A stretch of DNA of 64,000 bases. Source: Akkermansia muciniphila (lineage in GTDB: Bacteria > Verrucomicrobiota > Verrucomicrobiia > Opitutales > Opitutaceae). Position 1 is the stretch's first letter; each line of letters starts with the position of its first letter. The position numbers and the translations under genes were made by a program. The notes under the pieces were generated by a model that worked only from the letters and a program-made list of their open reading frames with translations, did not search any database and had not been told where the DNA came from. This document shows positions 1 to 64,000 of this stretch, one piece after another. The DNA lies in NCBI GenBank assembly GCA_945888375.1, contig CAMCZZ010000003.1:1-64000 (forward strand), written 5' to 3'.

Positions 1-2792
<2,792 letters not shown>

Positions 2793-2954
2793 GTGTTGTG
2801 GTGGGTCTAGGGAAGGAGTTTTCAGCGGCCCGGGGTGGGGCGCGTAAAAGTGTAAGACAAGACGCTACGGTCGACGGGTGTCAACGATAGGGGCGCAGAC
2901 CAAGCGGAAGACGAGGGTTGAAAAGCGCCACGTGCGCGGCTTGCTCGGCGCATT

Positions 2955-3794
2955 GTGAACGAAAACCGCCCCCCCACTGATGTCCTCGACGACGAAGATC
3001 CCGTGGACACGGAGGACACTCACCACCCGCGCGAGAAGCCCATGGGGTTCCTCGAGCATCTGGAAGAGCTGCGCTGGACCTTGGTGAAGTGCGCGATCGC
3101 GCTCGCCGTCGCGGCAGGCCTGGTAGGCACCTTTCTGAAAGAGTTTAACGACGTGTTGCTCTGGCCCTTGCGCCACGTGCAGGCCCAGCGCGATGGCTTG
3201 ACGCTGGAGTTGACCACCCGGAGCGTGATGGAGGGCTTCAGCATCGTGATCCAACTTTGTGGCTTCGGCGGCCTGGCCCTGGCCGCGCCGTTCATGATCA
3301 TCTTCGTCGGCCAGTTTGTGGCGCCGGCCTTGAGCGATGCGGAGAAGCGCCTGGTGATTCCTACCGGCTTGAGCGCGACCTTGCTTTTTATCATGGGAGC
3401 GGCGTTCGGGTTTTTCCTGCTCACGCCCAGCACACTGCGGGTCTCGTTGGAGATTAACGAGCTGATGAACTACAAGCCGCAGTGGACGCCCGACAGTTAC
3501 TACTCACTGCTCACATGGCTGGTGCTGGGCGTGGGCGCAGCGTTCGAGTTTCCGTTGCTTATCGTCATGGCCATCCATTTCGGCATGCTGAGGGTGGAAA
3601 GCCTGCGCAGATTTCGCCGCCACTCGATCGTGGGCATCTTTATCGTCGCCGCCGTGGTCACGCCAACTCCGGACCCGTTCACACAAACGATGTTCGCCGC
3701 TCCGCTCTACCTGCTTTTTGAGATCGCCATCCTCGTCGGCTCGCGAGTCCAGGCCCGGCGTGACGCCCGCCTCGCGGCTGCGGGTATCGCCTGA
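2955..3794 (+). CDS. tatC: Sec-independent protein translocase TatC
   Basis: Core receptor of the twin-arginine translocase, which exports folded proteins across the inner membrane. The 279-residue product has the signature MGFLEHLEELRWTLVK near residue 30 before the first membrane helix, then about six hydrophobic segments. The PTPDPFTQ motif lies in the C-terminal third, as in TatC. The start is a GTG at 2955 because no ATG lies in a good position upstream; a later ATG at MGFLEHLEELRW is possible but would remove the acidic N-terminal tail. It is divergent from ppdK with about 160 bp between them. A TatA/B-type gene lies 22 kb away at 25199, so the Tat genes are not in one operon here. Confidence 0.95.
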   Translation: MNENRPPTDVLDDEDPVDTEDTHHPREKPMGFLEHLEELRWTLVKCAIALAVAAGLVGTFLKEFNDVLLWPLRHVQAQRDGLTLELTTRSVMEGFSIVIQLCGFGGLALAAPFMIIFVGQFVAPALSDAEKRLVIPTGLSATLLFIMGAAFGFFLLTPSTLRVSLEINELMNYKPQWTPDSYYSLLTWLVLGVGAAFEFPLLIVMAIHFGMLRVESLRRFRRHSIVGIFIVAAVVTPTPDPFTQTMFAAPLYLLFEIAILVGSRVQARRDARLAAAGIA

Positions 3795-3828
3795 ATGTAA
3801 TTTGTTCACCCAGACCAATTTAGCCGAA

Positions 3829-3904
3829 CTTGGCCGTAGAAAGTCCCAGAACGCGCAAAACCAAGCCTACTTTCGGGCGACTTCTACGCCTTTATTCGGC
3901 CAAG
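3829..3904. repeat. Imperfect inverted repeat between tatC and HD gene
   Basis: Outer arms are CTTGGCCG (3829-3836) and CGGCCAAG (3897-3904). Imperfect inner arms follow: GTAGAAAGTCCC against GGGCGACTTCTAC. It lies in the 169-bp gap between the convergent tatC and HD-domain genes, so it may fold at the ends of both transcripts. No strong T-tract is present, so a terminator role is uncertain. Confidence 0.4.
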
Positions 3905-3963
3905 GTCTATTTTAACAAAAGGGGGTTGAGCGGTGTCCCCGCCATCCGCCGCCAGGCACCCGA

Positions 3964-4551
3964 TTAGCTCTCGGGTAAAACCCCGCGGGCCACAGCATCG
4001 TCCAGCATCGCGAGGGCGTGCGCCCACACTGCCTCCGCCCCCTCGCGGGCGTGCTGGTTGCGAGCGATCACCTTGGCGCGAGTGACCCCATGCTCGCGCC
4101 ATTTTTCCCCATCGGTGAGGATATTGAGCAAAACCGGTTGCAGCCGGTCGATGGCCGCCGCGAAACGAGCTTCGGGCGTATGGCGCGCCTCGAACTCCTC
4201 CCAACAGGCGCGCAGTTCCGCGCCTTGATCCTTTGGTAGAAGACCAAAAATTCGGTCGGCAGCACGCGCCTCGCGCTCGGCCTGGCCCACCATGCCGGCA
4301 GTGTCATAAGCATACGTGTCGCCCGCATCGATCTCCACCAGATCATGAATAACGAGCATCCGCAGCACGCGGACGAGGTCGACCGGGACATTGCTATGTT
4401 CCGCGAGGGTGATCGTCATCAAACAGAGGTGCCAGGAGTGCTCGGCGTCATTCTCGCGCCTGCGACTGGCCGGCAGGAGGGTCTGGCGCTTGATTTCGGC
4501 GAGCTTCAGGCACTCGGCCAGAAAAGCATATTGCTGCTGGATGCGGGTCAT
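3964..4551 (-). CDS. HD-domain phosphohydrolase (YfbR/HDDC2-like)
   Basis: A 195-residue HD-superfamily protein. The metal-binding set is visible as DAEHSWH (near residue 36) and VIHDLVEIDAGD (near residue 68), with a further Asp in the C-terminal half, matching the compact YfbR/HDDC2 group. Characterised members include 5'-deoxynucleotidases, but the substrate cannot be read from sequence. It is divergent from serA, whose start is 93 bp away. No membrane segment or partner domain is present. Confidence is good for the fold and low for the exact substrate. Confidence 0.85.
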   Translation of the reverse strand: MTRIQQQYAFLAECLKLAEIKRQTLLPASRRRENDAEHSWHLCLMTITLAEHSNVPVDLVRVLRMLVIHDLVEIDAGDTYAYDTAGMVGQAEREARAADRIFGLLPKDQGAELRACWEEFEARHTPEARFAAAIDRLQPVLLNILTDGEKWREHGVTRAKVIARNQHAREGAEAVWAHALAMLDDAVARGVLPES

Positions 4552-4643
4552 GACTGGGCAAGGCTAGGCGGGGGCACCAGGGGGGCCGAGCTTTTCCTTG
4601 CCCGCCGGGGCCGGGAGGCGTTGCCTAAACCCTTTTCCCTCCC

Positions 4644-6233
4644 ATGAAAATCCTCGTCGCCGACAAGATCTCGCCCACGGGCGTCGCCTACCTGCGCCAG
4701 CAGCCGGGCTTTGAAGTCATCGAGGCCTACGGCTCCTCGCCCGAAAAGATCATCGATCTGGTCAAGGACGTCCACGCCATCGCCGTCCGCTCGGAAACGA
4801 AAATCACCCGCGCGGTGTTCGCCGCCGCCCCCCACCTCAAGGTCGTCGGACGCGCCGGCGTCGGCGTGGACAACGTCGACGTCGAGGCCGCCACTGAGCA
4901 CGGCGTGGTCGTGATGAACACCCCGGGTGGCAACACGATCTCGACCGCCGAGCTCACCTTCACCCACATCCTCTGCTGCGCCCGTCCGATCGCGCAGGGC
5001 GCGGCCTCGATGAAAGCTGGCAACTGGGATCGCAAGACGCTCAGCGGCGTCGAGCTGCTCCGGAAAAACATCGGCATCATCGGCCTCGGCCGCATCGGCA
5101 GCGAAGTCGCCAAGCGCGCCCTGGCCTTTGGCATGAAAGTGCTTGCCTACGACCCCTACCTGACGCCCGCCCGCGCCGCCGCCATGCAGGTCGAATCGGT
5201 CTCGCTCGACGCGCTTCTGGCCGGTTCCGACTACATCACGGTGCACATGCCGCTGACCGAAGAGACCAACAACATGATCGACGAGACCGCGCTCGCGAAG
5301 TGCAAGAAGGGCGTCCGCATCGTCAATTGCGCCCGCGGCGGCATCGTCAACGAGAAGGCCTTGGTCGCCGCCCTCAAAAGCGGACAGGTCGGCGCCGCCG
5401 GCCTCGATGTCTTCGAGACCGAGCCCCTACCCAAGGACAACGAGCTTCGCTCCGCGCCCAACATCGTGCTCACGCCCCACATCGCCGCCTCCACCGCTGA
5501 AGCCCAGGAATCGGTCGGTATCGAGATCGCCGAGCAAATCGCCGACGTGCTGCTCCACGGCGCGGTCCGCAACGCCGTCAACCTGCCCTCGATGGACGCC
5601 GCCGCCGCCAAGGTGATCGCGCCCTACCTGGACCTCGCCGCCAAGCTCGGCACCCTCGTCCAGCAGATCGCGCCCAAGCAGATCGCCAAACTCCGCGTGA
5701 CCTACCAGGGCAAGGTCGCCGAATTCGACGTCAACGCCATCACCCGCGCCCTCCAGCGCGGCTTCCTCCGCCGCATCAGCGGCGACGGCGTGAACGCGGT
5801 CAACGCCCCCACCTACATCCAGCGCCTCGGCCTCGCCTTCGAGGTCGTGAAATCCACCGACGCCGGCGATTACACTGACCTGATCGAGCTCGAGGCCACC
5901 GCCGGCGACGGCAGCCTGCACCGCGCAAGCGGCACCCTCATCGGCAAGGCCAACGCGCCCCGCATCGTCGGCATCAACGGCCGCGAGGTCGAAGTCGCCG
6001 CCGAGGGCTCGCTCCTCGTCCTCGAAAACAACGACCAGCCCGGCATGGTCGGAGCGGTCGGCACCCTCCTCGGCAATGACGGGGTCAACATCGCCGACAT
6101 GTCGCTCTCCCGCCTCACCCCCGGCGGCACCGCCTACATGGTGGTGCGCGTGGACCACGAACCCAGCGCCGCCGCCCGCGACGCGATCAAGGCCAACGCC
6201 GCGATCAAACTGGCGAAGTTCGTGCAGCTCTAA
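4644..6233 (+). CDS. serA: D-3-phosphoglycerate dehydrogenase
   Basis: First enzyme of serine synthesis, oxidising 3-phosphoglycerate to 3-phosphohydroxypyruvate with NAD+. At 529 residues it is the long form. The substrate-binding domain encloses a Rossmann NAD domain (GIIGLGRIGSEVAKRA near residue 145). The catalytic Arg lies in NCARGGIVNE (near 230), Glu in DVFETEPLP (near 257) and His in LTPHIAAST (near 277). The intervening domain (about 320-450) and a C-terminal ACT domain (from about 455, LENNDQPGMVG) suggest allosteric control, classically by serine. The ATG at 4644 follows a purine-poor leader. It is probably monocistronic or weakly linked to plsY, since a long hairpin element separates them. 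Confidence 0.97.
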   Translation: MKILVADKISPTGVAYLRQQPGFEVIEAYGSSPEKIIDLVKDVHAIAVRSETKITRAVFAAAPHLKVVGRAGVGVDNVDVEAATEHGVVVMNTPGGNTISTAELTFTHILCCARPIAQGAASMKAGNWDRKTLSGVELLRKNIGIIGLGRIGSEVAKRALAFGMKVLAYDPYLTPARAAAMQVESVSLDALLAGSDYITVHMPLTEETNNMIDETALAKCKKGVRIVNCARGGIVNEKALVAALKSGQVGAAGLDVFETEPLPKDNELRSAPNIVLTPHIAASTAEAQESVGIEIAEQIADVLLHGAVRNAVNLPSMDAAAAKVIAPYLDLAAKLGTLVQQIAPKQIAKLRVTYQGKVAEFDVNAITRALQRGFLRRISGDGVNAVNAPTYIQRLGLAFEVVKSTDAGDYTDLIELEATAGDGSLHRASGTLIGKANAPRIVGINGREVEVAAEGSLLVLENNDQPGMVGAVGTLLGNDGVNIADMSLSRLTPGGTAYMVVRVDHEPSAAARDAIKANAAIKLAKFVQL

Positions 6234-6245
6234 ACTCGGAATGAT

Positions 6246-6347
6246 AAGCGCAAAGACGCGAAGCCGCTAAGGACGATCCGCCAAGCAACGACAACGGGAA
6301 CCGGTTTCTCTTTTGATCGTTCTTCGCGGCTTGGCGTCTTTGCGCTT
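6246..6347. repeat. Long inverted-repeat element, copy A (serA-plsY gap)
   Basis: Two 33-nt arms (6246-6278 and 6315-6347) are reverse complements at 30 of 33 positions, separated by 36 nt. The outer end reads AAGCGCAAAGACGC and its mirror. A related element with the same outer arm lies at 8401-8507. Transcribed from serA it would form a very stable hairpin, so it may protect or terminate the mRNA. Its modular repeated sequence looks like a small non-coding mobile or REP-type element. Confidence 0.8.
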
Positions 6348-6361
6348 CAATAAATTGTCCC

Positions 6362-7021
6362 ATGCTGACCCCGCTTCTCCATGCCGCCGTCGCCGGCTAC
6401 CTGCTGGGCGCCCTGCCCTTCGGGTGGCTGATCGCGCGCAAATTCGGGATCAACATCTTCGAGCACGGCTCAAAAAACCCGGGCGCGACCAACGTGAAGC
6501 GCGTGCTCGGCGACCTCTTCGGCAAAAAGGGCAAACGCGCGGGCGACCTGGCATTTTTCCTCGATGCACTGAAAGGCGCGGCCGCGGTTGGTGTGGCCAA
6601 GGTGGTCGCTGCCGAGTGGATTTTTCACCGCTCCGGCACCGTGGCGGTTGAAACCATGGCCATCACCGGCCTGGTGTTCGCCTTGCTCGGCCACAGCTTC
6701 AGCTGCTGGACACGTTTCAAGGGCGGCAAGGGCGTCGCCACCTCCGCCGGCGGGCTGATCGTCTTGCTGCCCTTACCGACTTTGCTCGCGGTCGTGGCGT
6801 GGGTGACGGTTTTCCAGGTTTCGCGCTACGTTTCCCTCGCCTCAATCGTGGCTTCAGTGGTGTTACCCGCCGCCGCATGGATTTTGGATACGCCAACCGC
6901 CTTCGCCGGCCTTGCCAGCCTGCTGGGCGTGTTCGTGATCCTGCGCCACCGCGCCAACATCACTCGCCTGCTGAACGGAACCGAAAACAAGTTCGTAAAA
7001 AAAACCGCGGGCAACGGCTAG
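6362..7021 (+). CDS. plsY: Glycerol-3-phosphate acyltransferase PlsY
   Basis: Integral membrane enzyme that acylates glycerol-3-phosphate from acyl-phosphate, the first committed step of phospholipid synthesis. The 219-residue protein shows the three PlsY cytoplasmic motifs: GSKNPGATNVKR (residues ~37-48), GHSFSCWTRFKGGKGVATS (~115-134) and a C-terminal HRANITRLLNGTENK. About five hydrophobic segments lie between them. It starts 14 bp after the inverted repeat. The acyl-phosphate-forming partner PlsX is not in the window. Confidence 0.95.
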   Translation: MLTPLLHAAVAGYLLGALPFGWLIARKFGINIFEHGSKNPGATNVKRVLGDLFGKKGKRAGDLAFFLDALKGAAAVGVAKVVAAEWIFHRSGTVAVETMAITGLVFALLGHSFSCWTRFKGGKGVATSAGGLIVLLPLPTLLAVVAWVTVFQVSRYVSLASIVASVVLPAAAWILDTPTAFAGLASLLGVFVILRHRANITRLLNGTENKFVKKTAGNG

Positions 7022-7094
7022 CGAGCGGCGCCCCTATTACGACCCGCGCTTCTTCTCGCTACTCTCCAACCGCTACTCACTACTTCTGCCCAAA

Positions 7095-8396
7095 ATGAGC
7101 TCCGCCCCCGTCATCCACATCGGCATCTGCGGCCTCGGCACCGTCGGCCAGGGTGTCTGGAAACACATCGAGCGCGCCCTGCCCGACCTCGAGGCCCGCC
7201 TCGGCGCCCGCCTCGTGCTCGCCCGCGCCTCCGTGCGCGATTTGGAAAAAAAGCGCGACGTCCGCCTAAAGCCCGAGCAACTGACCAACGATCCGCTCGC
7301 GATCGCCCGCGACGATTCCATCCAGATCGTGTGCGAACTGATCGGCGGCACCGGCATCGCCCGCAAAGTCACCCTCGAAGCCCTGAAGCGCGGAAAAACT
7401 GTCGTCTCCGCCAACAAGGCCCTGCTCTGCGCCCACGGCCCCGAACTCTTTGCCACCGCCAGCAAACACGGCGGACGCTTCTTCTTCGAAGCCTCGGTCG
7501 CCGGCGGCATCCCCATCATCAAAGCCCTGCGCGAAGGCTTGGTCGCGAACCGCTTCCGCCGCATCTACGGCATCCTCAACGGCACCTGTAATTACATCCT
7601 CACCCGCATGGAGCGCGAGGGCCTGCCCTACCCCGTGATCCTGAAGGAGGCCAAGGAACTGGGCTACGCCGAGGCCGACGAGTCGCTCGACGTCGAGGGC
7701 TGGGACACCGCCCACAAGGCCTCCGTGCTCGCCTACCTCGCCCACGGCACCTGGGTGCCCACCTCGAAAATGGTCGTCGAGGGCATCACCGCGCTCACCC
7801 AGGCCGACCTGACCTTCGCCCGCGAACACGGCTACGCGATCAAGCTGCTTGCCGTCATCGAACGCGACCTCGAGCGCAATGTCCTCTCGGTCGGCGTTTA
7901 CCCCGCCCTGCTCCCGCTTACCAAGGCCATCGCCAACGTGAACGAGGTTTACAACGGCATCTCGGTCTCCGGCGATGTGGTCGGCGAAACCACTTACATC
8001 GGTCGCGGCGCCGGCCAGGACCCCACCGCCAGCGCCGTGATCGGCGACATTATCGACGCCGCCACCCAACTGGTGCGCGGAGGCCGCGTGCTCCCCCCCG
8101 CGCCCACCACCAAGCTCGCCCTCACCCCGCCCGCCGCCCTCCGCTCGCGCCACTACCTGCGCCTCGACGTGAAAGACCAGCCCGGCGTGCTGGCTAAGAT
8201 CGCCAGCTGCACCGCCAAGGCCGGCGTGAGCATCGCCAGCCTCATGCAGCGCCCGAGCGATAAACCCGAGGCCGCCTCCCTCCTCCTGACCACCCACGTG
8301 AGCAACGAAGCCCAGATCCGTCTCACCATCTCCCGCCTGACCCGCCTCAAGTGCGTGCTCGGCAAACCCCTCCTGCTACGCATCGCGGATTTCTGA
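7095..8396 (+). CDS. hom: Homoserine dehydrogenase
   Basis: Reduces aspartate semialdehyde to homoserine for threonine and methionine. The 433-residue monofunctional form has an N-terminal NAD(P) domain (GICGLGTVGQGVW, residues ~8-20) and a catalytic domain with GGIPIIKALREGL and NGTCNYILTRM (~135-175). Lys in LKEAKELGYAEADES is the expected catalytic region. A C-terminal ACT domain (KDQPGVLAKIASC, from about 358) suggests feedback control, classically by threonine. It heads the block hom-lysC-thrC. A long inverted repeat separates it from lysC. Homoserine kinase (thrB) is not in the block. Confidence 0.97.
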   Translation: MSSAPVIHIGICGLGTVGQGVWKHIERALPDLEARLGARLVLARASVRDLEKKRDVRLKPEQLTNDPLAIARDDSIQIVCELIGGTGIARKVTLEALKRGKTVVSANKALLCAHGPELFATASKHGGRFFFEASVAGGIPIIKALREGLVANRFRRIYGILNGTCNYILTRMEREGLPYPVILKEAKELGYAEADESLDVEGWDTAHKASVLAYLAHGTWVPTSKMVVEGITALTQADLTFAREHGYAIKLLAVIERDLERNVLSVGVYPALLPLTKAIANVNEVYNGISVSGDVVGETTYIGRGAGQDPTASAVIGDIIDAATQLVRGGRVLPPAPTTKLALTPPAALRSRHYLRLDVKDQPGVLAKIASCTAKAGVSIASLMQRPSDKPEAASLLLTTHVSNEAQIRLTISRLTRLKCVLGKPLLLRIADF

Positions 8397-8400
8397 CGCC

Positions 8401-8507
8401 AAGCGCGAAGACGCGAAGTGGCGAAGGCCTACCCGCAAAGACAAAGCCTCACAGACAGTTTTCATTTTCCTCCTGATCGACCTTAGCGTCTTGGCGTCTT
8501 CGCGCTT
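8401..8507. repeat. Long inverted-repeat element, copy B (hom-lysC gap)
   Basis: Arms 8401-8427 and 8481-8507 are reverse complements at 23 of 27 positions around a 53-nt centre. The outer arm AAGCGCGAAGACGC matches copy A at 6246 except for one base, and both right ends read GCGCTTCAA. It begins four bases after the hom stop. A TTG inside it opens an in-frame 15-codon extension of lysC, which I discount as repeat-derived. Confidence 0.78.
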
Positions 8508-8535
8508 CAACCCCGCTTCCATCCCCTCCCCTCCC

Positions 8536-9753
8536 ATGTCCCGAATCGTCCAGAAATACGGCGGCACCTCCGTGGGTGACGTCGAACGCATCAAAAAAGT
8601 CGCCGCCCGCATCAAGGGCTACCGCGAAGACGGCCACCAGGTTGTCGTTGTGGTCTCCGCCCGTTCAGGCGTGACAAATGAGCTGATCGCCCGCGCCAAG
8701 GCCGTGTGCGACAACCCCGACGAACGCGAGATGGACCAGCTGCTCGCCATCGGCGAACAGGAGACCATCGCGCTCACCGCCATGGCCCTCCACGGCCTCG
8801 GGGTCCCGGCCATTTCCTATACCGGCGCCCAAGCTGGCATCGTCACCGACGACGTTCACACCAAAGCCAAGATCCAGGGCATCGACGCCTCCGACATCGA
8901 GGCCGACCTCACCGCCGGCAAGGTTGTCATCGTGGCCGGCTTTCAAGGCATTACCGCCGAGGGCCGCATCTCGACCCTCGGCCGCGGCGGCTCCGACCTC
9001 ACCGCCATCGCCCTCGCCGGCGCGCTAAAGGCCGACAAGTGCGAGATCTACACCGACGTCGACGGCGTCTACACCGCCGACCCCCGCGTGGTGAAGGATG
9101 CCCGCAAACTCCAGGAAATTTCCTACGACGAGATGCTGGAACTCGCCTCCTCTGGATCAAAGGTGATGCAGTCCCGTTCCGTCGAGTTCGCCCATAAATA
9201 TGACGTCGTTTTCGAAGTCCGCTCCTCTTTTAACTACAACCCCGGAACCATCGTGAAAAAAGAAGTCGCCTACATGGAAAAAGTCGTCGTTCGCGGCGTC
9301 GCCGTCGACAAGGACCAAGCCAAGGTCGTCGTATCCAACATCGCCGACCAGCCCGGCTCCGCCGCCAAGGTGTTCACCGCCCTGGCCGATGCCTCCATCA
9401 TCGTCGATATGATCGTGCAGAACGTAGGCCGCAACGGCGTGGCCAACCTCACCTTCACCGTCCCGTTGACCGACGCCCATAAAGTCGGCCCCACCCTCGC
9501 CCCGGTGCTCACCCTGCTCGGCGGCGCCCAGGTGACAATCCACGACGACATCGCGAAGCTCTCCGTCGTCGGCGTCGGCATGAAGACCCACAGCGGCGTC
9601 GCCGCCACCCTCTTCACCGCCCTCGCCGCCGCCGGGGTGAATATTCAATTGATCAGCACCTCCGAGATAAAAATCTCCGTCATCGTGGACAAAACCAAGG
9701 CCGACGACGCCGCCCGCGTCGCGCACAAGGCCTTCGAACTCGAAAACCTCTGA
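8536..9753 (+). CDS. lysC: Aspartate kinase
   Basis: Phosphorylates aspartate, the first step toward lysine, threonine and methionine. The 405-residue product starts with RIVQKYGGTSVGD, the kinase substrate and ATP motif. It continues with VVVVSARSGVTNELI, TLGRGGSDLTAIALA and an EIYTDVDGVYTADPR loop. Two C-terminal ACT domains (from about residues 265 and 340; NIADQPGSAAKVF and VGVGMKTHSGVAA) indicate feedback control by end-product amino acids. I place the start at ATG 8536, because the longer frame begins at a TTG inside the repeat element. It sits between hom and thrC, fitting a coordinated aspartate-family unit. Confidence 0.97.
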   Translation: MSRIVQKYGGTSVGDVERIKKVAARIKGYREDGHQVVVVVSARSGVTNELIARAKAVCDNPDEREMDQLLAIGEQETIALTAMALHGLGVPAISYTGAQAGIVTDDVHTKAKIQGIDASDIEADLTAGKVVIVAGFQGITAEGRISTLGRGGSDLTAIALAGALKADKCEIYTDVDGVYTADPRVVKDARKLQEISYDEMLELASSGSKVMQSRSVEFAHKYDVVFEVRSSFNYNPGTIVKKEVAYMEKVVVRGVAVDKDQAKVVVSNIADQPGSAAKVFTALADASIIVDMIVQNVGRNGVANLTFTVPLTDAHKVGPTLAPVLTLLGGAQVTIHDDIAKLSVVGVGMKTHSGVAATLFTALAAAGVNIQLISTSEIKISVIVDKTKADDAARVAHKAFELENL

Positions 9754-9813
9754 GCTCCGGAGTTTCCCCGCCTCCGCGATGATCAGGGTGCCAGCCAGCC
9801 CAGCCCAAACGCC

Positions 9814-11175
9814 ATGAAGTTCGTCAGCACACGCGGCCAATCCCCCGCCCTCGGTTTCTCCGACGCCGTCGCCACCGGCCTCGCACCCGACGGCGGGCTT
9901 TATCTGCCCGAGATGCTACCGAGTTTCTCCGCCGCCGAGCTCGCCCGTTTCGCCACACTCTCCTATCCGGAGCTCTGCTTCGAGTTTCTCTCCCGCTTCG
10001 CCACCGATATCCCGCCAGAAACCCTGCGTTCGCTCGTCGCCAAGAGCTATACCACCTTCGCCCACGCCGACATCGCACCGGTGGTGAAGCTCGACGAACT
10101 CACCTACGTGCTGGAGCTCTTCCACGGCCCCACTCTCGCCTTCAAGGACTTCGCCCTGCAACTGCTGGGCAACCTCTACGGACACCAGTGTGCTGTCCGC
10201 GGCCAGACCATCAACGTCCTCGGCGCCACCTCGGGAGACACCGGCTCGGCCGCCATCCACGGCCTGCTCGGCAAGCCCGGCGTCGCCATCTTCATCGCCT
10301 ACCCCGACGGCCGCACCTCGCCCCTTCAAGAACGCCAGATGGCCTGCACCGGAGCGGCCAACGTCCACGCCTTGGCCATCGACGGCACCTTTGACGACGC
10401 TCAGGCCGCGCTGAAGGAGCTTTTCGCCGATCAAGAGTTCCGCACCCGCCACCGCCTGAGCGCAGTCAACTCGATCAACCTCGCCCGCATTCTCGCCCAA
10501 TGCGTTTACTACCTCTGGGCTTACCTCCGTCTGCCCGCCGGAGTGCGCGGGGAAATCGAGTGGGTCGTGCCCACCGGTAACTTCGGCAACGTCCTCGCGG
10601 GCTGGCTGCTGCAAAAAATGGGCGTGCCCCTGCACGGGTTCCGCGTCGCCACGAACCAAAACGATATTCTCCACCGTCTCTTCACCACCGGCGATTACCG
10701 TGTCTCCAGCGTTACGCCCTCGCTCGCGCCCTCGATGGATATCCAGGTCTCCAGCAACTTCGAACGCTTCCTTTACTACAGCGTCGGGCAAAACCCTGCC
10801 AAGGTCCGCGAGATCATGACGGCCTTTAAGACGACCGGGGCCTATACTTTCGCCAGTTTTGACCCCGATACCTTCACCGCCTCGCGGTGCGCCGATGCCG
10901 AAATCCCCGGCCTCGTCCGGACTATCTACCAGGACTACGGCTACATCGCTGACCCGCACACCGCATGCGGTTTTAAGTCACTCGCAAAGACTCGTCCGAG
11001 TATCGTCCTCGCCACCGCCAGCCCGGCCAAGTTTCCCGACACCATCCTCTCCGCCATCGGCGTTGAACCCATCAACCCAGGCCTGGAGTCCCTCAAAAGC
11101 CGGCCGCTGACTAAACACCGGCTACCGGCAAATACCGCCGCCATCCGGACCTACCTGGACCGCCACGCGGTCTGA
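9814..11175 (+). CDS. thrC: Threonine synthase
   Basis: PLP-dependent conversion of O-phosphohomoserine to threonine. The 453-residue protein has the N-terminal MKFVSTRGQSPALGFSDA block and ATGLAPDGGLYLPE typical of the longer class of the enzyme. The PLP lysine lies in PTLAFKDFALQ (near residue 113), the phosphate loop in GATSGDTGSAA, and PTGNFGNVLAGW follows near residue 250. The ATG at 9814 lies 60 bp after lysC. A hairpin about 20 bp after the stop may end the unit. The homoserine kinase needed to make its substrate must lie elsewhere. Confidence 0.97.
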   Translation: MKFVSTRGQSPALGFSDAVATGLAPDGGLYLPEMLPSFSAAELARFATLSYPELCFEFLSRFATDIPPETLRSLVAKSYTTFAHADIAPVVKLDELTYVLELFHGPTLAFKDFALQLLGNLYGHQCAVRGQTINVLGATSGDTGSAAIHGLLGKPGVAIFIAYPDGRTSPLQERQMACTGAANVHALAIDGTFDDAQAALKELFADQEFRTRHRLSAVNSINLARILAQCVYYLWAYLRLPAGVRGEIEWVVPTGNFGNVLAGWLLQKMGVPLHGFRVATNQNDILHRLFTTGDYRVSSVTPSLAPSMDIQVSSNFERFLYYSVGQNPAKVREIMTAFKTTGAYTFASFDPDTFTASRCADAEIPGLVRTIYQDYGYIADPHTACGFKSLAKTRPSIVLATASPAKFPDTILSAIGVEPINPGLESLKSRPLTKHRLPANTAAIRTYLDRHAV

Positions 11176-11194
11176 CTGGAGCCACAGGCAGGGC

Positions 11195-11227
11195 AAAAAG
11201 CCCGCGGGAAAATCCCCGAGGGCTTTA
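11195..11227. terminator. Probable terminator between thrC and cyclophilin
   Basis: A stem AAAGCCC/GGGCTTT is extended by partly paired inner bases around a short AAAAT loop. Read on the minus strand the stem is followed by five T, which would end the cyclophilin transcript. On the plus strand it follows the thrC stop by about 20 bp with only three T. It may act in both directions. Confidence 0.55.
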
Positions 11228-11434
11228 ACACGCAGGACTTTTCGGCAACAGGAGCCTCAGTCTGGACTATTCCGTTACCCGCGTCGCGTCGAGGCGACTC
11301 GGGGGCCCCTTTGAGTGGGGCCCTCGGCTCCGGGCTACGCCATCTCCGCTTCGCCCCTTCCTTCGCTCGGTCCGCGCCAAAATCAGCTAGCCACCTCGCC
11401 CAGCTGCGCTGCCGTCGAACTGATTTATCCCGGC

Positions 11435-11938
11435 TCAGGTCCCCGCGACAAAAGCGATGCTCTTGATCTCAATGCGTTCGCTTGGGGTGCTGCGCTCCGG
11501 ACCAGCGGTCGGCACGGTGGCGATCGCCTCCAACACTGCATCGCCGGCCACGAGTTGGCCAAAAGCCGTGTATTGTTTATCCAGGAAACGGGCTTCTCCG
11601 TGGCAGATGAAAAACTGGGAACCAGCGCTGTCCGGACTCGAAGAGCGGGCCATAGAAAGCACACCCCGCACGTGCGCCTTGGCATTGAACTCCGCCTTGA
11701 TCTGGTAGCCGGGACCACCGGTGCCGGGCTGCCCGCGAGCCCCAGTCTTGGAGTTCGGGCAACCACCCTGAATCATGAAGCCTTTGATGATACGATGGAA
11801 GGCTGTGCCATCATAAAAGCCCTGCTGGGCGAGCTTCTTGAAATTCTCGACGTGCCCGGGCGCGACGTCGGGCCAAAATTCGAGGGTAAGATCGCCCTTG
11901 GTGGTGGTGATTACGGCCAATTCTTTGGTGGTGCTCAT
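11435..11938 (-). CDS. Peptidyl-prolyl cis-trans isomerase, cyclophilin type
   Basis: Single-domain cyclophilin of 167 residues that speeds proline isomerisation during folding. Family motifs are present: FKKLAQQGFYDGTAFHRII (active-site Phe/His/Arg region, ~35-53), GFMIQGGCPN, FNAKAHVRGVLSMARS and SAGSQFFICH (~105-114). No signal peptide is evident after MSTTKELAV, so it is probably cytoplasmic. A plus-strand frame is open across it but is an antisense shadow of the downstream desulfurase frame. It is divergent from that gene with 69 bp between starts. Confidence 0.95.
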   Translation of the reverse strand: MSTTKELAVITTTKGDLTLEFWPDVAPGHVENFKKLAQQGFYDGTAFHRIIKGFMIQGGCPNSKTGARGQPGTGGPGYQIKAEFNAKAHVRGVLSMARSSSPDSAGSQFFICHGEARFLDKQYTAFGQLVAGDAVLEAIATVPTAGPERSTPSERIEIKSIAFVAGT

Positions 11939-12007
11939 GGATGGAAAAAACGACCCTCACCTTCGCGCTTCCCGCCGGCAAGCCCACACTCCAGTTTATT
12001 CCATCTG

Positions 12008-13159
12008 ATGCCGTATTTTGACCACAACGCCACCACACCCTTGGCCGACTGCGCCCGCGAGGCATGGCTACGCATTCAGACCGAGAACTGGCACAACCCC
12101 TCCAGCCCTACCCGTGCCGCCGCCCGCGCCCGCATCCGCTTGGAATCCTACCACGAAGCCGTGGCCATTATGCTCGGGGGCGAACCCTCCCACTACATTT
12201 TCAACTCTGGTGCCACCGAGGGAGCCCATGCCGTGCTGGCACACTGGGCGCAAAAACTGCCTGCCCAAGCAAGAATAGCCGTCTCAGCAACGGAGCATGC
12301 CTGCGTGCTCGCAGCCGCGGGTCACTACTTTCCCAACCGCATCGACTGGCTGCCTCACGAAGGCGGCGGCTTCGTGCCACCGGCCGCAATCTCAAACGCG
12401 ATTGCAGCCGGCGCCGCTGGTATTGTGGTAATGGCCGCCAATAATGAAACCGGTGTGCTGCAACCCTGGCCCGAAATTGCCGCAGCCTGCCAACGTGCCT
12501 CGGTTCCCTACCTCTGCGATGCCACTCAGTGGCTGGGCAAACTACCAGGCGCCGGACTTGGTTCGAATAACACATGGATTATTGCCAGCGGACACAAATT
12601 CGGTGCCCCCAAAGGAGTTGGGTTCATTAAATTACCCAAGTCGCTGCCCGAGCTCCAAAAACCTGGCGGAGGGTTGCAGCAAAATGGTCATCGCGCCGGC
12701 ACCGAAGACCTGGCAAGTATCGCCGCATTCACCGCCGCCCTCGTGGAGGCGGAACAAAAACATGTCCTCTGGGAATCACAACGCCTTGCCTGGAGGGATC
12801 ATTTTGAAAAGGCCTTGCTCTCCTCGATCCCCGGATTACAAGTTATTGGACAGCAATGGGAAAGGCTCTGGAATACCAGTCTGCTTATAGTTCCCTGCGG
12901 CACACAAAGCCAATGGGTTACAAAGTTAGACAAGGCCGATTTCCAAATTTCCACCGGGGCCGCCTGCACTGCGGGTAAAGAGGGGCCATCGCACGTCCTA
13001 GCAGCCCTCGGTTTACCCGCAGAATTAGCCAGGCAGGCCCTGCGCATCAGCTCCGGTTGGCAGACCACTGAACAAGACTGGCAGGAACTGCAGGCCATAT
13101 TTCAAAAAACTAACCATAGTATCATGACGTCAATTGGTTTTATAGAACATAAAACCTAA
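12008..13159 (+). CDS. Cysteine desulfurase-family PLP enzyme (NifS/IscS-like)
   Basis: Class V aminotransferase fold, 383 residues. It opens with YFDHNATTPLAD, the family N-terminal motif. SATEHACVL gives the PLP-stacking His, DATQWLGKLP the PLP Asp region, and ASGHKFGAPKGVGF the Schiff-base Lys (near residue 199). STGAACTAGKEGPSHVL gives the mobile-loop Cys (near residue 320) that would carry the persulfide. The open frame extends about 690 bases upstream but is antisense to the cyclophilin there, so I start at ATG 12008. No IscU/SufU partner is adjacent. It could supply sulfur for clusters, tRNA or the ThiF-rhodanese protein at 48 kb; that pairing is a guess. AT content rises in the last third. 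Confidence 0.9.
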   Translation: MPYFDHNATTPLADCAREAWLRIQTENWHNPSSPTRAAARARIRLESYHEAVAIMLGGEPSHYIFNSGATEGAHAVLAHWAQKLPAQARIAVSATEHACVLAAAGHYFPNRIDWLPHEGGGFVPPAAISNAIAAGAAGIVVMAANNETGVLQPWPEIAAACQRASVPYLCDATQWLGKLPGAGLGSNNTWIIASGHKFGAPKGVGFIKLPKSLPELQKPGGGLQQNGHRAGTEDLASIAAFTAALVEAEQKHVLWESQRLAWRDHFEKALLSSIPGLQVIGQQWERLWNTSLLIVPCGTQSQWVTKLDKADFQISTGAACTAGKEGPSHVLAALGLPAELARQALRISSGWQTTEQDWQELQAIFQKTNHSIMTSIGFIEHKT

Positions 13160-13211
13160 TCACCGCCGCTAGAGAGTTAGTAACAATACGTCAGACTGAT
13201 CGCAATTTTCC

Positions 13212-13244
13212 GTAAAAAAACCCGGCCCTCGCGGACCGGGTTGA
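13212..13244 (-). terminator. Rho-independent terminator of the Wzc-like gene
   Basis: Stem CCCGG(C)CC...GG(A)CCGGG with a short loop. Read on the minus strand it is followed by a run of seven T (bases 13220-13214). It begins four bases after the stop of the tyrosine-kinase gene, so it ends that minus-strand unit. The convergent desulfurase gene may also use the hairpin. Confidence 0.85.
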
Positions 13245-13247
13245 AAA

Positions 13248-15485
13248 TTAATTTGCAACAGGCTCTTTTTTCTCGGCATCGCGAACATCCGGACCGTCAT
13301 CCGATGCACCCACGACATAATAGTCCTTGTAGGACTTGTCATAATATTGCGCGTAGTAGTAACCAGAAACAGCGAGATTCAAACCATTCAGCACCGCGCC
13401 AAAACAAGTGACATTAGACTCCAGCAAGCGACGGGCCGCGGATTGTGCCGCCTTACGCCGAACCTTGTTAAAGAAGATGGTAAAAATAGAGCCGTCCACC
13501 AGTGGCAATACCACCAAGGCATCGCTAACCGCTGCGATTGGCGGCGTGTCGATGAAAACACGATCGTAGCGTTTACGAAGATCGGAAATCATGATCTCGA
13601 AACTCTTGTTGTTTAAAATTTGCGTAGGATTTTTGGCACGACCACCCGTAGGTATAACATCCAGATTCGGGTGAACGTCCTTCAGGATGACCTCGTCAAT
13701 GGTGGCCGATCCAGCGCATATATCGATCACGCCCTTGAGATTCTCGCGGCGGAAGGACTTGTGGATATTCGGTTTGCGCAAATCGCAATCCACCACGCAC
13801 ACCTTGTCGCCATGGGCGGCGTAAGTAAGGGCAAGATTAGTGGTGGTAAATGACTTACCCTCACCAGGAATTGTGGAGGTGGTTAAAATTACCTTGGCAT
13901 CCTTGGCGTCATCCCGAAGACGGAGACTCGAATGGAGGGTCAGGAAAGCCTCGGAAACTTGACGATCGGCGTTGTTAACCACAATCTGGGCCTTGTCCGG
14001 TTGCTCCATCTTCTTGATCTGCGGGATAATTCCGAGCAAGGGGAGACCCACCACCGACTCGATATCGAAGGAGCTCTTTACCCGGTCATCGATGAACGCG
14101 ACGAAAAAGGCAAAAGCGAGACCAAGACCAAGACCGCCAACTAGTCCGATACCAATATTCAAGACGATCTTGGGTTCAACATAACGATTGGGCAGAGAAG
14201 GAACCGCGGAGTCGACCTTGCGCGCACCACTATTTTCCATAGTCGCCTGCATGTTGACCTCGCGCATACGCGCAATGAGATTAGTCAATATCTCATTATT
14301 AATCATAAATTCACGTTCCTGAGCTGAATACTGAACGGCCAAGCGATCCAAGGCCAAGGTGGCCGTAGATGCTTCCTCAAGGTTCTTGCGTGCCTGCTCA
14401 TCGTTGCGCATGGCGTTTTCATATTCAGCTTTGATACTTGCGGCGGAAGAGGCCAAGGCACGCTCCAACTCCCGTTCAGACTGCGCCAAGTTGTTACTGG
14501 CCTCAATCATGGTCGGATGTTTGTCGCGATACCGTTCGCGCATTTGCGCAATCTCAATTTTCCGGCTGGCAACTTGCTGGGTAAGCTGAGCAATGTTGGG
14601 GTTTTGGGATATATAGGGTAATTCAGCGAGATCGGATTTACTCTCCAAACGCTCTTGAACCTGTTTCCAACGAATCTCGGATTGCTTGAGCTGGGACTGC
14701 GTCTGGGTTACTAGCAAATTCAGCTGCTTTAAGGTCTCGGTAACGATGTCCTTACGCTGGTCCAATGAAACCATATCGTTTTTTTCGCGATATGCCTGCA
14801 AGGCCAGCGCCTGTTCCTCCACTCTCTTCCGTTGTTGCTCGGCACGGATTTGCAAATCTTCCACTGCGCGCATGGATTCATCGATTCGCACGCGGGCATT
14901 CCACTGCAAGAACTCATCCACAAACATGTTAGATATCTTGGCCGCAATCACCGGATCAGGATGCCGGTATGAAACTTGAACCACCAAACTCAGGCGCAAA
15001 GGCACAATTTTACGATTTTCACCCAAAACTTCTAAGGGGGTAAGCGGATCACCCCAGCGGCCTTTTTCATAAGGCGCCATGAATTGCCGTAATTCATCAC
15101 CGGTAATACGATCCGCAACACGCTTGATGATAACCGCACTCTCCAAGACCTTCACCAAGGTGTTCAAATCTTCGGTGGATAGCACACGCGTCTCCACGAC
15201 GGACTCAGCCTGGATAACTTTGGCGTCTTGGCGAAGAACCTGAATACTGGCCACAGATTCGTAGATCTTCGTCTGACTAAAGGTATAAACCAGCGCCGAG
15301 GAAAAGACGACCAGGAACACTACGACGACATACCAAACTCGTTCGCGGAGAATGAGGAGATAATCATTCAGGCTTCGCTGGGCGGCGCTTTCGCCATAAC
15401 CCGGGGCATTATAGCCATAGCCATAACCGCCGTTGCCGTAATCGGCAGGCGGAGCGCCTGCCGGTTGCTTATTTTGCGAATCCAT
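13248..15485 (-). CDS. Polysaccharide co-polymerase / tyrosine autokinase (Wzc-like)
   Basis: Inner-membrane protein of 745 residues that controls chain length and export of capsule or exopolysaccharide. It has a Gly/Tyr-rich cytoplasmic N-terminus, a first membrane helix (~50-70) and a Wzz-type periplasmic domain with long coiled coil (~190-420). The second helix lies near 460-480. The BY-kinase domain carries Walker A TIPGEGKSFTTT (near 537), Walker A' VCVVDCDLRKPN and Walker B VFIDTPPIAA. A C-terminal Tyr cluster, SGYYYAQYYDKSYKDYY, is the expected autophosphorylation site. It lies 20 bp downstream of the Wza-like gene and is surely co-transcribed with it. No glycosyltransferase, Wzx or Wzy lies beside it. 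Confidence 0.95.
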   Translation of the reverse strand: MDSQNKQPAGAPPADYGNGGYGYGYNAPGYGESAAQRSLNDYLLILRERVWYVVVVFLVVFSSALVYTFSQTKIYESVASIQVLRQDAKVIQAESVVETRVLSTEDLNTLVKVLESAVIIKRVADRITGDELRQFMAPYEKGRWGDPLTPLEVLGENRKIVPLRLSLVVQVSYRHPDPVIAAKISNMFVDEFLQWNARVRIDESMRAVEDLQIRAEQQRKRVEEQALALQAYREKNDMVSLDQRKDIVTETLKQLNLLVTQTQSQLKQSEIRWKQVQERLESKSDLAELPYISQNPNIAQLTQQVASRKIEIAQMRERYRDKHPTMIEASNNLAQSERELERALASSAASIKAEYENAMRNDEQARKNLEEASTATLALDRLAVQYSAQEREFMINNEILTNLIARMREVNMQATMENSGARKVDSAVPSLPNRYVEPKIVLNIGIGLVGGLGLGLAFAFFVAFIDDRVKSSFDIESVVGLPLLGIIPQIKKMEQPDKAQIVVNNADRQVSEAFLTLHSSLRLRDDAKDAKVILTTSTIPGEGKSFTTTNLALTYAAHGDKVCVVDCDLRKPNIHKSFRRENLKGVIDICAGSATIDEVILKDVHPNLDVIPTGGRAKNPTQILNNKSFEIMISDLRKRYDRVFIDTPPIAAVSDALVVLPLVDGSIFTIFFNKVRRKAAQSAARRLLESNVTCFGAVLNGLNLAVSGYYYAQYYDKSYKDYYVVGASDDGPDVRDAEKKEPVAN

Positions 15486-15505
15486 TTCGTTTAATTCAAA
15501 ATTGT

Positions 15506-16135
15506 TTAGAAAATACGCTCTTCAACCTGAATCACATCATCAACCTGCAGCGCCCAAAGATTGGCTGAGCGGCTTTCCATCAACTTGTCCGCATTGATGG
15601 TAAAAGTCGTGCTGACTCCCTTTTCATCCGTGCGGATGATCTTCACTTTGGAACGATCCGCCAATCGACTGAAACCGCCGGCTCTCGCCACGGCCTCCAG
15701 CAAAGTAAGGCCGCGCTCGGGAGGAAAAGGCACCGCCTGCGGGGAATTGACCGAACCGATCACGTTCACCGCCCGCTCAGCATACTTTAGAACAATTAAC
15801 GTGACTTGGGGATTAACTAAAAAGTCTCGATCATAAAGCTGGCGTATCATTTCCTCCACTTGTCGAACACTGCGATTTTTGACCGAGACATTACCAATCA
15901 AAGGCAGTGACACAGTATACTCTTGAGAGACGGAAACCTCGCGAGTAAGATCTTCCTCCTTATATACTTTGACCTGTAAAATGTCGGCCGGCCGCAAAAC
16001 ATAATCCGTAGAAATCGCGAGCGTCGTGGACTCAGGGCTGGGCGCTACGACCTCAGCGGCGCCAAGAGGTAAACATGCGTAGAAGCCGGTGACGCAGAGA
16101 ATGAAAAAATGTGAGGGAAATCGAAGAAAGCGCAT
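15506..16135 (-). CDS. Polysaccharide export protein, Wza-like (Poly_export + SLBB)
   Basis: Periplasmic or outer-membrane export component of 209 residues. A hydrophobic signal segment (FFILCVTGFYACLPLG) ends near residue 26. It lacks a clean lipobox, so lipidation is doubtful. The Poly_export domain begins with YVLRPADILQVKVYKEED (~45-62), followed by one SLBB domain (VNVIGSVNSPQAVPFP). It is shorter than E. coli Wza and lacks its extra SLBB copy and C-terminal helix region, as in many compact export proteins. A strong hairpin lies just upstream, between it and the barrel gene, so it probably has its own promoter or depends on read-through. Confidence 0.92.
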   Translation of the reverse strand: MRFLRFPSHFFILCVTGFYACLPLGAAEVVAPSPESTTLAISTDYVLRPADILQVKVYKEEDLTREVSVSQEYTVSLPLIGNVSVKNRSVRQVEEMIRQLYDRDFLVNPQVTLIVLKYAERAVNVIGSVNSPQAVPFPPERGLTLLEAVARAGGFSRLADRSKVKIIRTDEKGVSTTFTINADKLMESRSANLWALQVDDVIQVEERIF

Positions 16136-16141
16136 AGGGAC

Positions 16142-16178
16142 AAAAAAACGGAAGAAGACCGAAATCTTCTTCCGTTTG
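16142..16178 (-). terminator. Rho-independent terminator after the outer-membrane barrel gene
   Basis: Perfect 11-bp stem ACGGAAGAAGA/TCTTCTTCCGT with a small loop. On the minus strand it is followed by seven T. It lies between the barrel gene (upstream) and the Wza-like gene (downstream), so it either separates them or attenuates export-gene transcription relative to the abundant barrel protein. Confidence 0.88.
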
Positions 16179-16210
16179 TTCTAATTTAGACAGTGAAAAC
16201 TAAAACAATC

Positions 16211-17350
16211 TTAGTAGCGGACATTGGCGCTGATCGAAACGATGTTCGCATCGAAATCAGCGTTGCCCTGCTTACCGGCGGAAGCGTTATCAAAATGGCT
16301 GATGCTGGTGTCGAAGGACAGATACTTGTTGTAGGTATAAGAAACACCTACCCGAGCTGAGATAAAGGTGTCGTCGCGGTCGAAGCCCTGGAAGCTGGTT
16401 TGCTCCAAACCTAAAGAAGAGAAGGCGCTGAAATCTTCGGCGATTTTAGACCGGGCGCCCAAAGAAATTGAAGCCTTCTCCTGGCGGACACCAGTTGCGC
16501 CGGTTCCGAAGTCATTGCTGGCATCCAGAGTAAACTGGGTCTTTTGAGTAAAGACGTAGGTCAAGGCAGCCTTGAGACCGATACCATCGCTATCGCTGTT
16601 TGCGGCATCTCCAGAGCGGGAGTTGAAACCAACCGAGAAGCTTCCGAGGAGTTTGGGAGTAAACTCACCGCGAGCACCCACGTTCACGTAGGTGTCCATG
16701 TAGTCTTTATCTTTGATAGCAACTTGAGTGGCACGGTATTGAACACCAAGGCCGAGGTCGAGCTTGGGCTTGACGGCGAAATAGTAGTTCACCGGAACCA
16801 CATAAATGTCACGATCCAAGAGGCCGAAGACACCGACGTATTGGGTGGAATCATACTGCAAACCAACTCCAACCTTCGACTTCTTGGTCAGGCTGAGTTC
16901 AGCATTGCCGCCTGCGGTGTAAACGTCCGAACGAACAAGACTTGCGTCGGTTTGCCCTAATATATCGCGATTGTTCTGGAACTGCTCGTTGAAGGAAGCA
17001 TTTAAATCCAAGCGGAGCTTGGAGCCCTCGTAGGTGGACTTGGCAAAGAAATTGGCAAGAACCTCGTTGAGGTAGCTGTTGTCCGTATAGGCCGTGAAAC
17101 GCTCAGAGAACGCCACGGTGCCCTTGGTCAAGGAGCTCTTTCCGAAGGTCAGCTCCACACCAGGAGCAAATTCAAAAATGGTGTCCTGAAGCTCATTGCT
17201 TGAAAGGAAGGTCAGATTGTCCTCGTAACGGGCTTCCGAGCGGGCGGTCAAAAAAAGTTCGGCATTGTCACCGATGGCGAGGAAAGGTGCCGCGAAAACA
17301 GGCGTGGCGGCAAGGGCTGAAAGAAGGGCGAGGCGGCTCTTGGTTGTCAT
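16211..17350 (-). CDS. Outer-membrane beta-barrel protein of the polysaccharide locus
   Basis: A 379-residue secreted protein. The signal peptide MTTKSRLALLSALAATPVFA cleaves near residue 20. The rest alternates short amphipathic strands rich in Gly, Tyr, Asp and Phe (for example KVGVGLQYDSTQYVGVFG and LGLGVQYRATQVAIKD). It ends in ISANVRY with an aromatic C-terminal residue, the usual beta-barrel ending recognised by BamA. This resembles the outer-membrane barrel proteins found with exosortase/EPS loci. It could be an alternative export pore or a surface anchor; the sequence does not decide. It is divergent from the TPR protein, with about 260 bp between the starts. Confidence 0.8.
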   Translation of the reverse strand: MTTKSRLALLSALAATPVFAAPFLAIGDNAELFLTARSEARYEDNLTFLSSNELQDTIFEFAPGVELTFGKSSLTKGTVAFSERFTAYTDNSYLNEVLANFFAKSTYEGSKLRLDLNASFNEQFQNNRDILGQTDASLVRSDVYTAGGNAELSLTKKSKVGVGLQYDSTQYVGVFGLLDRDIYVVPVNYYFAVKPKLDLGLGVQYRATQVAIKDKDYMDTYVNVGARGEFTPKLLGSFSVGFNSRSGDAANSDSDGIGLKAALTYVFTQKTQFTLDASNDFGTGATGVRQEKASISLGARSKIAEDFSAFSSLGLEQTSFQGFDRDDTFISARVGVSYTYNKYLSFDTSISHFDNASAGKQGNADFDANIVSISANVRY

Positions 17351-17483
17351 AGTTAAATTGGGATTAGTTGATAAGACCTGAAAGAATCGGAGAGGGGAGG
17401 CAAGCCTTGTTTAAATTCCTTGGGGTAAGTTAACCGAAGCGACACAAACATAAGCAAACGCAACAAAAATGCAGTAAGGACCA

Positions 17484-17518
17484 TGAGCTTTGCAAGCTCG
17501 GAAATGCCTTTCGAAGGC
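17484..17518. promoter_or_regulatory. Paired small palindromes in divergent upstream region
   Basis: GAGCTTTGCAAGCTC (17484-17498) and GCCTTTCGAAGGC (about 17506-17518) are adjacent short dyads. They lie in the AT-richer gap between the barrel gene (minus) and the TPR gene (plus). They could be hairpins in a leader or a protein-binding site shared by both promoters. No known regulator motif was recognised and no clear promoter boxes are claimed. Confidence 0.35.
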
Positions 17519-17616
17519 TCTTAACCCCCTTTGAATAAATTTTTTAAAGTATAACGAATAACCCATTTGGGACTCTAGGTTTGCAGCCGGCTGGCCCTCC
17601 TTTCTATGTCAGGTTT

Positions 17617-19296
17617 ATGGCTGAATCTACCCCACCCCAATCTACCCCTAAGCCAAATTCGCCTCAATCGAGCGGGACAAAATCCCCAAAATTAACCCCT
17701 CCCAAAGCCGCTTGGGAAAATTTCCTGCCGGTTCGTTTGAAGCAGACTCCGCTGGGAACGAGTGTCCGCATAATCTGGCCGCTGGCGGCCCTATGGATGA
17801 TCTTGCTCGGTTTGATCAGTTGGCTCGGCCTCGCAACCGGCGCGTATCTTTTTGTCAAATACCGTCGCGACTTCAGTGAGGTGCAGTTCAAGCACATGCT
17901 TTTTTATCCGGCTGAACGGGAAAACTACCGAGTGGCACGGGGTGATTACCTGATCGCACTTTCACAAAAAGAACTTGAGGCGAAAAAATTCCGCGAGGCT
18001 TTCTACCATCTTCGTGTCGGCGCAAGCATGGCACCGCGCAACCGTGATGGACGCATGCTGCTGGCTCAATTTTATGTCGTTTGGCAACGTCCTGACCTCG
18101 CGCACAAGCTCCTGGCAGAAGGGCTTGAGGACCACGCCGGGGATCAGGACTATCTGCAAGCTACTTTCAGTTTTTTGCTTCAGCGCCAAGAAGACTACGA
18201 GTTGATCCAAATCGCCGACCGTCTTTTGGCCAGTTCCGAGCGTAACGGCATGCCCGACGAGCGCCTGCGCCTGATCGCGACGGCCCGCGCCACCGCCCAG
18301 TTTTTCCGCGGCAATTACGACGCGGCTGAGGATACCATTCGCGAGTATCGCATCGCAGATTCGATCGACGGTCGACTGCTTGCTGTTCGCGTCGCTTGGG
18401 CCCGGGGCGAACGCGAGTCAGCCCTAGCCGCTCTGCAGAGCATGACAGAAGAGTTGCCGGATAACGAACAGGTATATGCCCAATACACCTCCTACTTGCG
18501 GGAAGGTGGCCGGGACGATGAGCTGCGCCGGCAGGCCGTCCTGCGACAACTCTCTTACCCCGACCGGCCGCGGGCCCGCGTCGACCTGCTTTATCTTTAT
18601 AATAAAGCAAACGAAGATAATAACTTACAAATGAGCGTGGAAGATCTTTTCCGCGACTTTGGTGCCAATGGAGAGGTGATGCTGGCGCTGGGCGACTTTG
18701 CCGCCAATACCGGCCGCCCCGAACTCGCGCGGCGCGTCTACGATCATTGCAAAGTCGCACAACTGCCTTGGGATGGTGCCGCGCTCATGACGGTCGAGGC
18801 CTACGTGGTCGCGAAACGCTACCGGGAAGCTCTCGAAGCGTGCACTGGCCTGCAAAAAGAAAACCCCGAATGGGGAAAACGTTTTTACTCGGTTTTTAAC
18901 GGTCTCCAAGCCATCGCCAATTTCGGTCTCTCCGACGTCGAGGCGGCCGAGCTTTTTTTGAGCAACTTCCTCGCCCAATCCGGCGTTCGCGCTGAAAATC
19001 TCGTGGCTGTTTCGAATCGCCTGCTAAGCGTCGGCGCCGACGATCAAGCTCGCCTCGTGCTGGCCCAGGCAGTCCGCGCAGACCCCCTTAACCAAACCGC
19101 CTTGACCGGATTAATCCGCCTAGATCTTGCAGCCGGCCGGGCGGAGGCAGTGAGCCCACATATCGAAACCTTGCTCACGACGAGAACCCCGCCCCGCCTC
19201 TTGCTTCGGGAGGCCTATGACCGTCTCGCCAGCGACCGTTTCCTGCTCATTCCGCAAAGGGCGACGCTGCTCAAAGCGATAAAAAACTATCTCTAA
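17617..19296 (+). CDS. TPR-containing membrane protein of the polysaccharide locus
   Basis: 559 residues starting at ATG 17617 (an upstream in-frame TTG adds 12 residues). A Pro/Ser-rich cytoplasmic head is followed by one membrane helix (~52-75, IWPLAALWMILLGLISWLG). The long helical remainder has degenerate TPR pairs, such as AFYHLRVGASMAPRNRDGR and ARLVLAQAVRADPLNQTAL. No enzyme motif is visible. Its layout (one helix then TPR array) matches the protein at 41488 encoded just before the exosortase. TPR proteins commonly accompany exosortase/EPS loci as scaffolds. Here it is divergent from the barrel-Wza-Wzc genes. The role is inferred from context only. Confidence 0.75.
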   Translation: MAESTPPQSTPKPNSPQSSGTKSPKLTPPKAAWENFLPVRLKQTPLGTSVRIIWPLAALWMILLGLISWLGLATGAYLFVKYRRDFSEVQFKHMLFYPAERENYRVARGDYLIALSQKELEAKKFREAFYHLRVGASMAPRNRDGRMLLAQFYVVWQRPDLAHKLLAEGLEDHAGDQDYLQATFSFLLQRQEDYELIQIADRLLASSERNGMPDERLRLIATARATAQFFRGNYDAAEDTIREYRIADSIDGRLLAVRVAWARGERESALAALQSMTEELPDNEQVYAQYTSYLREGGRDDELRRQAVLRQLSYPDRPRARVDLLYLYNKANEDNNLQMSVEDLFRDFGANGEVMLALGDFAANTGRPELARRVYDHCKVAQLPWDGAALMTVEAYVVAKRYREALEACTGLQKENPEWGKRFYSVFNGLQAIANFGLSDVEAAELFLSNFLAQSGVRAENLVAVSNRLLSVGADDQARLVLAQAVRADPLNQTALTGLIRLDLAAGRAEAVSPHIETLLTTRTPPRLLLREAYDRLASDRFLLIPQRATLLKAIKNYL

Positions 19297-19307
19297 AATC
19301 ACGCTCC

Positions 19308-20402
19308 TCAGGCGACCAAAACCTGATCCAGCGCGGCCAAAAACCGCTCGTTTTGCACCGAGTTGCCCACCGTCACGCGGACCCACTCGGGCATGCCATA
19401 GGGCTTCATCGGTCGCACAATCACCCCGCGCCGCTGCAACTCGGCAAAAACCCGGGCGCCATCCCCCACCCTTACCAGCAAGAAATTCGCCACACTGGGC
19501 ACGATCTCGAGCCCTCGGCCGGCCAAGGCCGACTCGAGCTGGCGCAAACCTGCTGCGTTAGTCACACGTGCCCGCGCCATGAAATCGGCGTCGTCGAGCG
19601 CGGCGACCGCCGCCGCCTGCCCGATAGCATTGACGTTAAAGGGCTGCCGCACGCGATTGAGCAGGCCGGCCAGTTCGGGCGAAGTGTAGCCATAACCAAC
19701 CCGCAGGGAGGCGAGGCCGAAAATCTTAGAAAAAGTCCGCAAGCCGATGACCTTTCTTCCCTCGGCCAGCAACGGCCGCAGATCGGGGGGATTGTCCAGA
19801 TACTCGGCATAGGCTTCGTCAAAAACAAAAACCACCTGCTCAGGCAGTCCCCTCACCAAAGCGTGGATCTCCGCCTCCGTATTGGCTGTTCCCGTGGGGT
19901 TGTTTGGACTGGGCAAAAAAACCAGCTTGGTGCGCGGAGTCACCGCCCGGGCCAAGGCTTCCAGATCATGACGGTGCTCAACCAGCGGCACCTCCACGGG
20001 ACGAGCGCCAAAAAGCAGTGCGACCAGCTTGTAGACGATGAACGCCGGCGCACCCATCACCACCTCATCGCCTGGACGCAGGAAAACGTGCCCCAGCAGC
20101 TCGAGAAGCTCGTTAGAGCCATTGCCGACCACGAATTGCTCGGCCGCCAGCCCATGGCGTGCGGCCAGTTTTTGCCGCAGCACAAAACAACCGCCGTCAG
20201 GATAAAGCTCACTGTGAGCAAGCGCACGCGTGGCGGCCGCCAACGCGAGGGGCGAGGGGCCGAGCGGGTTTTCATTCGAGGCCAGTTTCAGGATTCCGGC
20301 CGGATCCAGGCCGAGCTCACGGGCGACGTCCTCGATCGGTTTGCCCGGCTCGTAGACCGGCTGGGTGAGGACGCTGGGGTTGACAAGGGCGGAGAGAGTC
20401 AT
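19308..20402 (-). CDS. hisC: Histidinol-phosphate aminotransferase
   Basis: PLP enzyme of histidine synthesis, converting imidazole-acetol phosphate and glutamate to histidinol phosphate. The 364-residue fold type I protein has LKLASNENPLGPSPLA (~29-44), VGNGSNELLELLG, SPNNPTGTANTEAE, VFDEAYAEYLD and the PLP Lys in RTFSKIFGLASLRVGYG (near 222). I start at ATG 20402 (MTLSALVNPSVL), because the 28-residue upstream extension is unlike the family. It is last in a minus-strand run after the FloA group, 44 bp from the preceding gene. hisH and hisB lie 30 kb away, so the pathway is scattered. Confidence 0.95.
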   Translation of the reverse strand: MTLSALVNPSVLTQPVYEPGKPIEDVARELGLDPAGILKLASNENPLGPSPLALAAATRALAHSELYPDGGCFVLRQKLAARHGLAAEQFVVGNGSNELLELLGHVFLRPGDEVVMGAPAFIVYKLVALLFGARPVEVPLVEHRHDLEALARAVTPRTKLVFLPSPNNPTGTANTEAEIHALVRGLPEQVVFVFDEAYAEYLDNPPDLRPLLAEGRKVIGLRTFSKIFGLASLRVGYGYTSPELAGLLNRVRQPFNVNAIGQAAAVAALDDADFMARARVTNAAGLRQLESALAGRGLEIVPSVANFLLVRVGDGARVFAELQRRGVIVRPMKPYGMPEWVRVTVGNSVQNERFLAALDQVLVA

Positions 20403-20446
20403 GGAAGCCCAGCCAAACCCGCCCGGGCGCGCGGGCCAAGGCGTTT

Positions 20447-21121
20447 TCAGCGCAACGCCAGCGGAGGGCCCAGCACTTCGCGCCATACCAGAGCCCGTCG
20501 TAATGCCCGCGGGTCCCGAAAATCATCCGCCAAACTGCCGCCCACGGTGCCCGCCCGCGCGACCGGGGTCACGCCGCGCACCGCATCAGCTGACGCCAAG
20601 CCGCCCGCACCCCGTGCGCTGCCCAAGGCGGCCTGGACGGCCTCCCGCCGACGCTCTTCGAGTTGCCGCAACTGCTCCGCCAAAGCGCGCTGCCGCTCGA
20701 GGATGGCCTCCTGCGCCGAGGCATCAGCCCTGGCCAAAGGTGCAACCGGCCCGGCATCGTGGGAAGGCTGGGGCAAGGGCGGCGGAATCTCTTGAAAAAC
20801 AGGGCGGAATGGATCGCCTCCGCCCATGGGTGGCATGGCCGTTGGGTTCGCGCCCTGGCCGCGACGCTCGAGGATTTTGCGGCGGATTTCCTCTTGGATG
20901 CGCCGCACCCGCTCTTCCTGCTCGGGATCGGTGCCGTCACGCGAGATCGGAGCCAGTTCACGCTGCTCGGCTCGCGCCGGGGGCCGAGGATTTTCCGGCA
21001 CCCCGTCTTCATCGTAGTCGGTCGGCAAACCCTCTTTTTCGCGCTGGCGGTTATTCAACCACACGGCGATCGCACCAGCGACCACCAAGATCAGCTGCAG
21101 GTTTTCAAGAATCCAGTTCAC
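20447..21121 (-). CDS. Small membrane-anchored protein downstream of FloA, unknown function
   Basis: A 224-residue protein I do not recognise. One N-terminal membrane helix (WILENLQLILVVAGAIAVWL, residues 3-22) is followed by a charged, Pro-rich low-complexity region. Predicted coiled-coil stretches EQEERVRRIQEEIRRKILE and ILERQRALAEQLRQLEERR follow, then a Gly/Ala-rich tail. The tail ends in ALRRALVWREVLGPPLALR, a short helix that may be a docking element. It lies 45 bp after floA and 44 bp before hisC, so it is probably part of the FloA/NfeD membrane group. The position suggests a partner of flotillin; that is inference. Confidence 0.7.
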   Translation of the reverse strand: MNWILENLQLILVVAGAIAVWLNNRQREKEGLPTDYDEDGVPENPRPPARAEQRELAPISRDGTDPEQEERVRRIQEEIRRKILERRGQGANPTAMPPMGGGDPFRPVFQEIPPPLPQPSHDAGPVAPLARADASAQEAILERQRALAEQLRQLEERRREAVQAALGSARGAGGLASADAVRGVTPVARAGTVGGSLADDFRDPRALRRALVWREVLGPPLALR

Positions 21122-21166
21122 CAGAAAAAAACGCTAACAGGGCAAATATCGGTAATCGCTGGGTGC

Positions 21167-22168
21167 TTACTTGCGTTCGTCGGTGCCGATCACCTTGCGC
21201 ATGGAGGTATCCGCCTGGATATTTTCCATTTTGTAATAATCCATCACACCCAGCCGGCCGGAACGGAAGGCCTCGGCAAGCGCGAGGGGCACTTGAGCCT
21301 GGGCTTCGACGACCTTGGCCTGCATCTCCTGCACACGGGCCTTCATTTCCTGCTCCACCGCCACGGCGGCGGCGCGCCGGATTTCCGCCTGGGCCTGCGC
21401 AATGCTCTTGTTCGCCTCCGCTTGGGCTTCCTGAAGCTTGGCGCCCACATTTTCGCCGACGTCCACATCGGCGATATCGATGGAAAGGATTTCAAACGCG
21501 CTGCCCACATCGAGACCGCGCTTGAGCACGACCTTCGAGATGGAGTCGGGGGATTCGAGGACCACCTTGTAACTCTCGGCCGAGCCGATGGTGGACACGA
21601 TGCCCTCGCCGACGCGGGCGATAATAGTGTCCTCCTTGGCGCCGCCGACGAAGCGATCGAGGTTGGTGCGCACCGTCACGCGAGCCTTCACCTTTACCTG
21701 GATGCCATCTTTCGCCACACCGTCGATAGTGGTGCGGCCCGAAGCGGGATTGGGACAATCGATGACCTTGGGGTCGACCGAGGTGCGGACCGCCTCCACC
21801 ACGCTCTTGCCTGAGCCCTTGGTGGCGAGATCGATGGCGCAGGCACGATCCCAGTTCAGCTCGATCCCGGCCTTCTGGGCCGCGATAATCGCCTGCACGG
21901 TGGGGACGACATTGCCACCCGCCTGAAAGTGCGAAGCCACCTCATCCGCGCTCAAGGCGATGCCGGCGCGCACTGCCGTGATCCGAGCATCCACGATCAA
22001 ACCGAAGGGGATGCCGGCAAACTTCATCGCCAACAACTTAGAAATAGGCACCGGAGCCTGGTTAAAAAGCGCCTTCACGTAGGCGCCGATAAGGCCTAAA
22101 ACCAACGTGCCCAGAATCAAGGCCGGCACGCCGATAAGGACAAACAGTATGAGGGTGGTTTTTTCCAT
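21167..22168 (-). CDS. floA: Flotillin-like protein FloA
   Basis: Membrane scaffold that organises bacterial functional membrane microdomains. The 333-residue protein has an N-terminal membrane region (~6-45), the SPFH core with [19 protein letters not shown] and [16 protein letters not shown], and a C-terminal EA-rich coiled coil ([19 protein letters not shown], ~245-290). It matches the UPF0365/FloA family in length and organisation. It sits 51 bp downstream of a short NfeD gene, the conserved pairing in which NfeD-family proteins act with flotillins. Confidence 0.95.
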
Positions 22169-22219
22169 GATAGTTAGATTGGGTTGGAGAGGGTTGGGGA
22201 CGTCGAAGCCGGAAAGCGA

Positions 22220-22699
22220 TCAAACCACGGTTACAATCAGACGGAAATTATCGACTGACCTCACCCGTAACCGAGCGCCCTCCGCCGCGAAGCCATTCTG
22301 ACAGAACGCTTCGTAACGCCGGCCTGCCACCCGCACGTAGCCGCTGGGTGCCAGCGTGGTCTCAGCCACCGCCTCGGCCCCCACCACCTCGTCCGCCACA
22401 GCGACGGGCGGCTGGCTTTTGCCCGCAAGGGTCATTCCCATGGAAAAAAACTTGGCCAGTCTCGACTTGGGCAACCAAACCAGCTCGGCGTAAATAACCG
22501 CCGCCAACACCACGCCCGCCCCGGCCGCCGCCAACCAGCCACCGTGCGACCCGTTCTCCCGGAAGGCGAGGGCCACCCCGGCAAGCATGGCCAGACCACC
22601 CGCGATACCGAGCACTAGGCCCGGCACAATCAATTCCAAGGCCAGCAAAATAATTCCCGTAACAAAAAGCAGAAGAACAAGGCTCATAGGGAAAATCAT
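22220..22699 (-). CDS. NfeD-family membrane protein (short form)
   Basis: A 159-residue protein with three to four hydrophobic segments (LLLFVTGIILLALELIVPGL at the start), then a soluble C-terminal OB-fold NfeD domain (~105-159; SGYVRVAGRRYEAF, EGARLRVRSVDNFRL). Such proteins accompany flotillins and are thought to modulate them. Its start overlaps the stop of the protease-NfeD gene by four bases (ATGA), so the two are translationally coupled. Having both short and long NfeD proteins plus FloA in one run is a complete example of this system. Confidence 0.9.
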   Translation of the reverse strand: MIFPMSLVLLLFVTGIILLALELIVPGLVLGIAGGLAMLAGVALAFRENGSHGGWLAAAGAGVVLAAVIYAELVWLPKSRLAKFFSMGMTLAGKSQPPVAVADEVVGAEAVAETTLAPSGYVRVAGRRYEAFCQNGFAAEGARLRVRSVDNFRLIVTVV

Positions 22700-24126
22700 T
22701 CAACCGGCCGCACCAACAACGCAAAGGACTTACGCTCGACAACCTGCACCCGCGTGCCGGCCTCAACGGAGCCGACGGCTACCTGCGCCTCGTAGCGCAC
22801 CCCGTCCACCTCGATCTGTCCGCTCGGAGTCAGCGCCGTCACCGCCACGCCTTCGCGCCCGATCAGAGCCGCGATCTCGCCGGCCCGCCCCGGGGCCAAG
22901 CCCGCACTCTGTGCCGCCCCAGCCGGCGCGCCACCCACCGCGATACGCGCGAGAATCCACCCCTTGGGCAGGAAACGCCAGACCGCCGCCCCGCCGATCA
23001 ACGCGATCGCCAGCGCCAGCGCTACGCTTAGCACCGGCTGGAAAAGGGTGGCTGCGTCCAGCGTCGGGACCTCGCCCGGCCACAAGTCGAGCATAGACCA
23101 AACCAAGGAACCGAGCATCAGGATTGCCCCCGCCAAGCCCGCCACCAGAGCCCCGGGAATCAAAAATACCTCCACTGCCACCAGCGCCACCCCGAGAACA
23201 AAGACCAAAATCGCCTCATGGCCCGACAACCCCGCCGCATGGTGACCAAAAAAGACCAGCGCGAGCAACAGGCCGCCCGCGATGCCAAAAAAACCGAAAC
23301 CCGGGGTCTTGAACTCGATAAAAACACACAAGAGACCCAGGCCCATCAACACCGGAGCGATCCGGTTGATGGCCGAGGCCAGTTTCTCCGACCAGCTCAC
23401 TTCAAGTCGGGTGGTCGCATAGCCGCCCGGCCCGAATTTTTTCCCCAGCAAGTCCTCCAGCGTATCCCGCGTGCCCGACGAAAACAAGGGCGCCGGCGGC
23501 TCCCCGTAAATTTTAGCCGCCTCGTCCGCTGTAAGGGAAAGGAGTTCGCCCTTGGGCTTCACCACCACCTCGCCAATTTTGAACTCGAAATCGGCGTCCA
23601 TCATGGCCCGCACCGCATCAGCTCGGTGCGCCTTGCCGGCACTAAGCGACCGCACCTTGGCACTGAGGTAGCTGTTAATCTTCTGCTTCATGGTCGCGGG
23701 CACATCTTCACCCCCGCCACTCACCGCCGCGGCCGCCCCGATCACCCCGCCGGGGGAGAAATAAATCTCGTCCGCCGCCGAGGAGATAATCGCACCGGCC
23801 GAGATGGCCTCCTTATTCACATAGACAATGGTGGTGCCTTCAAATTTTTCCAGCGCGGCCATAATCTCGAGCGTGGTTCCCAGATCCCCGCCCGGAGTCT
23901 CCATGTCGATCACGACCGTGCCCACGCCCTCGTCCTGCGCTTCCTTTAAGCCACGCCGCAAGACATACAAAATCGGCGCCGCGATCGGCTCGCGCACCGG
24001 AATAACCTTCACCCGCGCCGGCTCCGCTGCCGCGGCGACGCCCGCCTCGCCCTCAGCCGCCCGCGCGGCGCCACCAAGACCGAGCAGACCCGCCGCCACC
24101 AACATCCATTTTCGAAGCATAAACAT
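22696..24126 (-). CDS. ClpP-class membrane serine protease with NfeD domain (NfeD1b-like)
   Basis: 476 residues from ATG 24126 (or 24120); the longer frame adds 21 unlikely residues before the signal peptide MLRKWMLVAAGLLGLGGAARA. The ClpP/SppA-like domain (~35-235) carries VIDMETPGGDLGTTLEIM and the nucleophile Ser in NKEAISAGAIISSAADEI (near residue 101). A Lys downstream (ATMKQKINSY) fits a Ser-Lys dyad as in archaeal stomatin-specific proteases. About five membrane helices follow (~265-400), then a C-terminal NfeD OB domain (TPSGQIEVDGVRYEAQV). In known systems this protease cleaves stomatin/flotillin-like partners; FloA two genes downstream is the obvious candidate. Confidence 0.9.
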   Translation of the reverse strand: MFMLRKWMLVAAGLLGLGGAARAAEGEAGVAAAAEPARVKVIPVREPIAAPILYVLRRGLKEAQDEGVGTVVIDMETPGGDLGTTLEIMAALEKFEGTTIVYVNKEAISAGAIISSAADEIYFSPGGVIGAAAAVSGGGEDVPATMKQKINSYLSAKVRSLSAGKAHRADAVRAMMDADFEFKIGEVVVKPKGELLSLTADEAAKIYGEPPAPLFSSGTRDTLEDLLGKKFGPGGYATTRLEVSWSEKLASAINRIAPVLMGLGLLCVFIEFKTPGFGFFGIAGGLLLALVFFGHHAAGLSGHEAILVFVLGVALVAVEVFLIPGALVAGLAGAILMLGSLVWSMLDLWPGEVPTLDAATLFQPVLSVALALAIALIGGAAVWRFLPKGWILARIAVGGAPAGAAQSAGLAPGRAGEIAALIGREGVAVTALTPSGQIEVDGVRYEAQVAVGSVEAGTRVQVVERKSFALLVRPVE

Positions 24127-24235
24127 TCTAGTTTCATTTATCCCGAGCACGGCTCGGGCGCAAGCGCAGCCGGTCCTCCCGGCCTCCAAATATCCCTTTG
24201 CCCCTGGCCGCCCCGCACTTCATTCCATCGGCCGC

Positions 24236-25174
24236 ATGCTCGATACTGTTTCATACCTCGGAGAAACCCTGCACCGCTGGCGCGTGGGCCGCTCCACGTT
24301 TCTCGCCTCGCCCGAACGCGGCGCCCGGCTCATGAACTGGAGCCTCACGCTCGCGGATGGATCCGTCCGTGACGTCGTCCACTGGCCGGAGCTCGCCAAC
24401 CTCGAAAACTTCGCCGGAGTGCGCGGCGGCAACCCGATTTTGTTTCCTTTTAACGGACGCTCGTTTGATGGCGGCGACATCCAGTTCTGGCGCGATGCGC
24501 AAGGCGTCCGACGCCCCATGCCCATGCACGGCATCGCCCGCCAAGGGCGTTTTGAGATCATCCGGGCCGATGCCGCCGGCTTCACCACCCGCTTTCTCCC
24601 CGACGACGCCGCCCGCGAAGCCTACCCCTTCGATTACGAATTCACCGTCGGCTACCGCTTCAGCTCCGCCGGCCTCACCTGCGAGTTCGTGCTCAAAAAT
24701 CTCGGCCCAACCCCGCTGCCTTGGAGCGCCGGCCACCATTTTTATTTCAGCGTGCCTTGGGAACCCGGCCGCACCCGTGAAGACTACCTCCTTTCGATCC
24801 CGGCCAACCGCCGGCTGCGCCAGGATAAACAAGGGAAACTCATCCCGGGCCCGGATCTGCCCGCCTCTGCCTGCCTGGCGCAACCCGACTGGATCGATAC
24901 GTTCCATCTGGGCCTCGCCGCGCCCACCGCGACCCTTGCCCCCATCGGGGGTGACCGCGCCGGAGCCATCCAAATCAGCCTGGGGTTGGATAAAAAAGCC
25001 GCCCCCGCACCTGATACCACCTTCGTGACTTGGTCCGCCTCGCCCGAAGCCCCGTTTTTCTGCGTCGAACCCTGGATGGGGCCGCCCAACTCCGCCGAGA
25101 CCGGCGTCGGCCTGCACCTCGTGCCGCCGGGCAAGAGCCAGACTTTCGTGGTCGAGGTCGCGCTCGCGCCCTGA
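24236..25174 (+). CDS. Aldose 1-epimerase family protein
   Basis: Galactose mutarotase-like beta-sandwich, 312 residues from ATG 24236. The upstream open frame is antisense to the protease gene and is discarded. Motifs include GVRGGNPILFPFNGR (~57-71), PMHGIARQGRFEI with the substrate His (~94-106), GHHFYFSVPW with the catalytic His near 160, and a C-terminal Glu region FFCVEPWMGPPN. Such YeaD/GalM-like proteins interconvert sugar anomers; the precise sugar is unknown. It is divergent from the NfeD1b-like gene (110 bp between starts) and lies 24 bp before the TatA-like gene. Confidence 0.88.
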   Translation: MLDTVSYLGETLHRWRVGRSTFLASPERGARLMNWSLTLADGSVRDVVHWPELANLENFAGVRGGNPILFPFNGRSFDGGDIQFWRDAQGVRRPMPMHGIARQGRFEIIRADAAGFTTRFLPDDAAREAYPFDYEFTVGYRFSSAGLTCEFVLKNLGPTPLPWSAGHHFYFSVPWEPGRTREDYLLSIPANRRLRQDKQGKLIPGPDLPASACLAQPDWIDTFHLGLAAPTATLAPIGGDRAGAIQISLGLDKKAAPAPDTTFVTWSASPEAPFFCVEPWMGPPNSAETGVGLHLVPPGKSQTFVVEVALAP

Positions 25175-25198
25175 TTCTGCTCAAGCTGCCCACCCCGC

Positions 25199-25537
25199 AT
25201 GATGCCCTTACACACACTTGCGTTGCCCCGGCCTGCCCTGAGTTTTCTCGAAGGCATCGGGACCATGGAGATGATGCTGGTCGCGGTGATCGGCCTGCTC
25301 CTTTTCGGCGGCAAGGGCCTGCCCGAGATGGCCCGAACCTTCGGCAAGGTCATTCGCGAGTTTAAAAAAGCCAGCGCCAACGTGGAAGACGAGGTGAAGC
25401 GCGTGATGAACGAGGAACCCGCCCCGCTCCGCCCTACTCTGGTCCGCAAACCCGTGCACCTGCCCGCTGCTCCTTTGCCCGCTCCCACTCCGGCCGCCAC
25501 CGAGCCACCGCCATCAAGCGACCCGGCCAACTCCTGA
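25199..25537 (+). CDS. tatA: Sec-independent translocase TatA/TatB-family protein
   Basis: 112-residue Tat subunit with a single N-terminal helix (MEMMLVAVIGLLLFGGKGLP), the conserved FG-K-LPE hinge, and an amphipathic helix (MARTFGKVIREFKKASANVE). A Pro/Ala-rich tail follows. TatA is favoured over TatB by the LLFGGKGLPEMAR sequence, but the split is not certain. The ATG pair at 25199/25202 gives a 22-residue leader; the ATG at 25265 directly before the helix is an alternative start. tatC is far away at 2955. Probably co-transcribed with the following membrane protein (10-bp gap). Confidence 0.88.
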   Translation: MMPLHTLALPRPALSFLEGIGTMEMMLVAVIGLLLFGGKGLPEMARTFGKVIREFKKASANVEDEVKRVMNEEPAPLRPTLVRKPVHLPAAPLPAPTPAATEPPPSSDPANS

Positions 25538-25547
25538 TTTTTCCGCC

Positions 25548-26093
25548 ATGCCCTTCTCCGCCTTTCATTTCACCCTGCGGATCGGCGCCCTGATCGGGCT
25601 GCTGCAATTCGTCGCCACCCTGATCGTCTACGCCTGCGGCCTGCATGGCTCGCCCGCCGACTTGGAGGCTGGGCACAAATTCGAAAGCCTCGCCGCGTTC
25701 GTCGCCATCACGGCCTGCCTGTCGCTCGGATTGCGAAGCGCGCAACGCGATTTGCACCGCGCCGGCGCGCCGTTTGGTTTCACCGCAGGTGCCCGCCTCG
25801 CCCTGAGCGTCGCCTCGGCCGGCGGCTTATTCACCGCCGCCGGGCAATACGCCTACGTCGCATTCATCCACCCCGCCTACTCCGGGCATCTGCGCGCTGC
25901 CTTGATCACAGGTGCCAAACTGGCCCCCGACCAAGCCGAGGCCTACGCCCACCAACTGGATTTTGCCACCTCGGCGGTATTTCGCGGCCTGAATCAGGGC
26001 GTTAGCACCCTGTTCTTCAGCCTGCTCATCGGCTGTGCCTACGCGCTATTGTTCCGCGATCGCCCGGCCAAGCCGCCGGAGTTGGTCTCCTAA
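25548..26093 (+). CDS. Four-helix membrane protein (DUF4199-like)
   Basis: 181 residues with four predicted membrane helices (LRIGALIGLLQFVATLIVYA; SLAAFVAITACLSLGL; a central segment near 80-105; and a last one near 155-170). The central stretch FGFTAGARLALSVASAGGLF and overall size resemble DUF4199 proteins, whose function is unknown. No catalytic or transport motif is seen. Ten bases separate it from the TatA-like gene. Confidence 0.65.
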   Translation: MPFSAFHFTLRIGALIGLLQFVATLIVYACGLHGSPADLEAGHKFESLAAFVAITACLSLGLRSAQRDLHRAGAPFGFTAGARLALSVASAGGLFTAAGQYAYVAFIHPAYSGHLRAALITGAKLAPDQAEAYAHQLDFATSAVFRGLNQGVSTLFFSLLIGCAYALLFRDRPAKPPELVS

Positions 26094-26152
26094 CCAAAGG
26101 ATAGCCCGAGGGGCGTTGTGCCGCCCGAAAACGCGGGCCAATCGCGGGCGCC

Positions 26153-26476
26153 GTGCTGGGCCCCCGGCTGGGCCGCTCTCACCTGGCTCTCGTGCTGGCC
26201 ATCGTAACCTTGTTTTTTATCGGCATGTCCGGTCGCTTCGGCCCCGCCAGCACTCTTGTGGCCAACGCCGTGGCGCCACGTTTTCGGGGCGGCTTCATGA
26301 GTCTGAACTCCTCCGTGCAACCGACCGCGAGCGCACTGGCCAATCTGCTCGGCGGCCTCTTGATCGCACGAGACTCCGCCGGTCACCCCACTGGAGACCG
26401 AGTCGTGGGCTGGGTATCCGTGCTGGCCTTCATCCTCACCCTGATCCTCGCCCACCGACTTCGCGCCGCCGCCTGA
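26153..26476 (+). pseudogene. Remnant of a major-facilitator transporter (C-terminal fragment)
   Basis: An open stretch from a GTG encodes about 107 residues with three hydrophobic segments and typical MFS C-terminal text: FFIGMSGRFGPASTLVANAV, RFRGGFMSLNSSVQ and ASALANLLGGLLI. This corresponds to the last quarter of a drug/sugar-efflux MFS permease (normally about 400 residues). No upstream transporter sequence was found in any frame between here and 26093, so the first nine or so helices are gone. It occupies most of the 440-bp gap before the phasin-like gene. Confidence 0.7.
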
Positions 26477-26531
26477 GCGACGCACGCGGCTTTGCGTTTG
26501 CGGCCGGCCGTTTTCGCCCCAGCCTGAGGCC

Positions 26532-26864
26532 ATGCTCGAAACCATTAAAAAAACTATTCTCGCCGGCGTCGGTGCCGCCGTGATCACCAAGGAAAAAGTT
26601 CAAGACGCGCTCGAGGACTATGTGCGCGAAGGCAAACTCAAGGCCGACGACGCCCGCATCATCGCCGACAAGATCGCCGAGCGCGGTCGCCGGGAGTTTG
26701 AAGAACTGGGCCAACAAGCCTCGGCCAAAGCGGCGGAACTTTTCCACCGTCACGACACCGCCGTGACCGCCCGGCTCGCCGCCTTGGAGGCCCGCGTCGC
26801 CGCCCTTGAATCCGCCGCCAGCGCATCCGCGGCACCCGCGCCCACCCGCAACAGCGAACCCTGA
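26532..26864 (+). CDS. Phasin-like small coiled-coil protein
   Basis: 110 residues. A short amphipathic start (MLETIKKTILAGVGAAVITK) is followed by a helical charged stretch (KEKVQDALEDYVREGKLK, GRREFEELGQQASAKAAELF). A coiled coil of Leu/Ala heptads (VTARLAALEARVAALESAA) and an Ala/Pro tail complete it. It resembles PhaF/PhaI-type phasins or their widespread small relatives, but no PHA synthase is near. It lies 38 bp before the UbiB-family gene, an arrangement in which such helical proteins often precede ABC1 kinases. Function is not established. Confidence 0.7.
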   Translation: MLETIKKTILAGVGAAVITKEKVQDALEDYVREGKLKADDARIIADKIAERGRREFEELGQQASAKAAELFHRHDTAVTARLAALEARVAALESAASASAAPAPTRNSEP

Positions 26865-26902
26865 CCTGGCGCCACCATCCCCGCTCCCACTTTCTCTTCC
26901 CC

Positions 26903-28537
26903 TTGACTCCCTTCGCCCTCGTCACCCACGCCGTTCGCGCGAAGGAGATCATCGCCGTTGCCGCCCGCTGCGGTTTCGGCGAATTGCTTGACCAGTTGGA
27001 ATTGCCCGCCGGCTTCTGGCAGCGCTTTATCCCGCGTCCGGCCCACCGCCTCCCGGCCTACGAACGGATTCGCGCCGGACTGGAAGAACTCGGGCCGGCC
27101 TTCATTAAAGCCGGCCAAATGCTGAGCATGCGGCCGGACGCCCTGCCGCCGGCCCTGATCATCGAGTTGCGGAAACTGCGCAGTCACGTGGCTCCCCTGC
27201 CGTTCGCCGAAATGCGTCCCGTGCTGGAAGCCGCTCTCGGCCGCCCCCCGCCCGAAGTGTTCGCCTCCTTCGACGAAAACCCGGCCGCGTCCGCCTCGCT
27301 CGCCCAAGTTTACTTCGCCCGACTCCACGATGGCCGCGAGGTCGCGGTAAAAATCCAGCGCCCCGGTCTGCGCCGCATCGTCGAATCCGACCTGGCCCTG
27401 CTGGCCTTCTTCGCCGGCCAACTCCACTCCCGCATCAGCGCCCTGCAACCCTATGACCTTCCCGCCGTGGTGGCCGAAGTAAGCACAGGAGTGCTGCGCG
27501 AACTCGACTTCACCCACGAAGCCCGCAACCAGCGTTTTTTTAACGCCACCAACCCCACCCCCGAGCACGTCTTCGCCCCCGAAGTGGTCGAGGAGCTATC
27601 CAGCGAATGCGTGCTGGTGATGCAGCGGATCATCGGCCGTCCGGTGGACGCCTCTGGTCTCGAGCCCGCCGCCGCCCGCGAGCTCGCCCGCGCCGGCGCC
27701 ACCTCGCTTTTTCACCAAGTGCTCGTGGCGGGGTTCTTCCACGCCGACCCACACGCCGGCAACGTTCTGGTCGCCGCCGACGGCCGCCTCTGCTTCCTCG
27801 ATTGGGGCCTCGCCGGCCACCTCACCCGCCGCCTGCGCCTCGCCTTGGCCGACCTTTTTCTCGCGGCCGTGGACCAAGACGCCGAACGCATCGTGCAGAT
27901 CGCCGGCGAACTTGGCAGCCCCGGCGGCCGAGCCGACCTCCGGGCCATGGAACGCGATGTCACCCTGGCGCTGCGCGAAGACTTCAACCGGGCCATCCAC
28001 CAGTTAAACCTCGGCCGGGCGATGCTGAAGCTGTTATTCATCTTTGGCCGCAACGGCATCTCCATCTCCAGTGACTACTCACTCATGGCCAAGGCCGTCC
28101 TTTCCATAGAGGAGGTCGCGACCAGCCTCGACCCGCACTTCGACCTGAAACGCTCCGCCCGCCCCGTGCTCGTGGCCTTGCAAAAGGAGCGTCACGGCCC
28201 TCGCGCCGTCCTGCGCGACACCCGAGCCATGCTACGCAGCACCTTCGGCAGCCTACGGGACCTGCCCGGCGAAATCCACCGCATCGTGCGAAGGCTGGAA
28301 CACGACGAACTCACGATCAAGTTCCAGCACCAAGGTCTCGACGACCTCGACGACGCCCTCAAGACCTCCGCCAACCGCATCGCGCTCGGCTTCATCGCCG
28401 GCTCCCTGCTCATCGGCAGTTCGCTCATCGTCGCAGCCAAAGGCGGATCAGGCAACGCCCTGAGCACCACGGGCTACGTTCTCGCCGCCCTGCTCGCCGC
28501 CTACGTCGGCTACGGCATCGTGCGCGAAGGAAGGTAA
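26903..28537 (+). CDS. ABC1/UbiB-family atypical kinase
   Basis: 544 residues from a TTG at 26903. Family hallmarks are AFIKAGQMLSMRPDALPP (the KxGQ motif, ~68-85), ASLAQVYFARL with VAVKIQRPGL (Lys near 155), GFFHADPHAGNVLV (~280) and FLDWGLAGHL as the metal-binding DxG-type segment (~302). Two membrane helices close the C-terminus (IALGFIAGSLLIGSSLIVA, LAALLAAYVGYGIV), as in UbiB/COQ8. Members support ubiquinone or menaquinone synthesis and lipid homeostasis through ATPase activity. No quinone gene is adjacent. A terminator hairpin lies just beyond. Confidence 0.93.
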   Translation: MTPFALVTHAVRAKEIIAVAARCGFGELLDQLELPAGFWQRFIPRPAHRLPAYERIRAGLEELGPAFIKAGQMLSMRPDALPPALIIELRKLRSHVAPLPFAEMRPVLEAALGRPPPEVFASFDENPAASASLAQVYFARLHDGREVAVKIQRPGLRRIVESDLALLAFFAGQLHSRISALQPYDLPAVVAEVSTGVLRELDFTHEARNQRFFNATNPTPEHVFAPEVVEELSSECVLVMQRIIGRPVDASGLEPAAARELARAGATSLFHQVLVAGFFHADPHAGNVLVAADGRLCFLDWGLAGHLTRRLRLALADLFLAAVDQDAERIVQIAGELGSPGGRADLRAMERDVTLALREDFNRAIHQLNLGRAMLKLLFIFGRNGISISSDYSLMAKAVLSIEEVATSLDPHFDLKRSARPVLVALQKERHGPRAVLRDTRAMLRSTFGSLRDLPGEIHRIVRRLEHDELTIKFQHQGLDDLDDALKTSANRIALGFIAGSLLIGSSLIVAAKGGSGNALSTTGYVLAALLAAYVGYGIVREGR

Positions 28538-28550
28538 ACCCGGTGGACCA

Positions 28551-28588
28551 CAAAAAAGCCTCAAGAACTTCTGCAAGTCCTTGAGGCC
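28551..28588 (-). terminator. Rho-independent terminator of tRNA-Asn
   Basis: Stem GCCTCAAG/CTTGAGGC around a short loop. On the minus strand it is followed by six T, four bases after the tRNA 3' end. It also lies 20 bp after the UbiB-family stop and may serve that convergent gene. Confidence 0.85.
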
Positions 28589-28592
28589 TAAA

Positions 28593-28667
28593 TGGCTGCC
28601 CGGGTAGGGATCGAACCTACGACCAAGTGATTAACAGTCACCTGCTCTGCCACTGAGCTACCAGGCA
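28593..28667 (-). tRNA. tRNA-Asn (GTT)
   Basis: 75-nt cloverleaf on the minus strand beginning TGCCTGGTAGCTCAGTGG. Anticodon loop CTGTTAA has GTT. T-arm is GTAGGTTCGATCCCTAC, acceptor end CCGGGCA pairs with TGCCTGG, discriminator is G, and CCA is encoded. All arms pair well. Confidence 0.97.
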
Positions 28668-28857
28668 ATAAACCCCGTGAAGGGGGAGGGGAAAAACCAA
28701 GCCAGCTCCCCTTTTGTCAACGCCCTTTTCCCCAAAATCGCAGATTATTAGGCTGGCGCGCAGGTTTTGGTTGCCAAACGCCGCCGCCGAAGTTTTTGCT
28801 AAACCTCTTTTCCATTACGCCTGCCATCAATTCCGGTGCGACAGGGGGAACGAAACC

Positions 28858-29595
28858 ATGAACAAAGCACTCAGCCTGACCATCACCCCGCGCGCCCAGA
28901 CCGGTCGCTCGGCCTCCCGTCGTGTTCGCAAGGCGAACCAGATCCCCGCGATCCTCTACGGCAAACACACCACCCCGCAGACCCTTTCGGTCGACGCTCC
29001 CGAGCTCGTCCGCCTGCTCAAAGCCGTCGCCGGCCGCGCCCTGCTGATCGAGCTCGTCCAAAAGGATAAAGCCGAGAAGTCACTTTCCTTTCTTCAGGAA
29101 ATCCAGCGCGACCCCATCACCGACAAATACCTTCACGTCGACCTACAAGAGGTAAAAGCCGACGAGAAGCTGGAAATCAACGTGCCCATCTCCTTGGTCG
29201 GCGAGGCTTTCGGCGTGAAACAACAGGCCGGCGTGCTCGAAATCGCCACCCATACCGTGCGCATCCGTTGCTTGCCCAAGGACTTGCCTCCCGTTATCGA
29301 GGTGGATATCTCCGAGCTAAAGATCAACGAAACCCTCAAAATCGCTAACCTGAAGGTGGTTTCCGGCGTAGAGTATCGCGATCTGCCCGGACAACCCGTG
29401 GTATCCGTGCTGAGTGTCGAGGAGCAAACCATCCCCGATGCCGCTGCCGCCACCCCCAGCGCAGGAGCCGCCGCCCCTGCCGCCGGTGCTGCCGCCAAGC
29501 CTGCCGCCGGTGCCGCCGCCGCGAAACCCGCGGCCGGCGCTGCCGCCAAGCCCGCGGCCGGCGCTGCCAAGCCCGCCGCGCCCGCCAAGAAGTAA
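28858..29595 (+). CDS. rplY: 50S ribosomal protein L25/TL5 (CTC form)
   Basis: Binds 5S rRNA in the large subunit. 245 residues from ATG 28858, preceded by an AGGGGG ribosome-binding site; an upstream in-frame start would add 48 unlikely residues. Residues ~1-95 are the L25 domain (VRKANQIPAILYGKHTTP, ITDKYLHVDLQEV) and ~100-190 the TL5/CTC C-terminal domain. The last 55 residues are low complexity, repeating units like AAAKPAAGAA and ending PAAPAKK. The DNA here is a set of near-identical GCC/AAG-rich repeats prone to length change. pth follows, the common rplY-pth pairing. Confidence 0.95.
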   Translation: MNKALSLTITPRAQTGRSASRRVRKANQIPAILYGKHTTPQTLSVDAPELVRLLKAVAGRALLIELVQKDKAEKSLSFLQEIQRDPITDKYLHVDLQEVKADEKLEINVPISLVGEAFGVKQQAGVLEIATHTVRIRCLPKDLPPVIEVDISELKINETLKIANLKVVSGVEYRDLPGQPVVSVLSVEEQTIPDAAAATPSAGAAAPAAGAAAKPAAGAAAAKPAAGAAAKPAAGAAKPAAPAKK

Positions 29596-29654
29596 GCCCC
29601 CCCGTCGGGCCCCGCGCCTTGCCGCCCGTGGCCCGCGCGATTGTTCTTTGAGTC

Positions 29655-30242
29655 ATGTCCATCTCGCTTGTTGCCGGCCTTGGCAACCCCGGTCGCGCCT
29701 ACGCCGCCACCCGCCACAATGCGGGCTGGCTGGTGCTGGAGGCGCTGGCCGGCGCCGAGAAGCTCGCTTGGCAAACCCAAGACCGCTTCGAGGCCGAGGT
29801 CGTGCGCTGGGACTTCGCTCCCGGCCACACCGTGTGGCTGGCCAAACCGCTTACGTTCATGAACGAAAGCGGTCGCGCCATCCAGAAGCTGGCAGCCTTT
29901 CACAAGATCCCGCCCGCCGCTATCACGGTCGTGTATGACGACCTCACCATCGACCTCGGCCTGCTAAAGATCTCCGTCAAAGGCAGCGCCGGCGGCCACA
30001 ATGGAATCGCCGATCTGCTCCAGCGCATGGGCGATGGTTTTATCCGTTACCGACTCGGTATCGGTCCCAAAAAACCACTGGAGATGGACCTCAAGGATTT
30101 CGTGCTAGGGCGCTTCACCGACGAACAACAAACTCTTTTCAACCAACAACTCCCACATTTTGTCTCCGGCATCCGACTCCTGCTTGCCCAGGGGCCAGAC
30201 CAGGCCATGAATCAACTTAACCGCCGCACCCTCCCAACATGA
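29655..30242 (+). CDS. pth: Peptidyl-tRNA hydrolase
   Basis: Releases tRNA from peptidyl-tRNA dropped by ribosomes. 195 residues with GLGNPGRAYAATRHNAGW (catalytic His near 24), PLTFMNESGRAIQKL and VYDDLTIDLGLLKI (Asp near 97). KGSAGGHNGIADL (~110-122) completes the active site. The stop overlaps the rpsF start by four bases (ATGA), so the two genes are translationally coupled. Confidence 0.97.
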   Translation: MSISLVAGLGNPGRAYAATRHNAGWLVLEALAGAEKLAWQTQDRFEAEVVRWDFAPGHTVWLAKPLTFMNESGRAIQKLAAFHKIPPAAITVVYDDLTIDLGLLKISVKGSAGGHNGIADLLQRMGDGFIRYRLGIGPKKPLEMDLKDFVLGRFTDEQQTLFNQQLPHFVSGIRLLLAQGPDQAMNQLNRRTLPT

Positions 30243-30538
30243 GCACCAACGCCCACCGCAATTACCTCGCCTCCTTCATCCTCGATAATCGAGGCAAGGA
30301 GGAGAGCGTCGAGCAGATCGTCGAAGTCGTGAAGACCGAGATCGCCGCCGTCTCCGGCGTCGTCGCCTCCGTCGAAAACATCGGTCGCAAAGACTTCGCT
30401 CGCGTCACGGACAACAAGTTCCCCGCCGCCAGCTACGTCCAGATCCGCTTCTCCGGCCCCGCCTCCGCGCCCGCCGCTCTTACCGAGCGCCTCCGTCTGA
30501 AGCACGCCGTCTACCGCACTCTCGTTGAGAATGCGTAA
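30239..30538 (+). CDS. rpsF: 30S ribosomal protein S6
   Basis: Small-subunit protein, 99 residues, recognisable by YLASFILDNRGKEESVEQI at the start and the S6 ferredoxin-like pattern ending YVQIRFSG...LRLKHAVYRTLVE. It is a little divergent from the enterobacterial form but of normal length. It begins inside the pth stop and precedes ssb by 40 bp. The usual downstream partner rpsR (S18) is absent between ssb and rplI. Confidence 0.93.
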   Translation: MSTNAHRNYLASFILDNRGKEESVEQIVEVVKTEIAAVSGVVASVENIGRKDFARVTDNKFPAASYVQIRFSGPASAPAALTERLRLKHAVYRTLVENA

Positions 30539-30578
30539 AGACCTCGCTTCGTAGTCTTCCCGTCCCACCCTTCCTGCC

Positions 30579-31076
30579 ATGGCCAACCTCAACCGCGTCC
30601 TCCTGATCGGAAACCTTACCCGTGACCCCGAACTGCGAGTCACGCCAAAGGGCACGGCCATCTGCCAGTTTGGCTTGGCCATCTCACGTTCCTTCAAGGA
30701 CGAGTCCGGCCAGACCCGCGAGGAGGCCACCTTCGTGGACATCGAGGCCTGGGGCAAACAGGGCGAATTGATCGCCAAGTATTGCACCAAAGGGCGCCCC
30801 CTCTTCGTCGAGGGCAGGCTACGCTTCGACCAGTGGGAAGATAAGGCGACCCAGCAAAAACGCAGCAAACTCAAGGTTGTCCTCGAGAATTTTCAGTTCT
30901 TGGGCGGTCGAGAGGGCGGTGCGCCCGGAGCCGGCGGCGCCCCCGCAGGGGCCGAAGACGCTGGCGTGGACCAAACCTACGATCGCCCGGCCGCCGTGCC
31001 ACCCCGCGCTCCCGGCGGCGGCCGCCCTGCCCCCGCCCCCCAGCACGAGATTAACGACGACGACGTGCCCTTCTAA
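30579..31076 (+). CDS. ssb: Single-stranded DNA-binding protein
   Basis: OB-fold protein that coats single-stranded DNA. 165 residues starting LNRVLLIGNLTRDPELR, with TFVDIEAWGKQGELIAKY and VEGRLRFDQWED in the DNA-binding domain (~1-110). A Gly/Pro/Ala linker follows, and the acidic tip DDDVPF recruits replication and repair partners. Between rpsF and rplI as is usual; dnaB follows after rplI. Confidence 0.97.
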   Translation: MANLNRVLLIGNLTRDPELRVTPKGTAICQFGLAISRSFKDESGQTREEATFVDIEAWGKQGELIAKYCTKGRPLFVEGRLRFDQWEDKATQQKRSKLKVVLENFQFLGGREGGAPGAGGAPAGAEDAGVDQTYDRPAAVPPRAPGGGRPAPAPQHEINDDDVPF

Positions 31077-31152
31077 GCCGCGCCCTATAAACGCGTTGCC
31101 CGCTCCCTTTCCTGTCAGCCTAATTTTTAACCAAAACAACCCATCCACTCCC

Positions 31153-31680
31153 ATGGCTCACCATGAAATCCTCCTCCTGAAACCCGTCGCCGGCCTCGGT
31201 GGCGAAGGCGATCAGGTCCGCGTCCGCGCCGGCTATGCCCGCAACTACCTGCTCCCCCGCAAGGATGCCGTAGCTCTGAATCAATCTAATCGCAAACGCG
31301 TCGAATCGCTGAAGAAACAACGTGCCCAACGCGAAGCCGCAGAACTCTCCGGCGCCCAAGAACTGGCCAAGCAGATCGCCAAGGTCTCCCTCGCCTTCGC
31401 GGTGAAGACCGGCGAGGCCGGTAAAATGTTCGGCGCGATCACCGCCGCCGACTTGCACGCCAAGTTCGTCGAGGCCGGCATCGATCTCGATAAGAAGAAG
31501 ATCCACCTGCACACCCCGGTCAAGACGCTCGGCAAACACGAGGTCGCCATCAAACTGCACGCCGAGGTCAGCGTAGATATCAGCTTCGATGTCGTTTCCG
31601 AAAACCCCATCGAACAGGCCCCGGCCGTCGAGGAGGCCCCGGCACCCAAGACCTACAAGTCCAAGAAAAAGGCCGAATAA
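31153..31680 (+). CDS. rplI: 50S ribosomal protein L9
   Basis: Large-subunit protein, 175 residues from ATG 31153; the longer frame overlaps ssb and is discarded. The N-terminal rRNA-binding domain has GLGGEGDQVRVRAGYARNYL and PRKDAVAL. A long connecting helix (~50-80) and the C-terminal domain (GKMFGAITAADL, VKTLGKHEVAIKLH) follow. An extra 25-residue tail is rich in Glu/Pro/Ala then Lys (YKSKKKAE). A strong terminator follows, so this ends the rplY-pth-rpsF-ssb-rplI unit. Confidence 0.95.
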   Translation: MAHHEILLLKPVAGLGGEGDQVRVRAGYARNYLLPRKDAVALNQSNRKRVESLKKQRAQREAAELSGAQELAKQIAKVSLAFAVKTGEAGKMFGAITAADLHAKFVEAGIDLDKKKIHLHTPVKTLGKHEVAIKLHAEVSVDISFDVVSENPIEQAPAVEEAPAPKTYKSKKKAE

Positions 31681-31716
31681 ACGAAGCCAGTATCAGCCTC
31701 CGGCTGGCACCCCTTG

Positions 31717-31747
31717 ACCGCGCCCATCTTTCGGGCGCGGTTTTTTT
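31717..31747 (+). terminator. Rho-independent terminator after rplI
   Basis: Stem ACCGCGCCC/GGGCGCGGT with an ATCTTTC loop followed by seven T. It starts about 37 bp after the rplI stop and separates the ribosomal unit from dnaB. Confidence 0.92.
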
Positions 31748-31845
31748 GTAAAAGCCCTGCCTCCCGCCTGCGAATAAAATACCGTAGCCAGGCCTTGTCC
31801 CTTGCGCCCCACGCACCCGCCCTCTTGCCTTGGCCCTTCGTCCTG

Positions 31846-33261
31846 ATGCCCGACTCCGCCAGCAGCTCCCCCGCCGGCCGCACCCCGCGCCGCCCGCGCC
31901 CTGATTCCGCCCCGCCCGCCGCTTCCTCCGGTCGAGTGCCCCCGCACTCCATCGAGGCCGAGGAGCAACTGCTTTCCGCCTGCCTCCTCGACGGTGGAGA
32001 TGTGGTGGCGCGCTGCCTTGAAGGCAAAATCACCCCAAACTCCTTTTACATCCCGGCCAACCGCGTAATCTACGAAAAACTCCTCGAGCTCTACAATGCC
32101 GGAAAACCGATCGACCTCGCCGTTCTGGCCGAGGAACTCAAGACCACGCGGCAGCTGGACGATATCGGCGGCTACGCCTACTTAACCCGCATCAGTGACC
32201 GCATTCCGACCACCGCCGGGGCGAGTTACTTCATCGAGAAAGTCCGCGAACTCGCCCTGCTGCGAGACATCATCCGCGCCGCTACCGGAGCCGTGGAAAA
32301 CTGCTACAGCTACTCCGGCGGCATACAGGAATTCGTCGATAAGGTAGAGCAAGACCTCTTCAAAGTCACCCAGGAGCGCGTGGGCGACGGCGCCAAGCCC
32401 ATGCGCGAACCCACTCGGGAGGCCATGGTCGTCATCACCAAAATGCTGATGAAAAAGGGCGAGCTCACGGGTGTGAGCACCGGCTACAAGGACATCGATC
32501 GCTACCTTTTCGGGCTGCAAAAATCCGAAATGATCGTCCTCGCCGGCCGCCCCTCCTGCGGCAAGACCTCGCTCGCGATGAATTTCGCCGAACACGCCGC
32601 CCTGCCTATCCGCGGCCCGGGTATCGCCACCCTCGTGTTCTCGCTCGAAATGAGCGCCGCCCAACTCGCCCTGCGCCTGCTTTGCTCCCGCTCCCGCGTA
32701 AATATGAAGCTATTGCGCGACGGACTGCTCTCCAAAAACGGCGAGGAGCAACAGGAACTGCTCCGGGTAGCCGATGAGTTCTCCAAGTGCCCCCTCTTTA
32801 TCGACGACTCCAGCTCCTTATCAGTCATGGAGTTACGCGCCAAGGCCCGCCGCCTTCACGCCCGCCAGCCCCTCGGCCTCATCGTGGTTGATTACCTGCA
32901 GCTCATCAGCCCGACCGACGGCACCGTGCCGCGCGAACAACAAGTCGCCGAGGCCTCCCGCGGCCTGAAGTCCCTCGCCAAGGAGCTCGCCGTCCCCGTG
33001 CTCGTCCTCGCACAGCTCAACCGCGCGGCGGAAAAGGAAAACCGCCCCCCTCGCCTTTCCGACCTGCGCGAATCCGGCTCGATCGAGCAGGATGCCGACG
33101 TCGTGCTCATGCTAAACCGGCCAAAGGAGGAAAACGACAAATTCCAAGTCGCCAGCGGCACGATGGAGCTTTTCATTTCCAAAAACCGCAACGGCGAGGT
33201 AGGCGACCTGAAGCTTACCTTCCTCAATTCGATCACCCGTTTTGAAAACTATACCCAGTAA
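31846..33261 (+). CDS. dnaB: Replicative DNA helicase DnaB
   Basis: Hexameric 5'-3' helicase at the replication fork. 471 residues from ATG 31846; the earlier in-frame start lies in the terminator. After a Pro/Arg-rich head (~30 residues) comes the DnaB N-terminal domain (PHSIEAEEQLLSACLLDGG). The RecA-like domain has Walker A AGRPSCGKTSLAMNFA (near 237), FSLEMSAAQLALRL, Walker B GLIVVDYLQLI and ELAVPVLVLAQLNR. The Arg-finger region LRESGSIEQDADVV is near residue 410. It overlaps the bamA start by 20 bp. Confidence 0.97.
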   Translation: MPDSASSSPAGRTPRRPRPDSAPPAASSGRVPPHSIEAEEQLLSACLLDGGDVVARCLEGKITPNSFYIPANRVIYEKLLELYNAGKPIDLAVLAEELKTTRQLDDIGGYAYLTRISDRIPTTAGASYFIEKVRELALLRDIIRAATGAVENCYSYSGGIQEFVDKVEQDLFKVTQERVGDGAKPMREPTREAMVVITKMLMKKGELTGVSTGYKDIDRYLFGLQKSEMIVLAGRPSCGKTSLAMNFAEHAALPIRGPGIATLVFSLEMSAAQLALRLLCSRSRVNMKLLRDGLLSKNGEEQQELLRVADEFSKCPLFIDDSSSLSVMELRAKARRLHARQPLGLIVVDYLQLISPTDGTVPREQQVAEASRGLKSLAKELAVPVLVLAQLNRAAEKENRPPRLSDLRESGSIEQDADVVLMLNRPKEENDKFQVASGTMELFISKNRNGEVGDLKLTFLNSITRFENYTQ

Positions 33262-35689
33262 CCCCGCCGCGCGAATCCTCGCCCGGCTCCTCTTTGTCTG
33301 CCTTTTCGCGGTCTCCACCGCTGCGCCTCTCGCCGCCCAACCCGTCGCCGGCGGCGCCGTCCCTGCGTCCGCCTCCGCCACGCGCGTAGGCAACATCACG
33401 GTGCACTTCAACGGCCCCGCCAACGTCGCCGAACAAGTCGTCCGCGCCAACATGCAGCTGCAAGAAGGCTCCGCCTTGGAGGACGCGCTGATCGACCGGG
33501 ATATCCGCTCCCTCTACCGCACCGGCCAATTCGAATTCATCGAGTTCAAACGAGGCATCCTCACCGCTGGAAAAGTCGATCTTGTTGTTGAGGTTACGTG
33601 TAAATTCCGAGTCGAATCGACCACCTACGTCGGGAATAAAAAAGTGAAGGCCAAGCGGCTCGCCAAGGAGGCCAAAACTAAAGACGGCCTCCCGCTCGAC
33701 GAGCGCCAGGTGAAAGAGGATTCCGAAAAGATCCGCGAGTATTACCAAAAAACCGGCTACAATCAGGCAAAGGTCGAATACCGCATCGAACGCGACCGCG
33801 CCACCGGCCTTGGCAAAGTCTTTTTCGACATCTCTGAAGGGCAAAAAGTGCGCATCAAAAGAGTGGTCTTTGAAGGGAATGAAAACGTCTCCACCCGCCG
33901 CCTCCGCAAGACCATCGAAACCAAGAAGTGGAACTGGTTTTCCTGGCTCACGGATACCGGACGCTTTCGCGATGACCGCTACGAGACCGACTTCGACAAA
34001 CTCCGTGATTACTATCGCGACCAAGGCTTCCTCGACGTGGAAATCGACCAGGCTAAGGTGAAGTTCGATTACCCCCAGCCCAACCGCCTCGTGCTGACCT
34101 TCGTCATCGTCGAAGGCCGACGCTACCAACTCGGCGCCGTCACCATCACGGGGAACAAACTCCACTCATCCGAGAAACTGACCGGGCTGCTGAAACTAAA
34201 GTCCGGCGACACCTTCGCCCCCACCGCCGTTGAGAAGGATCAGAAGACCCTCGAAGACTACATCGGCAAGGACGGCTACGTAGACGCCCGCGTGCGCGTC
34301 ATCCGTAAACCCAACTTGGAAACCGGCGCCATCGACCTCGAATATCAATACACCGAGGGCGAGAAGTTCTTCGTCGAATCCATCCGCCTCGAAGGCAACA
34401 CCAAGACCAAGAGCGTGGTCGTGCTCCGCGAATTGGCCCTCGGGCCGGGCGAAGTCTTCAATACCGTGCGCATGCAGAATTCCAAACTGCGTCTCGAAAA
34501 CACCCGCTTTTTCGAGGAGGTAAATATGAGCCCCGAGACCACCAACCTCCCCGGCCGCCGAAACCTGAAAATCGCCGTCAAGGAGGGCCGCACCGGCAAC
34601 CTGACCTTTGGCGCCGGCTTCAGCTCCCTCGAAAGTGCGATCGTTTTCGCCGAGGTCAGCCAGTCGAACTTCGACCTGTTTAACCGCAAGAGCTTCTTCC
34701 AAGGCGACGGCCAGAAGTTCCGCCTCCGCCTCCAACTCGGTTCCCGCTCCAGCGAGGCCACCCTGAGCTTCGAAGAACCCTGGTTCCTCGAACGGGAACT
34801 CGCCCTCGGCTTCACCCTCTACCGAACCAGCTCGGACTACTACAATAACGTCTATGCCGAGACCCGCACCGGCGCCGAAGTCTACTTGCGCAAACGCCTC
34901 TTTGAGCTTGTCGAAGGCCGCCTCGGCTACACCTACGAGATCGTCGGCATCGAAGACGTGGACCGCCGCACAGCCCCCTTCCTGCTCGCCGAAGAGGGCG
35001 ACCGCACCGTTTCCAAACTGACATTCAAGCTCCTGCGCGACACCCGCGACCGCCTCTACAATACCACTCGGGGTAACCGCGTTGAGCTGTCAACCGAGCT
35101 GGCCGGCGGCCCCTTTTCCGGCGAAACCGATTACTACCGTGTAGAACTCCGCGCCTCCCAGTATTACAACACCTTCGAAACCCTCAATCAGGTCGTCTCC
35201 TTCATCGGGCGAGCCGGCGTCATCAATGAATACGGCGACAGCACATTTGTTCCCTACTTCGACCGGCTTTTCCTCGGCGGCCCCAGTTCGCTCCGCGGCT
35301 TCGAATTCCGCAAAGTCGGCCCGAAGGATGAAAAAGGCCTGATCACACAGCCCGATCCCGACGGTGCCGGCCCCTTGACCGATCCCGATGGCGCCAACAT
35401 CCCCCCCACCTATCAGCCCATCGGCGGCAAAAGCTATGCCATGGGCAGCATCGAATACACGTTCGAAGTCGTTGATCCCCTTCGCCTCGCAGTCTTTTAC
35501 GACGCAGGATTCGTAAACACCGACGTGTGGGATTTTGACGCCTCCGGCTATAACGACAACTTCGGCTTCGGCATCCGCCTGATGGTAGGCGGTGCCCCCC
35601 TGAGCCTGGACTTCGGCATCCCCATCACCACGGACGCCCACAACAACGATGGCATGCAGTTTAATTTTTCTTTTGGCACTCGTTTCTGA
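33242..35689 (+). CDS. bamA: Outer-membrane protein assembly factor BamA
   Basis: Central pore of the BAM complex that inserts beta-barrels into the outer membrane. 815 residues from a TTG at 33242, chosen because it alone gives a clean signal peptide (ILARLLFVCLFAVSTAAPLA). It means a 20-bp overlap with dnaB. Five POTRA domains span ~45-430 (for example KVRIKRVVFEGNENVSTRRL, FVESIRLEGNTKTKS). The Omp85 barrel follows with the loop-6 motif LFLGGPSSLRGFEFRKVGP (near 675) and ends in MQFNFSFGTRF with a C-terminal Phe. skp and lpxD follow, the conserved envelope order. Confidence 0.97.
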   Translation: MKTIPSNPAARILARLLFVCLFAVSTAAPLAAQPVAGGAVPASASATRVGNITVHFNGPANVAEQVVRANMQLQEGSALEDALIDRDIRSLYRTGQFEFIEFKRGILTAGKVDLVVEVTCKFRVESTTYVGNKKVKAKRLAKEAKTKDGLPLDERQVKEDSEKIREYYQKTGYNQAKVEYRIERDRATGLGKVFFDISEGQKVRIKRVVFEGNENVSTRRLRKTIETKKWNWFSWLTDTGRFRDDRYETDFDKLRDYYRDQGFLDVEIDQAKVKFDYPQPNRLVLTFVIVEGRRYQLGAVTITGNKLHSSEKLTGLLKLKSGDTFAPTAVEKDQKTLEDYIGKDGYVDARVRVIRKPNLETGAIDLEYQYTEGEKFFVESIRLEGNTKTKSVVVLRELALGPGEVFNTVRMQNSKLRLENTRFFEEVNMSPETTNLPGRRNLKIAVKEGRTGNLTFGAGFSSLESAIVFAEVSQSNFDLFNRKSFFQGDGQKFRLRLQLGSRSSEATLSFEEPWFLERELALGFTLYRTSSDYYNNVYAETRTGAEVYLRKRLFELVEGRLGYTYEIVGIEDVDRRTAPFLLAEEGDRTVSKLTFKLLRDTRDRLYNTTRGNRVELSTELAGGPFSGETDYYRVELRASQYYNTFETLNQVVSFIGRAGVINEYGDSTFVPYFDRLFLGGPSSLRGFEFRKVGPKDEKGLITQPDPDGAGPLTDPDGANIPPTYQPIGGKSYAMGSIEYTFEVVDPLRLAVFYDAGFVNTDVWDFDASGYNDNFGFGIRLMVGGAPLSLDFGIPITTDAHNNDGMQFNFSFGTRF

Positions 35690-35737
35690 TTTGCCTGTCA
35701 TCTACCCCTCCCGCTTCCAACCAAAACATCACCACGC

Positions 35738-36409
35738 ATGAACAAGCTCGTATCTTCCCTTCTCGCGATCGCCGCCCTCACCGGCGCCACCGCTCTCTCC
35801 GCCGTAGCCGAGTCCGCCCCCAAAATCGTCACGGTAGACATGGCCAAACTGCTCGACGACCACTACGAAACCGTTGAGCAAAACACCAAGCTCAAGGGCG
35901 ATGAAGGTAAGGCCAACGAGGAACTCGAGAAGCTGAACAAGGAAGGTCAAGACCTCGTCGCTCAACTGAAGGAACTCGAAGAAAAAGCGAAGAACCCCGC
36001 CCTCGCTGCCGACGCCAAGGAAAAGCTCCAGACCGAGATGCGCGCCAAAATCGAAGAGATCCAACGCAAACAAAACGAAGTCCAATCCTTCCGCGGCAAC
36101 ACCCAGCGCTCCCTTCAGCAGCGCATTCAAAACTTCCGCAAAATCATGTTTGAAAAGATCAACGTCACCGTGACCGAGGTCGCTAAAAAGAAGGACGCCA
36201 CCCTCGTCCTCGACAAATCAGGCTTCTCCCACATCGGCATCAGCCCCGTCATCTACGCCGACGCCTCCTACGACATCACCGAGGAAGTCCAAAAAGAGAT
36301 CAACAAGGGCCGCCCTGCCGCACCCGCCGCACCCGCCGCCACGGCTACCCCCGCGCCTGCCGCCAAGTCGGACGACGGCGCCAAGGTGACCTTCCCCGGC
36401 TCCAAATAA
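35738..36409 (+). CDS. skp: Periplasmic chaperone Skp/OmpH family
   Basis: Holdase that escorts unfolded outer-membrane proteins to BamA. 223 residues: signal peptide MNKLVSSLLAIAALTGATAL (cleaved near AVAES), KIVTVDMAKLLDDHYETVE as the first core strand and helix, then the long coiled-coil tentacles (~55-150, KANEELEKLNKEGQDLVAQL). A C-terminal strand (TLVLDKSGFSHIG) closes the fold. An Ala/Pro-rich tail of about 35 residues is extra. Located between bamA and lpxD. Confidence 0.92.
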   Translation: MNKLVSSLLAIAALTGATALSAVAESAPKIVTVDMAKLLDDHYETVEQNTKLKGDEGKANEELEKLNKEGQDLVAQLKELEEKAKNPALAADAKEKLQTEMRAKIEEIQRKQNEVQSFRGNTQRSLQQRIQNFRKIMFEKINVTVTEVAKKKDATLVLDKSGFSHIGISPVIYADASYDITEEVQKEINKGRPAAPAAPAATATPAPAAKSDDGAKVTFPGSK

Positions 36410-36445
36410 GCCCCCGGGCCAAATCGGCCTTTTACCCTCCCCCAT

Positions 36446-36476
36446 GGGCCCGTGCCTAGCGCACCGGGCCCTTTTC
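36446..36476 (+). terminator. Terminator after skp
   Basis: Hairpin GGGCCCGTGC / GCACCGGGCCC with a CTAGC loop region and one bulge, followed by four T. It lies about 35 bp after the skp stop. The short T-run suggests partial termination before lpxD. Confidence 0.7.
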
Positions 36477-36565
36477 ATTGGCGCTTCCCGCCCTTCCCCT
36501 CGAAAGCATCACCCTGCGCGCACCTCCGCCGCTTCATTTAAATCCGCCTTCGGGTGCAACCATCC

Positions 36566-37630
36566 ATGACCCTTGCCTTCAGCGCCGAAGACCTCCTCGC
36601 CCTGCTCTCTCCCCGCGCCACCCGCGGAGCCACGCCGGCGACCATAACCCGCATCTCCGCGCTAAAAGAGGCCCAGCCGGGAGATCTCTCTTTCCTCGGC
36701 AACCCGAAATATAAACCCGAGGTCGCCGCCACCCGCGCCTCCGTCGTGCTCCTGCCCGCCGACTTTGCCGGTGATCCCGCCCCCGACCAACTCTTCCTGC
36801 TAGTCGACAACCCCTCCGCCGCCCTCGCCACCCTTTGCGCCCGGATCGAAGCTTCCCTCTGGCCACGCCCGGCCCCCGGCATCCACCCAAGCGCCGTGGT
36901 CGCTCCCGACGCCGACATCGATCCCAGCGCCACCATCGGCCCCTTATGCGTCGTCGAGTCCGGAGCCCAAATCGGCCCGTTCAGCGTCCTGCACGCACAG
37001 GTATTTATCGGCCGCCGGGCCCGCGTCGGCGCCGGGTGTTGGTTCATGTCCAACGTCCACCTCGCCACCGAGTGCGTCGTTGGCGATCGCGTCCGCCTCC
37101 ATGCCGGCGTCGTGATCGGCGCCGACGGCTTCGGTTACGAGTCATCCACCGGCCGCCACGTGAAAATCCCCCAGATCGGCCAGGTCGTGATAGACGACGA
37201 CGTGGAGGTCGGCGCAAACACCACCATAGACCGCGCCCGTTTCAGCCGCACCCACATCGGCGCCGGCACCAAAATCGACAACCTCGTAATGATCGGGCAC
37301 AACGTAACCGTCGGACGCCACTGCATACTTTGCGCTCAAGTCGGCATCTCCGGCAGCTCCATCCTGGAAGATTACGTCGTGCTCGGGGGCCAGGCGGGCG
37401 TCGCCGGCCATCTTACCATCGGCAAGGGCGCCAAAACCGACGGCCAGACCGGCATTAACACCGACCTAGCCCCCGGCACCTTCTGGAAAGGTTCCCCCTG
37501 CCTGCCCTACCAGCTCGAACAACGCATCAACGTCCTCCGCCAGCGCCTGCCCGATTTGTTCCGCAAGGTTGACACCCTCGCCGAGCAACTCGCCGAGCTC
37601 AAAAAAAACCTTCCGGCTTCCAGCGCCTGA
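36566..37630 (+). CDS. lpxD: UDP-3-O-acylglucosamine N-acyltransferase LpxD
   Basis: Third step of lipid A synthesis: N-acylation of UDP-3-O-acyl-glucosamine from acyl-ACP. 354 residues from ATG 36566 (a GTG four codons upstream is possible). The N-terminal uridine-binding domain includes GDLSFLGNPKYKPEVAATRA. A left-handed hexapeptide helix (~105-310) follows with GADGFGYESSTGRHVKIPQI and the catalytic His in MIGHNVTVGRHCILCAQVG (near 240). The C-terminal helix ends QRLPDLFRKVDTLAEQLAEL. Its presence shows an LPS-type outer membrane. Confidence 0.96.
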   Translation: MTLAFSAEDLLALLSPRATRGATPATITRISALKEAQPGDLSFLGNPKYKPEVAATRASVVLLPADFAGDPAPDQLFLLVDNPSAALATLCARIEASLWPRPAPGIHPSAVVAPDADIDPSATIGPLCVVESGAQIGPFSVLHAQVFIGRRARVGAGCWFMSNVHLATECVVGDRVRLHAGVVIGADGFGYESSTGRHVKIPQIGQVVIDDDVEVGANTTIDRARFSRTHIGAGTKIDNLVMIGHNVTVGRHCILCAQVGISGSSILEDYVVLGGQAGVAGHLTIGKGAKTDGQTGINTDLAPGTFWKGSPCLPYQLEQRINVLRQRLPDLFRKVDTLAEQLAELKKNLPASSA

Positions 37631-37680
37631 GCAAAGCCGGCTTTGCCCTTCGACCGGCCACGCCTTTCCCTGCCGACGCC

Positions 37681-38499
37681 ATGCCCGAACTCGCCGAAGT
37701 CGAATTCATCCGCAAACGGTGGAACCCCGGTATCGGCCACTTCGTGACAGGCGTCCGCCTGCACCCCCGGTCGAGGATCTTCAAGACCTGCGACCCGGCC
37801 GAGCTGGTGCGGCTCCTGCCGGGAGCGCGGCTCGATTCGTCCGCCGCCGCCGCCAAGCAGATGCTTTTTCGCCTAACTGCTGCCGACGCCACTCCGCTAT
37901 GGCTCGGCCTCCACCTCGGCATGACTGGAGAACTCTCAACCCGCCCCGCCGGTCTGCCCGACACCCGTGCAGAGCATCTCATCCTCGACCAAACCACAGC
38001 CACCCAATCCCTCGTCTTTGCCGATTTTCGCATGTTTGGCCGCGTGCAGTTTCAATCCGGCCCAGATACCCCCGCCTGGTGGAGCTGCATCGCCCCCGCC
38101 GTGACTTCGTCCGCCTTCACACTAAGCGCCGTGAACGAGTTTTTCCAGCGCCGCGCCCGCACCCCACTAAAAGCCGCCCTCCTGATGCAGGAACGCTTCC
38201 CCGGCATCGGCAACTGGATGGCCGATGAAATCCTCTGGCGCGCCGCCCTGCACCCCGCCCGCCGCTGCGGCGACCTCTCCCCGTTAGAGGTGAAAAAAAT
38301 CCACCGCGAAACCATTTGGGTCGCCACCGAAGCGCTCGCAATCACCGGAGAAACCTTTGCAGATCCACCCGCCTCCTGGCTTTTCCAACACCGCTGGAAA
38401 GATGGCGGGATTTGCCCTCGCACCAAAAAACCACTCGAACGCGCCACCATCGGAGGTCGCACCACCTGCTGGTCACCCGCCCGTCAAAAGCTCGCTTGA
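37681..38499 (+). CDS. Fpg/Nei-family DNA glycosylase lacking a canonical zinc finger
   Basis: Base-excision repair glycosylase/AP lyase, 272 residues. It starts MPELAEVEFIRKRW, retaining the Pro2 nucleophile and Glu3 of MutM. The N-terminal beta-sandwich includes GLHLGMTGELSTRP and the Lys in AAAAKQMLFRL (near 60). The H2TH region is clear (LMQERFPGIGNWMADEILW, ~175-193). The C-terminal finger has only two of the usual four cysteines (GICPRTKKPL ... GRTTCWSPARQ), so zinc binding is doubtful although the GGRTT turn is kept. It may be a zincless-finger type. Substrate (8-oxoG or oxidised pyrimidine) is not settled. Confidence 0.88.
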   Translation: MPELAEVEFIRKRWNPGIGHFVTGVRLHPRSRIFKTCDPAELVRLLPGARLDSSAAAAKQMLFRLTAADATPLWLGLHLGMTGELSTRPAGLPDTRAEHLILDQTTATQSLVFADFRMFGRVQFQSGPDTPAWWSCIAPAVTSSAFTLSAVNEFFQRRARTPLKAALLMQERFPGIGNWMADEILWRAALHPARRCGDLSPLEVKKIHRETIWVATEALAITGETFADPPASWLFQHRWKDGGICPRTKKPLERATIGGRTTCWSPARQKLA

Positions 38500-38526
38500 A
38501 ACGCCCTCCTTTACTCAGCTCTAGCC

Positions 38527-39180
38527 ATGCTCATCGCCCCTTCTTCCCAAATCATCTTCATCGGCGACTCCATCACCGACGCCGGCCGCGATCCCGGCGG
38601 TGAGGCCACCCCGTGGAACCCCCGCGCCGGCACCGGCCACGGCTACGTATCCTTGGTCGAGGCCTGGCTGGGCGCCACCCGCCCCGCCGAACGCATCCGC
38701 ATCATCAACCGGGGCACCTCCGGACATACCGTGCGCGACCTCGCCGCTCGCTGGGAAGCCGACGTCCTCGCCCCCGCTCCCGACTGGGTCTCCATCATGA
38801 TCGGCGTAAACGACGTGTGGCGCCAGTTTGATACGCCGCTTCGCACCGACCTCCAGGTCCACCTACCCGAATACCGATCCACCTTGGAAAATCTGGTGGC
38901 CCGCACCCGGCCGCGCGTAAAAGGCCTCGTCCTCGCCACCCCGTTCTTCATCGAGCCGCATCGCGCCGATCCCATGCGCGCCAGGATGGATGCCTACGGC
39001 GCAGTGGTGCGCGAACTAGCCACCACTTATGACGCCGTGTTTGTGGATACCCAGGCCGCCTTCGATGCCGTCACTGCCCATACCCACCCGATGACCCTGG
39101 CCTGGGATCGCATTCATCCCAACCCCACCGGCCACCTTATCCTCGCCCGAGCCTTCCTTGGCGCCATGGGTGCGCTTTGA
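38527..39180 (+). CDS. SGNH/GDSL-family hydrolase
   Basis: Esterase or lipase of the SGNH fold, 217 residues, with all four blocks: IIFIGDSITDAGRDPGG (Ser near 17), the Gly of RGTSGHTVRDLA, GVNDVWRQFD (Asn near 96) and DRIHPNPTGHLILARAF (Asp/His near 197-200). There is no signal peptide, so it acts in the cytoplasm. Natural substrates of such proteins include acyl thioesters, phospholipids and acetylated sugars; which applies here is unknown. It lies 11 bp before the HIT gene. Confidence 0.9.
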   Translation: MLIAPSSQIIFIGDSITDAGRDPGGEATPWNPRAGTGHGYVSLVEAWLGATRPAERIRIINRGTSGHTVRDLAARWEADVLAPAPDWVSIMIGVNDVWRQFDTPLRTDLQVHLPEYRSTLENLVARTRPRVKGLVLATPFFIEPHRADPMRARMDAYGAVVRELATTYDAVFVDTQAAFDAVTAHTHPMTLAWDRIHPNPTGHLILARAFLGAMGAL

Positions 39181-39191
39181 CCTTTTCCGCC

Positions 39192-39530
39192 ATGGCCACC
39201 CTGTTCGAACGCATCATCAATCGGGAAATCCCCGCGAAAATCGAGCATGAGGACGAACACTGCATCGTTATCCACGACATCGCCCCAGCTGCTCCCGTCC
39301 ACCTGCTCCTCATCCCGAAAGTCGTCATTCCCCGCGTCGGTGAAGCTACTCCCGCCCACCAAGCGGCGCTCGGTCACCTGCTGCTAACCGCCGGCGCGGT
39401 TGCGGAAAAACTAGGCCTCGAACGCGGCTTCCGCCTTGTGATCAACCACGGGCCCGACGCCTGCGAGACCGTCCCCCATCTCCACGTCCACCTCCTGGCC
39501 CGGCGCCAGCTAAACTGGCCGCCGGGCTGA
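39192..39530 (+). CDS. HIT-family nucleotide hydrolase (HINT-like)
   Basis: 112 residues from ATG 39192. The start TLFERIINREIPAKIEHED and the HIT triad HLHVHLLARRQLNWPPG near the C-terminus place it with bacterial HINT proteins, which hydrolyse purine phosphoramidates such as aminoacyl-AMP conjugates. The track MTFSAMATLFERI start five codons upstream is possible. It is followed eight bases later by rsmG. Confidence 0.92.
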   Translation: MATLFERIINREIPAKIEHEDEHCIVIHDIAPAAPVHLLLIPKVVIPRVGEATPAHQAALGHLLLTAGAVAEKLGLERGFRLVINHGPDACETVPHLHVHLLARRQLNWPPG

Positions 39531-39538
39531 GCGCTCCC

Positions 39539-40228
39539 ATGCCCCCGCATCCGCGCCCCGCATCCGCCCCCACCCCGCCGCCCGAGCCCCCGCCGCCCTT
39601 CCCGGCCGCGCCGCCGGAGGCCGGGCGCGGTTTGACACCCGAAGCCCTTTCTCGCCTCGACGCCTACGGTCGTAAACTCGCCACCGGCGGCGTGATCCGC
39701 GGCCTCATCGGCCCACGCGAAGTTCCCCGTCTCTGGGACCGCCACCTCCTCAACTGCGCCGCGCTCGCCGAATTGATCCAGCCCGGCGAACTCGTGGCCG
39801 ACATCGGCACCGGCGCCGGTCTGCCCGGTCTCGTGCTGGCCCTCATCCGGCCTGACTTAAGAGTCATTTTGGTCGAGCCGCTTCAAAGGCGCTGCGATTT
39901 TTTAGCCGAGATGATCAAGTGTTTCGAACTCGGCAAACGCGTATCGATCCGTCGCGGCAAAGCCAACGTCGTGCCCCCCTGCCAAGCCGACGTCGTGACC
40001 TCCCGGGCCGTCGCCGCTCTCGACGAACTCGCCGCTTGGAGCCTGCCCCACGCTCGCGTCGGCGGCCGCCTGCTCGCCCTCAAGGGCCAGCGCGCCGTCG
40101 AAGAACTCGCCGCCGCCCTGCCGGTGCTCGGCCGCTGGGGAGCCGAGGCGGATGCCAGCGTCGAAACCTGCGGGACCGCTTGGTTGGAAAACCCGGTTCT
40201 CGTGGTCCGTGCCACGCGGCGGCGTTGA
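39539..40228 (+). CDS. rsmG: 16S rRNA (guanine-N7) methyltransferase RsmG
   Basis: SAM-dependent enzyme that methylates G527 of 16S rRNA. 229 residues. A Pro-rich head of about 30 residues precedes the family core: GLIGPREVPRLWDRHLLNCA (~59-78), the SAM loop VADIGTGAGLPGLVLALI (~88-105), EPLQRRCDFL, and TSRAVAALDEL (~147). It is convergent with dprA, with 10 bp between their ends. Confidence 0.95.
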   Translation: MPPHPRPASAPTPPPEPPPPFPAAPPEAGRGLTPEALSRLDAYGRKLATGGVIRGLIGPREVPRLWDRHLLNCAALAELIQPGELVADIGTGAGLPGLVLALIRPDLRVILVEPLQRRCDFLAEMIKCFELGKRVSIRRGKANVVPPCQADVVTSRAVAALDELAAWSLPHARVGGRLLALKGQRAVEELAAALPVLGRWGAEADASVETCGTAWLENPVLVVRATRRR

Positions 40229-40238
40229 GCAGATCGCG

Positions 40239-41363
40239 TCAACGCGCTTCGTAGGCTCCATCCACCCGCTTCGCCACGAGTCGCTTCAACTCCAGCATCA
40301 TCAACGTAGCCGCCAGCGCAGGACTGGCCAAACCGGTGAGCCCCACCAAGGCATCCACCGAAAGAATGGCGCCGCCGGCGAAACATCCCAGCACCCGCGC
40401 CTCGTCCGCACCGAGCCCGGTCACCCCCGGCGAAGCTGCCGCCTTGGCCGGGATGGGCGCCACCCCTGCCGGCCCGAATCCCTCCAGATAGTTCAATTCG
40501 CCCAAAACATCCTCCACCGAAGTCAATAAAGTCGCCCCGTCCCGAATGAGTTGGTGGCAACCCGCACTGCTCGGCTGGTCGATGCGCCCGGGCACCGCAA
40601 ATACGAGCCGTCCCTGCTCTCCGGCGAACTTCGCCGTGATCATCGAACCACCGCTCACATCACTCTCCACCACGATGACCGCGCGACTCATTCCCGCCAC
40701 GATACGGTTGCGCATGGCAAAAGACTGCTTATCCGCCCGCCGGCCAAAGGGGAACTCCGTGAGCACCGCTCCCCGCTCCTCGATGCGCCGATAGAGCCCT
40801 AGATTCTCCGGCGGATAGACGATATCGATGCCGTTGCCCAATACCGCTGCCGTAAGCCCGCCCGCCTCCAGGGCCCCCTCATGGGCATGACTATCGATCC
40901 CGCGCGCCAGACCGCTCACCACGCAAAAGCCCAGTCTAGCCAGATCATACCCCAGTTTCCGCGCCGTGGCCTGGCCATAAAGCGTGGTTCGCCGCGAACC
41001 CACGATGGCGACGCAAGGCGCAGCAAAGGTGTAATCACCCCGCCGATACAAACCGAGCGGCGCATCCGGCAACTCGCGCAGCAAGGGCGGGTAGCCCGGA
41101 TCGCGCAAACTGACAAAAGTGGCCCCGGCTTTCGCCAGCCGGTCCTCCTCCCTAGCCAGATCCACCAAGGCTTTCCACCCGCGCAAATTCCCGCTGATTC
41201 GCGGGCCCACTCCCTTGACCGCTTCCAGCGCCGCTGCCGGCGCCTCGAAGAGCCGCCTTGGATCATCACCAAATTCCGCCAGCAGCCGGTTCGTGGTCAC
41301 CGGCCCGATATCGGGCAACGCATTCAAGACCAAAAACGCCTGCGTGACGGTCAATTCCCCCAT
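40239..41363 (-). CDS. dprA: DNA-processing protein DprA
   Basis: Loads RecA on incoming single-stranded DNA during natural transformation. 374 residues from ATG 41363 (MGELTVTQAFLVL); the longer frame adds 62 Arg-rich residues that overlap the TPR-gene leader. An N-terminal HhH-like region (PDIGPVTTNRLLAEFG, AVKGVGPRISGNL) precedes the Rossmann core: VAIVGSRRTTLYGQATARKL, VVSGLARGIDSHAHEGAL and VFAVPGRIDQPSSAGCHQLI. The C-terminal winged-helix DML1-type domain is at ~315-374. Other competence genes are not in the window. Confidence 0.95.
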   Translation of the reverse strand: MGELTVTQAFLVLNALPDIGPVTTNRLLAEFGDDPRRLFEAPAAALEAVKGVGPRISGNLRGWKALVDLAREEDRLAKAGATFVSLRDPGYPPLLRELPDAPLGLYRRGDYTFAAPCVAIVGSRRTTLYGQATARKLGYDLARLGFCVVSGLARGIDSHAHEGALEAGGLTAAVLGNGIDIVYPPENLGLYRRIEERGAVLTEFPFGRRADKQSFAMRNRIVAGMSRAVIVVESDVSGGSMITAKFAGEQGRLVFAVPGRIDQPSSAGCHQLIRDGATLLTSVEDVLGELNYLEGFGPAGVAPIPAKAAASPGVTGLGADEARVLGCFAGGAILSVDALVGLTGLASPALAATLMMLELKRLVAKRVDGAYEAR

Positions 41364-41487
41364 TTCGCCAAGCTGTCCGGCGTTCGGCCGGGCTGGCAAT
41401 TCCGGAAACGCAGCCCCCCGAGCGAAACGGCGGGACGTCAATCGGATTGCCGTCCCCACCCTCGCCCGCTCATCCCTCAGGTCTTGT

Positions 41488-43269
41488 ATGATTCTCGAGC
41501 GCGACGACCTCAGTCCGGGCAAACTCCTGCTCCTCATCGCCGGCCTCACCGCCGCCGCTATTTTATTTTTTAATTTCCCCGCCCTTCGCCTGCGCTACCA
41601 AGCTTGGAAACAGGGCGGCACTCTCGCCCAAGCCCGGCAATTTGCAGAAGCAAACGACCTCCCGAACGCCCAACTGGCGATCAATAACGCCCTCCGCAAG
41701 GACCCCGGTAATCCCATGGTCTGGCGCTTCGCCGCCGACCTGCTGGAATACACCGGGAGCAACGATGCGGTGCGTGTGCGCCGCCGGGTCGTCGAACTGA
41801 ATCCCGCCGAAATCAGCGCTAGCTACGATCTCATCCGCACCGCCCTGCTTTTCCAAGACATCCTGACCGCCCGCGAAACCATCGAAACGCTTCCCGCTTC
41901 CGAGCAAAACACCGCCCCCTACCGCCGCGCCACCGCCGCGCTCGCCATGGCCAGCGGCCTGCCCGATCGGGCCGACACCATTCTCGACGGTCTGGTGCAG
42001 CTCGCCCCAGACGATGCGATCGCCCGTCTCGAACGCTACACCATAAGCCTCCGGCACGCCCCGGCCGGCCGCGCTGACCAGGCCCGCCAGGGACTCCGTG
42101 AGCTGGTGACTCGCAAAGAAACCCGGCTGACCGCCCTGCGTGAACTGATCTTGGACGCAGGCCGGCGCCGGGATTTTGCCAGCGCTCTGACCCACACCGA
42201 GCAACTACTCGCGGAGCCCGACCACGCTTATGTTGACCGGCTTCTCGCCGCCAACGTTCGGCTGGCCTCAGGCCGGTCCACGCTCGCTGAGTTGTTGCCC
42301 CCGCTCCAGACCGAAGCCACAGGCAAACCCGAGGAAATCCGCCAGCTGATCGGCTGGCTGCTCGCCATCGACGAGGCCTCTGCTGCGCTCGCCTGGCTGG
42401 ACAGCCTGCCGTCCGCCCTGCGCGATCGCCCGGAGGTGCTGACCGCCCGAGCCAACTGCCAGGTCGCCCTGCACGCCTGGCCGGAAGTCGCTTCACTGAT
42501 CAAACGCGGCGCCTGGGGGCCTGTCTCCGATGACGTCATTCAACTCGCCCTCGCGGCCCGGGCCCTCCGCAGTCTGGAACGCCTTTCCCTGCAACGTCCG
42601 CTGTGGGACGAGGCACTGCGGGCCTCCGCTGCCAACCTGAACGGCCTGCTCGTCCTGCACCGCCTGGCTTTGAGCTGGAACTGGCGCGCCGAGGCCCGCG
42701 CCGCCCTGCTAGTGGTGGCCGAACGCCATCCCAGCCAGCTCTGGGCGCATCAATCGCTGGCCCAGCAATTCCATGCGGCCAGAGACACCGCAGGCCTCAA
42801 AGCCGTCTTCCGACTCTGGAATGAAGCCCAACCCGGCAACACCTACGTGGAAGGCAACCGCATCTTCCTGGACCTCCTCACCCGGGGAGAGGCCGGATCC
42901 GAAGCCCTTGAAGCGGCCGCCGCCCGCCTGTGTGCCTTGCAACCTGATAACCCGTTTTTTACCACCAACCACGCCTTCGCACTCTGGCGCCTGCAGCGCT
43001 TTCCTGACGCTCTCGCCGCCCTAGAAACTCTGCCTCCCGGCCGCCTCGCCGAACCGGGACGAGCCCTTTATCACGCCCTGATTCTGGCCTCCCTAGGCCG
43101 CTCCGAGGAAGCGGAGGCCGCGATCGCCCGCACCAGCACCCAAACCGCCGCGCTGCTCCCCGAAGAACGCGGGTTGCTCGATCAGGCCCGGGTGCTCGCC
43201 CGGGCCAAAACAGCCGAGCCAGAGCCTGTCGCACCGACTGAAACCTCCCCGACCGCAGTCACCCCATGA
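41488..43269 (+). CDS. TPR-containing membrane protein of the exosortase locus
   Basis: 593 residues from ATG 41488. One membrane helix (GKLLLLIAGLTAAAILFFNF, residues ~11-30) is followed by an alpha-helical TPR-rich body: NDLPNAQLAINNALRKDPGN near residue 60, then LPDRADTILDGLVQLAPDDA, and QRFPDALAALETLPPGRLAE near the end. The tail is Pro/Thr-rich. Its stop overlaps the exosortase start by four bases (ATGA), so the two are translationally coupled and presumably work together, for example as a periplasmic scaffold for substrates. The layout echoes the protein at 17617. It is divergent from dprA. Confidence 0.8.
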   Translation: MILERDDLSPGKLLLLIAGLTAAAILFFNFPALRLRYQAWKQGGTLAQARQFAEANDLPNAQLAINNALRKDPGNPMVWRFAADLLEYTGSNDAVRVRRRVVELNPAEISASYDLIRTALLFQDILTARETIETLPASEQNTAPYRRATAALAMASGLPDRADTILDGLVQLAPDDAIARLERYTISLRHAPAGRADQARQGLRELVTRKETRLTALRELILDAGRRRDFASALTHTEQLLAEPDHAYVDRLLAANVRLASGRSTLAELLPPLQTEATGKPEEIRQLIGWLLAIDEASAALAWLDSLPSALRDRPEVLTARANCQVALHAWPEVASLIKRGAWGPVSDDVIQLALAARALRSLERLSLQRPLWDEALRASAANLNGLLVLHRLALSWNWRAEARAALLVVAERHPSQLWAHQSLAQQFHAARDTAGLKAVFRLWNEAQPGNTYVEGNRIFLDLLTRGEAGSEALEAAAARLCALQPDNPFFTTNHAFALWRLQRFPDALAALETLPPGRLAEPGRALYHALILASLGRSEEAEAAIARTSTQTAALLPEERGLLDQARVLARAKTAEPEPVAPTETSPTAVTP

Positions 43270-44819
43270 TCAAGAACCGTCCGAGGCTCGCGCTCCCGCT
43301 GGCCCTCGGAGCCCTGGCCCTCGCCCTAGGCTCGCGCTGGGCCGAAGCCTGGAACCAGCTGCCCGATCTGGAGCATGCCTGGCTCGTGCCGGCCCTCGCC
43401 GCTTACCTGGCCTGGGAACGTCGCCGCGATCAGCCCGCTCCAGGTGCCAGCCTTCGGCTGCAAACCCTCGCGTTCAGCGCTGGACTGCTGGCGGTGACCT
43501 ACGTCGCAGGCCGCGTGCTGCTCGCCCCTTTCCCTGCGTGGCCGGCGGCGCTATGGCTTTTTTCGTTGAGCGGTTGGGGCCTGGCCCTCGCCTTGATCAC
43601 TGCCTGCGCCGGACCGGGGCCCGCCCGGCACTTTGCCTTTCCTATCCTTTTCACCGGAACTGCCCTGCCGTGGTTCACCGTGATCGACGTCCACCTCATC
43701 CTGCCCCTGCGCACGGGCCTCGCCAGCGTCGCGGCAGAACTGATCCACGCACTCGGTTACCCGGCTACGGCCGAGGGCACGGTCATCACGGTGGGCCGAG
43801 GCTTGGTGGGCGTGGACGAGGCCTGCGGCGGCGTGCGTTCATTGCAAAGCGGCATTATGGTGGCCTTGTTTTTCGGGGAACTACTGCGGCTGAAAACGCC
43901 CCGCCGCCTCGCCCTGATCGCGATCGCGATCGCGATCGCCCTAGCCCTGCTGAGTAATCTGGGTCGCACCTGTTTTCTCGCTTGGCAGGCCGCCGCGCAG
44001 GGTCCCGCGGCAGCCGAACGGTGGCACGATCCAGCCGGTTGGACCCAGTTGCTAATCGCGTTAGGCGGACTTGCGCTCGTCGCTTCGTTTTGGGGCAGGT
44101 TCACCCCCGTTTCCAAAATCCAACCGGCTACCGAACCGGCCCGCAAGGACTTCACCGGCTGGCGCCCTTGCTTTGCCTTGGTCAGCCTGCTTATATTTTC
44201 GGAAATTGCAGTTTCGCTGTGGTTTAAACAACAACCAGCCCACTCGACTGCGCCCGGGGTATGGAGCGTAGCGCTGCCCGTTCAAGATCCCTCCTACGAA
44301 CCGACCCCTTTTGCCGAAAACGTGCGCAATTTGCTCCGCTGCGACGATTATCAGGCGGGTCGCTGGCAAACTCCGGAAGGAGGCCGGCGGGCTGGCTACG
44401 TGCTCACCTGGCGGCGTGGCGAGGTCGCCCGGGATATCATCGCGCTGCATAATCCCGAAATCTGCCTGCCCGGAGGCGGCAGCCGCTTGCTGGATCGCGC
44501 CCAATCAGAACTTTTAAAGCTATCCGGTGGAACGATTTTGCCCTTCTCCTCAACAACCTTTGAAGAACGCAACGGCCCCTTTTACGTTTTCTACCTTTCC
44601 TGGGATCAAACCCATGCACGCGCACTGGCTCCAGCAAATGATACCGGCTGGCGCGGTTGGTGGGCCCACCGGCTTGGCGAGGTCGCCGCGCGCCGCGCCC
44701 GGTTCGAGGCCTGCGTCATCGCCCTGGCTTACTACGATCAACCCGATGCAACTGCCGCCCGCGCCGCATTTTCGCGCGAAGCCAGCCACCTCTTCGCTTC
44801 ACCCGAAACCGATCTATAA
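43266..44819 (+). CDS. Exosortase fused to an EpsI-like domain
   Basis: Multi-pass membrane transpeptidase, 517 residues. Residues ~1-285 are the exosortase, with about eight helices. The active-site Cys lies in VDEACGGVRSLQSGIMVALF (near residue 190), Arg in LSNLGRTCFLAW (near 237) and His in AERWHDPAGWTQ (near 257), matching the Cys-Arg-His set. After a further helix (~300-320), residues ~335-505 resemble EpsI (DUF3485), including IIALHNPEICLPGGGSRLL and FYVFYLSWDQ. Exosortases cut and transfer proteins bearing PEP-CTERM tails. A hexamer repeat encodes an Ile-Ala run near 218-226. The gene directly downstream encodes a likely substrate. Confidence 0.92.
   Translation: MIKNRPRLALPLALGALALALGSRWAEAWNQLPDLEHAWLVPALAAYLAWERRRDQPAPGASLRLQTLAFSAGLLAVTYVAGRVLLAPFPAWPAALWLFSLSGWGLALALITACAGPGPARHFAFPILFTGTALPWFTVIDVHLILPLRTGLASVAAELIHALGYPATAEGTVITVGRGLVGVDEACGGVRSLQSGIMVALFFGELLRLKTPRRLALIAIAIAIALALLSNLGRTCFLAWQAAAQGPAAAERWHDPAGWTQLLIALGGLALVASFWGRFTPVSKIQPATEPARKDFTGWRPCFALVSLLIFSEIAVSLWFKQQPAHSTAPGVWSVALPVQDPSYEPTPFAENVRNLLRCDDYQAGRWQTPEGGRRAGYVLTWRRGEVARDIIALHNPEICLPGGGSRLLDRAQSELLKLSGGTILPFSSTTFEERNGPFYVFYLSWDQTHARALAPANDTGWRGWWAHRLGEVAARRARFEACVIALAYYDQPDATAARAAFSREASHLFASPETDL
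43916..43939 (+). repeat. Hexanucleotide repeat GATCGC x4 inside the exosortase gene
   Basis: Four perfect GATCGC units encode alternating Ile-Ala residues in a membrane helix of the exosortase. The unit is a multiple of three, so slippage would lengthen or shorten the helix by two residues without a frameshift. Confidence 0.85.
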
Positions 44820-44862
44820 TTTAACATTCTCCGTATTGACCAACGCACTAGCGCTACCCTGA

Positions 44863-45948
44863 TTGAGTAAAATTAAAGTAAAGAATTCACATAATCGAAC
44901 CGGTCCAACCTCCCACCCCGCGCTGGGCCTGACCTGCCTGTGTCTTCTTGCGGCAAACCCACCCCTCCACGCCCAATTCAACCCCATCGGATTCGAAGGC
45001 GCCACCATCTCGGGCATTCCCTATGCCACAAACGTAGGCATTCCGAATGGCACGCCCGTCAACACGGCTTTCAGTTACACCTTCGTCGACGGCAATAACC
45101 TCCAATCCTTCAGGAACGCTTCCGCGGGCATCGTGGATTCGGACGACGGCAGTGGCGGCGGCTCCGCCGTGCCAGATTACTATAAATCCCCGGAATTCGG
45201 TTGGCGCATCGACGGTTGGCAGACGACGGACAACACCGCCGCCAACTGGGATGTATTCAACAACGCTTACGTCGGCAACGGAGCCTCCATCGGCGAAGAC
45301 TACCCCGGAGGCGTAGCGGGTCGCCGGACCGAGCTCAGCGAAGCGATCAACATCAACCGCAATTTCTCCCCCGCCGCCGGCAATCTCGCCAAAGCCCAAG
45401 GCCTCGGTGATTTTTTCCTGGATACGCACGGCTCGTCGGGAAACACCTCGCAAATCGCCCTTGATTTCCAGGTAAACCAGGTCGACAACTTTTTTATCAC
45501 GATGGCCTTCGGCGGCCGCGATGCCGGTTCCCAAGCCACGCGCGGCTACTTCCGCCTGCTGGAAAATGGAGTCTCGATTTTCAACGGCAGCACGCAGGAT
45601 ACCCCCTACGAGGCTTGGACGCCCATCGACACGAACAACCCCTCGGCCGGAGCAGTTCGGACTGAGACCCCCGCCAGCATCGGCGTTACCCAGAAGGATT
45701 GGGAGTATTTTAAGAACACTTTCGCGGTCACGCCCGGCAATAACTACACGCTGCAAGTCCTGCTGCCCGAGGAAATCAACTTCGATTTGGCAATCGGCGC
45801 GCAGTATAGCTACACCCCTGGCATCATTACGGATTTCTCTGCCGTGCCGGAAGTCTCGGCCTACGGCCTGGCCGGATTGGCCTGTGCAACCGGCTTCGCC
45901 TTCCTCCGTCGTCGTCCCCGCCCGGCCGCAATAGCGCCCTCCGCATAG
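44863..45948 (+). CDS. Secreted protein with PEP-CTERM-like sorting tail
   Basis: 361 residues from a TTG at 44863 (no better start is available). A signal peptide (ALGLTCLCLLAANPPLHAQ) ends near residue 38. The mature part is rich in Asn, Gly, Ser and Thr with repeated beta-type motifs and no recognised enzyme domain. The C-terminus has the tripartite sorting layout: VPEVSAYG, a hydrophobic stretch (LAGLACATGFAFL) and an Arg cluster (RRRPRP), followed by a short extra tail. The motif reads Pro-Glu-Val where Pro-Glu-Pro is usual. Forty-three bases after the exosortase stop, it is the evident local substrate. Confidence 0.82.
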   Translation: MSKIKVKNSHNRTGPTSHPALGLTCLCLLAANPPLHAQFNPIGFEGATISGIPYATNVGIPNGTPVNTAFSYTFVDGNNLQSFRNASAGIVDSDDGSGGGSAVPDYYKSPEFGWRIDGWQTTDNTAANWDVFNNAYVGNGASIGEDYPGGVAGRRTELSEAININRNFSPAAGNLAKAQGLGDFFLDTHGSSGNTSQIALDFQVNQVDNFFITMAFGGRDAGSQATRGYFRLLENGVSIFNGSTQDTPYEAWTPIDTNNPSAGAVRTETPASIGVTQKDWEYFKNTFAVTPGNNYTLQVLLPEEINFDLAIGAQYSYTPGIITDFSAVPEVSAYGLAGLACATGFAFLRRRPRPAAIAPSA

Positions 45949-46121
45949 CCGGGATCATTCCGTTGGACGGCAAAGCAGCGGGGCGCGGAGGCGAGCAGCT
46001 TTTCGGTGCGGACCAGGCGGAGGGTGAGCCCGCAGGGCGAATAATACTCGAAAAGCAGTTCGCGCGAGGGCCCACCGAAAGAGGCCGCCAAGTCGCCTCG
46101 AAGCGACCCGGGCAACGGCAT
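45861..46121 (-). CDS. Possible small protein downstream of acpS (uncertain, perhaps truncated)
   Basis: An 86-codon frame starts ten bases after the acpS stop on the same strand. Its first 60 residues (for example GPSRELLFEYYSPCGLTLRL, RTEKLLASAPRCFAVQRND) look protein-like. The last 25 are an Arg/Ala-rich antisense of the PEP-CTERM tail, with which it overlaps by about 90 bases. It may be a real gene whose end was replaced or eroded, or a chance frame. No family is recognised. Confidence 0.35.
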   Translation of the reverse strand: MPLPGSLRGDLAASFGGPSRELLFEYYSPCGLTLRLVRTEKLLASAPRCFAVQRNDPGYAEGAIAAGRGRRRRKAKPVAQANPARP

Positions 46122-46130
46122 GACCGCAGC

Positions 46131-46526
46131 TTAGGCTCCGCGCACCAGCGCGGCCACCGCCAGCGCGGTGGTTTCGGTATGACTAAGCGTCAGAAGCACC
46201 CCGGCCGCCCCGCGCGCCGCCAGCAAGGCCTCGCCCCGGGCGTCAAGTTTCACCCCGGGCGCGCCCCGCGCGTCATGAACGACTTCAATCGATTTCCAGC
46301 CTAACTCCGCACCTATGCCGGTCCCGAAGGCTTTCGCGACCGCCTCCTTGGCTGCGAAACGCGCCGCGAGAAACGGCGCCGGATCACGCATGCCGAGACA
46401 GTAGCCGCGCTCCGCCTCCGTGAAGGTGAAATCCAGAAAGCGCTCCCCCTGCCGTTCCCAAACGCCCCGCACGCGGGCGACGTCGCAGAGATCGCAGCCG
46501 AGACCAAGCACATGTCCAGAGATCAT
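46131..46526 (-). CDS. acpS: Holo-[acyl-carrier-protein] synthase
   Basis: Transfers 4'-phosphopantetheine from CoA to apo-ACP. 131 residues with the two AcpS signatures: GLGCDLCDVARVRGVW (Asp near residue 12) and ARFAAKEAVAKAFGTGIG (Glu near 63), both magnesium ligands. It lies ten bases after pdxJ on the same strand. The pdxJ-acpS pairing is widely conserved. Confidence 0.95.
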   Translation of the reverse strand: MISGHVLGLGCDLCDVARVRGVWERQGERFLDFTFTEAERGYCLGMRDPAPFLAARFAAKEAVAKAFGTGIGAELGWKSIEVVHDARGAPGVKLDARGEALLAARGAAGVLLTLSHTETTALAVAALVRGA

Positions 46527-46536
46527 CGCAAAATCA

Positions 46537-47286
46537 TCAACCGGCAGGGTTCATCCGCGCCTTCATCTCCCGCACCGCCTCCCCGATCCCGGTCGAGAGC
46601 GCGCGGCTGATGATGCTGTGGCCGATGTTTAACTCATGCACGCCGGGCAGCGTGCGAATCTCGGCGACGTTGACATAGTTGATCCCGTGACCCGCGTTGA
46701 CCACGAGACCAGCAGCGTGGGCCTGCCGCGCCCCGGCAACTAACCGGGCGAACTCCTCGCCTCTGCGCGGACCATGCCAGGCGTTGGCCCAGGCACCGGT
46801 ATGAAGCTCGATCCACGGCGCCCTCAGCTCTGCCGCCGCGTCGATCTGGACCGGGTCGGCATCAATGAAGAGACTCACCAGGATGCCGGCCGCGCGCATC
46901 GCCTCACAGACCGCGCGCACCCGGTCGCGCTGGCCGGCGACATCCAGCCCGCCCTCGGTGGAAATCTCCTCGCGACTCTCGGGCACCAGACACACCGACT
47001 CGGGCCGCACCTTGAGGGCGAAATCCGTCATCGCCGGCGTGCAAGCCATTTCAAGGTTGATGCGGGTCCGGGCGACCTCGCGCAGGCGCCAGACATCGCG
47101 TTCCTGAATATGCCGACGGTCCTCGCGGAGGTGAATGGTGATGCCATCCGCACCCGCCCGCTCAGCGAGGGTGGCGAGATCCACCGGATCAGGCTCCACC
47201 GGACCGCCGACGGTCGCAGCATAGCCCCGATAACGCGCCTGCCGCACCGTCGCAGCATGGTCGATGTTGACGCCAAGGAGTATCAT
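46537..47286 (-). CDS. pdxJ: Pyridoxine 5'-phosphate synthase
   Basis: Final ring-closing step of the DXP-dependent vitamin B6 route. 249 residues from ATG 47286; the longer frame is discarded because the family starts [16 protein letters not shown]. Further signatures are [20 protein letters not shown] (~44-63), [34 protein letters not shown] and [12 protein letters not shown], then [14 protein letters not shown] near the end. Co-directional with acpS. It supplies PLP, used here by ThrC, HisC and the desulfurase. Confidence 0.97.
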
Positions 47287-47371
47287 GGAGCCCATCCTTG
47301 ACCGACGGACGGCGGCGGGAAAGAAGGGATTTCGCTTTCGCCCCGCCCGCCGGAGTCTTTGCTGGGGCCAG

Positions 47372-48097
47372 ATGAAGCCCGCGCCCGCCCCCAAGGAGAA
47401 TCTGCTGCTCAACCTGGTCTGCACCATCGCGGTGCCGTCGCTGGTCCTCTCCAAACTAAGCGACCCCGCCCGCCTAGGGCCGGAGCTGGCGCTGGTAGTG
47501 GCGCTCGCTTTCCCCCTTTACTACGGGGTCTGGGATTTCGCCAAGCGGCGAAAGTTCAACTTTGTCGCGGGCATCGGCTTCACCAGCACCCTGCTGACCG
47601 GCGGCTTCGCCCTGGCCAAGGCCGACGGCATCTGGTTCGCGGTGAAGGAAGCCTCGGTGCCGGCGGTGATCGGGTTGATGGTGCTGCTTTCGACCAAGTC
47701 CAAACGTCCGCTGATCCGGGAGTTTATCTTCAATGACCAGGTTATCGACATCGCCCGGGTGGACGCCGCGCTGGAGGCCCACGGGGCGCGGCCGGCCTTC
47801 GAAAAACTGCTCGCCGTCGCCGGCCGACGGGTCACCGCGTCGTTTTTCCTCAGCGCGATCCTGAACTTCGTGCTCGCCCGCTGGTTCCTGACCGCGCCGA
47901 CCGGCTCCAAAGAGTTCAATCAACAGCTGGGGAGCATGAATGCATGGAGCTGGGCCGTGATCGTGATCCCCAGCACGGGCATGATGATGTGGGCGCTGTG
48001 GGGCGTGCTCGGCGGGGTAAAAAAACTCACCGGACTAAGTCTGGAGGAGATCATGCATGCGCCCGAAAAACCCGCCCGTCCGCCGGCCGGCGGTTGA
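47372..48097 (+). CDS. VC0807-like integral membrane protein
   Basis: 241 residues from ATG 47372, with about five hydrophobic segments, including [35 protein letters not shown] and [16 protein letters not shown]. The mixed pattern, a central Phe/Asn-rich stretch ([14 protein letters not shown]) and the C-terminal [20 protein letters not shown] match the VC0807 family of small inner-membrane proteins with unknown function. It is divergent from pdxJ and 21 bp before the ThiF-like gene. Confidence 0.75.
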
Positions 48098-48118
48098 GCG
48101 CCGCGCGCGGCTCCGCCG

Positions 48119-49231
48119 ATGCTTTCCCCCTTCGAACTCGTCCGCTACCAGCGACAACTCAGTCTGGCCGGGTTCGGCCCCGAAGCGCAGGGCAAGCTAA
48201 AGAACAGCTCCGTGCTCGCGGTGGGCGCGGGCGGGCTCGGTTGTCCCGCTCTGCTCTATCTCGCTGCTGCCGGCGTAGGCCGCTTGGTTGTAATCGACCC
48301 CGACCAAGTGGAGTTGTCCAACCTGCAACGCCAGGTGCTCTTCACCACGGCCGACCTCGGCCAACCCAAGGCCGAGGCCGCCGCCCGCCGTCTGCGCGCG
48401 CTCAACCCGGAAATCGCGATCGAGTCGATAGTCGGCCGCCTCGACCGGGCCAACGCCCTAGCTCTCGTCGGCGCGGCCGACTTGGTGCTCGATGGGGCGG
48501 ACAATTTCGCCACGCGCTACCTCGTGAACGACGCCTGCGTGCTGGCCGGACGCCCCTTCGTGCACGGCGCCATCCAAGGCTTTGAGGGGCAGGCGAGCGT
48601 ATTCAATTGGCGCGGCGGACCGACCTATCGCTGCCTTTTTCCCGCGCCACCTCCACCGGGCGCCGCACCGGGTTGCACCGAGGCCGGCGTGCTTGGCGTG
48701 TTACCGGGGCTACTCGGGACGGTCATGGCCACCGAGGCCATCAAGCTCCTCGCCGGCATCGGCGAACCACTGTCGGGCCGCGTGCTCCTCTGGGACGCCT
48801 GGAGCCTGGCCGTTCACACCCTGGCACTCACGGCCGATCCGCGTTCCCGCATGATCACCGAGTTGCCGCCGGATCTAGGGCACGAAGCCTGCGTGGCCGA
48901 TCGCGATCCCAATCCTGATCCCCGGGAAGAGCTAAATGCCGACGCCCTGCGGGCGGGGTTGGCTGATTTCCAATTGCTCGACGTGCGCGAGGCCACGGAA
49001 CGATCGCTCGGCGCGATCGGTGCTTCGGTGCACGTGGCGCTGGACCAACTAGGCACCGCAAATCTGGCGGCGCTTGGTCTAAAACCAAACCTCCCGACGG
49101 TGGTGTATTGTGCCGGGGGAGTGCGCAGCCTGCGCGCGGTGCCAATCTTGCGAGACCGGCACGGGTTTACCGCCGTGCGCAGCCTGCGCGGCGGCTACCG
49201 GGCCTGGATGACGCGGCTGGCGCAGGATTGA
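48119..49231 (+). CDS. ThiF/MoeB-family adenylyltransferase with C-terminal rhodanese domain
   Basis: 370 residues. The E1-like domain has VLAVGAGGLGCPALLYLAAA (ATP loop, ~32-51), DPDQVELSNLQRQVLF, GADNFATRYLVND and CTEAGVLGVLPGLLGTVMA, matching MoeB/ThiF/MOCS3 sulfur-carrier activators. Residues ~275-370 are rhodanese, with active-site Cys in VVYCAGGVRSLRAV (near 332). It would adenylate a ThiS/MoaD-type carrier and pass sulfur to it. The second Cys-x-x-Cys zinc pair of MoeB is not seen. No thi or moa gene is adjacent, so the carrier is unknown. A cysteine desulfurase at 12 kb could supply sulfur. Confidence 0.9.
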   Translation: MLSPFELVRYQRQLSLAGFGPEAQGKLKNSSVLAVGAGGLGCPALLYLAAAGVGRLVVIDPDQVELSNLQRQVLFTTADLGQPKAEAAARRLRALNPEIAIESIVGRLDRANALALVGAADLVLDGADNFATRYLVNDACVLAGRPFVHGAIQGFEGQASVFNWRGGPTYRCLFPAPPPPGAAPGCTEAGVLGVLPGLLGTVMATEAIKLLAGIGEPLSGRVLLWDAWSLAVHTLALTADPRSRMITELPPDLGHEACVADRDPNPDPREELNADALRAGLADFQLLDVREATERSLGAIGASVHVALDQLGTANLAALGLKPNLPTVVYCAGGVRSLRAVPILRDRHGFTAVRSLRGGYRAWMTRLAQD

Positions 49232-49243
49232 AAAAGACCGCGA

Positions 49244-50542
49244 TCAGCCGCGCTGCTCGGCGGGGACAAAATCGCGCAAGGGGGCGCCGACGTAGACTTG
49301 GCGCGGACGGTAGATTTTCAGCTTCGGATTGGCCGCGACTTCGCGCCATTGCGCGATCCAACCAGGCATGCGCCCAAGGGCAAACATCACGGTAAACATG
49401 TTCTCGGGGATGCCGAGGGCGCGCATGATCAGGCCGGAGTAGAAATCGACATTGGGGTAGAGCTTGCGCTGCACGAAGTAGTCGTCGTGCAGGGCACACT
49501 CCTCGAGCTTCATGGCGATGTTGAGCAGGGGATCGTCCTTGATGCCGAGGGAGGCGAGGGCCTTGTAGAAGGAGGCCTTGATGATCTTCGCGCGGGGATC
49601 GTAGTTCTTGTAGACGCGGTGCCCGAAGCCCATCAGCCGGTCACCTTTGCCGGACTTGGCGGCGGCGATGAACCGGGTGCCATCGTCACCGTCGGCGTGG
49701 ATGTTTTTCAGCATCTCGATCACGGCCATGTTGGCACCGCCATGAAGCGGGCCCCATAGAGCGTTTACCCCAGCGGAGACCGAGGCGAAAACATTTGCCC
49801 CGGCGGAGGCGACCATGCGGACGGTCGAGGTCGAGCAATTCTGCTCGTGATCGGCATGGAGCAGAAGGAATAAGTTCAACGCGGACGCGACCTCAGGGGT
49901 CGGCGTATAGCCGGCATAGGGCTCCGAAAACATCAAGTGCAGGAAATTTTCGCAGTAGCCGATCTGAGGATTGGGATGATTGATCGGCAGGCCGCGGGAA
50001 GCTCGATACGAACAGGCGGCGATAGTGCGGACCTTGGAGATCGCGATGGCCGCCGCTTCATCAAAATGCTGGAGATCGGCTTGGTGGTTGTTGCTGGCCA
50101 AGTGGGGATGGTAAGCGCCGAGCGCGTTCATCGTGGCCGAGAGGATGGCCATCGGATGAGCGCCAGTGGGGAAACCCTCGATGAACCGAATCAGATCCTG
50201 CCGCAGCGGGGCGTGCCTGGTAAGAAGCTCCACGAAAGAAGAGTGCTGCGCAGCCGTGGGCAGTTCACCGTTCATGACCAGCAGAGAGGTCTCGATGAAG
50301 TTGGATTTCTCGGCGAGTTGCTCGATGGGGTAGCCTCGGTAACGCAGGATGCCGACCTCGCCATCGATGAAGGTGATCTTGCTGAGGCAGGACCCGGTGT
50401 TGCCGAAGCCGTCGTCGTAGGTGATATGGCCGGTGTCGCCGCGCAGCTTGCCGATATCGATGGCTTTCTCGCCTTCGGAACCAGTGATGATCGGGAGAGA
50501 GAGTTCCTTGCCGTCGATAGTCAGGGTAGCGGTGTGGGCCAT
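49244..50542 (-). CDS. gltA: Citrate synthase
   Basis: Condenses acetyl-CoA and oxaloacetate at the entry to the TCA cycle. 432 residues from ATG 50542 ([19 protein letters not shown]); the 14-residue upstream extension is dropped. Type II (hexameric, NADH-sensitive class) features include [52 protein letters not shown] (near 270), [15 protein letters not shown] with catalytic His (~310-325), and [15 protein letters not shown] with the catalytic Asp near 367. It ends 12 bp from the convergent ThiF-like gene. Confidence 0.97.
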
Positions 50543-50694
50543 GTTGAAGCGAAGAGAGCAAATAGGGTGAGCCTTGCAAAGCAAAGTCGCCCAGTCACCG
50601 GGATTTGACCCGGAGCCATTAGATACGGCACACCGAGGGGTAAGGTAAAGTTACACCTGACTGCTGGTTAGTCCGCTGGCGCAGCCGGGCCGCA

Positions 50695-51342
50695 TCAGGC
50701 TCCAGCCAGCGCCGGGGCAGCGACCGAGACGAAGTTGCGGTAAATTCCTAAACCCTTGGCCTGGCTTTTTTCAGGATGAAACTGCGTCGCGAAACACCGA
50801 CCACGCGCAATCGCGGCCGTGAAGACGCCGCCGTAGTCACATTCGGCCAAAACGAGCCTCGGATCGCTTGGCACACAATGAAAACTATGCACGAAGTAGA
50901 ACGCCTCCCCTTCCGTCGCTAAACCTGCTCGAAGCGGCGTATCGAGTTGGGTAAAACGGACCGTATTCCAGCCCATGTGGGGAATTTTATACTCCGGAGG
51001 ACGCACAAACCGGATCACCCGACCAGGTAAAATCCCAAGCCCGGCGGTGCCCTCCGGCCCACCCTCTTCAGAGTGATCAAAAAGCGCCTGCAAACCCAGG
51101 CATACCCCGAGAAAAGGGCGATCAGCCGCTATCCACTCACGCAACGTGTGATCCAGACCAGTGGCACGCAGCGACGCCACACAGTCGCGTAGCGCACCCA
51201 CCCCGGGCAAAACGAGTCCGTCCGCGTGGGCGTCCGCAACCTCCCCTGGCGTGCGCACGACCCGCAACTCCGCCCCCACCGCCTCGAGGGCCTTGGTGAC
51301 AGAACGGAGATTACAGATGCCGTTGTCTATGACCGCGATCAT
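50695..51342 (-). CDS. hisH: Imidazole glycerol phosphate synthase glutaminase subunit
   Basis: Class I glutamine amidotransferase that feeds ammonia to HisF. 215 residues. The nucleophile Cys is in PFLGVCLGLQALFDHSEEG (near 85) and the His/Glu pair in TQFHPEKSQAKGLGIY (near 195-197). The oxyanion region is LPGVGALRDCVASLR. It follows hisB by nine bases on the same strand. The partner hisF is not in the window. Confidence 0.96.
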   Translation of the reverse strand: MIAVIDNGICNLRSVTKALEAVGAELRVVRTPGEVADAHADGLVLPGVGALRDCVASLRATGLDHTLREWIAADRPFLGVCLGLQALFDHSEEGGPEGTAGLGILPGRVIRFVRPPEYKIPHMGWNTVRFTQLDTPLRAGLATEGEAFYFVHSFHCVPSDPRLVLAECDYGGVFTAAIARGRCFATQFHPEKSQAKGLGIYRNFVSVAAPALAGA

Positions 51343-51351
51343 GGGTGTTAA

Positions 51352-51948
51352 TCAGATCAAGCCCTTGGTGCTGGGAATTTGATCCACGCTGCGAGGATCA
51401 ATACGCACGGCCGCATCAAGAGCCCGGGCCAAACATTTAAAAACCGCCTCCGCGATGTGATGGGGCTCCTCACCGTAATCGAGCTTCACATGCAGATTGC
51501 AAGCCAAGGCATTGCTAAATCCACGACAAAACTCCTTGACCAATATGAGGTTAAAGTCGCGCACATACATGGTGGGGGCGGCAACGTCATAGACCAGTGC
51601 GGCCCGTCCGGAGAGATCGACGACCACGCGCGCCAGCGCCTCATCCATGGGGACGAGGAAAAAGCCGTAGCGGACGATGCCCTTTTTATCGCCCAGCGCT
51701 TTTTTAAAGGCTTCGCCAAGGACCAAGCCCACGTCCTCGACGGTGTGATGGTAATCCACGGCCACATCACCGACACAAGTGAGGTCGAGATCAAAGTGAC
51801 CATGCTTGGCAAACAGGGTCAGCATGTGGTCGAAAAAAGGCACCCCCGTGGCGATGCTGGAACGGCCGGAGCCATCGACATTGAGGGTGAGTTTAATGTC
51901 AGTCTCGGCAGTCTTGCGGGCGATGGAGGCGGTGCGGGAGGCGGGCAT
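51352..51948 (-). CDS. hisB: Imidazoleglycerol-phosphate dehydratase
   Basis: Manganese enzyme of histidine synthesis, monofunctional 198-residue form. The internal duplication gives two His-rich metal motifs: [19 protein letters not shown] (~66-84) and [19 protein letters not shown] (~165-183). [15 protein letters not shown] and a conserved end near [13 protein letters not shown] complete the match. First of the hisB-hisH pair; the tmRNA gene lies upstream on the same strand. Confidence 0.97.
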
Positions 51949-52084
51949 GAGAAAAAGCTAGGAGTAAGCAGATGAAAAAGTCGAAGATCGAAAACGAAGA
52001 CGGCGCCCAGCCAACACTAGGCCATTTCGTCACCCGCAATTGGCGATTCCGTTCCCCCCCCCCGCCACCGGGCCCCGGAGACGC

Positions 52085-52119
52085 AAAAAACCCGCGAGCG
52101 CCTTTCGGCACCCGCGGGC
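52085..52119 (-). terminator. Rho-independent terminator of tmRNA
   Basis: Stem CCCGCG(A)G.../...CCGCGGGC closes around a short loop. On the minus strand it is followed by six T (52090-52085), about 15 bp beyond the tmRNA 3' end. Confidence 0.82.
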
Positions 52120-52134
52120 TCTTGTCGCTCAGAA

Positions 52135-52490
52135 TGGTGGAGGTGGCGGGAGTTGAACCCGCGTGCCCCTGGCCTTCGCGTATGGCGTCTACCCTTATAG
52201 TGCCGTTTTAAATTCGCCGGCGTCTCGCGGCTGCACGCGCAAGGACGCAAACTAACCCCCGGATCGAAGATACGGCGCCCACACCGCGGGTGGCTCTGGG
52301 CGCTATGTCCACTGTCGTCGATCACGTCAGCTAGTGGACGTCACTGGGCGATCGTCACAGCACTTAGGCTGCGAGGGGCATTTCTTCGAAGGTGCCGTTT
52401 ATTTTTGTGTGCAGGAGTTTATAACGCGAGGCCTACACTCGCGAAGGGCGGCCAAACACTCCAACCAAGGGTCGAATCCAGAACACCCCC
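52135..52490 (-). ncRNA. ssrA: Transfer-messenger RNA (tmRNA)
   Basis: 356-nt tmRNA rescuing stalled ribosomes with SmpB. The 5' end GGGGGTGTTCTGGATTCGACC and the 3' end CGGGTTCAACTCCCGCC...ACCTCCACCA form the tRNA-Ala-like domain; the acceptor pairing GGGGGTG/CACCTCC and encoded CCA are visible. The tag frame ends in codons for NGTFEEMPLAA then TAA (near 52370-52400), the usual -LAA degron. The resume codon is not certain: upstream in that frame are HTKI codons with no obvious Ala start. One-piece form (not permuted). Confidence 0.95.
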
Positions 52491-52621
52491 GAAAGTTTTG
52501 GCCTTCGGTGATCTTCCGGGACCGGGCCTAGGCCCAGTCGTGCCGGTGATCTGAAAGAACGAAGCAGGATGCTCGCTGCTTGCCGCCCCGATTGCAAGCG
52601 CCGCACGGAGGGCATTCGCGT

Positions 52622-53038
52622 TTACCCGCCCGGCCGGCCCGAGGCCACCCACTCGGCCACGATGGGGCCGTCCGCCGCCGGCATCTCCAGCCCTCCGATC
52701 TCCGCCCGCGACACCCAGCGCAAGGCCTCATGCTCCCGCGCCACCGGCTCCGCCCCGGGCGCCAGTCGCGCCAGAAAAGGCAGCAACCGCACCGTCACCG
52801 TGGCATAGGCATGTGTGACCGACCCCAGGCGCGCGCTCGGCACCACCTCGCAACCAAGCTCCTCGCGGATCTCGCGCACCAGCGCAGCCGCCGCTTCCTC
52901 GCCCGCTTCCACCTTGCCACCGGGGAACTCCCATAAACCGCCGAGATGCTTGTGCGCCGGCCGGAGCGCGACCAGCAACCGGCCCGTCTCGTTCTCGATC
53001 AACGCGCACACCACCTCCACCACGGGTCTTGATTCCAT
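52622..53038 (-). CDS. Nudix hydrolase (MutT-like)
   Basis: 138-residue Nudix enzyme. The catalytic box is seen as GKVEAGEEAAAALVREIREE followed by LG (~41-62), preceded by HLGGLWEFPGGK. The N-terminal VVEVVCALIENETGRLLVAL and the size match MutT, which removes 8-oxo-dGTP, though related (d)NTP hydrolases cannot be excluded. It stands divergent from a small membrane protein; no repair gene is adjacent. Confidence 0.9.
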   Translation of the reverse strand: MESRPVVEVVCALIENETGRLLVALRPAHKHLGGLWEFPGGKVEAGEEAAAALVREIREELGCEVVPSARLGSVTHAYATVTVRLLPFLARLAPGAEPVAREHEALRWVSRAEIGGLEMPAADGPIVAEWVASGRPGG

Positions 53039-53088
53039 GTAACGACAGAACTATCAATCCCGCCGCCGACAAGACTCGACCCGCCACC

Positions 53089-53418
53089 ATGTCCTCCCGT
53101 CGCACCGCCTCCCCTCGCCCGCGGGCTTCAAAGTTTCTGCGACCTTGGCTGATCGCCGCCGGAATAGGCCTCGTCCTGGGCGCCTTGCTCCTATCGCTCG
53201 ATTCCGGCGAATCCCCCCTTCCCTTTGTCGATTACGGCGCAGGCGAAAACGCGGGGGAGTCCTTTCACCCAACCGAGGCGATGATCCAGCGCGCCGCAAC
53301 CGAGTTCCGGGACCCTTTTTCGCGCCCCGCCACCACCGTTCTTCCAGACGGCCAGAACGCCGGCCTCACCCCCCCGCTAGCTTCCCCCACAGCAGAAAAA
53401 CCAGGATCTGCGCGCTAA
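53089..53418 (+). CDS. Small single-pass membrane protein, unknown
   Basis: 109 residues from ATG 53089. A Ser/Arg/Pro-rich head (~20 residues) precedes one membrane helix (WLIAAGIGLVLGALLLSL, ~20-37) and a short outer tail with no recognised domain (GAGENAGESFHPTEAMIQRA, DGQNAGLTPPLASPTAEK). It converges with the transporter gene, overlapping its end by about 52 bases. Codon usage is like its neighbours. Function unknown. Confidence 0.55.
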   Translation: MSSRRTASPRPRASKFLRPWLIAAGIGLVLGALLLSLDSGESPLPFVDYGAGENAGESFHPTEAMIQRAATEFRDPFSRPATTVLPDGQNAGLTPPLASPTAEKPGSAR

Positions 53419-55048
53419 AAACCCGCAGCAGCATAACAAAAGGATACACGGCCGCATACGCCACCGCCGGGGCGTCGCTCTGGGTGGTCTGCTGGGCAAA
53501 GGCCAGCGCCGGCGGATCCGTCATCGAACCGGCAAGCAAGCCACACAGTTCGGTGTAGTTGAGTTTTTTCCAAGCCCGCGCCACCAGCCCCACGAAAAGC
53601 AAGGGCAACGCCGTCACCAACGCGCCGCATGTGAGCCAGCGAAGGCCGTCGCCCTCGAGCAGGATCGCGACAAATTTCTCGCCGGACTTGATACCCACCG
53701 CCGCAAGGAAAAGGGTGATGCCGATCTCGCGCAGCGCCAGATTCGCACTCGGCGGCAAGTGCCACACCAACGGACCGGTGTTGGCCAACCGCGAGAGCAG
53801 GATAGCCACCACCAGCGGCCCACCCGCCAGGCCGAGCTTCACCGCCGCCGGCAAACCGGGCACCAGCAGCGGTATCGAGCCCGCCAGCACACCCAGCGCG
53901 ATACCGATGAATAACGGGATCGGCTGCGGGTGAGTGAGCGCCTTGGGCGAATTACCCAGCGCAGCCGCGACGGCCTCGATGCCCGGCCCCTCGCCCACCA
54001 CCGTCAACACATCACCAAACTGAATGCGCAAACCCGCCGACGGGGTAAATTCCAGCCCTTGGCGCACCACCCGTGTGACCACCACATGCCGCTCCGCCAG
54101 CACCGCAAGCTCGCCCAATGGCCTGCCCAGCACCTCCCCCTTGGAAACCAGCAGACGCTGGCTGAGCACGGCGCCCGGGAGCGCTTTGAGATCCACCGCC
54201 GCCTCCGCACCCACCACCACCCGCAAGGTCTCCAAACCCTCCTCTGCACCCACCGCGTGCAAGATATCGCCTGGAGCAAGTGGCGTCTCAGGCCGCGCTA
54301 CCGTCACCACCCCGCCGCGCCAAAAACGCGATACCACCACACCCGAAGCAGGCAAACCCGGGATATCCGCGATGCGGCGGCCGGCCAAGTTTGTGTTACG
54401 CACCTCGAAATTTCTGGCCAACAAAGGAGGCGTCGCGGGCTTGAGCATCGCCTCCGCCGCCCGCACTTCCGCCGCGACATCCACCCGGAATACGGTCCGG
54501 AGAATCACCATCGTCAGGATGATGCCCAGCACGCCAAAAGGATAGGCCACCGCATAGGCCAGCCCTTGGATGACCGCCGCATCCGGCGACGCCCCAACTT
54601 GCTTGAGCGCTTCGCCCGCCGCCGCCAGCGAAGGGGTGTTGGTCGTGGCGCCGGCGAGCAGGCCCGAGCCCGCCGCCAGCGGCGCCCAACCAGCGAGCAC
54701 CAGCCCGGCCGCAATCGACGCCCCACCCAGCACGATAGCCGCGGCAAACCCGTTCAAAACCAGCCCGCGCGAACGGAGGGAGGCAAAAAAACCCGGCCCG
54801 ATCTGCAGACCCAGCGTGTAAACGAAGAGAATCAACCCGAACTCGCGCACGAACTCGAGCACGTGATGGTCCGGCGCCAGTTTGAAATGCCCCAGACCTA
54901 TCCCGACAAACAACACGCCCGCCACCCCCAGACCGACTCCACCGATCTTGACCTTCCCGAGCGCCGCGCCCGCCGCGCCCGCACCCGCGAGCAAAATCAC
55001 CGTGCGGGCGACCGAATCGTTGGAAAACAAATTTATAAGCCAGTCCAT
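53366..55048 (-). CDS. AspT/YidE-type transporter with two RCK-C domains
   Basis: 560-residue inner-membrane carrier. Two duplicated membrane halves (~1-185 and ~365-560, each about five helices) flank two TrkA-C/RCK-C domains (~205-360; ARNFEVRNTNLAGRRIADIP and LLVSKGEVLGRPLGELAVLA). This is the layout of the aspartate:alanine exchanger and YidE/YbjL families. Conserved turns include GLQIGPGFFASLRSRG, GLLAGATTNTPSLAAAGEAL and LLAGSMTDPPALAFAQQTT. The substrate is unknown; amino acids or dicarboxylates are plausible. The 5' end is next to a 279-bp gap with no clear gene. Confidence 0.9.
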   Translation of the reverse strand: MDWLINLFSNDSVARTVILLAGAGAAGAALGKVKIGGVGLGVAGVLFVGIGLGHFKLAPDHHVLEFVREFGLILFVYTLGLQIGPGFFASLRSRGLVLNGFAAAIVLGGASIAAGLVLAGWAPLAAGSGLLAGATTNTPSLAAAGEALKQVGASPDAAVIQGLAYAVAYPFGVLGIILTMVILRTVFRVDVAAEVRAAEAMLKPATPPLLARNFEVRNTNLAGRRIADIPGLPASGVVVSRFWRGGVVTVARPETPLAPGDILHAVGAEEGLETLRVVVGAEAAVDLKALPGAVLSQRLLVSKGEVLGRPLGELAVLAERHVVVTRVVRQGLEFTPSAGLRIQFGDVLTVVGEGPGIEAVAAALGNSPKALTHPQPIPLFIGIALGVLAGSIPLLVPGLPAAVKLGLAGGPLVVAILLSRLANTGPLVWHLPPSANLALREIGITLFLAAVGIKSGEKFVAILLEGDGLRWLTCGALVTALPLLFVGLVARAWKKLNYTELCGLLAGSMTDPPALAFAQQTTQSDAPAVAYAAVYPFVMLLRVFSAQILVFLLWGKLAGG

Positions 55049-55227
55049 GCGCCAACTCTAGCACCTGGGCACGCCCCAAGCCTCCTTATTTTTTGGTCAA
55101 TTTTCAGCGCCGATCTAGGCCGCCAGACCCAACCCGCCGTTCGGTCCCGGCCAGCGCCAGCACATCGGAGCATGGTCAAGGTGGCAACAACCACGGGACG
55201 GCGACCCGGCCGAATTCGAAATGAGCA

Positions 55228-55284
55228 CACGCCGGGCGTGATACCAATCCGGTAAAAAGAACGGTGCAGGCCGCGCCCGGCGTG
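55228..55284. repeat. Inverted repeat in transporter-flavoprotein gap
   Basis: Perfect 11-nt arms CACGCCGGGCG and CGCCCGGCGTG flank about 35 nt, in the gap between divergent genes. It might be a regulatory dyad or a leader hairpin for the flavoprotein gene, starting 44 bp before its GTG. No known regulator site is recognised; the rest of the 279-bp gap holds no gene I can support. Confidence 0.4.
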
Positions 55285-55327
55285 CATTTAGCCTTCTCCC
55301 CGCCGCGCCGTCCGCCAGCCTCCGGAC

Positions 55328-56578
55328 GTGACCGAGACCCTTCGCATCCTCATCGTCGGCGGTGGCGCGGCTGGTTTTTTTGCCGCCATCCACGCCGCCG
55401 AAACCGCCCCCGGCGCACGCGTGTGCCTCTACGAAGCCACCGCCCACCCCCTCGCCAAGGTGCGCGTGTCCGGCGGCGGACGTTGCAACGTCACCCACGC
55501 CTGCCCCGATCCCCGCGAACTGGTGAAACGTTATCCGCGCGGCGGACGCGAGTTGCTCGGCCCCTTTATCCGCTTCGGCCCGCGCGATACCATCGCGTGG
55601 TTCGAGACCCGCGGCGTCACCCTTAAAACCGAGCCCGATGGGCGCATGTTTCCCGACACCGACGACTCCGCCACGATCATTGCCGCCCTCCGCACCGCCG
55701 CCGACCGCGCCGGCGTGCGACTCTTCACCAGCATGGGGGTGCGCAGCCTCGCCCGCGCCCCCGGTGGCGCCGGCTTTGACGTCACGTTCACCGATGACTC
55801 CGCCGCCACCTTTGACCGCGTTCTCCTCGCCACCGGCGGCAACAAAGGCTCCGCCGGCCTCGCCATCGCCACCGCGCTGGGCCACACCATCGAACCGCCC
55901 GTCCCGTCGCTTTTCACCTTCCATATCGCCGACCCACGCCTAGTCGGCCTAGAAGGCGTGTCCGTGCCCGATGCCGCCGTCTCCGTGACCGGCACCAAAC
56001 TCACCGAGCGCGGCCCGCTGCTCGTCACCCACTGGGGCCTGAGCGGCCCGGCCATCCTGAAGCTCTCCGCGTGGGGCGCGCGCGAACTCGCCGCCCGCGA
56101 CTACCGTTTCCCATTGGTGGTTTCCTGGACGGGCGAGACCCTCGCCAAAACCACCGAGACCCTCGCTGCCTGGCGCCTCGCCAACCCTCGCAAACAGATC
56201 ACCACGCTCAACCCGTTCGCGCTCCCTTCCCGTCTTTGGGAACGCCTCGTAGCCGCCGTCCCCGGCCTCGCCCCCGACGCCCAATGGGCCGGCGTATCCA
56301 AGGAAAACCTCCAACGCCTCGCCGCCAGCATCGCCGCATCGGATTTCGCAGTCGAGGGTAAGAGCCTGAACAAGGAAGAGTTCGTGACCTGTGGCGGCAT
56401 CCGCCTGCGCGAGGTGGACTTTAAAACCATGGAGAGCCGCCTCGTCCCCGGCCTCCACTTCGCCGGCGAGATGCTCGATATTGATGGCGTGACCGGCGGC
56501 TTCAACTTTCAGGCCGCTTGGACCACCGGCTGGACCGCCGGCCGAGCACTGGCCGGCGGGACCGGGCAGATCGGTTAA
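55328..56578 (+). CDS. HI0933-like FAD-dependent oxidoreductase (BaiN/RdsA type)
   Basis: 416 residues from a GTG at 55328. The FAD-binding loop RILIVGGGAAGFFAAIHAAE (~6-25) is followed by VRVSGGGRCNVTHACPD (~50-66) and ATGGNKGSAGLAIATALGHT. The C-terminal FAD segment FVTCGGIRLREVDFKTMESR then GLHFAGEMLDIDGVTGGFNF is diagnostic of this family. Some members reduce bile-acid intermediates, but the native substrate of most, including this one, is unknown. It is followed within 50 bp by the ABC transporter genes. Confidence 0.9.
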   Translation: MTETLRILIVGGGAAGFFAAIHAAETAPGARVCLYEATAHPLAKVRVSGGGRCNVTHACPDPRELVKRYPRGGRELLGPFIRFGPRDTIAWFETRGVTLKTEPDGRMFPDTDDSATIIAALRTAADRAGVRLFTSMGVRSLARAPGGAGFDVTFTDDSAATFDRVLLATGGNKGSAGLAIATALGHTIEPPVPSLFTFHIADPRLVGLEGVSVPDAAVSVTGTKLTERGPLLVTHWGLSGPAILKLSAWGARELAARDYRFPLVVSWTGETLAKTTETLAAWRLANPRKQITTLNPFALPSRLWERLVAAVPGLAPDAQWAGVSKENLQRLAASIAASDFAVEGKSLNKEEFVTCGGIRLREVDFKTMESRLVPGLHFAGEMLDIDGVTGGFNFQAAWTTGWTAGRALAGGTGQIG

Positions 56579-56623
56579 CCACCCGTGCTCGCCTCAGCCT
56601 ACCCTCCTCTTTCCCTCGTCCCT

Positions 56624-57427
56624 GTGAACGCCTTCCGCCCGCTCGTCATCGCCGCAGTCGCCGTCCTGCTCGCGGCCTGCGCCCCGCGCAAAACCCCAGC
56701 CAGCGCCGCCACCCCCCCGTCCCGCACGCTGATCTTCGCCGTCGAGAATGGTTACGTGCCCTTCAACTTCATCCGCACCGACACCCGCGCCGCCGAGGGC
56801 TGGGACTACGAGATCGCCGCCGAGCTCGGCCGCCGGCTTGGTTTCACCCCTGCCTTCCGCGAGATCGCTTGGGACTCCATGATTCAAGGAGTCGCCACCG
56901 GCCAGTTCGACCTCGCCGGCAACGGCATCACCATCACCGCGGAACGCGCCCGTGTGGTCGATTTTTCCTCTCCCTACATGCGCGTGAATCAACGCCTGCT
57001 GGTCCGCCGGAATGAAACGCGGTTCGAAACGCTAGAGGCCTTTGCCGCCACCCCCGCTGCCCGTATCGGCGCGCAGAAAGGCAACACCAACTACACCAAG
57101 GCAGAGAAACTCGTTGGCTCCGCCCGAGTCGTCGCCTTCGACGGCTTCGGCGAACTCATCCAGGCCCTGCTCAATTCCGACCTGGACGCCGTCCTGATCG
57201 ACGACGTCGGCGGCCAAGGCTACGTGGGCGTAAATCGCGATAAACTAAAGCTCCTTGCCGGCGGCCTCGACGGGCAGGATCTCGGCTTCATCTTCCCGAA
57301 AAACTCCCCGCTGCGACCCGAAGTGGACGGCGCCCTCGCCGCGATGCGGGCCGACGGAACCCTCGAACGCATCAACTGCAAGTGGTTCGCCCCCGACTTC
57401 GTGCCTGCGGGCGCCCCGATTTACTAA
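56624..57427 (+). CDS. Amino-acid ABC transporter substrate-binding lipoprotein
   Basis: 267 residues from a GTG at 56624, chosen because it places a normal lipoprotein signal (VIAAVAVLLAACAPRK, lipid Cys near residue 20). The SBP_bac_3 fold follows with VENGYVPFNFIRTDTRAAEG, GWDYEIAAELGRRLGFTPAF and QFDLAGNGITITAERARVVD, then FSSPYMRVNQRLLVRR. The pattern is of the polar or basic amino-acid class; the ligand is not certain. First gene of a three-gene uptake unit with permease (10-bp gap) and ATPase. Confidence 0.92.
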   Translation: MNAFRPLVIAAVAVLLAACAPRKTPASAATPPSRTLIFAVENGYVPFNFIRTDTRAAEGWDYEIAAELGRRLGFTPAFREIAWDSMIQGVATGQFDLAGNGITITAERARVVDFSSPYMRVNQRLLVRRNETRFETLEAFAATPAARIGAQKGNTNYTKAEKLVGSARVVAFDGFGELIQALLNSDLDAVLIDDVGGQGYVGVNRDKLKLLAGGLDGQDLGFIFPKNSPLRPEVDGALAAMRADGTLERINCKWFAPDFVPAGAPIY

Positions 57428-57436
57428 TCCAGCCCG

Positions 57437-58279
57437 ATGATCGGCCCCGACAGCGACCTCGCCCCCGACCAGCCCTCACTGCTGGCCCGCGCACCCTGGT
57501 GGTTGCTCGCCTTGGCCTTGGCCGGAGCGCTGCTTGGTTGGCACATCGTCACGGACGACCTTTGGCGCGACATCGCCACCCGCCTCGCTTCGGGCCTAGG
57601 CGTTACCCTGCTCGTCACCGCCATAGCGTTTCCCCTCGCCCTCGCGCTCGGCCTAGCTTCAGCGCTCGCTCTGGTATCCCCGCATCCGATACGCCGTCAG
57701 GTCGCCACGCTATACGTCCAGGTCGTGCGCGGTCTGCCCGTGCTGGTGCAGATTTTTCTCGTGGCCTTTGTCCTGGTTCCGCTCGGGGTCGAGGCCGTGC
57801 GCGCTCTCGGGGCACTGCTCGCCCCCCTGCTCGAGGCGGAAAATCCCTTCGCCGGGCTGCGCGCCTCCGAGGTGCCCATGGTCGCCCGCGTGGTTGCCGC
57901 GCTGGCCTTCGCCTACGGCGCCTTCGAGGCCGAGACCCTGCGCGGCGGCCTGACCTCCCTCGCGCGCGGCCAGGCCGAGGCCGCCCGGGCACTCGGGCTT
58001 TCGCGCGGTCAAGCCCTCCGTCACGTGCTCCTGCCCCAAACCTTCCGGCGCGTGCTGCCCACTCTGGGGAACGACTTTATCTGCCTGCTCAAGGACTCCG
58101 CGCTCGTCTCGGTGCTCGGCGTGCGCGACATCACTCAGGAGGCCCGCCTCTACCAGAGCGCCACCTTCCGCTACGCGGAGAGCCTGGTGCTGCTGGCTTT
58201 TTTCTACCTCTCCCTGACCCTGTTGGTCGCCCTCGCGGTTCGCGCCCTCGAACACCGCCTCCGACGCCATGCCGCCTGA
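57437..58279 (+). CDS. Amino-acid ABC transporter permease
   Basis: 280 residues with about five helices and the His/Glu/Gln-type ABC permease core GLGVTLLVTAIAFPLALALG. The EAA loop is RGQAEAARALGLSRGQALRH (~180-199), followed by VLLPQTFRRVLPTLGNDFIC. It couples the lipoprotein at 56624 to the ATPase, whose start overlaps its end by 11 bp. A single permease gene suggests a homodimeric channel. Confidence 0.93.
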   Translation: MIGPDSDLAPDQPSLLARAPWWLLALALAGALLGWHIVTDDLWRDIATRLASGLGVTLLVTAIAFPLALALGLASALALVSPHPIRRQVATLYVQVVRGLPVLVQIFLVAFVLVPLGVEAVRALGALLAPLLEAENPFAGLRASEVPMVARVVAALAFAYGAFEAETLRGGLTSLARGQAEAARALGLSRGQALRHVLLPQTFRRVLPTLGNDFICLLKDSALVSVLGVRDITQEARLYQSATFRYAESLVLLAFFYLSLTLLVALAVRALEHRLRRHAA

Positions 58280-59021
58280 AGCCACCCCCATTCTCGAGGC
58301 CCGCAGGTTGGTCAAACGCTATGGCCGCGTAATCGCGCTCGACGGGGTCTCGCTTGCCATCCAGCCGGGCCGCGTCACCGCCATCCTCGGACCCAGCGGG
58401 TCAGGCAAATCCACCCTGCTGCGCTGCCTGAATTTCCTGGTGCGCCCCGAGAGCGGCGAGGTCCGGCTCGATGGCGTCTTCTCCGACCTCGACCAAGCCC
58501 GGGCCCTCGACGCCCACCGCGCGAGAGTAGGCATGGTTTTCCAGCAGTTTAACCTCTTTCCGCATCTGCGCGTCCGGGAAAACATCGCCCTAGCCCCCCG
58601 AGTAGTCCGCCGCCTCGGCCCTGCCGCCGCCCTCGCGCTGGCCGATCGCCACCTCGCTCGCGTCGGACTGGCGGACAAGGCCGAAGCCTTCCCCGGCGAG
58701 CTCTCCGGCGGACAACAACAACGCGCCGCCATCGCCCGCGCCCTCGCAATGGAGCCCGCCGTCCTCCTGTGTGACGAACCCACCAGCGCACTCGACCCAG
58801 AGCTGACCGGTGAAGTCCTGGCCGTCCTGCGCCAACTCGCCGCCGAACGCGTGACCATGGTCGTGGTCACCCACGACGTCGCCTTCGCCCGCGCCGCCGC
58901 CCAGGAAGTCGTGTTCATGGACGCAGGCCGCATCGTGGAGCAGGGCCCGCCAGAGCAAGTAATCGTGGCCCCTGCTTCCGAGCGCGCCCGGCGTTTTTTC
59001 GGCCGCGAAGCCGCGGGTTGA
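58269..59021 (+). CDS. Amino-acid ABC transporter ATP-binding protein
   Basis: 250-residue GlnQ/HisP-type ATPase: Walker A LGPSGSGKSTLLRCLN (~39-54), Q-loop GMVFQQFNLFPHLRVREN, signature LSGGQQQRAAIARALAM (~147-163), Walker B VLLCDEPTSALDPELTG and H-loop VVVTHDVAFARAAA. It drives the permease encoded just upstream. With the binding lipoprotein, this is a complete polar amino-acid importer. Confidence 0.95.
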   Translation: MPPEATPILEARRLVKRYGRVIALDGVSLAIQPGRVTAILGPSGSGKSTLLRCLNFLVRPESGEVRLDGVFSDLDQARALDAHRARVGMVFQQFNLFPHLRVRENIALAPRVVRRLGPAAALALADRHLARVGLADKAEAFPGELSGGQQQRAAIARALAMEPAVLLCDEPTSALDPELTGEVLAVLRQLAAERVTMVVVTHDVAFARAAAQEVVFMDAGRIVEQGPPEQVIVAPASERARRFFGREAAG

Positions 59022-59052
59022 TTCTCGGGCCAAACCCGTCTCCCCTCCGCCC

Positions 59053-59967
59053 GTGCCCGCGTCCCGCAGCCCTTGGCCCGATCCGCATGCGCTCGCCCGC
59101 CAACGCGCCGAGGAGGGTGCCCGCTTGGTGATGCGCGGAGTATTCGCCAACCTCGCGCTCGCCGCGGTCAAGTTCGCCGGCGGCATCTTCGGCCAGACTT
59201 ACGCCCTCATCGCCGACGGCATCGAATCCTTGCTCGACGTCTGCTCGTCCATCCTGGTGTGGGCCGGCTTCCGCTACGCCGCCCGCCCGCCGGACGACGA
59301 CCACCCCTACGGCCACGGCAAGGCCGAGCCCCTCGCTTCCCTCGCCGTTGCGCTCGTCATCTTTGTCGCCGCCGGATGGATCGCCATTCACTCCGTCCAG
59401 GAAATCCTGACTCCGCACCACGCCCCGCATTGGGGCACCCTGCCCCTGCTGGCGGCGGTCGTCGCTATCAAGTGGGCGCTTTCTCGAAGACTCGCCCGCG
59501 CCGGTGCCAACAGCGGCGGCGTCGCCCTGGGCGCGGAAGCCTGGCACCATGCGGCTGACGCCCTCACCTCGGCGGCCGCCTTCGTGGGCATCACCGTGGC
59601 AGTGGTTGGCGGACCTAGATACGCGGCGGCCGACGACTGGGCCGCGCTGGCGGCGTGCGTAGTGATCGCTTTCAACGGCCTGGTCATCCTGCGCCGCGCC
59701 CTTGGAGAAGTCATGGATACCGCCGCCTCCACGCAGATCCATGTTGAAGTGCGCCGCCTCGCCGCCGTCGTGCCCGGCGTGCGCGGCATCGACAAGTGTC
59801 GCGTGCGCCGCAGCGGGCTGGCGCTGCTCGTGGAAATCCAGATCGAGGTGGACCCCGCCATCAGCGTGCGCGAGGGCCACGATCTCGCGCACGCCGTGCA
59901 AGATGCGCTGGTGGGCGCGGGCCTGGCCATCAGCCACGTCGCCGTGCATGTCGAACCCGCGCGCTGA
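59053..59967 (+). CDS. Cation diffusion facilitator transporter
   Basis: 304-residue metal/proton antiporter of the CDF family. Six helices lie in the first 210 residues, with ALIADGIESLLDVCSSILVW (helix 2) and AWHHAADALTSAAAFVGI (helix 5) forming the metal site. DGIESLLD gives an Asp-x-Glu/Asp arrangement instead of the commoner His-x-x-x-Asp start, so ion choice is unclear. DDDHPYGHGKAEPLASL (~77-93) is conserved. The cytoplasmic C-terminal domain follows (~215-304). It exports Zn2+, Fe2+, Mn2+ or a related ion. Confidence 0.92.
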   Translation: MPASRSPWPDPHALARQRAEEGARLVMRGVFANLALAAVKFAGGIFGQTYALIADGIESLLDVCSSILVWAGFRYAARPPDDDHPYGHGKAEPLASLAVALVIFVAAGWIAIHSVQEILTPHHAPHWGTLPLLAAVVAIKWALSRRLARAGANSGGVALGAEAWHHAADALTSAAAFVGITVAVVGGPRYAAADDWAALAACVVIAFNGLVILRRALGEVMDTAASTQIHVEVRRLAAVVPGVRGIDKCRVRRSGLALLVEIQIEVDPAISVREGHDLAHAVQDALVGAGLAISHVAVHVEPAR

Positions 59968-60045
59968 ACCACCCCCAGCCGCCAATCATTCGCGAAAGGG
60001 GGGTTTAACGTTTACCCGCGGCTAGACCCGTCCTAGAGAAAACCC

Positions 60046-61875
60046 ATGACCTCCAACCGTGATCCCGGCGTTCCGCTCACCGCAAACCGTCCGCTTCTCC
60101 GCTGGATCGACAAGATGGTCGCGCTCACCCAGCCCGCCGCCATCCACTGGGTCGACGGCAGCCAGGCGGAATACGACACCCTTTGCGCCGGGCTCGTGGC
60201 CGGCGGCACCTTTGTGAAGTTGAACGAACAAGCCTGGCCCGGCTGTTTCCTCGCCCGCTCCGACCCCTCCGACGTCGCCCGAGTCGAAGACCGCACCTTC
60301 ATTTGCTCCCTCTCCAAGGACGCGGCCGGCCCGACAAACCACTGGGTCGAGCCCTTCGAGATGCGCAAAAAGCTCAAGGGGCTCTTCGCCGGCTGCATGC
60401 GCGGCCGCACGATGTATGTGTTGCCCTTCTCCATGGGTCCGGTCGGCTCGCCTCTCTCGCAACTGGGCATCCAGTTAACCGACTCGGCCTACGTCGTGGT
60501 GAACATGCGCATCATGGCCCGGATCGGACTTCCCGTCCTGGCCGAGATCGACAAAGGTGAAAAACGCGTCGTCCCCTGCATCCATTCAGTCGGTCTGCCC
60601 CTCCCCGAAGGCACCCGAGACGTCCCCTGGCCCTGCAACCCCGAGAAATATATCGTCCACTTCCCCGAGACCCGCGAGATCTGGTCCTACGGCTCCGGCT
60701 ACGGCGGCAACGCCCTCCTCGGCAAAAAGTGTTTCGCCCTGCGTATCGCCTCCGCCATGGCCCGCGACGAAGGCTGGATGGCCGAACACATGCTCATCCT
60801 CGGCCTGGAAAATCCCGAGGGCCAAAAAACCTACGTCGCCGCCGCCTTCCCCTCTGCCTGCGGCAAGACGAACTTCGCCATGCTGGTGCCACCCGCACCC
60901 CTCGCCGCCGCAGGGTGGAAAATCACCACCGTAGGTGATGATATCGCCTGGCTCCGCCCAGACGCCACGGGGCACCTGCGCGCCATCAACCCCGAGGCCG
61001 GCTTCTTCGGAGTAGCTCCCGGCACCTCCCTAAAAACCAATCCCAACGCCATGGCCGCACTGGCGAAAAACACCATCTTCACCAACTGCGCCCTTACCCC
61101 TGAAGGCGGAGTCTGGTGGGAGGGTATGACCGACACCCCCCCGGCAACCTGCACCGATTGGCAGGGCAAAATTTGGACCCCCGAGATTGCCAGGACCACC
61201 GGAGCCAAAGCCGCCCAGCCAAACGCCCGCTTCACTGCGCCCGCGTCGCAGTGCCCCACCATCGACCCCGAGTGGGAAAACCCCGAGGGCGTGCCCATCG
61301 CCGCCATCATCTTCGGTGGCCGCCGCGCCACCACCACTCCGCTCGTCTACCAGACCTTTAACTGGTCCGGTGGCGTCTACGCCGGCGCCACCATGGGCTC
61401 CGAAACCACCGCCGCCGCCGTCGGTGCCACCGGCCAAGTCCGCCGCGACCCCATGGCGATGCTGCCCTTCTGTGGCTACCACATGGCCGATTACTTCCGC
61501 CATTGGATCAAAATGCAGCGTGGGCTGGTCGAAACTCCGCGCATTTTTCACGTCAACTGGTTCCGCAAAGACGCCGACGGTCGTTTCCTTTGGCCCGGCT
61601 ACAGCGAAAACGCCCGCGTGCTGCGCTGGATCGTCGAGCGCTGCCAAGGCCGCGCCCGCGCCCACGAAACCCCCCTCGGCTGGATGCCCAGCCACGAGGA
61701 CATCGATTGGACCGGTCTCGCCTTCCCCCGCGAAACCTTCGAACAACTCATCGCCGTTGACCGCAAAGCCTGGCGCGCCGAACTGATCAACCATGAGGAG
61801 CTCTTCCTCGACCTCCACTCCCACCTGCCGAAAGAAATGATCTTCGAGCGCGAGTTGCTGATCTGCCGCCTCTGA
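60046..61875 (+). CDS. pckG: Phosphoenolpyruvate carboxykinase (GTP)
   Basis: Interconverts oxaloacetate + GTP and PEP + CO2 + GDP, linking the TCA cycle to gluconeogenesis. 609 residues, the length of the GTP-dependent class. Signatures are [20 protein letters not shown] (~128-147), [20 protein letters not shown] (~219-238), the kinase-1a loop [13 protein letters not shown] (~266-278) and the metal/substrate DDIAWLR. The C-terminal [20 protein letters not shown] is the nucleotide-binding region. Works opposite citrate synthase and PPDK, also in the window. Confidence 0.97.
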
Positions 61876-62048
61876 ACAGGACCTGCCCTCCGGGCTTTCC
61901 CTCTCCACCGCCGCCCCGACCGCCGGCACATAAAAAGGCTCAATCCCCGGCTACTAACTAAGTAATCAATAGCATACCTGTTATCCGTTCATCTATCGGC
62001 CTATGCTTGCTGCGACGGCAGCTTATCCAGCAGAGTTGTCATAAATTC

Positions 62049-64000
62049 GTGAAAAAGACTCGTCAGGCAAATCTCTCCTCACACCGCCGGCCATCCGGCG
62101 CCGTGTTGCGCCTGCTTTGCCCCTTGCTCACGCTGAATACCGCTCTGTCCGCGCAAACCACTTTCTCGGAAAGTTTTACCGGCAGCTCCGCTCAGGGTTG
62201 GGTCTTTGGCGCAAACACCGGAGATAACAAACCCTTCCTCACCGCCGCGACCGGCGCCGGCGGCTACGATGGGGCAGGTAACGCCATAGGAGCCGCGATC
62301 GACACCACCGGAAATGGCTGGCTGAGACTAAACTCCAACACGAGCAACCAATCCACCTTCGCCCTGCTGGACACCGAGATTTTCGCGGCTAACGCCCGCA
62401 TCGAGATCGACATGGAGTATGCCTTCTGGAACGGGTCCGGTGCCGACGGTATCACCTTCTTCCTGATCGATGGCACGAAGGACTCCTCGACTTTCACCCC
62501 GGGCGCCTATGGCGGTTCCATGGGCTACGCTCAACGCACCGGGGAGGCCGGCATGCCAGGCGGTTACCTCGGCTTCGCCTTGGATAATTTCGGTAACTAC
62601 TCGAACGGCAGCGAAGGTCGCGTCGGCGGAATCACCAACGACGGAACCCTCTACCCCAACCGCATCTCCGTCCGCGGACCCGAGTCCAGCAACTACGCCT
62701 ACATCGCCTCCAACTCCACCCCGCTTCCCGGGCAGATGGACTTCCCGCAGCCACCACTCGCCCTGATCAAACCGGCGCCGATTACCGAGCTTTCAAAATC
62801 ATCTTTGACGCCAATAATCAGCTCACCGTCGAGATGAAGTTCGGCGCCGACAGCGCCTACACCACCGCGTTCACCACCGACCTGTCCGCCTACGAACGCC
62901 CCGAGATCTTCAAGATTGGCTTCACCGGAGCCACCGGTGGATCGACCGAACTCCACGAAATCCGCAACCTCACCCTGACTTCCAACCCCTGGTCCACCGG
63001 CTCCGGCGCCTACGAGTGGGACAACGGCGCCGGCACCACCACGTGGGGCACGCTCGCCGGCGGCGAAGCCAACACCAACTGGTATTCCACCGTCCCAGCC
63101 GACGACAACAAGACCCCCCTGCGCGACTCCGACGTCCTCTTCGGCAACCGCCCGACCAACAACGGCACTAACAACACGCAGCAGGTCGCCCTAGGTAACA
63201 ACGTCGAGGTGCGAAACATGACCTTCGACACCGGCATCAACTACACCATCGGCACCGTCGGCGACGGTCGGCTGATCACGTTCGGCGATACCACGCTGAC
63301 CGGCCTCCCTTCGATCAACGTAAACGATTACAACGGCGTCTACGGTCGGCACAAAATCAACACCGACCTCGCCATCGTCGAAAACATCGCGATCCGGAAC
63401 TACTCCTACTCCACCCTCTGCATCAACGGCGCCATCGGCCTTGGCGCCAACACCCTCACCACCTCCGGCTTCGGCGCCACCAACCTGAACGGCGTGATCA
63501 CCGGCTCCGGACCCATCGTCGTCAACGGCGCCACCTTCGACCCCGCCACCGGCGCCGGCATCGTCACCATCGCCGGCAATAACGCCGCCACCTACACCGG
63601 CGCCATCACCGTCAACAACGGCCAGCTCGTCGTCCTCGCCAACAACGCCCTCGGCAACACCGGCTCGGCCACCACCGTCAACTCCGGCGGCACCCTCACC
63701 TTCCGCGGCGGCGTGACCTCACCCGAGAACGTCACCATCGCCGGCGTCGGCACCACCCTCGGCCGCGGCGAACAAGCCGGCGCCCTCTACAACGACGGCG
63801 GCGACAGCACCCTTTCCGGCACCGTCACCCTCGGCGCCAACGCCGCCGTCGGCTCCCGCTCCGGCAACCTCACCCTCTCCGGCACCATTTCCGACGGCGC
63901 TTCGGATTTCTCGCTCACCAAGATCAACGACGGCGTAGTCACGCTTTCCGGTGCCAACACCTACTCCGGTGCCACCATCCTCTCGGCCGGTGCCCTGCGC
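62049..64000 (+). CDS. Lectin-domain surface protein with autotransporter-type repeats (frameshifted, 3' end beyond window)
   Basis: Starts at GTG 62049 (a TTG at 62007 is an alternative). Signal peptide: LRLLCPLLTLNTALSAQ. Residues to ~230 match an L-type (legume-like) lectin domain (TFSESFTGSSAQGWVFG, GGYLGFALDNFGNYSN, STPLPGQMDFP). Near base 62745 the frame shifts by one: the first frame stops at 62837. The -1 frame resumes the same domain as TTRPDQTGADYRAF and ends it with TGGSTELHEIRNLTL. That frame is open to 64000 with Ser/Gly/Thr/Asn-rich repeats of the autotransporter-associated beta-strand type, such as VVTLSGANTYSGATIL. Adding one base (ttc ccg gca for ttc ccg ca) restores one reading frame. 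A PEP-CTERM or barrel end may lie beyond the window. Confidence 0.72.

Follow-up and report, generated by a model that had tools for sequence, protein, structure and literature searches.

A TPR gene, a fused exosortase gene and a PE-tail cargo gene form a candidate sorting cassette with relatives across Opitutaceae

We analysed a 64,000-nucleotide stretch (the window) of contig CAMCZZ010000003.1, from an Opitutaceae assembly, in which genes for a TPR protein, an exosortase with an EpsI-like C-terminal half and a PE-tail cargo lie in the same orientation between dprA and acpS (Table 1). A four-base ATGA overlap (43266-43269) joins the end of the TPR gene to the exosortase start, as had been reported for this locus in the initial annotation. 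Gene calls and starts are mechanical throughout. The TPR start at ATG 41488 is supported by conservation of the N-terminus MILERDDLSP in genomes G006, G251 and G252, and the true start of dprA is probably near 41399, since the corresponding G006 frame (L148) is 50 residues shorter. A consensus search found no promoter-like site at the cassette, and co-transcription of its genes is presumed. Profile searches of the window neighbours tested found no gene for polysaccharide synthesis or export.

Table 1. Cassette genes, predicted functional residues and flanking genes, in window coordinates.
Feature	Position	Strand	Basis or remarks
TPR gene	41488..43269	+	593 aa; ORF with ATG at 41488, stop ending 43269
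Exosortase-EpsI fusion gene	43266..44819	+	517 aa; ATG 43266; PF09721 141.4 bits (cut-off 25.7), TIGR04178 50.5 bits (cut-off 23)
C187 codon (DEACGG), presumed catalytic Cys	43824..43826	+	49/49 in alignment
R234 codon (NLGR), presumed catalytic	43965..43967	+	49/49 in alignment
H254 codon (WHD), presumed catalytic	44025..44027	+	49/49 in alignment
EpsI-like half, residues 332-513, HxPxxC at 395-400	44259..44804	+	PF11984 25.0 bits (cut-off 26.1); motif conservation
Cargo gene (SUB), 361 aa: signal-like N-terminus, mature domain, sorting tail	44863..45948	+	ORF; mechanical TTG start
Cargo C-terminal sorting tail, PEVSAYG-hydrophobic-RRRPRP, residues 329-361	45847..45945	+	Sequence; tail rules
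dprA, left flank	40239..41549	-	TIGR00732 220.3 bits
acpS, right flank	46131..46526	-	Profile match; pdxJ next at 46537-47454

Read from its sequence, the TPR protein has a single N-terminal hydrophobic helix (approximately residues 13-33) followed by the TPR region, with a TPR_19 match of 28.9 bits (cut-off 25), and its N-terminus has no Cys lipobox. The protein is predicted to be periplasmic and anchored in the inner membrane. PrsT (TIGR02917) is its best named model, followed by weaker matches to PgaA and BcsC. However, the PrsT score of 31.1 bits falls far below the cut-off of 312.2, and the PrsT family consists of lipoproteins, with a model of 899 positions, whereas the window protein is a one-helix protein of about 600 residues.

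The fusion protein exceeds the cut-offs of PF09721 and TIGR04178, in agreement with the exosortase assignment made earlier, and is placed by its sequence in the exosortase/archaeosortase superfamily. Of 54 collected exosortase-family proteins, 49 were aligned (five short or partial ones were excluded), and the Cys, Arg and His of its motifs, also noted before, are invariant in all 49. In line with the exosortase/archaeosortase literature, C187, R234 and H254 are presumed to be the catalytic residues. The EpsH subfamily model TIGR02602 gives 82.6 bits against a cut-off of 105.55. XrtD (TIGR04152, 486 positions) is the best-scoring named exosortase model and matches through most of the fusion protein, but at 106.8 bits against a cut-off of 400; moreover, the XrtD target tail VPLPA is absent, as the neighbouring cargo reads VPEVSAYG and its relatives VPEA or VPEP. 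The VPLPA class suggested in the initial annotation was therefore rejected. In a tree of the 49 aligned proteins the cassette exosortases form one clade of 15 with moderate support (92/83), and 13 of these 15 have a PE-tail gene immediately beside their TPR/exosortase unit.

The C-terminal half carries the motif HNPEICLPGGG, which contains HxPxxC, a mark of the EpsI family. Across the exosortase alignment the motif (residues 395-405) is well conserved (H 47/48, P 49/49, C 47/48, G405 47/47), although the score with the EpsI model PF11984 lies just under its cut-off and TIGR02914 (EpsI) gave no match up to E=1. EpsI-like domains had been described as usually separate or fused in only some classes. 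An EpsI-like half is not unusual, however: nearly all aligned fusion exosortases of this class have the motif, and Haft et al. 2006 (PMC1569441) describe an EpsI-like region fused to the exosortase in some members. An AlphaFold2 model of the protein (mean pLDDT 79.4) had no Foldseek match at E <= 0.001, and a profile search against PDB sequences returned a single match at E 1.8. A further structural comparison of approximately residues 332-513 gave DcrB (Z 8.2), SciW (6.4-6.7), LpqN (6.4), PsbP-titled entries (5.7-5.9) and photosystem chains (up to 7.0), all within a range (5.7-8.2) that the comparison tool rates as common.

The cargo begins with a signal-like segment ending in AQ, read from the sequence without a predictor. 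Its mature domain has no Pfam match up to E=1, its profile matched 0 PDB sequences, and an AlphaFold model built from two sequences reached a pLDDT of 32.2. The tail, VPEVSAYG-hydrophobic-RRRPRP, is as first described and combines a PE motif, a helix and a basic cluster. It scores 13.2 bits with the PEP-CTERM model TIGR02595 (cut-off 16); the same model gives 32.7 bits for its ortholog in G256. Cargo relatives occur in 5 of the 251 other Opitutaceae genomes searched; P329 and E330 are identical in the five aligned members and the third position is V, A or P. A tail motif private to the cassette was rejected because of this variation, and a consistent PEV tail was found in another cargo family (22/25). 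The window genome contains 33 other TIGR02595 matches. All 30 tails read from them are PEP, a uniformity favoured by both the model and the regular expression and obtained with the three lowest matches left aside.

In G006 (L005) the TPR-exosortase-cargo order is repeated together with the four-base overlap, and G251 (L154) has the same order without the overlap, so that the arrangement is more than chance. Overlaps of 1-4 bases between these two genes, with mechanical starts, were also seen at L048, L050, L053, L057 and L058. In another genus, a single site flanked by pgm and hemH holds TPR-exosortase-cargo in G251 and has no exosortase in G256. G055, judged from its frames, resembles G256, and both have TPR-cargo-TPR with an orthologous cargo at this site. 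The locus had been called self-contained. That claim stands insofar as a TPR gene, a fusion exosortase gene and a PE-tail gene recur together in many Opitutaceae loci, but G055 and G256 keep TPR and cargo without the exosortase; on these sequence comparisons, what is conserved as a unit is the TPR-cargo pair, with the exosortase optional.

Two genomes of the same genus as the window, G011 and G014, lack the block, and acpS directly adjoins dprA. The G011 gap retains a remnant of the TPR 5' end (local score 66, against at most 32.5 in 300 shuffles), while its match to the cargo 3' end is not significant (28 against 33); in the G014 gap none of the three cassette genes matched above shuffles. 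Given the G011 remnant, loss of the block is likelier than its insertion, and a recent insertion between dprA and acpS is thought unlikely. The missing blocks and the TPR scrap would also suit a former system in decay with no current function. This is very improbable for the window locus, where the frames are intact, the active site is conserved and the cargo keeps 80% overall identity to G006 and 66% to G251.

The pairing of TPR and cargo was then counted across Opitutaceae in a held-out set of 80 loci, fetched by TPR homology alone; they comprise the matches listed in genomes not examined before, except G182:C1:3824945. The set has 82 counted TPR genes in 79 loci and spans 19 genera. The TPR genes scored for neighbours were those flanked by 2 kb or more on either side, and the L063-like (polysaccharide-operon) type was counted apart. 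For the other types, a PE-tail gene lies no more than 1 kb from the TPR(/exosortase) unit in 47/53 cases, which are not 53 independent events since the loci span 19 genera, and within 300 bp in 43/53. The remaining 6/53 have no cargo detected within 1 kb; the tail rule skips tails whose helix contains a charged residue, such as that of one L060 cargo. The L063-like type has a PE-tail gene within 1 kb in 0/6 cases and within 1.2 kb in 2/6, so the contrast depends on the 1-kb limit. PE-tail genes number 65 in 494 kb near TPR units and 2 in 185 kb far from them. The first locus set, picked partly by exosortase homology, gave 21/26.

The 82 TPR-adjacent cargo genes fall into 12 families, and seven cargo sets compared as profiles gave hhalign probabilities of 6 or less between them. 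TPR type, defined as the best BLAST query among seven, agrees with cargo family in 64/78 cases (four single-member families dropped), against a maximum of 36 in 2000 permutations. Such agreement is also expected from the joint inheritance of neighbouring genes, with no binding between their products.

Outside Opitutaceae, homologous TPR genes stand beside a fusion exosortase in 16/40 loci, and a detected PE-tail gene is beside 5/43 homologous TPR genes, a count made with the same kind of tail rule, which leaves aside PEM tails near TPR (L274, L276, L309) and a PEA tail (L275). The older partner of the TPR protein may thus be the enzyme.

An alternative is that the TPR protein is a PrsT/BcsC-like component of the polysaccharide side, which neighbours the cargo since both serve the same matrix. 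The PrsT, PgaA and BcsC matches described above agree with this, as do relatives of about 860 residues that sit with fusion exosortases. At L077 and L074, the only loci where models indicated a polysaccharide locus (three scanned neighbours from L056/L063 were not decisive), fusion exosortases have export or ligase genes as neighbours. Additionally, in Aquincola (PMC9850573) flocs depend on the TPR gene prsT, whose mutants lose them, and an upstream PEP-CTERM gene, pepA, is involved. There, too, a TPR gene lies beside a PEP-CTERM gene and both are tied to one phenotype, which is equally a precedent for a TPR-cargo partnership; that the two genes are not co-regulated speaks against such a partnership. 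Unlike PrsT, the window-type TPR protein is often joined to its own exosortase, and its relatives are paired with the 12 cargo families. Ten flanking genes from six cassettes have housekeeping or other functions and 0/10 serve polysaccharide synthesis or export, as with the window neighbours tested. Together with the pairing of TPR types with particular cargo families, this makes a polysaccharide-side role unlikely.

We favour, with a probability of roughly 0.6, the reading that the locus is a compact three-gene cassette for sorting a surface protein, in which the TPR protein presents the cargo to an exosortase for tail removal. The PE-tail counts beside TPR genes, the match of TPR type to cargo family, the site with and without an exosortase, the exosortase clade, the recurring gene overlap and the intact active site speak for it; the six TPR genes with no cargo detected, the window tail below the TIGR02595 cut-off and the counts outside Opitutaceae speak against it. 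Sec would export the cargo, whose C-terminal helix and arginines would keep it in the inner membrane. On the periplasmic side, the TPR protein with its membrane anchor would bind either the cargo or the tail and hand it to an exosortase, most likely the adjacent fusion enzyme. C187 would then attack at the PE motif, the tail would be removed and the mature cargo passed to an acceptor, with the surface as its presumed final location. The exosortase would be a frequent but dispensable member, for which another exosortase of the cell could stand in. The earlier term scaffold for the TPR protein, whose basis is gene linkage, is not supported as written.

A strict one-to-one system, in which the window exosortase processes only the window cargo and the cargo is processed only by that enzyme, would fit the adjacency, order and overlap of the genes, and rhombosortase offers a known case of an enzyme with a dedicated target as its neighbour (PMC3237569). 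Furthermore, genomes of the genus with no match to the window TPR keep PEP-CTERM matches (G005 9, G010 17, G011 20, G013 66 and G014 19; 24 in the window genome), so the general PEP-CTERM pool needs no window exosortase. The window tail also departs from the genome pool at the third motif residue, yet its own family carries V, A or P there. Against this reading, G055 and G256 have an orthologous cargo without a local exosortase, and the window genome has three other exosortase-family genes. With four such genes and 30 other PEP tails, the window cargo is not the genome's only PEP-type target, cross-processing is possible and exclusive pairing is unproven. The claim of a dedicated substrate is therefore not supported in its strict sense, and we regard the one-to-one system as rather unlikely.

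In a bolder form of the presentation reading, exosortase sorting in Opitutaceae would use cargo-specific adaptors: each TPR protein of about 600 residues would serve as receptor for a single PEP-CTERM cargo, specificity would lie in the TPR-cargo pair, and one exosortase could in part replace another. Should the DcrB/PsbP/Eag-like fold of the EpsI-like half prove real, that half might grip the hydrophobic tail in the way that Eag chaperones hold transmembrane segments. We put this forward tentatively, as a possibility.

The cassette resembles the PEP-CTERM/EpsH system (PMC1569441) in its exosortase, its EpsI fusion and the PE motif, helix and basic cluster of the cargo tail. In that system epsH almost always lies with polysaccharide genes, and most cargo genes are operons of one gene at other places in the genome; in contrast, the window holds the enzyme, a TPR protein and one cargo together, with no polysaccharide gene among the neighbours tested. 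It shares with the rhombosortase/GlyGly-CTERM neighbours a sorting enzyme beside a single target, but rhombosortase (PMC3237569) belongs to another protease family and has a single target per genome there, unlike the window genome with its 30 other PEP tails. Each of the three elements, an exosortase fused to an EpsI-like half, a TPR partner and a target gene nearby, is already known. Among the papers listed in literature searches, none described TPR/exosortase/cargo cassettes in Verrucomicrobia, and an earlier description may exist in the 2011 J Bacteriol archaeosortase/exosortase survey. What is new is the pattern, a TPR-plus-cargo pairing repeated across Opitutaceae with unrelated cargoes and an optional exosortase.

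To our knowledge, how exosortases recognize their targets and what exosortase-linked TPR proteins do are open questions. Opitutaceae offer a natural experiment on both: related TPR proteins are set beside 12 cargo families, some with a local exosortase and some lacking one, several TPR-cargo pairs occur in one genome, and one site has the exosortase in one species and lacks it in others. This natural variety makes adaptor versus enzyme specificity testable by swapping TPR proteins or tails in one strain. TPR adjacency also offers a rule for finding exosortase cargo whose tails, like that of the window cargo, score too low for the model.

Re-examination of the reading frames and profiles at the window locus bore out the gene order, overlap, motifs and tail described in the initial annotation. 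The observation stands, and so does the module: a TPR gene, an exosortase-EpsI fusion and a cargo gene whose product ends in a PE-hydrophobic-Arg sorting tail. The module is a variant of the PEP-CTERM/exosortase kind, and the variant itself is new. The further claim of a self-contained module with a dedicated substrate proved too strong, since the exosortase is optional (genomes G256 and G055) and the own genome carries four exosortase-family genes and 30 other tails, all of which read [IV]PEP; what stood is the TPR-cargo unit, which recurs. A TPR-cargo unit with an optional exosortase is therefore the description that fits the system better.

Features of the module and its surroundings in the window
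Feature	Position	Strand	Remark
TPR gene	41488-43269	+	between dprA and acpS
exosortase-EpsI gene	43266-44819	+	between dprA and acpS
GATCGC x 4 repeat	43916-43939		perfect; inside exosortase gene
secreted-protein (cargo) gene	44863-45948	+	between dprA and acpS
dprA	40239-41549 (frame from GTG at 41549)	-	flanks the three-gene block
acpS		-	flanks the three-gene block
tmRNA	52135-52490	-	tag peptide GTFEEMPLAA

Linkage was measured in a held-out set of 80 loci, selected by TPR match (E <= 1e-15) in family genomes new to the analysis and with cargo ignored in the choice; 82 TPR genes were counted and one listed match was left out. Of the TPR genes outside the L063-like type (that of polysaccharide operons), 53 had 2 kb or more of sequence on either side; the distance from the TPR(/exosortase) unit to a PE-tail gene was at most 1 kb in 47 of these and at most 300 bp in 43, and with truncated loci included a PE-tail gene was this near (1 kb) in 58/75. 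PE-tail genes numbered 65 in 494 kb near the anchors versus two in 185 kb beyond 3.5 kb. For L063-like TPR genes the count was 0/6 within 1 kb and 2/6 within 1.2 kb, and the contrast with this type depends on the distance limit. A looser link to cargo exists here as well, because genes with VPEPSTYA tails (~230 aa) sit ~1.1 kb from the L063-like TPR genes of L187, L189, L233 and L055. An exosortase was found within 600 bp of the TPR gene in 20/24 of the two window-like types, 7/9 L058-like and 5/6 L140-like genes, and in 0/13 L136-like and 2/23 L133-like genes; therefore, the TPR pairs more constantly with cargo than with exosortase. L133-type matches in G005:C55 and G117:C41 contain in-frame stop codons and are apparent decayed copies.

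From the genomic steps, which are observed, we infer every biochemical one: the cargo would be exported by Sec and retained by its tail, the TPR protein would assist its presentation, C187 of the exosortase would cleave at PE, and the cleaved cargo would then be transferred to an acceptor. We give this TPR-assisted cassette explanation as a whole a probability of about 0.6, lowered slightly since the difference from the polysaccharide-operon type hangs on the distance limit. Should the TPR protein prove to be a cargo-specific adaptor, the finding would gain in interest.

In another genus (g42), phosphoglycerate mutase and hemH flank a site whose gene order is TPR-exosortase-cargo in G251 but TPR-cargo-TPR in G256; G055 too has the order lacking an exosortase, with matching flank frames. 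In the window's genus, dprA directly adjoins acpS in G011 and G014. Because the G011 gap keeps a TPR remnant, the module was probably lost in that lineage rather than recently gained in the window genome. The GTG start of the window dprA frame would overlap the TPR start; the true start is probably near 41399, since the frame in G006, the closest relative carrying the module, begins 50 residues later.

TIGR02595 matches 34 proteins of the own genome at E values up to 10, and 27 of these exceed the cut-off; the window cargo tail (13.2 bits, cut-off 16) is among those below it. Same-genus genomes without a match to the window TPR keep such matches at E <= 0.02 (9 in G005, 17 in G010, 20 in G011, 66 in G013 and 19 in G014, versus 24 in the own genome), and therefore the general PEP-CTERM pool is independent of the module. 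A second exosortase-EpsI fusion, read downstream of a recR-like gene (G000:C5:118158; L069 9848-11533), is a candidate processor of that pool.

The 82 TPR-adjoining cargo genes of both locus sets fall into 12 families by BLAST. For the 78 in families of two or more members, TPR type agrees with cargo family in 64 (permutation maximum 36 in 2000), and a TPR tree built from the first locus set gives the same grouping; such agreement is expected from joint inheritance of pairs and alone is no proof of recognition. Profile-profile comparison of seven cargo sets gave hhalign probabilities of 6 or less. One family has a choice-of-anchor A/ice-binding-like adhesive domain (TIGR04215, 80.9 bits versus 29; PF20597, 102.3 versus 23.8); the window cargo had no domain match in a Pfam search. 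Few family genomes hold a relative of the window cargo (6/252, own genome included). A TPR adjoins five of the six, three with and two without exosortase, the sixth (G252) being examined on a 2.6-kb stretch only. A separate widespread pair joins an L133-type TPR to a ~300-aa protein (L133, L137, L141, L142, L146 and many of L203-L230), which carries a PEV tail in 22/25 cases; 24/25 units lack a local exosortase.

First-set fusion exosortases adjoin TPR genes in two settings. Loci with a ~860-aa TPR include L077, a polysaccharide locus (Poly_export and ATPase), and in L074 Wzy_C, SLBB/Poly_export and ATPase adjoin a related exosortase. Compact loci combine a ~600-aa TPR with a PE-tail gene. Ten genes flanking six compact loci included enolase, Ku, methionine sulfoxide reductase, TatD and rhamnogalacturonan lyase, and none for polysaccharide synthesis or export. 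In the exosortase tree (49 rows), compact-locus enzymes form one clade of 15 (support 92/83), and for 13 of them the TPR/exosortase unit has a PE-tail gene next to it; of the other two, the third L060 copy runs off the fetched stretch and L049 (7.6-kb contig) has none. At L060 (5418-19901), the single genome G034 carries three modules in tandem, their exosortase and TPR-cargo genes divergent; one of the cargoes matches the ice-binding-like adhesive domain, and another shares 49% identity with that cargo.

Outside the family but within the class, with part of the listed matches fetched, a homologous TPR had a fusion exosortase no more than 600 bp away in 16/40 loci, versus a detected PE-tail gene within 1 kb for 5/43 TPR genes (four PEM or PEA tails stand outside the tally). 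On these counts the TPR-exosortase link looks older, and the TPR-cargo pairing looks mainly a development of the window's family. PEM tails beside TPR genes, outside the tail rule used, occur in L274, L276 and L309 (VPEMAS, VPEMSA, VPEMST).

The window exosortase exceeds the PF09721 and TIGR04178 cut-offs and lies far under that of every class-specific exosortase model listed, including the VPLPA-class model (XrtD) that the initial annotation had put forward for comparison. Residues C187, R234 and H254 are invariant in 49/49 aligned exosortases, and four residues of the EpsI half are invariant or nearly so (H395 47/48, P397 49/49, C400 47/48, G405 47/47). An AlphaFold2 model from 12 sequences (mean pLDDT 79.4) predicts a helical part, a further long helix (299-321) and an alpha/beta domain. 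Foldseek with this model gave no match at E <= 0.001. For the alpha/beta domain, the best structural rows were DcrB (Z 8.2), chaperones of the SciW/Eag kind and entries for PsbP; they are suggestive of one fold group, but such Z values lie in the range of common arrangements. The GATCGC repeat encodes IAIAIAIA inside a membrane helix. Aligned proteins lack two residues at this point, so copies of the in-frame hexamer may be gained or lost with the frame unbroken.
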